NCBI RefSeq assembly: GCF_022458985.1
Contig: NC_061783.1
Coordinates: 12,593,913 to 12,657,912 of the forward strand
Reading direction: 5' to 3'
Source: Mugil cephalus
Taxonomy: Eukaryota > Chordata > Actinopteri > Mugiliformes > Mugilidae
DNA: 64,000 bases
Shown: positions 1-64,000 of the stretch, piece after piece
How the letters are laid out: each line of letters begins with the position of its first letter
Numbering within the stretch: position 1 is the first letter of the stretch
Made by a program: the position numbers and the translations under genes
The notes under the pieces: model-generated
What the model was told of the DNA's origin: nothing
Database searches by the model: none
What the model saw: only the letters and a program-made list of their open reading frames with translations

Positions 1-1304
1 ACGACGACGATGATGATGATGATGAAGCAGAAAATACTATTGAAAAAAAAAATACTTTGTACATAGTTCAAATTCTTGGCAAAGTTGGTAGTGTGAGGTA
101 GAAGGATGGAAAGATGGCTCGTGGGTCTTTTTAAAAATGATAATTTATCAATAAAATGCCAAAACTGTGCATGTCCGTCTTTTCATTTGATCTTAAGCTT
201 AAGCAAACGTGGGAATCAAAATAAAACCAAGTGCTTCAAGCTCTATACACATACTGATCTTTCTCTTTTTGCTGATTTCCACACTCGCAACATAACGCAA
301 CAGTACAAAGAAACCCAAAACATGAAACGATTCACTGCTTCTGAATCTGTAGCACTGTCACTTGTCGCATTTTCTGTGAACACAGTAAGGTAAAAGTGAA
401 TGAGATGCTCTTCAGGTAAATGTCAATCTGATGTTTAAATGATGTCACATTAATTGAAGCCTCAGGTAACAGGGTAAAGTCCAGTATGTATTTCTCTGGG
501 GGAGCTTTAAATTAAAGATGGGTGCCAGTGTAATCCATGTAATTGGGTCAGGTCTGTCACTGTAGTGGTGGAGAAACAGCAGAGGAGGGCTGTAGTATAC
601 AGACATATCGCTTATCGCCCTAAACATAGTAGTTACTGTTGTGTTTATATTTTTATTTACATTCGTACACAGTTCTTTGTCGCTAAAAAAATCCAGTGTC
701 CAAAAAGTCCAATAGCACATTTTATATGTGTCTATCATAATGTTTGAATATATAGGTAACATGTTGGCAAACACTCATGGTTTTAGAATAAGTTGCCTTA
801 TAATCTGAAAAAACATTTTTTTTTATCTCTTATTATCATGTGATTAAATATACAAAAACACATATTAATAAGCTATATTGTCCATGCACATGTTGCCTTA
901 ATGATTTACTGACATCTAGTTATTATGTCTCTTGTTCATTCCCAGCATGTTTGTTCTTGCTGCTGTTCTGTCGAGCGTCCACACGGTGGCAGCACTGCGA
1001 CGAGAACACATTTCCGAACATAAACCATGCACACACAAATAGTCACTCTGTAACACGTGTTAAGTTAATTGGTCACTTATTGTATATCACACTGGAGAAA
1101 TTAATTCCTATCCATTTGTACGCACAAAGAGTTGCGAGGGGACTTCGGGGAGTGGGAAGCTACGTCTGCCATGTCCGCGGATGTGTGGCATCACTTAATG
1201 GTACTTTATCCGTGGATGCAGTGGATTGTGAATCAGTAAGTGTTATATCATTCCCCCTCAGCACTATTCATCAAAATACACATAAATAACAAATTGTAAA
1301 GAAA
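1..1304. other. Flanking sequence without a recognisable gene
   Basis: Positions 1-27 are a short ACG/ATG trinucleotide repeat. The remainder is AT-rich and several short open frames run through it. None has a family signature, a plausible splice partner or protein-like composition. It lies beyond the 3' end of necab1 and downstream, on the minus strand, of the tRNA gene. The nearest minus-strand TTTT run that could end Pol III transcription of that tRNA is at 1273-1276. Confidence 0.6.
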
Positions 1305-1376
1305 TAGCAGAGGATGGTTTCGATCCATCGACCTCTGGGTTATGGGCCCAGCACGCTTCCGCTGCGCCACTCTGCT
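1305..1376 (-). tRNA. Initiator tRNA-Met (anticodon CAT)
   Basis: The 72-nt gene reads on the minus strand from 1376 to 1305 and matches the vertebrate initiator methionine tRNA essentially base for base. The acceptor stem pairs AGCAGAG with CTCTGCT. The anticodon loop is CCCATAA (CAT complementary to 1342-1344), closed by CTGGG/CCCAG, which contains the three G:C pairs diagnostic of initiators. The T-loop is ATCGAAA rather than the elongator TTCGANN, another initiator hallmark. There is no intron. The A box (TGGCGCAGCGG) and B box (GGATCGAAACC) are intact. A TTTT tract about 29 nt downstream could terminate Pol III. The gene lies about 850 bp past the necab1 stop codon in the same orientation, probably just beyond that gene's poly(A) site. 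Confidence 0.97.
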
Positions 1377-1605
1377 TACGCTGTAAGATTCATAAAGCCG
1401 TTGTACAGAGACTGTGTCGTCACAGCAGTTAAAAAAGTGAAACCGCCTACTTCTGCCTCTTTAATTTTAACGTTCTTCTATCACATTAAAACCTAAATCA
1501 ATAACGTGGAGGTTTGTTAAGTTATGTTATACTGGCACACAAAGAAAATAGTTCGTGCATGAAGAGCAAGAAAGGGATGCAAAGACAATACACAACAATA
1601 TCATT

Positions 1606-1611
1606 TTTATT
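1606..1611 (-). terminator. Possible necab1 poly(A) signal
   Basis: AATAAA reads on the minus strand here, within TTAATAAAAATG, followed by T/G-rich sequence. It is the clearest canonical signal below the necab1 stop at 2227 and would give a 3' UTR of about 640 nt. This is inference only; other signals could be used. Confidence 0.4.
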
Positions 1612-2226
1612 AAGACTTATATTTCAGTTTGACACATTAAATACAGGAACAACAGAATCATGGAGGCTGCTACAATTAATCTCTCCCTGTCTCTTACTTT
1701 GTCTTTCAAACACACATTTTGTGCTCGTATGGCTGCATTTGTGAGGAATGTCACTGTTGTAATAAATTCTTTAGCTCTTCACGCTAATCAGCACAACTAA
1801 ATGATTAAAAGTGACCTCAACCTGAACTCAACTTGTAGATTAAAACCAGGCAGTGAGGCCAAAAACCTCCTTTTAAATCCTCACAAACGTAGCTATACAA
1901 GCACACACACACACACTACGCTGATGTTGATGTCAAACACAAGTGAGGAGGATTTCAGGTCATCAGATGGGTCGCTCATTGATGAGCTCATTGCTTTTAG
2001 GATGCCAGAGTGTAGACAAACACATGCGTGGGCTGTTTCAGCTTCCACCTAAACTATGAAGGAACATGGACGTCATCAAATCTGTACTAAACACCATGAC
2101 TTCACAAGCTGTGTTGAGTTGTCTCATGTGTATGTGCTGCTGTCGTGTGTGGCTTCCAGATGTGCCGACAGGTGGCCGCTTCACTCCTCGCACCCATCAG
2201 CGGAAATCCGGCGGCGGGCGCCCTTT

Positions 2227-2590
2227 TTAGTTGTTGTTGAGGACCCACCACGAGGCTGTGATGGAGAAGAAAAAGAAAAAAGAAATGGTTTACTGACCCC
2301 CAAAATAACACCAATCAGTGGGAGCACAAGCCTGTACTTTGTGCTCTGTGCGTATATTGTGTGTTTATGAATAAGACTTCACAAATGTATTCAGCTCTGC
2401 ACTCAACTCCAGCATCATCTAGGCCAAGATTGCTTTAAGGTACAATTAAGAAAGACATCTGATTACAACAAACATAATGTCTTTTTACATTTAAAGTTTT
2501 TTAAATGTTAAAAAATAAAATACAAAAATACCCTCAACACAATAAAATAGAAAACAATAATAATAATAATGTACACACACACACACACAC

Positions 2591-2656
<66 letters not shown>

Positions 2657-5600
2657 GTAGAGAACAAACTTTCAGTGGATTCGATGATAAAATAATATAA
2701 AATAATATAATAATATAAAAGCTCAGTTGTCAAATATGATTTATATCACTGATTTAAATCTAAATTTTACTTTGCAAAGAAAACCCATTAGATGTGCACG
2801 AGAGCTTCAGAAACAAGTAAACTGATTTGGCTTTTATATAAAAATCATTATCTTTTTATTCCAGTGTATCATTTGATCTTTTATGACATTTACAGGGTGA
2901 AACACTCAAATCAAAGATCTCTCGGCACGACATTTTGATTTCTTTGAAAACCTGATTAGAATCTAACAAGTCTTTGTTTGTCTGCGCAGCATGAGTTTGT
3001 GTCTGATAACAGCCGCAAAGAACTTAAAATAAAAATCCATCTCGTTAAAATCCATCTCATTACGATTACTTTACAAGTGATTGGGTTGAATGTGATTTGA
3101 GCCGTAGGTGATCTTACCAGGAACCAACATGGTGGTTATGATCTCTGGAGTTTCCAGGAAGTCCACGTTCCCTCTCTGGAAGGTTTTACTGTAGTTGGTC
3201 TGTAGGTGACTGGAGAATGGAAAAAAAAGACATCACTGTTCAGTTAAACTGTAAAAATGCCCTTAAATTCAGTTTATGTGAAAAATACATTAAAACCCTG
3301 TAATGACGCAAAGGTAAAGCTAACCTTTGACCCGATCATTTTATTATATTAAACATACTGTGAGTGTGCGATCATAGCTGTCACTGATGTAGTTGCATAA
3401 AACACAATTAAGAAATAAGGAAACTGTCATACGGGCAGTCCATACCAAACTGACTAACCTTTGGAGGTCTGGGGGATTTTTATTTAAATATTTATTCTTA
3501 TCACTGTAAAGAAAATGCGCCGCAAGCGTGGCTGCCTGGTAGCTGTCTAGTTTTACAAGGGTGCTCCTGCCTACTATATGTGTGTGTGTACAGATGGGTG
3601 GGTGAAACACAGACAAGGAGACATGTTCAACAAAGGACTGAAAAAACATCTTCAAACTGGCATTGTTTGTTAACGGCTTGTTTTACATTTCGGATGGGAA
3701 AAATCCAAAATCATGTCAGGTGGCTTAAAGCTGTCACGACTGAAATTAAAATAAGAAATGAACAAAACATGGAGACCTTTTCTGTCTTATTTTCCCACTA
3801 TGAGCACAGAGTTCAGTTTATTCGATTTATTTCAGATATTGGCTTTATGTACAGACAGATTCAATTTAGCTGTTTACCAAAACATACTGAAGATAAAAGT
3901 GCGTAATTGAATTGGCCTTAATCAAACTGAAATCGCATTTCATCAAACAAACTAAGGAACACAATGGAGGAAACACTTTGTTTTTACACATCAAAATCAT
4001 TATCATCATCACTTGAAAAATGAAAATGAAATTGATGAATGAAATGAAAAAATATGAAAAACTGTTCTTACACCTTTCCTTTGATTGTGATGTGAATAGC
4101 TAATAACCTTTGATAGAGGACTAAAATAACAAGAAACACATAACGTACATGAATCCAACTCGTGATAACTAAAATAACACATGATGAGATACAGCCATGG
4201 ACACAGGGGTGACAGTAATCAAACCTGATGAATTATAGTGACCACACATTTACGTTCCTCTTGCATTTGTTTCCCTCTTAGTCATACTCCAGCTTTCCTC
4301 ATTAATTCCATTAAAGTTTCACTAAACGCCGCAGCGTCGACCAAGAATAATTTGGGGTTTACACAAGCGAGCCACGGTGCATTAGCCACGAGGCATGTGG
4401 GGCGGGCTCATACTTACTTCTTCCACACGTTGTTGTGCTCCCAGAATTCATAGAGAATGAAGCGTGATTCATTTGCCAGCCGCTGAACTGCGATGCTGCC
4501 AAAGAGAGCACAAGTCATGCAATTACTAATTAGTGTGCTACATCATGTCCCCACCGCGCGGCCTCTCTCTGTCTGGGCTGTTTTCAACACGCTGAGACGT
4601 GCGCAGGCTTTGTGGACCCGTCAAGACGACTTCCTCGCTTCACCCTTGAATTTAAATATACATACAGTAGTGTTTTGTCCGAGGCTTTGCCCAAAATGAT
4701 GCTTAAAAATAAACCTCACGAACATGACTGAGATTTCAGGGGAACGATTGTGACAAAGCATGTAAATGTCAAGCTGTCCTTTAGGCTGCAGGATTTGGTC
4801 CAAAACCAGAGTGACAGTCAGGGTGATTCAGTTTGTTCTGCCTGCCAAAGGTGAATTTAACCACCAAGTGACAAGGGTGAGCATCTCTGGTTTTTGGCTG
4901 CACAAAAAAGAAAATGCAAATACTCTTTAATCCACGCCAGGGACGAGCTGGTGGAGTGAAGTCAAGAGCGAGTAGTGTTGACAGGAGGGACAAATATTCT
5001 TAGAGCCGCAAACGCTGAGGTCGAGCTTCTATATTTAATGCTTCCTTATTAATTCAGTTTCGCTGATGATATCGTGAAGATTTCTTAACGAGATGTGAAT
5101 CATTTAGTTGTGCATTCAGGCGGAAGCCGCAGCTCAAACCTGCTTCAAAAGTTTATTAAAAAAGGGTTGTTCTGAATTGTGGAACAAACATGAAATACTG
5201 AAACACAGAAAGAGGCGTCACACTCGGCGTCTGTTCAGAGACATCATACGTAGCGGTGCTGAGCTGAGCGACAGCTGGGGAAAAAAAGACCCAGCGGATC
5301 TTGAGTAGTTGAGATTTGGTCACTCGTAATTATCTGACGGTTGAGGAGCAGCTTCATGATTCACGTCTGAGTGATGAGTTTGTTTCTGCCACTCAGTCAT
5401 AACCACAGAGCGGTTGGTGTGTTGGAACAAAACTGACTCACAACAACACTTATTCAGTATGTTTTAAATGTACTGTACGTGGAGACATTTCATTTTACTT
5501 AAAGGTGACATATCATAAATGCAAGCACTAATTAAATTAAATAGAAGAGGTGTTTTTAGAATGTGTACTTAAATCTATACAGTATAAGGACAAACAGAAT

Positions 5601-8600
5601 CCATGTAGACCTGTTAAACTTTTATTCTCATGTGAAAAACTGGATTTACTGGCAACGTACTAACATAAATAGTACATCCTAGATAGATACAAAGATACAA
5701 AGAGAGAAGAAAGAGAATATGAACTGACTGTAGACATCCGGTCTGGGCACAAGCACACTCCATGTACTGCCTCAGAGCCACACGAAACTCCTCCAGCTCC
5801 TCCTCAAGCACCGACAGCTGCCTCTGGACTATTAGGATGTGCTGCAAAACAACACGCGGCATTAAAATCAAAAAGTTCAGACACTTGCTCGTGGCGCGCG
5901 GTGTCCGTAATCTTCGGCTGAATTAATTACTGAATGAACGCACCATCAGAAGGAGATCGTGGAGGAGAGAGATGAGGCGTGAACAGCGGGGAAAACCTGG
6001 TCTAATCACGACAATAGACAGTCTGCTAATCATTTCCTGGGGCTGATGAGGGATTGTTGTCAGGGGGGGATGACAGGAGCAGGAAGTGAGTGGTCTGACT
6101 GTGTGTTAATGAGGGTCTCCAGGAAATAAGTGTAAGTCAATGCAATGTCCTCTGAAGTGATGGAAACACAGCGTGCGACTGATGAAACGCCTCGGGACTC
6201 TTTCTCACTTTAATTTGGGCCACACACACAAGCACAAACACGCACACACACATATATATATACACACTGTATACATATACACTGGAGGACACTGTGGTGT
6301 GTTGATGCACACAAACACCACCACACATCAGACTTGTTTCGTGTTGTTGGTCATTACTGGTTTTCACTGCAGCCAATTTGTCCCCGATGACACACACCAT
6401 TAAACCAATTAAATAATGATGAATTCACACACATGAGACGTCTGCGTCACATTAGTGATGATGACACATCAGACTCGCGTGCAGTATTCACATGCATGGT
6501 TTTGTCTGTATTACTGTGTTATCTCATAGCGGGCGTACACACACTAGTGAATGTACGTGAAATATCCCAAACTGTAACCAAGCTGCAGGTCAGAAACTGA
6601 GAATCAACCAAAAACACGTAAGCGATTTCCAGTGTGTGGTGCATCCTTTAGTTTTGAATCTCTTTTTATAAACCTTCTTGAATGTTCTTTCTTTTTAAGA
6701 CGATGATTTAACAAAACATTTGATGTTGTTTTTTGTCCCCTAGTAAACTGCGGGGCACACACGAAACCCTTAAAAATTAAAACTCAACGAAAGTCTGGTC
6801 TGTTTTTATCAAGTGAAGCCTCTCCAACAAATATATTTCGAGAAGTGGGTGGAACCACTGTGAAACACGCAACTAATGTTGTGTTAGCTTGTGGTTAGCA
6901 TTAGCATTGACATGTAACAACAATCCCCTATTAACCCATAATGTTTTCCAGGTTGAAACTGATGTTTTGGTCAAAGCCAAACCAAAGTTGTCTACGACTG
7001 GCATCCCAGTAAAAAAGAAAGAAAGAAAAAAAAGAAAAAATTCAGGTTTAGCAGCCAAAAATACAGCAAGATGACATTTTCATGGTTGAAAGAGACAGTG
7101 TTCGCCTCAAGCTTCCCTCTGTTTTGCCTTCAGTTAACATTGTGACATCACAATGACGCAGTCCATGAAGGGGTCTTTATGTAAACCCTTTTAATTACAC
7201 AGTGAACATGAGTAACGTCAATACAGGAATATATTTCCTGATTCACTTGATTTATTATGTTCACTTTATTTGTTGTCGTGTTGTGTAAATGTAAATTTAA
7301 ATGTATATTATTTAGTGCAATATTTGTCGGCAAACATGCTGGAATATGTAATTACTGGCATAATGTTCACAATAATACTGACATTTGATGATTTATTATT
7401 CATCTAAGAATAAAATGCTTCACTATTAAATGCTGATCACGCTTTTAACTTATTGTGTTTGTGATGGAGAAGAAATCCTCATGAGTACAGAGGATTTCTC
7501 AGGCGTGAAATGAGCGACAGGGAGCAACCGTCTTTGCTTTGGCATGTGGACCCTGAAAACAGGTGACACCCGTCCACATTCACAGTCTGTCCAAGAGGAC
7601 AACCATTGATAGCTAAAAGAAATAAATATGCTCCTGTTTATATAGGATTCATCTATTTCCAGACAGACGGAGCCTTAAACAGACGAAGTACAAGGAAGAG
7701 TGGGCCCAAAGCACTTCTGACAACTTTTAAAACCCTGCTGTTGCTATGACGACCACCGACTGCTTATTATAAGTGAGACCTCTGTCTCTGTGTTACGGCA
7801 AAAAAAAAAAAAAAACGTGCGAGAACAGAGTGACACAAAGCGGTCACGGCAGCAAAAACAAATGAACAGTAGATAAAAGTGAGTAAACGAACCGCTTTGC
7901 TCTCCAGGACCTCCTCTTCAACGGGCTCCAGGCGGATCTCCTGCAGAGAACATAAACTTCCTCAGGCTTCCTCTCATAGTGACACATTTTCAACATCGCA
8001 CACTTCTCAATTTGCACCCCATTTCCCTCTGCCTCCATGAACGACTCTCCTTTGTGCATGAATTGTTTTTTTGTTTTTGTTTTTTTGACTGATAAAAGCA
8101 CAAGAGAGGTGAAAACACAACATATTACATTATGAAGCCAATGAGCTGAAAGACTAGAGAAATGTGCAGAGCTGAAGGGAATGAATGGTGACACCTCTCA
8201 GCTGGACCATGCAGTATGTGAAACCATTTTCGCAGGTATGTAGTCAGGTTCTTCAAATATTAATATAAAATATAGATCCTCTGCTTTATGGACTTCCTTT
8301 CCCCAACTTCTTTTCCTTGTCCTGTTAAACTAAAGCAACGCCCACTTATGATGTTAACCGCTAAAGACTTTTAAAAGAGTGAAGAAAACATATTTTTCCT
8401 TTGTGAGGTAGAAGTAGGTTTCCTTTCTTACTTTTAACTTAAATCCTGAAGTAAAAAGTAGTCAGTAATATAATTTCAGAACATAGTGACATAATCACAT
8501 AATAAACCTTATAGAAACAATTGAAACTACATAAAATTAAAAAATAAATACCAAACAATTGTTCATCAGCACTTTTCACTTTTCCTCAGTTTTTATGACT

Positions 8601-11600
8601 ATAAAATTTTGTTTTATTAACAGGTATAATGAAACCTCATTCTGTGATCTTTGAAACAAACCTTGAGGGTAAAAGATCAAATCAGGGTCTAAATTTGACA
8701 TTTATTCACGTTTGGTTTAACGTGCACGTAGTGAATGTTTCATAGCTGCCACAACCAGTCATAAGTGTTCTGGCTGTTTCCAATTGTCAGTTTACAACAC
8801 ATTTAATGCTACGTTCAACACAGCAGCTGTGAGAGTTGGTGTGCAGCTGATATTTCCTCTATATGTGCATATGTGCATGTGTTTGTAAGGTGGGCGGGTG
8901 TTGTTGGGCTGGCTCGGTTAATTTGTTGACATTGTCGTGAAGCCACGTTCCATAATTTGTGGTTCATTCCCAAGATGGATGTAAAGACCAGATGGCCAGG
9001 GCGGACATTAAAAGCAGAAGGAGATTAAAAAAAAAAAGAAGAATAAGAGAAGAAGAAGGAGGAGGTGGTAGGGGGGAGAGTAGAAGCATGGAAAGGTTGA
9101 AAGAAAGGCCAAGTGACCTTTTGTTCCAGACGGTCGATAAGCTTCTGCAGCCGGTTGACCTGCACTATCCACTGGCCGTCTTCGTCGTAAACACCTGGAG
9201 GAGGGTGAGAGGCAGACAGAGTGAATAACAAAGGCGGAGGGATGAAAGGCGCCGCATACATCGAGTGTATTTTAAACATTTCCCTCCATCGCGGTCTGCC
9301 AGGAAGACTTTTCAGGGTTTGCTTTCATGTCATGCAACACACGACCACGCCAATCAATGGGAAAGCTTTGAGCGCCGCAATCGAAGTTTATATAGGCTGT
9401 CGGCGGCCTATCGCCTAGCAACCACAGCTGGTGACATAACTGAGGTCTAATGGAGAGCTGACTGCGAACAGTGGTCACATACATACCACAACAACCAGGG
9501 GGAAATTACAGGAAAGAGCTATTAACTTACTGGGTTTCACATTTCTAAGAAGAAAATTAAGAAAGACACTCGTGCTCATGCTTCAAGCTGGAATAAAGTA
9601 AATCAGGGGTCTTCAATGTTATTCAGGCGAAGGACCCCCAAACTGATGGAGAGATTAAGTAGGGACCCCTTACCTACTATATGTGTTCTATATAAAACTT
9701 TGCCTTATAAATATACATTATTATTATCATTTCGCATTAAAATATTAAGATAAACATACCTGATATAAACATACAGATAACGTCTTCTGCCTCCATTTAT
9801 CCCTTTACTGTGTGTGTACACAGAATGTGTATTTAAAGAAATTTAAATTTGTGGGGGAAATTTAAAAAATGTATATATAAAATTTATAGTCAACCAAAAA
9901 TTATGCGACCCCCCTGCAGTACCTCCATGGACCCCTTGGGGGTGGCGGAGCTCCTATTGAAGACCTATGAAAAGTACATAATATGTGATATAAATAAAGT
10001 ATATTAAAGGTGTTTTTTTTTGTCTTTTTATGACATTTCGTATGATTTTCTGTTACCCCCCAAAACCCAAAGCACGTTGATCACACTGATGTCTTGTATA
10101 ATAACAGTTGTAGTGTGTCTTCAGTGCACCAGAAAAGTGGCAGGGCACCCAGCGGCTTTGAAACCTATACATAGAAACGCTGCTCTTTCTCCCTCACACC
10201 TACACAACCTCTCCTCCCCTCCTGTGCTCTGCTCTCTGGCCCGTGGAGAGACACACACTGGCTCCGGCCCAGCTTCCCTTTGCCGCCGGCGTGCAACGAC
10301 GCAACACAATCTCAAGGTAGGAAACATCGTTAGACACAATAAGTCCGCTCGGCGTCCACCTGAATTGACGAGACTGAGGAGAGGGTTGTTGGGGGAGAGG
10401 CTGCTGTTCCTCTGAAGCCTCCGATTAGAGCGACGACCCGACCACTGGATGGACAAACCCTCCGGCTTCAACGGGCCCTGTCTGCAGTCAAAACAAGACG
10501 ATGGTTATTCTGGCGCAGTAACATCTGAACATAACATCTTTTCAAAGTTGCAGTGATACGTCGACACACATTAAAACCTCATGTGGTCTATAAAGTGTTT
10601 TCTCTCTCACTACAAAAAGACATGGCTGAGAGGTAATGGCATCATTTTTAATATTTATATATTTTTTTGTTTTATGGTTAAAATCTTTGCAGGACTCCCC
10701 TTAAAATTTACACTGTGATGTCACAAAGAGTCTCCAGTTGTGCCTGCTGAGAATAAATTTACCTGAACTCGCCCCGACGTACGTTATGTTTGTATGTCGT
10801 GCCGGGCTGACAGTGACGCTAATGCCAGTGACAAGGTACATGCACCCATAGGGTAATATCACCTAAGATTTATCGTACTGCTGTCAAGTCGCTCGGTTCC
10901 GCACTTTGAAGAATCCTCAGGGTGTCTGTGAGGAAGTGTGTGTGTGCGTGTGTGTGTGTTTGTGTGGCCGTGACCAGGCACACATGGTTCGTTCTTTTCC
11001 ACTTCAACACTCTACAAGTGTAATAATAATCGCCCTTGGTTTTAATGTAGCTGGGGCTCTGGCTCCTCCTAACTGGTCTATGTTGGAAGTGAAAAACGAT
11101 TTGGGGAAACTTTCACCTGGGGCTATGAATGTCTGAGGTGCCCCCCTGAGCATAAACCAGGTTCTGGGGAAATCATTTTACCCTCACGTTCCCCGCTGTA
11201 GGGTTGTAGATTTCAAAAGTAGAGGAACTTTCGGGGCTGAGCTTGAAGTGGATTTAGATTTCATTACGACAGTGAGGACCAAGTTGGTGAGTGTGTTCGC
11301 CACAAAGTTAACGCCCGACTTAGATGCTAACACTCTGATAAACTACCTGAAAGACAAGCTAAGAACGATGAACGATTCAGCTCATTCGAAATTACCATGG
11401 AGTGTGAAGATGTGAAGCTATGAGAGCAGTACCGTTTTCTTTTCCTTTTGGAGGAGAGTGTTTGTATATCTTTTAAAAACTGATGTTTTTATTTATTTTT
11501 TTAAATGTATTTATTTTCATGATACAAGTCTGAAATAAAGATTGATTTATTATGAGTGTCTCAACAAAGAAGTCTGATGACTTCTACTGCTTATCCTTTT

Positions 11601-11705
11601 TCCAGCTTTAATGACCCCATTATGGGAAATGGACTAAAGTTGTACACAAAAACATTAAATGCAAAATCAGCTATTGCTTTCTCATATATATATATATACA
11701 TATAC

Positions 11706-11752
<47 letters not shown>

Positions 11753-14700
11753 AGTGGACTACTTATAATCTTTGCAGGTTTTACAATGATCTTCAGGAAC
11801 CCTAAAGCCTAATAATTATGGGTATATTGACTCTCTGTAATATGAGGTTTATGAGATGATGAAACTGACAAACTGTAATCATTTTACTATTAACTGGAAG
11901 CAAACTACATCCATCCATTTGTCACATTTTCAAATACATGAAATCACAAGAAAGGGTTCCAGACTAGATGCCAGTGATTCAGACCTCATTCGTTTGAACC
12001 GCATCTTTTTACTTCTCAAGAGGCCAACGCCGTGCCAACACCCACTAGAGAGCTCTCTAAGCTGTGCAGAACCACTCAGAAGAGGTTTGAAAAGATCTCC
12101 ACAATATTGAATCTGTCCGCTCAGTGGATTATTTCACTTGGCTGCAAACATGCACAGGTCCGACCCTCGTGGCAGCTTCAGCCCGAGAGCAGAGCGTTTG
12201 ATGCAGAGTCTCCAAGAAGAGGTGTGGAGATTTTAAATTCACATCACGTGCAAGAAGGTCTTGCAACATTGCACGGAACGGATATAAAATTCAGCGAGCC
12301 GATGTCAGAGACTAGTTGGTCGTTACACAGGACGTCTACAAGAAGTTATTTCTGGTCGCGGGATCAGCACTAAACTTTGATGCCAAGGGTGTAATAATTA
12401 TTATTTTTTATTTGTTCAGCTGAAAATGCTTTGAACAGACTTGTTCATCTTCGTTGTGGTACCGCTCATAGGAGATTTCATTTTAAACGCTGCCCTCCAC
12501 CCCAGTATAATGCAGTATAATTAATTCGCAAGCTGCAGCCTAATATATCTCTACTCTTGATGCACGGAGCAGGAGGAGGAACTGTGTAGCGGGTCCCTCT
12601 CGGTCAGCCAGTGACTCATATTCTCAGCTATGCAGCGGCTTTAATTGCACAAACTGTCTGAGATAACTAACAAAGCAAAGTCCAGCAGCCTGCCCATCTT
12701 CTCAGAGCAGTTAAATCATCTGAGAGGAGGGAGAGGAGGCTGAGAGGAGAAGAGACAAGTGTGTGGAAAACTCTTTCTAAATCAATTAGTTTTAAAGGCA
12801 TCCCAGTATCTGATCCAAAGGGAAACCCTTAACATTACAAGGTTTGCCCTTACCCTTAAAAAAAAAAAAGTCACACCGTGCCATACCGTCCACCATGGAT
12901 ATGGGCTGCACAGTTTCTTCACACGTATAACACCGACCACAAAAACCTATTTAAAGCCGCCAGAGACACAAGCACATCTCTAGATGTTTGACGAACAGAG
13001 AGATTGCATCCCGGCGCACGGGGGAATCACTCAAGCGAGAGGGATCTTGGAGGAGAAGAGGAGAAGCTGCTCGGGGAACGAGAGAGAGTCACACTTCGAG
13101 ATGACATGACAGGGTAATGGAGGGAGGGAGAGGCGTTTAGAGGGGGTGAAGGGAGGGAAGGGAAAGTTTGTGAAGGTCCCTGTCGCTGAAATGTCAATTA
13201 TCCATAAGTCCGTCACTTCCTGACCCCAAAGACAGACAAGACAGAAACAAACAAACAAACAAAAAAACAGTGATCATTTTAAAATAAGCACATTCATGTC
13301 AAACAACAGACAATAATACTTTGTTAGGATTGTCATTCAGACACGTTTTGACTGATCCAGTGATGTTGTTGTAAGTTGGAAATTAACTAGCTCAGAATCA
13401 CACTGTGGAAGAAGCTATACATAATTTGTGTTTGGTCCAAAACAAACACTAAGTAATTTTTTTATGTATAAAATTAGTAAAAGGATCTAAAGAGAGATGT
13501 TAAAATCTGTCCTACACCTGAACAAATGGTTGCAGAAAGCCTTGAACTTTGCTTTAGAGGGTTAAGAGTTCAGTACGGTTTTAAAAAAACAAACATACGT
13601 ATAGTCTGAAACCAACTGGAACTGAGTGTCTGATAAAGTCTGATCCATCCATCGCTGTTACGTTTGTACTTCTGCTGTTTCCAGTGTGTTTTGGAAATGT
13701 ACTAATGGGGTCTTAGATGTCTGCTGATGGCAGATAAAAGCATGCTTCCCCTCTCGAGTCGGCAACACTTAATTGTTTCTGAAATGCACGACAGGTTTCG
13801 CTGGCATATTTGATAAAACAGCAGCTCACTGGTAAAGTAATTCCTCGACATTCAAGACGTGGTGGTTGGGAGACTTGTGTGATCCTTGTATTTCCTGTTT
13901 CTATTCTGGATGTTACTTCCTCTGTGTTCAGCGTCTTGCTTTACCTCCAGCTTGTGTTTCTCTCCATTGATTATAGAATTGATTTGTTTTCATGTGCTGC
14001 TTTCTTAGTCGTCTCAGCTGTGGCTTGTTAGCTTCAGTGTGTCTTTGTCTTTTGTCTGTTCGTTCACCTGAGGTTCAGGTCACTGTGGGTTCTTGTTTTT
14101 TTTTTTTTTTTTTGATTTGTTAGTTGGATTAACCTGCCACACTCTCTCCTTTTTTACCTACATGGTAAATCCTCATTAAATTAGACATTATTATTTAATC
14201 CAAACCATGGTTCCTTATGTGTGTCTTTGTGTGTTCTGCACTTTGCTCCACCTCCTTACTACACAATACTACACAATGTGCTTAAAGATTGAATCCAAAG
14301 CTGCTGACATAAAAAATTATATGACATGAGATTTTGTTTCATTGAGAAATATTTTGGATGGGAAACATAAAGAGATGTACCACACCAACAAGCTGACAGG
14401 CACAACACTTTATGTGTTAACATATTAGTTACTGTGATTAGTAAAGACATGAGACTTCTACAGACTGTTAACCAGGACAAACCACAAAACATGGAGTAGA
14501 TCATGTTTCAAATATGAATTTACACTTAACGCTACAAGAGCAAAGGCTTTTTGGAAGGAGTCAGTGTGTTTGGTGAGTGGAGACTTCTGCAGTTTGAGCA
14601 GGACGTCAAACTCATTTTACATCCTTCGTTGCAGAACATTTTAAGAAATTATTTTTTTTAAAGAAATATATATAACTGCAGTTTCAGCACACTGCTGCCT

Positions 14701-15441
14701 GCTTTTTAGTGGTGGGTGTTGAGTTCTGTCCACTAGTCTTACTAAAAGAATGGACAAATTAGGAAAATCAGCTACTTTAATTGAAAAATAGCAGTTTAAG
14801 TATTTGCAGATTCATGCCACAGGCCAGATTAGACCCTCTGGTGGGCCCTTGGGTCATATGTTTGACACCATTGCTTTAGTGTAACCTTAACTTTGATAAA
14901 CACACGGTTTAATTAATTACTTTTTGGCTTTTTGACAAACAAAAATGTTGCCACTCAATCTTCATGAAACCTGCATTTAGCTCAGGAGGATGCATTAACA
15001 AGTGGATTTTTAATTTGCTTCACATGGACATATTTACACACACTGATTCTCCACCATCTGACTAGATCTCCACTTAAGTATTTTCTGCTACTGAGAAGAT
15101 CAGGACCAGCCGAGATACGTATACACACAGCAGAGTGGATCCGTCCTGAATAGATCAACATTTTGTGTGTGTTGAACGTAGCCTTAGCAGAGGTTGGCAG
15201 CAGGTTAGTTCGCAGTCGCTGAACTCAGGCAGGTGACAGGATACAAAAAGACGTGCCTGCATGTGCGTCATTACCTGTTCTTTAAATGCACCAGGCTTTA
15301 AATGAACATTACCTGCAGGGGGCGACCCACAAACACGCTCTCTCACACACATCGCTTTGTGTGTTATGGGTGAGTCATCACCACTAATGAAGTGAACACA
15401 CCAGAGGCATTTTTGATTTGTGAATGCAGACTGATCAAGTG

Positions 15442-15513
<72 letters not shown>

Positions 15514-18500
15514 CAAAGCGCCCTAAGAACAAGAGCCTCAGGTTGAATAATCAGTGGTCCAGTCCTCTGACACACAGAGAGTCGAGGGGGGGTGAATGTT
15601 TATTATCAGTGAAGACATTTAGACACATGCTAACAATTAGATCACAGCCGCATTAAGGTCATATTCTAATTGTCAGTTTCGCACGCATTCACGAATCTGT
15701 CTTGCAGGTTGTTTAAAAATAAATTAAAGAAGTTCACAATTTGGCACAAACTGCTGGTGACACTAAATAGTTTTCACAGAGGTTTTAACTGATCTTTGGG
15801 CGTTGGTCACATTTGACCAGAGACTTTATAAGACAGCAATCTCATCTCATCTCATCTTCTAATACCGCTTATCCTCACTAGGTTTCTGGAGCCCATCCCA
15901 GCTGTCATTGGGCGAGAGGCGAGGTACAACCTGCCTTGGTGTCCAGTCTATCGCAGGGCTAACACAAAGGCAGACAACCAGTCACACTCACACTCACATC
16001 TATGGTCAATTTAGATTCACCGGAGTACCCAGAGAAAACCCACGCAGACACAGGGACGACGTGAAAACTCCACCCAGAAAGACCCGAGATAAACCACTTA
16101 AATAATCCTGAGCAGAAATCTGTTGAAATATATTACAGCAAAACAGAAAGACGCCAGGCCGACCGTGTTTTTGCATCGACACACACAAGACGTTCGTTAT
16201 TGACTGTTAGTTACACTTAATTGTAACTGATATACGGGTCACGTCCTGGAGAGCTGTACCCTTTCTTGTGCATGAGTACTGGTAGTTTGATACATGGAAG
16301 CCTTTTTTTTTTTCTTTTTGGGGGGAGAAATAAGGTAAAGAGTTGTTTTAACCAGATCTGACTGGTGATGCAGTTTTAATGTGTCCCAGCACTCACTGAA
16401 TTTGCAACTCCAAAAGAAAAAGAAATAAAACTTGTTCACAACCTAGTTCACAAATGGACTCCTTGACATGTGTGTTTTATTTAGGCTTAAATTTATGCAG
16501 GATTAAGAGAGTGGCCACTTTGAGAGAAAGACGGGTGCCCTCGCATGTTGTCCACTGTCTCTGTCTTTACTTACAGCTTCTGTTCCCCTGATAGAGGCGT
16601 GATCTTCTCTCAAAATAATGTTATTAAGATGGCTGCCGACTGGAAATACATGCCTCCAGGCTTTGGACTTTGATCTGGTATTTCTGTGAATTTATTCCCA
16701 TGTTGCCCATGACACTAAGCCGAAAGATGCTAAAATGCTCCAACAAAACAAGTTTTAATTTCATTCCTGATTTCTTACGTCACCTTTCTTGTATTCATTT
16801 GTCTCATCCTGCCTTCAGCGTTTCATTTCTCTCAATAATGCACCTTTAATTTGCTCGTCCTCTGCTGTATTTCCCCATAGGGAAAGGATTAACATATTAA
16901 TCAAATAATGAATCACAGATATCTGCTGGATTACAGGAAGGAGCAGGTGCTCTTAACAAACACACTGTAAGAAACGGTGTTGGCACATCAAGTCTATAAT
17001 GTGGGATGTTAAATTATTGTGTGCGGTTTGGACAAAGCCGTTCTGCTCGCGGTGAGAGCTGTAATTATGCGTGCCATTGTACAATAGATTTTGTTCATGC
17101 TTTAAAGACTAATTGTGTGTACGTGTATATTTGTGTGTGGGACCAGAGAGATTTGGTCCTACTTCTCTTGGCGGGTCTGCTCGGCTGTGGTTTCCATGGC
17201 GCACTCCAGCGAGCTCTGAAGTGAATGAAGCTGATTGGTTGTCTCCTTCAGCAGGAAGCGGGTCACAAACTGCTCCAGGTGGGTGGACTCCTGATAATCC
17301 TGTCAATCGAGGGCGAGGAGGAGGACAAGTTAGAGGAAGGGGAACGACAGAGGAGGGCTGCGCGAGGAGAGCTTTGACACATTTCATATGCCGGCTGAGA
17401 GTCACTCAACGGCCAGATCTCCTCGGCTAATTAAAATCTACCCACAATATTATTCATTTAGAAAAACTGCACAACCCTGCTGCTGGAAAAGAGAAAGGAA
17501 AAGATGTCAAACCTCTGGTTCTTACACTCTCTGATCTGTTAAAATCCACTCTCTCAGTAGTGTTTAATCAATCACCGCAGGTTCAGTGCTAGAGTACAAT
17601 TTAACACAAGCAAAACTAAGCAAGTGGGTGTGAGTCCATTTACTTTTGATGAACTTAAACTGAAGGATTTATTTCCTTTATCAATTAAGACTTCATAGAT
17701 GATAACTAATCATAATGATAACTAATGATAAATTGACTTTGATAAAGCTTCCTGGTAGTGGACAGAATATAAAACTTGCGTTAATAATGCATCTTCTTCT
17801 CATTGAGATACAGCATTAAACTGCTGAATAAACTAATTTCATCTTGTTTTTCAGGGTCAAACATACAGTTGTAATGGTCTGACTGAATGCACTCAAGGTA
17901 AATGGAAACATGTACGCACATTTACCTTGTGATAAAACAGGCAGCTCTATTAATCAGATTGAATTCATATGATGAAATAACCACATCTCTGATTATTTCT
18001 GAGTTCAATCGGAGGCTGAGCTGAACCCACACACATTATCAGACAAACTCCACGCCCCTTTTGTTGCCAACTATTTTTGGCCGGCACAACAAGCTGCGAA
18101 CATGACATTTGCCAATGTTAGTGCTCATACAGAATTGTTGAATCTTCTCCACCTGATGAATCCTAATCTAAAATTTTTTGAGGGGGTGTTTTGGTTTTCA
18201 CCAACTCATAAGAACGGTGAGATAGTTTCACTGTGTTCACTAAAAGACCAGTCGGGACCAGTCGACGTTGGCCCCTCTACCGTATCATTTTTCATCGCCA
18301 CTTACAACTGTGTATTATGATGTTTTCCTTCATTTTTCAGTTATTAAATCTTCTAATGTAATTTGTTTTCCTTTTTTTAGGATTAACCACTCAACAGTGA
18401 GTCAGACTATTATTATGTAAATTATGTATTAGTTGTCTTATTCACATTTCTCTGATTTGCATACTATAGTATCCATAACTGCTGGGTCAAACTCAGACAA

Positions 18501-21500
18501 AGCAGCCACCGCTGATTCTGGAGCAGAAGAGCATGAAGGTTTATTCTTTCATTATATATTTCATTTTGTAAACATTAAATACTAATTTTCGTGGAAAAAC
18601 TGACGAATAATAATAATCTAGTCTTGGAATACACAAAATCTAAATGGGCTTCTCAGTGCCATAGCTCTAGGCAGACAGTTTCACTTTACCATTGTATGTG
18701 GTCGGCAAGCTCTTTTGAGTAAAGTGACCCCTAAAATATTAAAACCATCCCAAAGTCAGTACAATAATTAAATGTCTTTTTACTTAAAAACTGCTCATAA
18801 TTACTGAGTAGAACTTAAATAATACCACTCAATGCAGCCTCGTAACTGAGTGGGTGCTTTACTGGGGCACTGTCAACAGAGATAATATGCTTGAAACATA
18901 AAGACCGCTGCAGATAACCTCCAAATTAGTAACGTTCAATTAGCTTCACTAGGAATCGTTGCTCTACAATGAACTGGTGACTTATCCACAGTGTCTCACC
19001 GCCTCTCACCCAGTGACAACTAGGCTCTGATGTCCTGGGTCTCTGCTCTGCTGCTCCTTCTCCTGGTCTTAAGTTGTTTCTGGTGTCCAGATTTGAGTTT
19101 TTTGGGGGTCATCATCTTAATTGATCTTCCTCTCTGACTGCTGGAGTTCGCTTGCTCGCGCTAACTTAATTCACATGAGGAAGAACGAACTGCGGACCAA
19201 ACAATTTTTAAGAAGGGGCCAAGGGGGTTATTGAAATTATTAAAATTAAATATTGTGTGACTTCGTGGCTTTGTTTTAGCTCAGATTCATTAGTGCATAT
19301 AAATATTAGTTGAGTTTATGTATAATAATTAGAAAGAAAAGACCACAAAGGTAAAACCATAACCTAAAAGATAGTAAAACGAATGAGTGAAACTGTAGAG
19401 CCAGCTGATAATTGTGACGGTTTCGCTTTTTCTATTCCAGTGCTCCTCTCTAGCTCCCTCATTATTCTGCATCTATTTTCAACAGGTGTAATCTTCAGAA
19501 GATGACATGTTTACATTTCTGCTTTTAAAATATCTCAGAAATAACATCAAATATGTCAATCAAATATGTCAGTCATCAGCACCTTGTCATTCTGGGAGCC
19601 TATGGTACATCTATTTTTGGCTCGTTGTGTTTGTTGAGAAAGCTGATGGGAAAAATAATAATAATAAAAATGTCAAACTCGATGACATTTTAGAGTGATG
19701 TCATGTGCTTTGCCCAGAACGGAGCAGGAGGGCTTAGTGTTTTTTTGTTTTGTTTCGTTTTTTTTTTTTTTTTTAGGATCTAATCAAAGGGGAGTGAAGG
19801 ATGCTTGGCACAGAAGAGTTTGCAGTTTGCTCACTGCACCTGCTCCCACAGTTGTGAGCACAAAGACTGTTTGTACACTCGACTAACAATGAGGGGTTTG
19901 AAGGCAAACGCTAAGTTAGATTTCAGAATGACTAATGCATGAATGGGTAAGTGTGTGTGTGTTTGTGTGCGGCACAAGAAGGGGAGCAGAGAGGAAATGG
20001 ATTTCAGCCTTTCTGTTGATCAGTAATTATTGTATTTTCAAAAGATTATGTTATTTTAAAAGCTAGACACACGCGTGTGATAACTGAAGTGCGTGGAGTG
20101 AAAATACTCTGTGGGAGAGTGTTAGAAATTAACTCTCGCAGCTTTCCTATTTGTCCTCATGACCACACATCTGGAAGGAGTTTGAACAGCTACACCTGTA
20201 GCTCCTGAAGTATAAAGACGGCACGACACAAAATCTCAGATTTCTACAGTGTTTTCAAAAGGTCTTCTTAAGTTTATTATTTGACTGTGGGTTCATGAGC
20301 ACAAACACCTGCACACGCTTGTGAATTCACTCAGTGAGAGTGAGTCATGACAAAACTGGTAAAGGTCAGTCTCCTGCGATCTGAGCATAGATTACCTCCT
20401 GTGGTCTGTACTGTGTGTGTGTGAGTGTGTGTGTGTGTGTCCTTCACTCCAATCTACAGCAATTTTAAAAAAAGCTCAAGGTCTGACTGATTTTTTTTGC
20501 CTTTTCTGCCTTTCCCTTGATCTTTTATTGTGAGTTGTACAAAAGGTCAGATGGGTGTTTTGTTGGAAGCAATGCTTTGTAGTTTTCTGCTGTTTCCTAC
20601 ATCAGGCTCTGAGCCAGCACTGCTGATAAAAATTACACCATTTAAACATTGATCCCAAGCTTGCCCCGCAATCACACCTTACCCTGCTTCTGTGACAAAT
20701 GCCTTGACCTTAACGGTTTTTAAATCCTGATTGGAAATCGTTAACAACTACTGTCAAAAATAAGCTGATTGAAATGTGAAGTGACCAGCATCTGATGTTT
20801 AGATGAGTTCAGTTGCTGGGTTGAAGGTGGCGGTCGGTCCGAGTAATTTCACAAAAACTAGGAACTAGGAAGTATAGACTCTCCTCTAATGGTCACACAA
20901 TATAATGCGACGCAGGGATTAGCCTAAGAGCTAAACCATGCTGAACACAGCTTTGACCCATGAGAGTGACGTTGTGACTGCACCATCAGTCTTGAGTTTT
21001 TTGAATTTTCTAGAGGACACACAAAACCAATTTCATGGCCAAAAGCTTGCACTTGAACACATCGCAAACACTACAGCCAACATCTACCTGGCACATATGT
21101 TCTGCGTAAAAGTAAGCAACCCCCCCAGGAAACTGGGAGAAGGCGACAGCATTTTAGGCTAGGAAGCCAGGAAAAGTTACAAAACATTGCACATTGTGAA
21201 TCGTGCCGATAAGCTGGTCTCTACAGTTTATTCATTCAAATATTGTTCAGATTTGATGAAGATTTCAAACGAGAAAAGATTTTGTTGTGTTTACTTTCAT
21301 CACATTCTTTCTTCTTCCTTTGTTCCGTTTCCCTGAACTGACCAACGAATCAGAGAGAGCTCTGTAGTACAAGTAAATATGCAAATGAAGATGGAAGATG
21401 TTTTTTTCTTTGGATGTGAGCACTGAACAAAGCGTGACTGAGATCAGACACAGATTCTTACTTCTTCTTGGAGCGGCTGGTATTTGTAAAATATTTGTAG

Positions 21501-24500
21501 TAGGTTACGTAACTATAACATTAACTTCCACTTAAAAGAACGAGTTACTTAGATTTAGACATTTTTATTTTTGCAAGTATTTCTGAACAGGATGCTGAGA
21601 CACGCTACTGTTGTTAAGTAGCCTTTGCCCTCACTCTCAGTCGCTTCCTTTGAAATCCTACTAAATGCAAGTGAGAGCTGTATCTGACACTTGTTTTGTA
21701 GCCTGTTTCCCTCAGTCACCAGGTTACTCTTGAGATGTGACGGACCAATCATTGCTATAACGTAATATTTATTAGATTGTCACGAGCCATATGCAACGTA
21801 ATTTCGTTCTGTATGCACCCGTGTATACAAAATGACAATAAAGTTAGTCTAAGTCTAAGTATTGTTCCTGCTGAACCAGTTTAATACTTTGTATAATACT
21901 AAAAATTTATTTTTTTCCTTTGGCAAGGGTGTAAAAGTAACATTCATAAATAGTATGTAACCTTCACAGCAACAGCTTTAAATATTTAGTGTGAACTACA
22001 TTTTTCATTTAGTCGTGTGGAAATTACTTACATAACAGCTCAAGGTTGAACTATCAGTGTAAATTAAGTCTTAATCATCCAAATACAGTTTTATTACCCT
22101 AAATTAAATGTTTTGTTGAGCCTAGGTATGAGTGTGAACTAAAACCCTGGATGTCTCTAATGAGATATGTATATCTGGCTCTGAATTAGATGCACCGTCT
22201 TGTTCCAGCTCCCCCGCACATGTGCATGGGAATTTGATATGTGCGCACCAGAGCCCACACATAAATTAGGTTGTGTGCGCACACATACACACTTGTCATC
22301 TTTCAGCGACAAGAAAAAAAAAAGAAAAAAAGAACACCTTCTACCACGCACACACATGCATCGGGCCCCCTCACATACATCCACAGCCAGAGACCACCCA
22401 CTCAAATACATATGCACCTCAACGGAGACGGCTTAGCTTTAGCCTGTGACTAACGCAGCATCTGTTCTCCTCCTCGTTCAGCCAATAGCCAATAAAAGAG
22501 AAATGCGGTGCGTCATGCAATTCTGACTTAGTTTCGTGGTGTGACTCATTTTTCAGGTCAAACTAATCTTTCCCGGTGTCACGGGCACTTCATAGAAAGG
22601 AAAATATAAGATTCCAAAAGGGCTCCTGGGATGAAATCAGCGGTGTGATATCCTGTCTCTGTTTTAGTGTGGTAGTGGTGTGGTGTAGTAATTGAAGTTG
22701 AAAGTTATTGCCAATTCTATCCAATTTGTGCAGAGTAATTTGTTTTTCATTCGAGCTTTCATTTAGAGTGTCTGTAGGAGAGAAGTGAAGTGTTTCGAGA
22801 GTATGGCTGAGGCGGCACTGGGAGCCCTGTTTTTCCTGTAAAATATGACTCAAAGCTTTTAAAAGTCAAGTGCAAAGTGTATAATCTTTTTTTTTTTTTT
22901 TTTTTCTTTTTTCAACTGACAAAGATACATGTACGCACAGCTCCTGTTGTTTCCTCTGTTTCATCTCCTGCTCTCAACTATTCTCTTGGAGAACAGAAAA
23001 TGATCTGAGGTGCAATTTCATTTTTTTTCTCACCTCAGATCACCACTTGAGTCCTAGGAAAGGTGATCTAAAGTACCAGCATGTTTCTGATTCCTTGTAG
23101 GAATGAATTTCAGCCTCATGCTGTTCACTACGGTGCTCCTTCTGGTCTGTAATGTTTTTTAAAAAAGCGCTTTTATCTTGAAGTAAAACATATTTTGCCG
23201 ACCTGAATTAATTTACCCCTTCATTATTTTGTCATGACTCATGTTTTCTCAATAAATCCGTTGAAATTAATCATGGTTTGATTCCATTTTGCCTTAAAAT
23301 CTCCCCCCTCTGCCGTCCTTATCCTCTCATCAAGCGCCCACACATTTTCTGAACCCAAATCATTATCTGTCATTATCATGCAACTGTGTCCCAGTGTTTG
23401 AGGCGTTGAAGTCGTGTGTCTTAATTCGTTACCTCTCTGTATGTTAACACTACAACTGACAAGTGAATGGCTCAACTCCCACACACTGGTCAAGAAGAGT
23501 GCAGATATGAGGGCCGATTATAGCGTCGCAGCATGCGCCAGATAAGATGCTACAGACAAAGGCGCAGTGCTTCAAAGGAAAAGAGGCTCTCCCTGCAGAT
23601 CTAAAAAGCCACCTCTCTATCTTCCCCATCCACATCCTTTGCCTGCTTCTCTTTATCATTTCTCCCCGGAGTCTTTCTGCTATCATCTAAGATAATTTAC
23701 TCCCATCTCTGTGTGTTTGCCTTTCTCTCCTTTGCCACCCTGATCCTCCTCCTTCTCCTTCTCCGATTACGCAAAAGGTACTCGGCTTCAGACAGCTCTA
23801 CAGTAAGATCAAGAGGACACAATACATAATGATCAAAAGCGACGTTTGTTTGGTAGCGTAGCCACATTTAATGTGGCGCCTATGTTAGCTGCGGGTCCAA
23901 AAAGAATAACGTGTTTTTATTTCTGAGGGTTAATTAATGGCATAAATGAGCTGTGACTTGTCCCGTTTGGCTCTGTAGTGGAAATGTGACTAATGGGAGA
24001 TCTGAGGAAACCAGCTGGGCAGCAGAGGAACCTGCTGGCAGAGATTTACAGCAAGAAGCTGAGTAAATCAGACATGACTTGTTATTGTAATTAACCCAAG
24101 TGACATACTTTTCCACAAATGTCACACCAACCCAGGATCTTCACAGGTTTGTTTTACTAAATAGATTTTTGGACATGATGGCCTCTTCTTTATTATATAT
24201 ATTTATGGCAAAACTGCGTGTTCTCGTTCCACTATTTCCAAATGAGACATTAACATTTACACAGCCGCAATCAACATATTCATCTTCGGTCATCTTACCT
24301 TCTTCGTTTTGTCCATCGCCTTCAATATGGACATATTCAGGTCTTCCAAGGCACCAAGGACATTCTCGTATTCACCAAGGTGCTGGGAGAAGTAGTCTTC
24401 ACAGCACAGCAGCCACAAACACAGAAAGAAGGAAGAACGTTTTGTGAGTTAAGCGACCAGGACAGGGCTGTAGGTGTTTTGTTGAAGCAGCTCTAGTGTG

Positions 24501-27500
24501 ACATCTCAGTCACACAGCCTTTAGCGGTTTAGCAGAACATGTGACCACATCTAAAAGTTTTTTTTTTTTTTTGCTTGGGTGAAGGTTTAACTTACCACAG
24601 AGTTCATCCGTGTCCACATTGCTGCAATACAGAAAAAAATATTCAGTTAAGAAGAATTCCCCAAAAACTCACATCTTATATAACACGTGCAAAAAAAATC
24701 TGTGAATGTGGCAAATGAAGGCGGGTAAAATGTGTAATAGACGATTGAATAATTTAGCACACTTCAGAGGAGACTCCCTTTTGATAAATGTTCGTGCATG
24801 AGTGTGTTGTGCGGAGGTCCGATTGTGTGTGTTCAATACATGTGTCAGGACAGAAAGAGAAAAAGAAAGAAAAGAATATAGGAAGTCGGACCTCGAGACA
24901 TCGCATCATCTTCACAGCTAGCATTAATGGGCACAAAAAACACATTTTGTCTGTTGTTACAGTGACGGTGTTGGGGGTATTTCACTGGTTTCAGCTCTAT
25001 ACCACAGAGGCTGTAGCTGCTGCTCACAGGTGGGGAAAGTGCTACAGCTAATCAACTAGTCCACCCAGGAGGAAACACAAAAAAACAGACGCTAAACTGA
25101 GGATCAGACCGAGAAACTCTTTATTTTTTACATCTCAATACATTTTTACTCCCAAAAATAAGTTTGAATAAGGCCTCACCTGCACATTTAACTAATTGCA
25201 TCTGCACAATACATGCAGCGCATTTGTGTTTAAATTTGAAGCACTGAATGAACTTTCAGTGTCTGACATCAACCTGAGCTGGTTCACCAGCTTGTCAGAC
25301 AAAACCTTACAGCTCTGTGACTCATTCTTTAATCAATACAGGATTCAGTTTCAGACTTCCAAATTACTTCCTAACAACAAGCCATCTGCCTCCTTCTGTA
25401 TTCATTTTACAGGGAGCAAGTGTTTGTCGGCGGTTAAACACAGAGCTATTTTCACTTACTAAATACACAAAACGAACCACAGCAGCTAAGAATAAAATCA
25501 TTATTCTGTATCAGTTTATCAGTTTATTCTATAACAGCAGGGTCGAATTCACAAAAGCAAATCAGAGACAAGCTCTTATACTCTGTTCATTGTTTTCCGT
25601 ACATTTTACCCAAACTGTCATACACCAATCAGGCATAACATCATGACTGCCTTTCTAATATTGTGTATTTCGCCTAGGATGCTGAGGGGAGGGGCCTCTG
25701 TGGATCAGGCTTGTTCCAGTTCATCCCACAGATCCTTGATCAGTTTGGGATCTAGTCAATTTGGAGGCCAGGTCAACACCTTGGGCTATTTTTCATGTTT
25801 TCTGAGTCATTCCTAAACCACTTTTGTGCATGTGTCAGGCTGCATCCTGCTGGGGATGGCCGCTGTCATCAAAGCGTGTCATTGCTATGGGGTGAATGAA
25901 TGAATGCCAGTTCCAAAAGTTTCCCAGCAGGACACTGAATCGTGACAAGTGGGTCAATGTTATTCACTCCTCCTGTCAGTGGTTTTAATGTTGTGGCTGA
26001 TTGGTGTGTGTATATATGTTTAATCTCAGGTAAGAATTAATTTAGTGTGACACCGTGCATTTTCATGACATCTTCATGACGTAATCTGTCTTAGCCTGAG
26101 CAAACAGAAAATCATCTCACGTTGCATCAGATTTTATTCACACACACAGTCAGAGGCAGCTTAAACTTTCCCACAGAAAAACCCTCATTGAGCTCTCTGT
26201 GACATTCTGCAGCCTGCTCAGTTTTTAATTTAACTAGTAAACACTTGTGACAACTGTTTCAGTGAAACAAAAGTATAGACCGTTATCACTGGCCTCTGCT
26301 TACATTATAATTAAAGAGTATATTTAATGTATGAACCTGATTTAGACAGCAAATCATAGTTATTTGAAAGGATGATATTAGGCGCTGTGTAAATATATAT
26401 ATGTATATGTATGTATATGTACATATATATACACATACACTGATTGTTCACTTTAAGCAGACGTCAACGTTTAAGGGCCAAAAACTGCAGTTTCTCAAAC
26501 GGCCACTTGAGGCCTCTTCCAAAACGCCAGAGGCCCCAGAAGCCCCAATTTTAAAAGTAAACATGCTGACAAAAGATAATATTGGTCCCTGCAGCTGATT
26601 TCTTCCTACAAGATCGCCGTCAGGGGGTGAATTTTTATATAACTCAACCTAACTGTAAATTTTATGAGGGCTTAAATGTATTCATAACATGCACATGTGG
26701 CCACTTTAAGTGACATATGCATTGACGATTGCCAATCTAGGCATCTCATGACCATCTCTTTGACCATTTATGTATTATCCAGGCTTGAGACACTGCTAAG
26801 AAGACATCACAATTAGCTCAACAACTCTTCGGGAATCTCATGGATGACCTCCAGGAGGGTGCATCCATCTTTATATACAGCCCATGCTTAAGATCTGTAA
26901 TTCTTCAGGGGCAACATGTAAAATATTTAGCCAGGTATAAGTATGAACAGCGCTATCTCTGGACACAGAGGTGCACTATAGGAAAGATGTTCATTGGTGC
27001 CCTCTGTTTATATACACGCTCATATATCTCACCTGTATCTATGTTGGAGTCTGTACTGAGGACCAGGTCATTCATAAAATGTGGGTCATGCTAAAATATA
27101 CACTGCTGCCCATTAAGTTGGAAGGATTCTGTTTTCACACACATTCCTCTTTTTATTCTCATTTACACAAACACATTGTCAAAATCATTTCATGAGAAGA
27201 GGTAAATATTATCCCAATTTATAGGCAACGGTGTATGTAGAAGGCAGATTGACAGGACTTAGACAGACCCTAATTAAAATCAACTCCGACAAAAACCATG
27301 TCACTTAAAAATCACTGAAATAGACGCAACACAACACTCTGCTTGCATCAGCGCTGCGCCGCTGTTGTGTAACTATAACTAGCTGCTATTTTTATGTGTT
27401 TTGTGGCTCACTCTGTGTTTAGACGGAGCACAGTGGTGACGACAACATCTGGATTCACAGCGACGCAAACAAATAATAACATTAATTCCAGATCACTGTT

Positions 27501-30500
27501 TCTTATTTCCTCGTTGCTGGACTCGCTGACTGTGCGGCTGGAAACGAGGACACACCTGCGCACATGCGGTATTTTGTGCAGGCTGGTGATGATTTATGCA
27601 AGCATCGATCGCAACACAATGTCGGCTTGAAACATCATTAACCTGGTTTTCCATTTCCACTCAGTGCTCCGAACAAATGGGCAGAAGTGCCCTACAGTTT
27701 GCCTGTGATCTCTTCCCGGCGTCAGGCATGAACAGTGTCCCTTTCTATTTCCCCTTTGATTCCTCTCCAGCTGGTGGTCTTTGCCAAAAACCCACCCTGA
27801 GTATCAAAGAGAGTCTTACAAACTGCCTGCAGCACAAAGCCGAAGGAGGGTGAGTAGCAGTCGATGCTGTTCGATAAGCACGCTTGCTTAGCAGCGTGCA
27901 GCTGGTCCCAGCAGAAATACAGATTTGGCCAAGACCCCGTCTCCAAACCGTAAATGCATGTGTGCGATTACGGCAGCAGCGCTGAATCGCTGAATTTCTG
28001 ATTGTTGACGAAAAGTGTTTCAAACATCTTGAAAAACAGCCTTGTGAGGCGAGCAGAGAACTCAAGAAATGGGTTTAAAAAGGGTAAAAAAGATCATGAA
28101 ATGATCGAGAGTAGTGTTTAAAACAGAATTTGAACGCGGCATCTTTAGTTTATTAGGTGCATCCATCTAAAGTAGGAGTGTAACACAAACCTGCCCTCAT
28201 CTAGTAGATACTGGGATGAATTAAAACAAAACTTGTCTCTGCTTCCTGGAGGTGTTATTAAACCCAGTATTCAAAAATAACTTTGTAAGGCATGTAATGG
28301 TTGTACAGGCACACGGCGAAGCAACCACTTTCCACACAAAAATCTCACATCTCACCTTTCTTCCATCACACATATTGTCCTCAAAGGGGAGAAAAATAAA
28401 TAAATAAAATGAAACGAGGCGGTTCATTGACTCACTCTGTGTTGTGCGTATCAATTGTGTGGAAGAGCTCCTTCAGTTCCTCGGCTGTCAGGACTCCATC
28501 AGAGAAGTAGGATTTGAATTCATCAAAAGACAGCTTCCCATCATCTGTGGGCAAAACAAAACAAACAACAAATCTTCTCAATACACTGTCAGAACACTCT
28601 TTGTGGGAACCCTTGGGTGAATTTTGGTCTCAATCAAATATCCTTACAGGAAGAACAAGAAACAAAGCATGTGTTACGCTATCATTTGATAATAATCTCG
28701 AACATATTTTTTTTTCTTTGGGGTTCTAGAGTTCAGAGTAGAGTAGAAGCGGCATGAAATATTCATGAAATGAAAATAAACGAGTCCCCCCGAACTGAAC
28801 GTCCTCCGGCGAAACCAAGTCAGCAAACCACTGACAACTTGTTCTTCACGCAGCTCTGCCTCCGGCAGCGTCTTTCTGTTCCTGTGACACGACCAATATT
28901 TAACTCTTCACCGCTGACCTGCCAACAACACGCTCACACTGATTCTCCGCATGAACGTCGCGGCACATTTTGGAGAAGGCCCAAAACGCAGAGGTATATG
29001 GCATTCAATTGAGCATTAAGTGGCTCGCCGTCGATGAGCTCAGACATAAGCCTGGAACAAGCTTGACACATAAGCGCCTCTGTTTATATGACACTAAAAA
29101 CAAACATGTGGGATGTGTTCTTCTTTTGCTGCATGACGAGGCCTCAAATCCACCGTAACGTGGGGCGGGTATTAAATAAAAGATCAAGCGTCTCATGCAA
29201 CAGCTTTGATTAGCTATTTTTGGCCTTTTACCGTATATTGAGCTCAGATTTTTGATTACAAGCAGCAAGAAAAAGAAGAAGTGTGTAACTGTGTGTTGAT
29301 ATGTCTTATTCCAACTTTCTCTTACCTTGTAAATAGTTAATAAAAGAAGAACAAGGAGAAGGCGCGTTAATGGAAAACAAAGAAATTGTGCCACATTTGC
29401 TTTTTACAGCATTTCTAATTTATATGAAGAGAAATGATGTGCTTCCTCTGCTTGGGGAGCTGTAAGCCATCACTGCTCACGACTCTTACTATTAAAGTGT
29501 GCCTTACACTTGTGCTTGCATTTTGCTGCATTGCATTTCAAGTAGTAGCACAGACATTTGGACTGAATAGATTCAGTGTATTGAGTTTCGAGTGGAAGCT
29601 ACAGATGCTCCGAATAGAAGTCTTAAGTCCCCACCAGTCATTTAAGGCTGCAGAAGTCACTTGGATGAGCAAACGTACGTCCAACAAATCTAGTTGCCTT
29701 TGTTTTAGCTTTGTTATTTGAATATAACACGACCTAAACAACCGAGAACCTTCACAAACAGATTCAGCTGAGGTTTCCTGCCTTTCTGATTTGTCGTATT
29801 TTGTACAGTCATCGTGTATTAGCTGAAATAAAAGCATCATTCGACCTCCGAGTCATCTACCGTGGACTGCCGTGATAAAAGCATCTACAAACAGTACACA
29901 TTTTTTGATGTTTCCCTTCATTAGCGGCCTGACGCTAACCCTCAGTGGGCATGGTCAGTTTCCTGTTCCCATGGAAACTGAAGGAGCATCGACAGAGAGT
30001 CATGATCAGAATTTCATTGAGAAATTGCGTCTGTTTCCGCACACGAGAGCTGTGGGGTTGGGGAGATGTTGGAGACAGATGAGGGTGTGTGAGTCTGAGG
30101 TGAATGGCGTGGCACGACGCTCACCGTTTTTATCGGCCCTCCGTAAAATCTGTAACGAGAAAGGGGGAAAAATGAGATGTCAGTAAAAGATCATCAAAGT
30201 TAAAATGTGTGTTTGTGCGTCTGTGTGTGTTCGTGTGTGTTGGGGGGGGGAATCATTGATCACGCTTGCAAAAGCAGTGAGTCATTAAATTATTGATGGT
30301 GCTGTCCCAGAGTCCAGAGGAGATGAAAGGCTGAGTGGCAATGACCAGATCAGCTTTAAAAGGCTCCTCAAAATAGCACCACTTTTTTTCTAATCATAGT
30401 TTTACGTTTAGATGAAGAAGCTGATCAGGCATCACTACGGATTAATGCACATGTGCGAACTACGAAAATCGTTTCATTTGTGGAGGACTGCAGCTTTATA

Positions 30501-32315
30501 AACTGGTAAAAATACTAATACAAAATATCCACCCACCATCTTCTTGTTCTTGGCAGCATATTCAAATTTACATAATTCTTTTTAATTTTTTTTTCTTCCC
30601 ATTAATCAGTCGTTGTTTCATCCCCTGCTGTCGAAAAACTCATCTTCAAACCTCACTCATCTCTGTCTCAATCTCTTTTCAGGCTCTAATTTCTATTTTC
30701 AGCCAATTAAATTCAAGCTAAAACAATCACTCATCACTGGTCACGTATAGCTAAGCTAGTATGTATGTCTGCTGTTTTTACAGTATTAATATATTTGAAG
30801 ACATCAACATGAATTGTGATTTTTAACATGTTCCTTAAGTTTCTACATTATTTAGTTTAATTAATTCATCAATTAATCATTGAATGTTAAACAATAATTA
30901 AAATAACTCCTCTATCTGCTGTCCAACTGCTCTCCCTGCTCTTTTTTTTTAACTTTGTGGCATCAGTGTAGCACCTGTGCCAATTACATTAATTAAAATC
31001 ATTTCCGGGCTACTCCTGCCACCATTGCTTTTAACCCCTGTAATTAGAACTACGACTGGGTGTCATCTCCTCTCATTTCACACCTCAGCTCGTCCGTGTT
31101 AAATTTTTATGTGCAGTGCATGAAATAAATTCATAACACCAAGAATTTCCTCTGAAGAAATTGGCAGAAAGATGGGCTGCACCATCCGAATGAAAACTCA
31201 TGGATGAAGCCAGTGTGTGTGCTTTAATGACACACAGGACATTGAAGCTGGAGCTGAGTGGACAAGATATGTCAAGAGAGTGACTCTGTCAATCAACTCG
31301 CCTCTGGAAACAAGCAATGGCTCCGTTCCCTGTTGCTCAGTGCCAGGAGATGGAGCACCTGTTTGACACCAGCAAGACACTTGATATGGTGGATGCAGCT
31401 ATCCAGTTTTTATTTTTATTTTTTTTAACTCTTGGTTCCCATCTTTGTCTCCACTCAAACACTGAAGGCAGCCAACAGGTTCATGGTAAATACACCACAA
31501 GTGAAAGCGCGGATGAATGAGGGGGATATAATTAAGGTAAAGCTCCAGAGAGGAGGGAAAAAGCTATTAGAGCATACGCATACATCATGTGATTTTAATA
31601 TTTAAATGCAATTCATAGTTATGGTGGATCTATTTGCAGGAATCTAATCTCTTTATGTGAGGCTGGTATCTAAAAATGTTTGCTTTCATACATCAAAATC
31701 TTCTTTGGTTCAAAAGTTCTGTATATATATATTTCTCATAAATATTTTAATATTTAATATATTAATATATTTTAAGATTAACAATCCATAAAACAACGTA
31801 GATCAATTCATTAACTTAGTGTGTGGTGTTGAACACTAACATATAATCTTAGTCACTGAAATCCTCACAGCAAAAAGCCGACAATAAAGGTCAACATTAC
31901 CAAATCAGTTTATTTTATTTAACAAGGAACCCTCTCTACCCTCCAGACATTAGGAGGATCGATGATAACCCATTTGATCCAGGACCCTCAGATCCTCCTG
32001 AAATCATCTTGACTTAATTTTTAACCAAAAAAATGTTTAATCTTCACAGCATAATACTTTTTTTTCTTGGTATGAGCCATAGTTACACAGGGGGAAACAA
32101 TATGATAATTAAATAAACATCATTATGCATAAGTTTATTTCAGTTAAATGTAAAATTTGAGATCTAATACTAGAGTGTGAGCACAACTGTTAATAAAGAT
32201 AAAAAATATATATATATATACTTACATCAATGAAGATTGACATTCCCTTTTTAATCTCCATTTGAGCGCTGGGCTCCTCGGACACAGACTGAACCTCCTC
32301 TGAACAATCCATCAT
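2227..32315 (-). CDS. necab1: NECAB1, N-terminal EF-hand calcium-binding protein 1 (13 coding exons, 347 aa)
   Basis: Coding exons in transcript order are 32315-32226, 30149-30125, 28544-28436, 24621-24596, 24396-24299, 17299-17163, 10481-10360, 9194-9118, 7940-7893, 5841-5729, 4495-4418, 3209-3118 and 2255-2227. They total 1044 nt in one frame, ending TAA. All acceptors are AG and all donors GT. The start is the first of two tandem ATGs (MMDCSEEVQ). EF-hand 1 has a canonical loop at residues 36-47 ([12 protein letters not shown]). EF-hand 2 (70-81, DTHNTDNVDTDE) has Asp instead of Gly at loop position 6. The NECAB helical/coiled-coil region spans roughly 95-245, and a C-terminal ABM-like domain (about 245-343) ends in ASWWVLNNN. 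Human NECAB1 has 351 aa. The family is neuronal and cytosolic, and NECAB1 is reported to bind synaptotagmin-1. Head-to-head placement with tmem64 favours NECAB1 over NECAB2/3. Exon boundaries are my reconstruction. Exons 6-10 have weak donors (see findings). Introns hold repeats and microsatellites but no other gene that I recognise. Confidence 0.95.
2573..2656. repeat. Compound microsatellite (AC)n-(ATAG)n
   Basis: An AC run at 2573-2591 continues directly into about 16 ATAG units to 2656. It lies in necab1 intron 12, about 320 bp from the last exon. The minus-strand open frame through it (SIYL repeats) is an artefact of the tetranucleotide. Confidence 0.95.
9604..9969. mobile_element. Non-autonomous hAT-like MITE
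   Basis: The ends are imperfect inverted repeats: CAGGGGTCTTCAAT on the left and, reverse-complemented, CATAGGTCTTCAAT on the right. Internal AAGGACCCCC and GGACCCCTTGG motifs are typical of a common fish repeat that starts this way. It is about 366 bp and AT-rich inside, with no transposase frame. It lies in necab1 intron 7. I could not identify a clean 8-bp target duplication, so the exact ends and superfamily are tentative. Confidence 0.5.
11683..11751. repeat. Compound (AT)n/(TG)n microsatellite
   Basis: Alternating TA with ACATA interruptions (11683-11715) runs into about 18 TG units (to 11751). It lies in necab1 intron 6. Alternating purine-pyrimidine tracts of this kind are often length-polymorphic. 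Confidence 0.9.
14599..14873. mobile_element. Decayed hAT-type MITE (GTCAAAC...GTTTGAC ends)
   Basis: The left end CAGGACGTCAAACTCATTTT and the right end TTTGACACCATTG are diverged inverted repeats. The interior contains GGCCAGATTAGACC and GGTGGGCCCTTGG, typical of a widespread vertebrate hAT-derived repeat. It is about 275 bp with no coding capacity and lies in necab1 intron 6. Family assignment is from memory of the consensus. Confidence 0.45.
15445..15512. repeat. (CA)34 microsatellite
   Basis: An uninterrupted CA dinucleotide run of 68 bp in necab1 intron 6. Length and purity suggest high polymorphism. Confidence 0.97.
15840..16096 (+). repeat. Teleost dispersed repeat, probably a LINE tail
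   Basis: The segment opens with CTCAT repeats, then CCGCTTATCCTCACTAGG, GGAGCCCATCCCAGCTGTCA, TTGGGCGAGAGGCGAGGT and, further on, CACCGGAGTACCCAGAGAAA and ACTCCACCCAGAAAG. I recognise this as a diverged copy of a very common fish repeat, likely the 3' part of an L2-like non-LTR element. About 70 bp of the usual middle appears missing. The open frame through it is not a gene. Confidence 0.7.
18966..19040 (-). repeat. Fragment of the same dispersed repeat, inverted
   Basis: AACTGGTGACTTATCCAC, CACCGCCTCTCACCCAGTGA and AACTAGGCTCTGATG read as a degraded reverse complement of the GGAGCC...GCGAGAGGCGAGGT block at 15840-16096. It is short and diverged, and lies in necab1 intron 5. Confidence 0.5.
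21775..21865 (+). repeat. Retroposon 3'-tail-like fragment
   Basis: CAACGTAATTTCGTTCTGT, then ACAAAATGACAATAAAG and a short TCTAAG repeat, resembles the 3' end of a fish LINE or SINE: AATAAAG-type tail followed by a simple repeat. No coding sequence is attached. The family is uncertain. Confidence 0.4.
25621..26008. mobile_element. Internally deleted Tc1-like relic
   Basis: The left end TACACCAATCAGGCATAAC and the right end GGCTGATTGGTGTG are imperfect inverted repeats of a common fish Tc1-like family, with TA/TG at the outer edge. The interior keeps scattered pieces of the transposase coding strand in minus orientation: segments corresponding to the DDE region around TTTCCCAGCAGGACACTG and CATCCTGCTGGGGATGGCC. 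There are stops and large deletions. It is about 390 bp against about 1.3-1.6 kb for a complete element, and lies in necab1 intron 3. Confidence 0.65.
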
Positions 32316-33954
32316 CCACAGCGTAGCTTCACTTGTAAACTGCAGAGGAATGTGTCGCTTAGGACCTCTTATATGATCACTGTCTCTGCTCCGAGCTGCT
32401 GCAAAGTGAGACGGAATAAGCCGTGACTTCCAAAATAAAATGGCACAGTTTGATATGAATTTTTTTAAAGACGCCCACGAGAAAAGTAACATTTCCTGCA
32501 AGCCTGTTTGCCCGTGCATTAAAATCCAATTTTCGTCTCGTCATTCTGTCGCTGTGTTTTGAATCAAGCCTACACACATACATGTATCTGCGACTAAATA
32601 TGAAATGTAGGTTACACGCTTTTGTTTTGAAAGATAAATCACCAAACGTCCTGAAATGTGCTGGGCGCCTCTGTCTGTCTTGATACTTGTATGTATTTCG
32701 CAGTCTTTTGCATTTTTAAAAAGGTTGCGCAAAAAATAAAAATAAAAAAATATAACAGACAAATAAAAAACAAAACATTTAGTGACTGATCACTCAAAGC
32801 TTTGTGCTTTGTAAAAGATACTCTATACTCTGACAACAGCTTTAAGCACTAAATCCGAATCTAAAATGTGATCTCAGTCATTAGACAGAGACACTTTTGA
32901 ATTGAAAGATAACTCTGATCAGTCTCTTAACGATTGCAAATTTGTACTTGATCAGTTTAAAGTTTTTGATTTAATGATTTCCTATAACAACAACAACTAC
33001 TACTGAAACAAAGACTCCCAAAGCCCCCTATTACTCACCGATAAATACGTTATACGTTGCTCTGAAGTAATTCTGGTAATTTGAACTCCCTCAACTTAAA
33101 TTGCATTGTGAGATAACGGTGAAGTGATCGTAAAACTGTGCAACACCTCCATCTAGTGGAGCGATTTGACAACACACGACCACAAGTCATTTAGAATGAT
33201 TAAAAAGTGGACTTGACGTAATCGTTAGTCCACAGCTTTGGTTAGACAGCTTTAAAAGGAGCAGAGAGGCAGAACGATGAGTTTTTTTTTTGAGGACTGT
33301 GTCCTAAAGGCGCTCTTCAACCACAGCTGGGAGATCCAGGCGATGAGCAGCCGTAGATGCATGAATGCACACATTGTCTGCTTCACTCCCCTCTATGAAT
33401 TTATGCTAAGCATGCCAAACAAGGAGATCCCCTTCAGGCTCCCTTACTATACTATGTGCTTAAATCCTAAATATAGAATAATACTGGAGCACAAATGTAG
33501 ATTAAATAGGAGAGGTTATACCATATGTTAAACAATGCAGTTAAACATTATCTCTAATGCAACAACCTACAAATTATAATTCTACTAACATGTTAATTTG
33601 TTATATAAATAATTCAGCAGCAACAATTATATGAAAATAAAATGCTCTGAATGGAAACATAATATATACTTTTTAAAAAAATACTTTACATATAGGAATT
33701 ACTTGTATGCATTGATTTGCTTCAATTTATGAAACAAAACATCATTGGGCTCTCGACTGAGGTCCAGATTCCATGTACCCTGATATATCTTCGCACAATA
33801 GTATAATTCTCTGATATGCTATAATTAATAAAAGCTAGTTATTTGTTTCTTTATCTGTTTGCAAGTTTACATTTGCACTGTCGATGTCTTAACATGGGCT
33901 TGGATTTAAACTTTACCCTAGCTGATCTCTTACTTTCTTTAGACTGCATGTGAC

Positions 33955-34032
<78 letters not shown>

Positions 34033-34479
34033 TTTATCCCCTTTTCAATCCTGATAATGTCAGCATGGTCATGTGATGGAAAGTACATACATAACATGTA
34101 GCTTGAAAAAATATTCAAGGTGGCTTCAAATTCAGCTTCAAATAACTGTAAATGCATTATAATCGAACTCAAACTGTTTCCCCTTTTTTATTTTAGGCGA
34201 CTTTTTACTCAAGTTTAATTTTTGAATGTATGCTATAATGCAGTGTTTGTACCTTTTGGAAACCCACTTGGAAAACTGCCTCTCCTTCTCGTGTTGCAGT
34301 TTACCGTTATTATTTATTAATAGATAAATGACGGAGGAATAAACCGGACCATGGCATGGCAGAGTGAGCTCATCCTGCTTATGTGGCAGCAGCACGGTGG
34401 CTGACAGCAGAAACCACGCAGGGTAATTGATCAAAAACAAACACGGCTTGTCTCGAAACAACGCGAAGCCTCGCGATAA
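32316..34479. other. Intergenic spacer between necab1 and the tmem64 promoter
   Basis: AT-rich sequence with no recognisable coding frame. The necab1 5' UTR and promoter must start here, since the frame stays open 5' of the start codon to 32519, but I see no convincing TATA box or first-exon donor to place the start site. A long GATA microsatellite lies at 33955-34032. Confidence 0.5.
33955..34032. repeat. (GATA)n microsatellite
   Basis: About 19 uninterrupted GATA units in the necab1-tmem64 intergenic region, roughly 500 bp upstream of the GC-rich tmem64 promoter. Confidence 0.97.
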
Positions 34480-34830
34480 CAATCGAAGCGTCCTGATTGG
34501 CCGACGTCGTCCAGCGCTCGGTCACATGCGGTGGGGTTACTTGGCATTCTGGGACACAAACAGTGGTCGGTGGGTATGAAATGAAAGGCTTCAGCGGCGA
34601 CAACCACCGTGGACGGAGGGCGACGGCAGAAACGACAACACCGAGACGAGAGAGGAGAAGGAGCAGCAGCCCGGGAGTTCGTGTCCGAGCCTTGCGTCCT
34701 GTTTTCCGCTGCGGTGTCCGGGGGAGGCTGAGCTGAAAGAGAACTACGGTGATTTAGTCTGTGAAATGCAGCGTCGGACTTTATCCACGCAGCGAGCTAG
34801 ATAGCTAACGACGGGGAGTAAGTTAGCCCT
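34480..34830 (+). promoter_or_regulatory. GC-rich promoter region of tmem64
   Basis: Local GC and CpG content rise sharply against the flanks. An inverted CCAAT box (ATTGG) is at 34496-34500. GCATTCTGGGAC at 34544-34555 reverse-complements to GTCCCAGAATGC, matching the core of the ZNF143/Staf site. There is no TATA box at the expected spacing, which fits a housekeeping-type promoter. GGGGAGTAAGT near 34813-34823 could be the donor of a noncoding first exon, paired with the T-rich tract and CAG acceptor ending at 35129. Promoter assignment is inference from composition and position. Confidence 0.55.
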
Positions 34831-35133
34831 GCAGTGATTTGTGCTGGCGTGTGGACGTTAGCTGGATGGGAGTAGAAGGGGAGGTATAAAAGTTAATGTT
34901 GATGCACAGCTTCTCTCCTTGTCACCTCTGTCCCGCCCTCTCAGCTCCCTTCATCTATTGACTCAACCTTGTCCTGAGCTGAGTGATGATAACTCTGAGT
35001 ATGGCGAGTGTTTCAGACGGTGACTACAAAACTGGCAACTTTAAGTCATTGTACTGGCACTTTGTCCAGCTGGTGTACCCGAGATAAGATAAACATAGTG
35101 ATTTTTTTTTTTTTTTTTTTGACTAGCAGAGCA

Positions 35134-43931
<8,798 letters not shown>

Positions 43932-46870
43932 CCCGGCCTCGGTCACTGGGTCGAGTTTAGACTGCGTCCGAAACGAGCCGGCGGCGTAGAGTTCAAGCTT
44001 CGTCGTGGCGCCGCGTTCAAGGCCGGCCGCCTGAAGCGTCTCCAGCCGGTGCGACGTCGCAGAAGAAGTGGGACCACGCACCTCTGGCGAAACGGTGCAG
44101 GGGAATAAGGTTTTTACGGTACATTGTCTCGGTAGATTATTGTTTTATTTCTTATTAACTCTGTTACAAGAGATGTCTAGAAGTATGAGAGGTGGTGCAG
44201 CGAGTGAGTCATTAAGAACATAGCCAGGCGTTAGCTGCCAGCTATCATCATGAATGTGCAATCTGGAGCTTTCTGCAAAACCAAGGAATAGATTTTCCAC
44301 TTCAGTGTCAAAACAATGCCAACCTATGCACCTTTATCTCATACTCTTGGTTTAATTCAGGGGATTCTATTTTTTTTTTTTTTTTGGTTTACATCATGTG
44401 CTCATTTACAGTATAATTAATAAGGGCATTATTAATACCTTTCATTCACCTTTTAGTCATTTTTTTTAAGTGTCTTATTTTTAGACGGTGGAGGAAGCTC
44501 TCAGTGAGCAGGGCTCGCTCTCTTTTTTTGTTTTTTTGTTTTCGGTGGAGGTCTCTCTTCTTGTTTTCAGCGCTTCTTTAGGTTTGATAAGCGCAGCTGG
44601 AGTGGAGAGCAGCTTTCACAGCAGGAAATTCAGGAATGTTTCTGCCAGGAAGTTTTTTCGTCTGACGTGAGCGGCCGCTCCGTGGCTGCGCCTCGCGTTC
44701 AGTCGCCGAGCGATTAACCGCGTTGAACCGAAGCCGAGATGTCAAGCTTTCCTGTCAGCGTTCATCCTGAGTTCTCATTAGCTGTTTGTTTTTTTTTCCT
44801 ACATTGGGAGATTATCCATTTATTTTTCATGTCTGTTTTTAAATGATGATTTTGACAATTCAGTGCAATACATCGAGGACCGGTGACGAAGTGGCATGAA
44901 TGTCATACTTCAGTGCTGAAACCAAACTAATCAGAAATGCTCTCATGCATACACAAATAACACAAACCTAAATGTGTGATTTATTTAGGTTTTACTTGCG
45001 GTATAGACGTGTGCTCTAGATGAGATACAGAGGCTTTTATTTTTTATGTGCCATTAATTGATAGAGCTCATCAGACATTATGACATTGGGCCCATCTGAG
45101 TTGAGGCTACTCGTTACTTAACTTAACTTTCACGTTCTTTTTTTTTTTAATTTACCTGTGAATATTTTTGTGTCTTAGCTCTTAATACAACAACAACTCA
45201 TGCTGTAGGTTCTTTTTGCACAGTCCACTACAACAGACAAAACGTTATTTTCTTACAGATCAACTAACAAAGGGGTTTGGTTGTTAAAAAGAAAAAAAAA
45301 AAGAACAAACAAAAGAACTGGATGCGTCTCAGAAGCTGACAATCAAACTCAACACGGACACAAAGTGATGAATGTGATACTACCTTTTCTTTTTACTTTA
45401 TTTTATTGTGATGCTGCTCCTCAGACAGGTTGAGGAATAATAAGGGCTCCTACATGAAATATCCATCTTTACGTCCCTTGTAATTGTCCACAGAAGCCTG
45501 TTTTTCTTTCTTTCTTTCTTTCTTCTTAAACGCTGGCACAACTTCTTGTTTTTCATTTTTCTACAAATTCTTCTTCTTCTTCTTCTAAAAGCCAGAATCG
45601 ACGTTTGTTCAGACACATTCCATGCTGTCAGTCCTCTGACAAGCTGTAGAGTTATTTTCATGCTAAATGTCGATCTAAGGGCCCCTTTCTTTGTGAATTC
45701 AGCAATAATGTTTGACAGTCGAAAGCAAAAAAATAAATAAATAAATATATATATATATATACACACACACACATACAGTATATGATCAAAATCCTACCAG
45801 TAAGATCTTTAGCCAAGTGTAGGGAATCATTCATTCAGCCCCAGTGTGAGATTGAGATCGTTTGTAAACCTTTCAAAAGTGAACAACAACAAGAAAAAAA
45901 AACTGTCCGTCTTGAAGATTTAGTGTCACCATCTCAAGGTTTGTTTTACAGTGTTCAACCTGCCTTTTACCTCCCGCTGCCTCCGTCTGCGCTGCCTGTG
46001 AAGTGAAAGACATGTCACGAGACACACCAACATCTGTGAGCAGAACCGCTTTTATAGCACTTTGTTTGGAGAGTCTCCAATTTCTTTTTTTAAATTTTTT
46101 TTTGATTGGTTGCTTATAGATCAACCTCTCACATGAATCCCCTTTTTTCCCCTTTTACTTGAATTGAACATTTATGTGAAGAAAGCTGAGTAAATTTGAA
46201 AGGTAAAAGTCTCACCTGTTGTCACTTCCTAAATGAATTTAGTTTGCCCTCTTTTTTTTAAATTTATTTATTTATTTTTTTGGTCATGAGACATTTTATA
46301 AATGTCCCCCGACAAGACAGAGAGACTCTCCAAAAGCAAAGTGTGATTCAAGACGCCGTTCTGCTCGGAATGGGAGAGGAAGTTTTTAATGCAAAAATCA
46401 AACATGTGAAACTAGATCGGCCACCGCGGACACATTTCATGATACTTTAGCCTCTCAGCAGGACTCTAAATACCTGAGATCGTGGAGAAATTAGCTGTTT
46501 AACACAGAAGATGTTGGTTCTTCCTAGGTGGGCTCTACTTAACTTAGATATAGTTATGCAACAACTGATTCCTAAGGGAAGTATATTTCATAGACACCCA
46601 CGTAAGACCTGGATCTGGGATGTAAATGAACAGAACTGTTCTAGAGGAAGCCGGTGTGACAGCACTGTTGTCACGTCGTCAAGTGTCACGTTGAGGGTCA
46701 CGTCTGGTGCTATGAAATGCAATACTTCCCCATCTGTATCAAGTGCATTACACATATACTGTATTTTGTAATACAGAGAATTTTACAGTGTATAAATATT
46801 GTTATTTATCACTGTACGTTGCTTGTTCAGTGTTATTTATGAAAGAGAAAATAAAATCTGTCAGATTTTG
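43932..46870 (+). other. Long 3' UTR of tmem64
   Basis: No introns or competing genes are apparent between the tmem64 stop and the AATAAA at 46850. The interval is T-rich, with several poly(T) and ATTTA-like stretches and a (TTTC)n and (AT)n/(AC)n patch (45503-45524 and 45728-45775). A minus-strand 124-codon open frame here is composed of simple-sequence residues and is not a gene. UTR extent is inferred. Confidence 0.5.
46850..46855 (+). terminator. Probable tmem64 poly(A) signal
   Basis: AATAAA in the context GAAAATAAAATCTG, followed within 15-40 nt by T/G-rich sequence (TTTTGTTACAACTTTTGG). It is the best-formed signal downstream of the tmem64 stop. Confidence 0.5.
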
Positions 46871-47317
46871 TTACAACTTTTGGTTCAGATCTTTATTTGA
46901 TGTTGCATTTTAATTGTATGCAGATTTCTACCTCGCACAGAAATGCATCTGACAAAAATTAGCAGTTTTAAACCTCTGTTGAACTGAAGTGTTCAACAGA
47001 CAAGTGTGATCTTCACATGAAGTCAGGTTTGCCACAAGGTTAAACTACATAGTGTTTCCTACTGCTCTTTAAAACTACTCAAAAAGCCGCTGACGTCTGT
47101 GAGTGCTGTTAAAAATTTGCACGTACTCATGTCTGACAGCACAGATGCAGCCGTGTGGTGGTGAAGCACTTTCAACCAATCATCGTAGTCATGTGAGTCT
47201 TTTGTCAAATGTGTACCGTTAATAACGTTTTCGTATATAAGGAGGGATGGGATTATTTCTACAGTTTAAACACGTGACACAAATCTTGCAGCAACAACCC
47301 TCCCACTGTGGCAGACA

Positions 47318-47994
47318 GTGATGACAGGGAGGGACAGGGCAGCAGGCCGTCCTAAAAGCAGAGGGTCCACGTCCCCCAGAGGTATTTGGGAAAAAAATAT
47401 AAAGATCAGTGACCATGCCTGCAACCGTCAAAAATCCCACATCATGCCATTTTGTACAGTGTGCAATTATGACGTGGACATAATCCACCAGGGAGCTGCA
47501 GGTAATAAATGAATTAGGCCTGTGATGTGTGCCTATGTCAATTTAATTATCACATTCTTGAAAATAAAAAAATATCTGTTGCATTTGACAAAATAAATTA
47601 TTACAATTTTAATGAAATAATTGGATGCTGTTAATTTGTGGCTATCAGCTCTTATAAACACACATATAATGTAAGTAGGTTTACTTTGAATTTTACTGTT
47701 CAGTGTTCATGTTGCCCAGGCTGTGCATTGCACATTATATTTTAACATCAGGTCAAAAGGTTAGTTGTCTAAACCAGTCAAAATAAAAACTATGAACAAG
47801 TTTGTGTGTGCGTTACAGACTGTCGACACCACGTCAAAGACAAAAAACACTCAAAGGTTGTGGCCAGTGTAGATGCTGTTCCAAAAATGCAAACTTTTTT
47901 TCATCATGTTAGTGATCTAAGACCTATTCACCACACGACACAAGTCAAAATACTTTGCCAAGGTTGGCAGGTCTGTAATTGTGTATTTTGTTGA
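47318..47994 (+). pseudogene. Two-part zinc-finger relic, transposon-derived type
   Basis: One open frame (to 47501) ends with PFCTVCNYDVDIIHQGAA. A GTAATA donor-like site follows at 47502. An acceptor (TTACAG, ending 47818) leads into CRHHVKDKKHSKVV and PKMQTFF, then a stop at 47992-47994. Joining the parts keeps frame and restores a C2H2-like finger: C-x2-C, a spacer, then H...KKH. This arrangement with a downstream TFF resembles the N-terminal zinc-finger region of hAT-like transposase-derived fish proteins. The 317-bp gap behaves like an intron. No transposase catalytic core follows, so it is either a relic or an exonised fragment. Boundaries are inferred. Confidence 0.35.
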
Positions 47995-48966
47995 ATAGCA
48001 GTAAAAACAGGCTAAGCTAATCTCTGTGGTTTAAAATCACGCGGTTGTGTGGTGACAACATGTAGGGGGGTGACTCCAGAACGCTGGAAGTCACTGTTCA
48101 GTCTTCTTGAGGTGTCGTGGGCCTAAGTTAATGAAACATCGGTGAAGGGAGGTTCCCACTTAAAAACCCCAATGATGTGCCACAATACTGCCTACTGCCG
48201 CTGGCTAGGCTAGTTAGCTGGCGTCTTCTTTCTTGTTGGTTGCTAGCTGGTAGCTGACTGCTAGCCTGCCGGTTGGTTTTCAGTTGGATTGGGCTTCCAA
48301 ATGTGTTTTGTCTCAGATCTTGGCACAGGGGATTGTAACATCCTGTGTAATAATGAGTAATAATGAATGCTTAAATACTGACATCTCTAATATAGAAACA
48401 TTACTTCGACAAGTAAAATTAGCAGCTCTGAATAAAAAACAGTTCCTGCATTCAAAATGCTACATAAGCAAAAGGGCATTTATGTAAATGTAATAAATAA
48501 ATCATCGTTCTAGTACGTTTAATCTCAAAGATCGCTGCTTCATTCTCTTTGCTGACAGTAAGTCATGATAGTGAAGTTTAAAAAGTACGTTGGTTTTCAG
48601 GTTCAACCAAGACAAAGACATGCAACCCTCTTTACGGGAACAGACTGTCACGGTGAACAGGAACAGTCAGTCGTCTTGCTGTAAATCTTTACTAAACATG
48701 TATATGTCAGAACTGAATGTTTTGTTTCCAGACCAAATGATGTGTGACATGTCAAGTTCCGGGCAGGAAGGCTGAGCTAACAAAACAAGTTAAACGAGCA
48801 TGAGGAACGATGATGGGAGAACCTTGCTGAAAATCTGGTTCTGTCTCTGTCTACTTTGGCCTTCTTCTTCTTTTAGTGAATGCTGTCTATCAAGTTGGGG
48901 AGAAATTCATCCATTACATGTTCAATGTTCTACTGTAGACAGCACCGCTTAGAGCACGTAGACATA

Positions 48967-49170
48967 CAGTGGGGGAAATAAGTATTTGATCCCCTGCTGA
49001 ATTTGTAAGTTTTCCCACTTCCATAGAAATGATCAGACTCTGGTTTTTATGGTCGTTTACTGGTTATGGGTATAGACAGAATATCAATCGAAAATGCATA
49101 AAAAACACACAATCTAAAAGTTATAAATTGTTATGTATTTTATTAAGGGAAATAAGTATTTGATCCCCAA
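48967..49170 (+). repeat. Left terminal inverted repeat of the Tc1 element
   Basis: 204 bp beginning CAGTGGGGGAAATAAG and ending GATCCCCAA. Outer and inner direct repeats of GGAAATAAGTATTTGATC lie near 48973 and 49147. Inverted partner at 50369-50572. Confidence 0.95.
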
Positions 49171-49182
49171 GCACAATACAAG

Positions 49183-50256
<1,074 letters not shown>

Positions 50257-50368
50257 TTATATACATGACGAGTTAAGATCAGGAGTATTGGTAATTAGTT
50301 GACTGAGCACAGCTGTGTGCCACATGCGCACCAGCCAATCTGTAGGAGCCTGAATTCTAAGTGAATTG

Positions 50369-50572
50369 TTGGGGATCAAATACTTATTTCCCTTAATAAA
50401 ATACATAACAATTTATAACTTTTAGATTGTGTGTTTTTTATGCATTTTCGATTGATATTCTGTCTATACCCATAACTAGTAAACAACCATAAAAACCAGA
50501 GTCTGATCATTTCTATGGAAGTGGGCAAACTTACAAATTCAGCAGGGGATCAAATACTTATTTCCCCCACTG
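50369..50572 (-). repeat. Right terminal inverted repeat of the Tc1 element
   Basis: Reverse complement of the left repeat apart from three substitutions: G for T, T for C and A for G, read in left-repeat orientation. Ends CCCCCACTG next to TA. Confidence 0.95.
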
Positions 50573-50574
50573 TA

Positions 50575-53500
50575 TCTTCTGATTAATGTTTTGGAGAACA
50601 CATATCGTGTTATTATTACTTTATTTATTTAGTTCAGTTAGAATCTGTAATTAGGATGATTTGATTGTGGTTGTGGACGTGGTGCTGAACGTAGCCACTG
50701 ACGATCTGCGTGACACCAGTGAAATGTGAGCCCCGCCCAATTATCTGTCTATGGTAGAAAGAACATTACTGAATATTTGTGCCTTGTAAGAGAAGATCTA
50801 CGCAAACACACAATGATGATAACTGTGAATTCAAAAGCTTAATTCATGAGTCGGATTAACAAATTATTTAACTTATTATTATAATAAGTGGAAAACCTTT
50901 GAGGACAGGGAGTAGGCTACTTCTCACTGAACTGAATTACTAAGTATTAAATCTGCACGGTTTAACAGTGGAGCTGGAGTCCGTATACTATGTTTTGAAA
51001 ACTGACCCACGTTTACCAGTGGATTCTGAAGTTACATTTCTATAATTCATGAACGTTTTAGTTACGATTACGTATGATTACACTTGAGCCGGAGACCACA
51101 TATTAAAAAAAATAAATAAATAAAAGGTTGTAATTCCTACACCTTTCCTTTGATCTGGATGTGGATATCCTTAAGATAAACCTTAGAGTCTGGACTTTAA
51201 GTCGACGTTATGCATTATGTAACTGTAACTTGGACGTGTATTTAATAAGATGATAAGATTTGATAAACAGATATAATAATAAAAGTGTCCACTGAGAAGC
51301 TTGATCTCACTGTGTATCATAATTTTATTTAGTAATCTAAAATACTTGCAAAAATAACCGATGACTGAAGCTTTAACATAAATGTTTAAGGGGCTCCAAT
51401 CTGTGCCCTTAAAATATAATGAAGTAGAGAGTATATAGAGAGTGCACTTGAATGCAGTGCTTGAGTAAATACTTATCCAGAGTCCACCGCTCTTTTAGTT
51501 TTATAGTTTATGGCTCAGGATATCTTACGTAATCCTGAGTCAATACACGTCCTTGTTTGCCTTCACTACTTTCTGTCAGCCTCGTTATTCTAAGTGGGAA
51601 AGCGACTCAAACTGTGTGGTATCGGTGGAAACTTCTCGCTTCGGATGTTTTCGCGGAATCGTGTTAAAAAGCTTCTGCTGCTGATTAAAATTTCAGCTTG
51701 TCACTATGTTTTTTTTTTTTTTTGAGATACCACACGTTTTATAAAAATCCTTTTTTTTCCCCCCACATATCCCAAATCCTGGCAAGAGTCTATAAATACA
51801 ACCTGTCTTCATCCCTAACCCTTTGAGAGCGAAGGAAATGTTCCTGCTCAGAAGGTTTCCCCTTATCTTGCAAAATAACTGTCAGTACTCAAATATGCAG
51901 CAGCAGCAGCAGCCCTGTACGTCCAGAAATAATACTGGCTTCTGGGGCAGTTTGTCACAGCGATTTTGAAGTGAAGTAGTGATGGATGTGGTGCTGGTGA
52001 TATACTGTAGATTGGAGCACCACTTAGGCTTGCCCTTGCCGTGCCTGTGACAAGCTATCTGTGCACAGGGAGGCCGGTGTCTGAACGTCTAACCACGTGC
52101 GTGCACATCTAATCCTCATCTGCTCACATCCCAAATTCTACAGAAACACAAAAACCCTGAAGGAGCAGAACCGAAGACCGTCAGTCAAACGGCGATGTTG
52201 TTGTTGCTTGGCCTGTTGCTTGGCTGACTCCCCCGTTGCTCCCTTCGCCGCTCTTCTCCGGGCTCGGGTCAGATCTGTGTCAGATTCATCATCGTCTCAC
52301 CTCAAAGGACAAAGCCTCGTCCCAGAGCCTCCCTGCCGGCGCGCGGAGACGTCTGCGCAAAACCAAGAACATTCGTGTTGACGGGCCTCGACTAAAAGTT
52401 CTCACTGAGGGATACGCTTTCGGAGGCTGAGCTCCAAAAATACATCTGTGAGGTTGTCATTGCTTGACGGCTCGGAGGGTGACTAACAAAAAAAAAAAAA
52501 AAAGAAAAAAAAAAGAAAGGAGTGAGATGATGTTGGATTGTGTCCATGCAGACTTCCAGAGGGAAAACTCATGGTGCGGGTGTTTGTTGGATTTGTGGAG
52601 GAGGGAAACGTTGATAGGAATCTGGCAGGAGGATGGTGCTCAGGGGGGGAAGGAGGGGGGGATAGATCACGTGACCAGTTTCTTGGCCCAAACAGCTGTT
52701 GCCTCCACCTGTACCATCTGTGACCTGCTGCTGTTCTCCTCCTCTCCGTCTCACTGCTCGCTCTGCTGCGCTATCACAGCCCAGTGGCGGTTTGGACCTC
52801 TGGCAGCGTTTTGCTGTCTAGGCTCTACAGCTGTTACACAAACAGGTGCTTTAATATTATCTTACTGACATTAAAAAATCTATTATTGCAGTACAGGGGT
52901 AAAAATCATAAGCTCAACTAGTGAGCGATGTTTAAATGGATGAATGAATGCATTATTTATCATTAATTCCTTTTGTTCACCATCAAGAAATGTCACTATG
53001 AGTTCATGTGACTCATTTAATGAAGGTAAATGCATTCATTTGTATCGTTCTGTGGACCAAACTGCCATGTATCCAAATCAGAAACCAAAGTTTTCTCTGG
53101 TTTTTGTCTTTTCTTATGAACCTACTGAATCAAATATGTAGAAAAAAAGTTTGGTACTGATGTGACATAAGGGTTATGATGCTAAATAAGCAAATACATA
53201 ATAATGCCACAATTACTTTAATTCCCAAAGTGTAAAAAGATCACGTCCAGGCATTGTTCATCAAGCTCATAAAACGATAAGTACATTTTTGATTAAGTTA
53301 AAAGCAAATGAAAGCCCTTGAAGTGCACATGTTTTAGGCTTTAGGTGCAGCAGATTTGTCCCACTTGTCCTTGTTATTCAGGAGCCAGGAATGCGGGGGG
53401 ACAGACGAGGCCTTTTCTGATGATGTTTGCTTCCAGGGAAGAGTCACATCTGTGTCCTCTCCTAAGGTCAGCTCTTCCTCGCTGTGTGCGGGGCCGTGAT

Positions 53501-54398
53501 GTAAATACTGTGCTGTGCGCTCATCGAACAAACACGAAAACACACTCAGATCTGAGGGGGGCATCACAGGGAGGAGCGGGGCAGACGTTTTGACAGTGCG
53601 CTGGCAGAGGAGGGAGATTTAATCTGGTTTGAGGGGCAACTGGAGCCTACAGAGACCGGTGAAATGTCGATTGTATTAAACCGCTACAGGAAATGTTTCA
53701 CTGACCTCCTTTACACATCAGATACTTTATATTCTAGAGCAAGAAACCACAGAATTAGATTTGCTAGCACTAGGTTACTGCCAGTATATTCAATAACACT
53801 ACTTACTGGATCAACACAAGGTTTAATGATAGACTTGATATTTATTAATAATTGACAAGTCTCATTTCCCTGGCCATGCTTTCACATACATGAGCCAGCG
53901 CACATGCACACAAACACATTTCTCCTACTAACACACTGAAAACAGCCCCTCGTCTATAATGACTGAACACCAAAAATTATATTAATATCTTTTATGACAC
54001 CAGCGTCCGATCTGTCCTTTGGTTCATTTGTGGGACCACGAATTCTTTTTGAAAACGAGAGTATGGTATTACACTGAGGAGCAGCAGTTGCAGACGCAAG
54101 TTTCATCATGACTTTATATTTGGCCTTTCTGTTCTAATTTGTTAGATGTTTTCTTGTGACTCATTTTGCTTTTTATTAGACAGTTAAATCATGAATCCTT
54201 GACTATCACAGCGTTTTCAGCATTTGCAATTTAAATCCGTACTGCCCTCTAGCGGCCTAATATCCGTACTACACACAGTGCTGCTCCAACGCCCATGTTT
54301 ATTGTATTAGTGCTAATACAATATGATTAAGTTGTAACCACTGGTCACCTGGATAAAAAAAAAAAACAATACCACAGAAGCCTTAATCTACATGTGAA
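50575..54398. other. Gene-poor spacer between the Tc1 element and the tdp2 block
   Basis: Mostly AT-rich. A GC-richer patch at 52180-52830 has several overlapping open frames without recognisable domains, plus an A-rich tract at 52489-52515. I assign no gene there. A candidate terminal exon at 53334-53607 on the minus strand is listed separately. Confidence 0.5.
53334..53607 (-). other. Unidentified open frame resembling a C-terminal exon
   Basis: On the minus strand a pyrimidine tract and CTGCCAG acceptor-like site (ending about 53608) precedes an open frame that runs to TAA at 53334. It encodes protein-like sequence with pieces such as SVFSCLFDERTAQYLHHG, SEEELTLGEDTDVTLPWK and SWLLNNKDKWDK. 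Composition is not low-complexity. I do not recognise the family. No upstream partner exon is evident before tdp2, whose poly(A) signal is only about 800 bp away. It may be a relic, an orphan exon or chance. Confidence 0.25.
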
Positions 54399-54404
54399 TT
54401 TATT
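54399..54404 (-). terminator. Candidate poly(A) signal of tdp2 copy 1
   Basis: AATAAA on the minus strand, about 390 nt past the stop codon at 54790. It lies outside the duplicated block, so the second tdp2 copy does not have it. Confidence 0.45.
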
Positions 54405-54789
54405 CATATAATGAAACAAAAATTAAAATGATAAAGATTTTCAGTCTGATGAATTCAGACAGAAGTTCGGAAAAAAATTTAAAATGTTGAAAGTCTGATG
54501 AACAAAATCATGTAACATGAGTGAAAAAAAAATGTGTTTTTCCACATTTCAGCCGCAGATAAAGAACAGATATAAACCAGGTGATAAAACAATTTTTTAT
54601 AAAAAATAAATCAAAGCATGTGTAACACACAGCCAACCTTGGATGAGATCAGAGCGTCTGTCATTGAGAAGGTGTTAGGGTGGTCTGATCAGCTGTGCAC
54701 CAGGGCAATAAAAACATGCAGAACTAACAAGTCCAGCTGATCTACAACAAAGGCTTTGACTGGCTTGGTTCTGCTTGTTTTGTGTATTT

Positions 54790-57522
54790 CTAGCCAACAT
54801 AGAAGGCACAAAAGATTCCCCAATGGTCACTAGTGTATCGGCCACAGTCCAGCTTCTCCAGCCCCACCAAAGCCATGCGGTCAGGGGCCAAACGTGGGAC
54901 TCCATCCTTGGTCGCTGGTCGTAGGTAGACCCGGTCGAAGCGGAATCGACTGATGTATCTAACGGACTTGTTGCTGTTGGCTTTGGTGTCCCATGTGTAG
55001 CGGCAGTGCTCCCGTTTGCCGGTTCGCTCCCACACATCAGAGACAGTGGAGGGAAGGCCCACCTTGGCCACCTGAGAGGGGAGAGGAGGAAAAATTATTA
55101 AAGAGGTACCCGCAACGGGCTGCAGCTTAACTGGAAAAAAACAGTAACTCACCTCAGGGTCTCTCAGGTTGGTGTCCCCTCCAAACAGAACGGTGACGTC
55201 ATCAGGTGCATCTTTCATCCTCTGCATCACCACACGCAGCTGTTTCATCCGCTCCTCTGCGTGGCCCTTACAGCTCTCAAAGTGGGACGTCATCAAACAC
55301 AGCTTTTGGTCTTTGAATGTCACCTGATTTTAACAGAGGGAAGCCCCGCCTCAGTAATAATCCCTTCAGAGCGTCACCTTAAGCTCACGACGTGGATGAC
55401 TCTACACAAACCTGAGCTACAAGCAGATTTCTCATCATCTGAGTGGTGGGGTAAGTTACGATCTCGCTCCCTTCGAATTTGACCCGGGACTTCTTGAGCA
55501 TCATCCCCGTGAAGTAACCTTCTTCACCGCCTGCTCAGCACAAGAGGAGAGAGGTTTTAGACACGGGGGTCTAAACAGAGCAGCAGCCCTCAGAAAAAAG
55601 GTTTTATCTTGACACACAACCACCAATGGTAGGTTGGTGGTGACGTTTACCTCCGTTGAATTGAACACTTAAGTTTTGTTCACCAACTAAAACTAAAATA
55701 AGGTTGTCAAAATAATAGGAACGTGCCTCAGTGCAACACAGTACAGTTCAACAGTACTACAAACCACAGCCCACACAATGAAAACACAATTTAATCAACA
55801 ACTTTCTGTTATTTAAAAAATGGTGAATTGTGTTCATGAAGCTTAGATTTAGTGCATAACTGTGCAATAAAAATAAATAAAATAAGATTATTTGTATACA
55901 GCGCCACTGAAAAGTGTTGTTTTTGATGCAGCAATAAAAGGATTAGTGTAAATCTACTCAATTTTATGTGGTAATCTTAAAAAACAATCACAATAGATAA
56001 GAATATAATATTTAAATTATTTTAAGTAGGACAGAACAATAGCTGCACCCTGACAGAGCAGCTGAACACAACTCGGTCATAATCGTTTCATTGTTTACTG
56101 TTAGACATACTGTACCTTCAATGATCAGGTAGCTGACCGCCCGTTTCTTCAAGTACTGGACGTAGGGTGGAATGAGCTCCTGTAGGAACACAATGTCCGG
56201 GTCGTATCTGCAGAGAAAGAAAAATCACAACAAATATTATCTGTCTTTCATTTGCCTAATAATCTATTAGATATGTGTGCAACCACTGGGAAAACAAAGG
56301 GTGAAAGAAGTGTGCTTACAAGACTAAGTAGGAATACAGGCCTCTGGCTCGCTCTCCCAGGTTGTCTGTATCAAGTCCGTCCACGTTCCAGGTGATCAGG
56401 GACAGTTTACCGTCGTCTTTCCCTGAGGGTTTCTGCGCGGTGCTGGGACTGCCTTTAGTCAAATCTATGCTGGGAGTTTATAACAGGGGGTTACTTCATT
56501 TAAAACAGGCAAATGTTTGTTTGTGGTGAATCTTATCATGCACATTAACTTGGGATATTGTCGGGGATGAAAGACAGTGGACTCACCAGTCTTCTTGAGG
56601 TTTTGTCTCAGTATTTGATCTCTTTGGTACAGGGCTGGAGTCTTTCTCGGAGGAATCTTCCACATCAAATACTTTCTCCATATCTGCCTCAAAGAAGGAG
56701 TTCAAAGCCCTCTGAAGAAAAAAGAAAAAAAGAAAGAAAGAGTTACATTGAGCTAATCAGTGAAATATCTGCAGCTGTGTTGAGCTGGACTGTAAAACTG
56801 TAGATGGACCAGCAGCTACAGCAGCAGTGTGAGAGATTTATTATATAAACAGTCACTTATTAATAACTAAAATGTCAACGAAATACTGTTCGAATTTAAC
56901 AACAACCACCTTCTAATTAGCAAAACAATAATAAAAGATCATTCAAATTTTATATGGACAATAACAAATTGTATCTGTGTCCGAGAAATCACTTTCAGCT
57001 AAGTTACCCTTTACAAATACGACATTCCACCTCTCAAGGAAGTGTCTTATCCAAAATCCAAATCACATGACCTGCTCCAAGGTGTGTTCTTTCTCCTATT
57101 TCTTAGTTATTTAATATAAAGTAGTGTGTATAAAGAGTGTGGATTTATCACATGCCAACAGTGTTACTCCAATATATGTGTAAATAACTATCAATTTCAG
57201 TTTACTCAATTGTATATATAATACTGAGAAGAACCTTTGCGTAAAAATGCCATGTGTTGACTTGTTATAGGCGGCCATGTTGATTTTAAGCTTGAAAACA
57301 GCCAAAATGTCAACTATGACACCTGTCAACTATGTTAAACTCAAAACTCATTATATATTCTCTCAGCTACAGTACCTCCATCTCCCATTCATTTTCAGCC
57401 AGGTAGCGCTGAGCCACGGCGGCGTCACTCCCCACTACCGTAGCAAACTCTTCGCACAGACGACGTCTGTTTTCTTCCACATTAGAAACTGATGGTTTGT
57501 CCGAGTCGGATGTAGAAGCCAT
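54790..57522 (-). CDS. tdp2: TDP2 copy 1, tyrosyl-DNA phosphodiesterase 2 (7 exons, 361 aa)
   Basis: Coding exons in transcript order are 57522-57376, 56711-56587, 56469-56320, 56207-56116, 55530-55412, 55323-55153 and 55071-54790. They total 1086 nt in frame from MASTSDSDK to a TAG stop; human TDP2 has 362 aa. The enzyme hydrolyses 5'-phosphotyrosyl bonds and so removes trapped topoisomerase II from DNA ends in the nucleus. A UBA-like helix bundle covers about residues 20-65 (LCEEFATVV, AENEWEMERALNSFFE). An acidic/Ser-rich linker follows, then the Mg-dependent EEP nuclease domain. Catalytic motifs are complete: TWN (117-119), LQE (149-151), GDTN (260-263) and SDHW (350-353, His351). The exon 2/3 join yields Cys91 only if the CAG acceptor next to CATAGATTTG is used; the nearer AG would create a stop. 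It is head to head with acot13 copy 1. Confidence 0.96.
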
Positions 57523-58442
57523 GTTTTTGTTCACTTTTTATTTACAGGCCTAACCCTTTAAAATGACTCCACAGTCACCTGAGCTGAAAACAAACATTAG
57601 CGCATGTTTCCGAGGTGTATCAATAAAAGGCTTCCGGGTAGAAAAGAGTTGGATAGAAAAGTGTACCCAAAACAGAGAAAAATATATATTTCATTTTGTA
57701 ATACAGTTTAACTAAAATGTGTATGCTGCCTACAGTAGATCTCAAAGCACGGGGAAATGTTTAATTATTAAATAATAAAATAACAACAGTCAAGAAAATA
57801 ATAATAATAATGATAATAATAATAATAATAATAATAGCAATTGCACCAATCTCTATATATTAGTATTATTTTGGAGGTGTTTAACTTTTCTGATGGTCGA
57901 ATTTAATTTTGGAATGTATGTACAGAAATCTAATTTAACTTTTATTATATACAAAGTTGTACATCCATAAATGTAAATGGTCTGAAAGGAAACCCAATAT
58001 CCACCAATTCATTTTAAAACATTAAAAGAACTATTAAATCAAAAAGCTACCCGGGCGATTAGTATCTAAAAAACCTTAAAATCGTCATTTTTGAATTTAT
58101 GTACCTCTTTTTATTTTCAATATTATATTCTATTCTTTTTTTTGTTGTTGTTCTAATAATTGTATTATATGCCTTAACATTTTTAAATATGCATCTTAAT
58201 AATTATATGCATCTTATAATAATAAAAAATAATGAAGAAACCCCAAAATAAATGGTCGAATGTGCAGTTTGACCACTTATTTTGTGTTTTCTTTAACTGC
58301 ACCATGAAACAATATTTTGCGCGGACGCTTTATCTGACGCAATAGTTTCCGGTGTGGAAAGTCAAAGAACGAAGCGGTGTAGTTGAGACGATCATAACAG
58401 AGAATCTTTGACCCGAAGTTTGACATTGGTAGAATATATAAT
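57523..58442. promoter_or_regulatory. Shared divergent promoter region, copy 1
   Basis: About 0.9 kb separates the tdp2 start from the acot13 exon 1 remnant, and the middle is AT-rich. An ETS-type motif CTTCCGG (57631-57637) lies close to the tdp2 start, and TTTCCGGTG (about 58347) lies near the acot13 side. The same motifs recur in copy 2. A short (AAT)n tract is at 57799-57837. Bidirectional use is inferred from gene orientation and spacing. Confidence 0.45.
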
Positions 58443-58810
58443 AAAGCAGATAATGAGAGCGATGGTAGACAACCCGGGCTTCGACAGAGTCCTGAGCAAG
58501 GTAAAGATGCACATTCTTGATCTCGAGTGGAGTTTAACTTGCTTGTCCTTTGAAATGCACAAACTGGACGGCCTCCGTGTCTTTGCTGTGTCACAACTGT
58601 CTGCACAGCTTTCTGCTTTCCTCAGGTGGACGTTGTGTCAGCCACCCCGGGTAAGGTGGTGTGTGGGATGCGGGTGGAAGAGGAGCACACTAAACGGGGA
58701 GGGACGCTGCACGGCGGGCTGACAGCCACCCTGGTTGATGTCATCTCCACCATGGCCATCATGTACAGTGAGAGGGGAGCACCAGGAGTCAGTGTGGACA
58801 TGAACATAAC
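58443..58810 (+). pseudogene. acot13: ACOT13 copy 1, truncated and mutated
   Basis: The exon 1 remnant ends at 58500 (donor gtaaag) and exon 2 is 58626-58810. Compared with copy 2, 35 bp covering the start ATG and first codons are deleted between 58442 and 58443. The first remaining in-frame ATG is 58453 (MRAMVDNPGF), which would remove 12 residues. In exon 2 the codon for the catalytic Asn (Asn50 in human THEM2/ACOT13, Asn51 in copy 2) is AAA, Lys, instead of AAC. Exon 3 is absent because the duplication broke inside intron 2. The frame stops immediately after exon 2 (ACG TGA). The other three nucleotide changes in exon 2 relative to copy 2 are silent. A working thioesterase is not expected from this copy alone. 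Confidence 0.9.
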
Positions 58811-59245
58811 GTGAGTTCAGGAGCCGTGTGAGCCTTCAGAGATCTTACTTTTATTTTGACCTATGAGCCTCTGAATTGAGCAAATCAAGTATTCATAATT
58901 TCATATCTAATTAACTGTAATGTGAATTGTGTGGAATGAACCTGTAGAAGAGATTTACTAAATAAAATGGACCAAACTGAAACTGAACACCAACTACAAT
59001 AGTTGCACTCATAGTCTTCTGATTTGCTTGAAATTAATTATGTTAATTCTAATTTGAGGTGTTGAATATCATTAAAGTTTCTCATGGTTTGACCTTGGAT
59101 GAGATCAGAGCGTCTGTCATTGAGAAGGTGTTAGGGTGGTCTGATCAACTGTGCACCAGGACAATAAAAACATGCAGAACTAACAAGTCCAGCTGATCTA
59201 CAACAAAGGCTTTGACTGGCTTGGTTCTGCTTGTTTTGTGTATTT

Positions 59246-61684
59246 CTAGCCAACAGAGAAGCTACAATAGATTCCCCAATGGTCACTAGTGTATCGGCCA
59301 CAGTCCAGCTTCTCCATCCCCACCAAAGCCATGTGGTCAGGGGCCAAACGTGGGACTCCATCCTTGGTCGCTGGTCGTAGGTAGACCCGGTCGAAGCGAC
59401 ATCGACTGATGTATGTAACGGACTTGTTGCTGTTGGCTTTGGTGTCCCATGTGTAGCGGCAGTGCTCCTGTTTGCCGAGTCGCTCCCACACATCAGAGAC
59501 AGTGGAGGGAAGGCCCACCTTGGCCACCTGAGAGGTGAGAGGAGGAAAAATTATTAAAGAGGTACCCACAACGGGCTGCAGCTTAACTGGAAAAAAACAG
59601 TAACTCACCTCAGGGTCTCTCAGGTTGGTGTCCCCTCCAAACAGAACGGCGACGTCATCAGGTGCATCTTTCATCCTCTGCATCACCACACGCAGCTGTT
59701 TCATCCGCTCCTCTGCGTGGCCCCTACAGCTCTCAAAGTGGGACGTCATCAAACACAGCTTCTGGTCTTTGAACGTCACCTGATTTTAACAGAGGGAAGC
59801 CCCGCCTCAGTAATAATCCCTTCAGAGCGTCACCTTAAGCTCACGACGTGGATGACTCTACACAAACCTGAGTTACAAGCAGATTTCTCATCATCTGAGT
59901 GGTGGGGTAAGTTACGATCTCGCTCCCTTCGAATTTGACGCGGGACTTCTTGAGCATCATCCCCGTGAAGTAACCTTCTTCACCGCCTGCTCAGCACAAG
60001 AGGAGAGACAACAACTTTCTGTTATTTATAAAATGGTGAATAACGTTCATGAAGCTTAGATCTAAGGCAGGAATGTTAAACTAGGACGCATTTGTGTTTG
60101 AAGTGAAATGCAATGCATTTTCACAAGCGTACCTAATGAACTGGCGATTGTATTTACACAGCCGCTAATCTGCTTTTAGTATAAATAAAATAAGATTTGT
60201 TGAAAACGAGCATTTAACTGAGATACAGCGCCACTGAAAAGTGTTGCTTTTGATCCTTTTGATGCAGCAATGAAAGGATTTAGTGTAAATCTACTCAATT
60301 TTATGTGGTAATCTTTTAAAAAAAATCACAATAGATAAGAATATAATATTTAAATTCTTTTAAGTAGGACAGAACAATAGCTGCACCCTGACAGAGCAGC
60401 TGAACACAACTCGATCATAATCGCTACATTGTTTACACCTGTTAGACATACTGTACCTTCAATGATCAGGTAGCTGACCGCCCGTTTCTTCAAGTACTGG
60501 ACGTAGGGTGGAATGAGCTCCTGTAGGAACACAATGTCAGGGGTGTATCTGCAGTGAAAGAAAAATCACAACAAATATTATCTGTCTTTCATTTGCCTAA
60601 TAATCTATTAGATATGTGTGCAACCACTGGGAAAACAAAGGGTGAAAGAAGTGTGCTTACAAGACTAAGTAGGAACACAGGCCTCTGGCTCGCTCTCCGA
60701 GGTTGTCTGTATCAAGTCCGTCCACGTTCCAGGTGATCAGGGACAGTTTCCCGTCGTCTTCCTCTGAGGGTTTCTGCGCGGTGCTGGGACTGCCTTTAGT
60801 CAAATCTATGCTGGGAGTTTATAACAGGGGGTCATTTAAAACAGGCAAATGTTTGTTTGTGGTGAATCTTATCAAGCACATTTACTTGGGATATTGCCGG
60901 GGATGAAAGACAGTGGACTCACCAGTCTTCTTGAGGTTTTGTCTCAGTCTTTATTCTCTTTGGTGCAGGGCCGGAGTCTGTCTCAGGGGAATCTTCCACA
61001 TCAAATACTTTCTCCATATCTGCCTCAAAGAAGGAGTTCAAAGCCCTCTGAAGAAAAAAGAAAAAAAGAAAGAAAGAGTTATATTGAGCTAATCAGTGAA
61101 ATAAGGTGCAGCTGTGTTGAGCTGGACTGTAAAACTGTAGATGGACCAGCAGCTACAGCAGCAGTGTGAGAGATTTATTATGTAAACAGTCACTTATTAA
61201 TAACTAAAACGTCAACGAAATACCGTTAACAACAACCACCTTCTAATTAGCTAAACAATAATAAAAGATCATTCAAATTTTATATGGACAATAACAAATT
61301 GTATCTGTATCATATGATTTATCACATGCCAACAGTGTTACTCCAATATATGCGTAAATAACTTTACTAAATTGTATATACAATACTGAGAAGAACCTTT
61401 GCGTAAAAATGCCATGTGTTGACTTGTTATAGGCGGCCATGTTGATTTTAGGCTTGAAAACAGCCAAAATGTCAACTATGACACCTGTCAACTATGTTAA
61501 ACTGAAAACTCATTATATATTCTCCCAGCTACAGTACCTCCATCTCCCATTCATTTTCAGCCAGGTAGCACTGAGCTACGGCGGTGTCACTCCCCGCTAC
61601 CGTAGCAAACTCTTCGCACAGACGACGTCTGTTTTCTTCCACATTAGAAACTGATGGTTTGTCCGAGTCGGATGTAGAAGCCAT
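59246..61684 (-). CDS. tdp2: TDP2 copy 2, tyrosyl-DNA phosphodiesterase 2 (7 exons, 361 aa)
   Basis: Coding exons in transcript order are 61684-61538, 61047-60923, 60810-60661, 60548-60457, 59986-59868, 59779-59609 and 59527-59246. Each has the same length as in copy 1, and the whole is open to a TAG stop. TWN, LQE, GDTN and SDHW are all intact, so the nuclease should be competent. It differs from copy 1 at 25 residues by my count, nine of them in the last exon (for example R-T-G-K-R to R-L-G-K-Q, and the C-terminus FCAFYVG to YCSFSVG). The linker has PKRIKTE where copy 1 has PKRSNTE, giving a possible IKTE sumoylation consensus in this copy only. The gene keeps only 154 bp of its original 3' flank and must end in former acot13 intron sequence. 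AATAAA on the minus strand at 58850-58855 is a candidate signal. Confidence 0.95.
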
Positions 61685-62587
61685 GTTTATGTTCACTTTT
61701 TATTTACAGGCCTAACCCTTTAAAATGACTCCATAGTCATTTGAGCTGAAAACAAACATTAGCGCATGTTTCCGCGGTGTATCCATAAAAGGCTTCCGGG
61801 TAGAAAAGAGTTGGATAGAAAAGTGTACCCAAAACAGAGAAAAATATATATTTAATTTTGTAATACAGTTTAACTAAAATGTGTATGCTGCCTACAGATC
61901 TCAAAGCACGGGGTTATGTTTAATTATTAAAATAGAAAATTAAAATAATAACAGTCAAGAAAATAACAATAATACCAATTGCAACAATTTTTATACATTA
62001 CTGTTATTTTGGAGGTGTTTACCTTTTCTGGTGGTCGAATTTAATTTTGGAATGTATGTACAGAAATCAAATTTAACTTTTATTATATGGAAAGTTGTAC
62101 ATCCATGAATGTAAATGGACTGAAAGGAAACCCAATATCCACCAATTCATTTTAAAACATTAAAAGAACTATTAAATCAAAAAGCTACCTGGGCGATTAG
62201 TATCTAACAGACCTTAAAATCGTCATATTTGAATTTATGTACCTCTTTTTATTTTTAATATTATATTCTATTCTTTTTTGTTGTTGTTCTAACAATTGTA
62301 TTATATGCCTTAATATGTCTTAACATTTTTAAATATGCATCTTAATAATTATATGCATCTTATAATAATAAAACTAATAAAGAAAACACAAAATAAATGG
62401 TCGAACGTGCATTTATTTAGTGTTTTCTTTAACTGCACCATGAAACAATATTTCGCCCGGACGATTTATCTGACGCAACAGTTTCCGGTGTGGAAAGTCA
62501 AAGAACGAAGCGGTGTAGTTGAGACGATCATAACAGAGAATCTTTGACCCGAAGTTTGACATTGGTAGAATATATAATCCTAAAAGC
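61685..62587. promoter_or_regulatory. Shared divergent promoter region, copy 2
   Basis: Counterpart of 57523-58442, about 0.9 kb between the tdp2 copy 2 ATG and the acot13 ATG. The CTTCCGG (about 61793) and TTTCCGGTG (about 62481) motifs are retained, while the AAT repeat is reduced. No TATA box is obvious for either gene. Confidence 0.45.
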
Positions 62588-63720
62588 ATGGCTTCTCTGA
62601 ATTTGAACGCGTTAAAGCAGATAATGAGAGCGATGGTAGACAACCCGGGCTTCGACAGAGTCCTGAGCAAGGTAAAGATGCACATTCTTGATCTCGAGTG
62701 GAGTTAAACTTGCTTGTCCTTTGCAAGGCACAAACTGGACGGCCTCCGTGTCGTTGCTGTGTCACAACTGTCTGCACAGCTTTCTGCTTTCCTCAGGTGG
62801 ACGTTGTGTCAGCCACCCCGGGTAAGGTGGTGTGTGGGATGCGGGTGGAAGAGGAGCACACTAACCGGGGAGGGACGCTGCACGGCGGGCTGACAGCCAC
62901 CCTGGTCGATGTCATCTCCACCATGGCCATCATGTACAGCGAGAGGGGAGCACCAGGAGTCAGTGTGGATATGAACATAACGTGAGTTCAGGAGCCGTGT
63001 GAGCCTTCAGAGATCTTACTTTTACCTATGAACCTCTGAATTGAGCAAATCAAGTATTCATAATTTCATATCTAATTAACTGTAATGTGAATTGTGTGGA
63101 ATGAACCTGTAGAAGAGATTTGCTAAAAAATGGACCAAACCAAAGCTGAACACTAACTACAATAGTTGCATTCATAGTCTTATTATGTTAATTCTAATTT
63201 GAGGTGTTGAATATCATTAAAGTTTCTCATGGTTTAATATTTAACATTTTCCATTTTAGCTACGTTTATATACATGCTGAAGTCTGCAAAACTCTGAAGC
63301 TATTTACATTATTTTATATAAAACATATGTTTGCTGGCTTAAAAGTGGTCGAATGTGAACAAAAAGAGATTCACTGCTTTCCTTAAACTCTCTGCATTCA
63401 CGTTCTCATTCAGCTTGATACCATCTTGTCATTTACAGAGAGCAACTGATAAATACCACTAATTATATCTTTCACTATGCTCAGTGACCTTTAGCACAGT
63501 CAGGCTGAAAATGACCTTCTTTAACTCCTCGTGACCTGAAAGTGTGACTTAATCTGACAGGTACATGAACGCTGCGAAGATGGGAGAGGACGTACTCATC
63601 ACTGCTCAGGTCCTGAAGCAAGGACGGTCACTGGCGTTTGCCACCGTAGACCTCACCAACAAGGCAACGGGGAAGATCATTGCTCAAGGGAGACACACCA
63701 AACACCTTGGCAGCAGCTAA
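62588..63720 (+). CDS. acot13: ACOT13 (THEM2), acyl-CoA thioesterase 13 (3 exons, 142 aa)
   Basis: Coding exons are 62588-62671, 62797-62981 and 63561-63720 (84+185+160 nt), in frame from MASLNLNAL to TAA; human ACOT13 is 140 aa. It is a single hotdog-fold thioesterase of the PaaI/4HBT type that forms tetramers and hydrolyses medium- and long-chain acyl-CoA, associated with mitochondria and cytosol. Visible family features are EEEHTN (Asn51, human Asn50), HGGLTATLVD (57-66, Asp66 equals human Asp65), Ser84 (human Ser83) in GVSVDMNIT, and the C-terminal LTNKATGKIIAQGRHTKHLG block. It is the only complete acot13 in the window. Intron 2 contains the sequence at which the upstream duplication broke (63235). 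Confidence 0.97.
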
Positions 63721-63974
63721 ACTTCTCTTCTTCTCACAATTGTCATCCTCTACTGAGTGAAAATGTAAAGCAGCGTGTTTGTACAGTTTGCTAAAACACA
63801 TTTTGTAAATGTAGAAGTTGTAACAGGGGTAGGCACCACAACTCCATAACCGTCCTCATTGCTGGTTACTTAATGACTCGTGTTGTTAAGGCTGTTACAT
63901 ATTTATCATGAACAGAGACTGATTTAAGGTCAGAGGCCTTATCCAACTACTGTATCAATGATTTATGCAAATGC

Positions 63975-63980
63975 AATAAA
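63975..63980 (+). terminator. Probable acot13 poly(A) signal
   Basis: AATAAA in GCAATAAACAAATGG, 255 nt past the acot13 stop. The window ends 20 bases later, so the cleavage site and any downstream element cannot be checked. Confidence 0.55.
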
Positions 63981-64000
63981 CAAATGGACAAAGAGTTCTG

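Follow-up and report, generated by a model that had tools for sequence, protein, structure and literature searches.

The tandem unit and its genes

Within the window, that is, the whole stretch of 64,000 nucleotides of Mugil cephalus DNA analysed here, two colinear direct copies of a segment adjoin at one novel junction, which is the configuration of a tandem segmental duplication. The features of the locus, in window positions, are the following:

54399..54404, minus strand: AATAAA reached first beyond the stop of tdp2 copy 1, at 391 bases; it lies in the native 3′ flank, which is absent from copy 2
54636..59090, plus strand: copy 1 of the tandem unit, spanning the tdp2 coding region, the shared intergenic region, exons 1 and 2 of acot13 and a portion of its intron 2
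54790..57522, minus strand: tdp2 copy 1, intact, 361 aa, with UBA-like and Exo_endo_phos domains; 7 coding exons (57376-57522, 56587-56711, 56320-56469, 56116-56207, 55412-55530, 55153-55323, 54790-55071)
55692..55863, no strand assigned: dispersed repeat member in tdp2 intron 4 of copy 1, inside which the sequence common to the copies resumes
58442..58443, plus strand: point at which copy 1 lacks 35 bp that copy 2 has (62578-62612), a deletion that takes out the acot13 start and first codons
58453..58810, plus strand: orphan acot13 fragment (exon 1 remnant 58453-58500, counted from the downstream in-frame ATG; exon 2 58626-58810)
58850..58855, minus strand: AATAAA reached first beyond the stop of tdp2 copy 2, at 396 bases; it lies antisense within acot13 copy 1 intron 2
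59091..59091, plus strand: junction base G, an inserted base or an A-to-G change at an AA microhomology
59092..63235, plus strand: copy 2 of the tandem unit
59246..61684, minus strand: tdp2 copy 2, intact, 361 aa; 7 coding exons (61538-61684, 60923-61047, 60661-60810, 60457-60548, 59868-59986, 59609-59779, 59246-59527)
62588..63720, plus strand: intact acot13 (copy 2), 142 aa (exons 62588-62671 and 62797-62981, and exon 3, present once, which runs from 63561 to the stop)

Self-BLAST of 52001-64000 returned four colinear direct blocks (97.6, 94.5, 91.4 and 93.7% identity) whose ends are identical to those that an earlier note on this DNA had given for the two repeats, and affine realignment of copy 1 with copy 2 yielded 134 differences over 3945 aligned bases, with 25 gaps. 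The same note had assigned tdp2 to the minus and acot13 to the plus strand, correctly, but its description of a duplicated gene pair overstates the case, as tdp2 is duplicated whole and acot13 only in exons 1-2.

Both tdp2 copies score above the Pfam cut-off for PF14555 (UBA-like) and PF03372 (Exo_endo_phos), keep their splice anchors, and carry the four catalytic motifs TWN, LQE, GDTN and SDHW at 117, 149, 260 and 349; the catalytic residues of human TDP2 are given as N120, E152, D262 and H351 in PMC11369425. One translated search of the 24 contigs, in which a distant paralogue could be missed, found no further tdp2 match. Variant hexamers lie nearer to the stops than the AATAAA signals listed above, TATAAA at 54596 for copy 1 and AGTAAA at 58954 for copy 2.

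The two acot13 copies differ in kind. Copy 1 falls short of a full hotdog thioesterase, having lost the ancestral start codon, lacking exon 3 and carrying a Lys in place of the residue equivalent to human Asn50. Copy 2 encodes the complete fold: of its 142 residues, 1-141 align with 4ord_A, and it has N51, G58, D66 and S84 as active-site residues (thioesterase active-site residues from 3F5O, PMC13114782). Because 4ord_A aligns to copy 2 from residue 1, the copy 2 state at the 35-bp site is taken as ancestral. No other acot13 match was found in the 24 contigs.

The copies also differ in length by 243 bp at 55553, and by a further 132 and 24 bp at 56982-57141. The 243-bp difference is best read, on a repeat search made from the copy 1 side, as a deletion in copy 2, because the dispersed repeat crosses the edge into the common part; an insertion in copy 1 was rejected on the same ground.

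The junction and its formation

The junction reads CTCATGGTTT, then G, then ACCTTGGATG. It joins acot13 intron 2 to the tdp2 3′ flank, and the tandem duplication that had been proposed, with its break in that intron, is supported. A 401-base query centred on it has one full-length match in the assembly (24 contigs, 634.8 Mb), and two further matches that are the parent ends within the same window. There are 0 N bases in 94 kb around the copies, and no gap lies between or near them. All assembly searches covered these 24 contigs (635 Mb), a set outside which alternate haplotigs or unplaced scaffolds would fall.

The G at 59091 is unlike both the A at 54635 before copy 1 and the A at 63236 after copy 2. 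Its description as an extra base at a join without microhomology is not secure and has an alternative. The parental ends read TTT-AA-TATT and GCC-AA-CCTTGG, and because they share AA, a join across these two bases followed by one A-to-G change yields the same letters, so that a 2-bp overlap with a single substitution fits the junction too. The AA overlap was rejected as evidence of mechanism, since about 17% of 200,000 random position pairs drawn from the window share at least two bases at the join. Homologous exchange between repeats at the unit ends was likewise rejected: blastn-short over +/-600 bases found no direct match between the two ends at E up to 1, and only two short inverted matches, of 12 and 15 bases. 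End joining, which the earlier note had inferred, is plausible, although at a single junction a G inserted during joining looks the same as a 2-bp microhomology join in which one base was substituted afterwards.

Divergence of the copies and the case for a true duplication

In the affine alignment the tdp2 coding sequence is as divergent as the non-coding sequence (38/1086 versus 92/2626), 25 of the 361 amino acids are changed, and Ka (0.035) nearly equals Ks (0.038; ratio 0.92). With the non-coding rate taken as neutral, 8.8 non-synonymous changes would be expected at a ratio of 0.3, against 29 observed (Poisson P 6.5e-8); change at the protein level is unusually fast in this pair. Because coding divergence matches non-coding divergence, with so many replacements, the copies look like paralogues rather than haplotypes. 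The overall pattern, relaxed constraint together with damage to the truncated gene, is that of diverging paralogues, with one opposing observation: the acot13 fragment shows only one non-synonymous change among four (silent to replacement 3:1, P = 0.047 under neutrality), a silent excess that departs from free decay alone and counts against the explanation we prefer.

The assembler might instead have taken a single tdp2/acot13 locus and set its two divergent haplotypes one after the other. Such false heterotype duplications affected 4-16% of the sequence in three older assemblies, some of them adjoining on one scaffold, and they can take in parts of genes and have gaps as one of their marks (PMC9516828). 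The present locus resembles them in having adjacent diverged copies that include a partial gene. Since false duplications of parts of genes are on record, the intragenic break, which the earlier note had counted against a false duplication, does not in itself serve as an argument. A level of about 3.4% substitutions plus indels is high, yet possible for haplotypes in a very polymorphic fish, and our case is made from the assembled sequence. The locus differs from false duplications, however, in having no gap and a coding divergence too high for alleles: a Ka/Ks of 0.92 and 25 changed residues would be unlike alleles of a conserved repair gene, and the disabling changes sit in the half-gene copy of acot13. 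An assembly artefact is unlikely as judged from assembled sequence only, and this particular form of it very improbable. The earlier note already preferred a true duplication to a pair of haplotypes, and this is upheld; the best evidence lies partly elsewhere, in the equality of coding and non-coding divergence, the disabling acot13 changes and the absence of a gap.

Divergence alone, 3.6% after correction, would place the event at 1.8-9.0 Myr, for assumed substitution rates between 1e-8 and 2e-9 per site per year. This youth would be false if the event were much older and gene conversion had kept the copies alike. Conversion acts readily on direct tandem copies, and one 500-base bin of the affine alignment (55136-55635, 6/417) is lower than the rest; but the other eight lie at 2.6-5.5%, for a full range of 1.4-5.5%, and coding sequence differs to the same degree as non-coding sequence, which leaves conversion with hardly any credence. 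Apparent hypervariable stretches in a MAFFT alignment (20.5% and 35% in two adjacent 200-column bins, 14.5% in a third) were discarded as mostly misplaced gaps.

The explanation that we favour, with a probability of about 0.88, is a true direct tandem duplication, specific to this lineage, in which an ancestor of the fish gained a second copy of about 4.5 kb. The unit ends beyond the tdp2 stop codon on one side and within acot13 intron 2 on the other, and these ends, which share no long homology, were probably brought together by end joining or by a template switch at short homology. The product is a second complete tdp2 with its own intergenic copy, which probably has promoter activity, and an orphan 5′ half of acot13 facing the 3′ end of tdp2 copy 2. 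In the orphan half the start codon and the active-site Asn are gone; protein changes in the tdp2 pair have built up at the non-coding rate with neither frame broken, most likely through relaxed constraint after the duplication, perhaps mainly on copy 1.

As part of this explanation, there is somewhat less than an even chance that one tdp2 copy, probably copy 1, drifts neutrally and adds nothing to TDP2 activity. Besides the equal coding and non-coding divergence, polarisation against zebrafish points this way, placing 9 changes in copy 1 and 2 in copy 2 among 15 differing sites of the aligned region, 4 of them ambiguous (p = 0.065, not significant). Identity to the human chain (144 versus 145 of 251) displays no asymmetry, so that the zebrafish comparison leans to copy 1 as the faster and the human one is almost symmetric. 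An intact frame is weak proof of function at this age, the chance of no stop being about 0.3-0.5 for 19-30 changes; against drift, however, stand 0 indels in 1086 coding bases, where a single neutral branch should have gathered about 3.8 (P = 0.02, an expectation on the generous side, since low-complexity tracts contribute to the non-coding indels), and the retention of catalytic motifs and splice anchors in both copies. With no indels in its frame, and with the protein of the pair changing at a neutral rate, copy 1 may alternatively be diverging, not dying, as a second working TDP2, with the orphan acot13 exons possibly spliced across tdp2 copy 2 to exon 3, a combination we regard as unlikely. 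If true, the orphan exons plus exon 3 would make a shortened ACOT13 without the active-site Asn, which could join and weaken the tetramer.

Significance and comparison with known systems

The event is of an ordinary kind, one more case of gene duplication, and views on how duplications arise are unchanged by it. Its value lies in being a young, base-precise example in which one breakpoint turns a head-to-head pair into a duplicated gene and a half-gene, with an intergenic copy kept by both tdp2 genes and the native 3′ flank lost from copy 2. The adjoining tdp2 genes, 25 residues apart, could be used for studying how constraint is relaxed in a topoisomerase-2 repair enzyme.

Few-kilobase tandem segmental duplications with end-joined or microhomology junctions are a recognised class, and this one is direct and colinear, with flush ends and no long breakpoint homology, structurally in nothing different from them. 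It sets the locus apart from that of human, where TDP2-ACOT13 is single copy. Geminin lies in the right flank, so that tdp2, acot13 and geminin follow in that order. This agrees with the human neighbourhood, in which ACOT13, C6orf62 and GMNN are placed upstream of TDP2 (PMC11369425). Among titles and abstract openings on tdp2/acot13 duplication in fish, none describes this duplication. A close parallel is zebrafish, which likewise has two TDP2-type genes with UBA and EEP domains in one genome; there, tdp2a and tdp2b, found on chromosomes 16 and 19, are attributed to the whole-genome duplication of teleosts (PMC11369425), whereas the Mugil cephalus copies are neighbours that differ by about 3.5% and, as far as the single translated search reaches, have no further paralogue.

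Structure and gene content of the repeat

The window maps to C14:12593913-12657912 of an assembly of 634.8 Mb in 24 contigs. Self-BLAST of positions 52001-64000 returned, as four colinear direct blocks, exactly the repeat ends that the earlier note had given; the tandem repeat is real in the assembly, where the junction sequence has one full match, all remaining matches being its two parent ends in the same window.

54636-59090: copy 1, with tdp2 (minus strand) and an orphan acot13 fragment (plus strand)
59091: junction base, G
59092-63235: copy 2, with tdp2 (minus strand) and acot13 (plus strand), adjoined by the single acot13 exon 3

In an affine alignment the copies differ at 134 of 3945 aligned bases, with 25 gaps, 9 of them at least 15 bases long; no additional copy of the unit occurs in the window or the 30 kb around it. 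Each unit comprises the whole coding region of the DNA-repair gene tdp2, the intergenic region, and the first two exons of acot13 together with a portion of its intron 2. Splice-anchored models yield two 361-residue tdp2 proteins free of internal stops. Each scores above the Pfam thresholds of UBA_4 and Exo_endo_phos, and all four catalytic motifs sit at identical positions in the two. The human TDP2 catalytic residues are listed as N120, E152, D262 and H351 in an excerpt of PMC11369425.

A translated genome search placed 14 tdp2 exon matches, all at the two copies in the window, and 5 acot13 exon matches, likewise in the window only; because it scores best candidates only, a distant paralogue such as tdp2a may have been missed. 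The gene content (tdp2, acot13 and geminin), with the zebrafish structures 4fpv/4f1h and 4ord as closest solved relatives, is consistent with a teleost. Geminin (PF07412) matches lie right of acot13, at 6180-7254 (plus strand) of the flank sequence in its own coordinates, and the order tdp2-acot13-gmnn is kept. Other elements in the window are as follows.

1305-1376, minus strand: tRNA gene (58 bits)
35152-36315, plus strand: stop-free VTT-domain frame of 387 codons
48967-50572: Tc1/mariner element (Sleeping Beauty-like group), roughly 4 kb to the left of the duplication
55692-55863: dispersed repeat, one of a family with at least 39 other matches, 74-88% identical and spread over many contigs (best 40 of 652 first-look candidates scored)

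The Tc1/mariner element looks recent: its 207-bp inverted ends are 98.6% identical, TA flanks it on both sides, and its transposase frame (49183-50256, minus strand) runs stop-free for 357 codons. We saw no link between this element and the breakpoint.

Paralogues or haplotypes

We put the probability of a true duplication at nearly nine in ten. It is unlikely that two haplotypes of one locus were left side by side in the assembly. An excerpt of PMC9516828 names half depth, gaps between copies, discordant read pairs and single-copy k-mers as marks of false duplication; a gap, the one mark examined, is absent, with no N in the window and the 30 kb around it. The evolutionary argument is stronger. 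Between the tdp2 copies, synonymous divergence (0.038) equals non-synonymous divergence (0.035) within error (Fisher p = 0.84), and coding and non-coding sequence differ to matching extents (38/1086 versus 92/2626). Two alleles of a conserved repair gene would presumably be much closer in amino-acid sequence: 29 non-synonymous differences stand against 8.8 expected at a ratio of 0.3 with the non-coding rate taken as neutral (P 6.5e-8).

The state of acot13 bears on the same question. Copy 2 encodes a 142-residue protein, residues 1-141 of which align with PDB chain 4ord_A. Exon 3 was found once in the genome, so copy 1 is without it; copy 1 also has a 35-bp deletion across the start codon, and Lys replaces the Asn aligned with human Asn50, a residue that an excerpt of PMC13114782 counts among those of the 3F5O active site. 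That both the lost start codon and the changed active-site residue fall in the half-gene without its last exon would be improbable for a mere haplotype. The picture of decay in this fragment is mixed, with three silent changes and a single amino-acid change, at the active-site Asn, relative to copy 2.

At the breakpoint, the right parent reads TTT-AATATT, the left GCCA-ACCTTGG and the junction TTT-G-ACCTTGG. The inserted G without microhomology that the earlier note described is one possible reading, and a join at shared AA followed by an A-to-G change is the other; the letters alone, compatible with both, do not decide. Since at least two bases are shared at about 17% of joins picked at random in the window, and the two ends showed no longer direct homology, we can only infer a mechanism: end joining, as already proposed, is plausible, and so is a short-homology template switch. 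Non-allelic homologous recombination is not favoured.

Divergence, 3′ ends and age

The tdp2 copies differ at 10 residues before position 107 and at 15 in the aligned catalytic region, to which polarisation was confined; with the zebrafish chain 4fpv_A as outgroup, of these 15 9 are derived in copy 1, 2 in copy 2 (p = 0.065) and 4 are ambiguous. Identity to 4fpv_A is 179/252 for copy 1 and 186/252 for copy 2, and to the human chain 5ino_A 144/251 and 145/251, with almost no asymmetry. At residues 107 and 339, two of the 11 polarised sites, the human chain sides with copy 1, contrary to the zebrafish call; at residue 230, another of them, it sides with copy 2, fitting an ancestral state that the zebrafish call denies. 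Of 144 sites at which zebrafish and human agree, copy 1 has a different residue at 20 and copy 2 at 18, the extra ones being residues 136 and 285. Together these comparisons do no more than suggest that copy 1 is changing faster. Coding indels number 0 in 1086 bases, where a single branch evolving neutrally should carry about 3.8 (P = 0.02), a generous expectation based on the 17 gaps that a MAFFT alignment minus two patches shows over 2433 non-coding bases. Their absence speaks against simple decay of a tdp2 copy; the absence of stop codons is uninformative in this respect.

Each tdp2 copy retains an intergenic region of its own, and copy 2, lying tail to tail with acot13 copy 1, is without its native 3′ flank. 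Candidate polyadenylation signals are as follows.

54399: first AATAAA past the tdp2 copy 1 stop, 391 bases away
54596: TATAAA, nearer variant for tdp2 copy 1
58850: first AATAAA past the tdp2 copy 2 stop, 396 bases away, antisense in acot13 copy 1 intron 2
58954: AGTAAA, nearer variant for tdp2 copy 2

Any regulatory effect of these flanks and of the acot13/tdp2 arrangement is an inference. A transcript of acot13 copy 1 might conceivably be spliced onto the only exon 3, with the frame kept from an internal Met. At 58961, a 2-bp difference creates a plus-strand AATAAA in intron 2 of acot13 copy 1 that copy 2 does not have, and this signal might end orphan transcripts early.

The corrected non-coding divergence of 3.6% corresponds to an age of 1.8-9.0 million years if neutral change is assumed to run at 1e-8 to 2e-9 per site per year. 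Gene conversion could make the duplication look younger than it is; 8 of the 9 500-base bins diverge by 2.6-5.5% and one by 1.4%. The most probable reading of the repeat is a young tandem duplication, an ordinary type of event with a clear anatomy, in which the rapid divergence of the two tdp2 proteins is the one feature worth following up.
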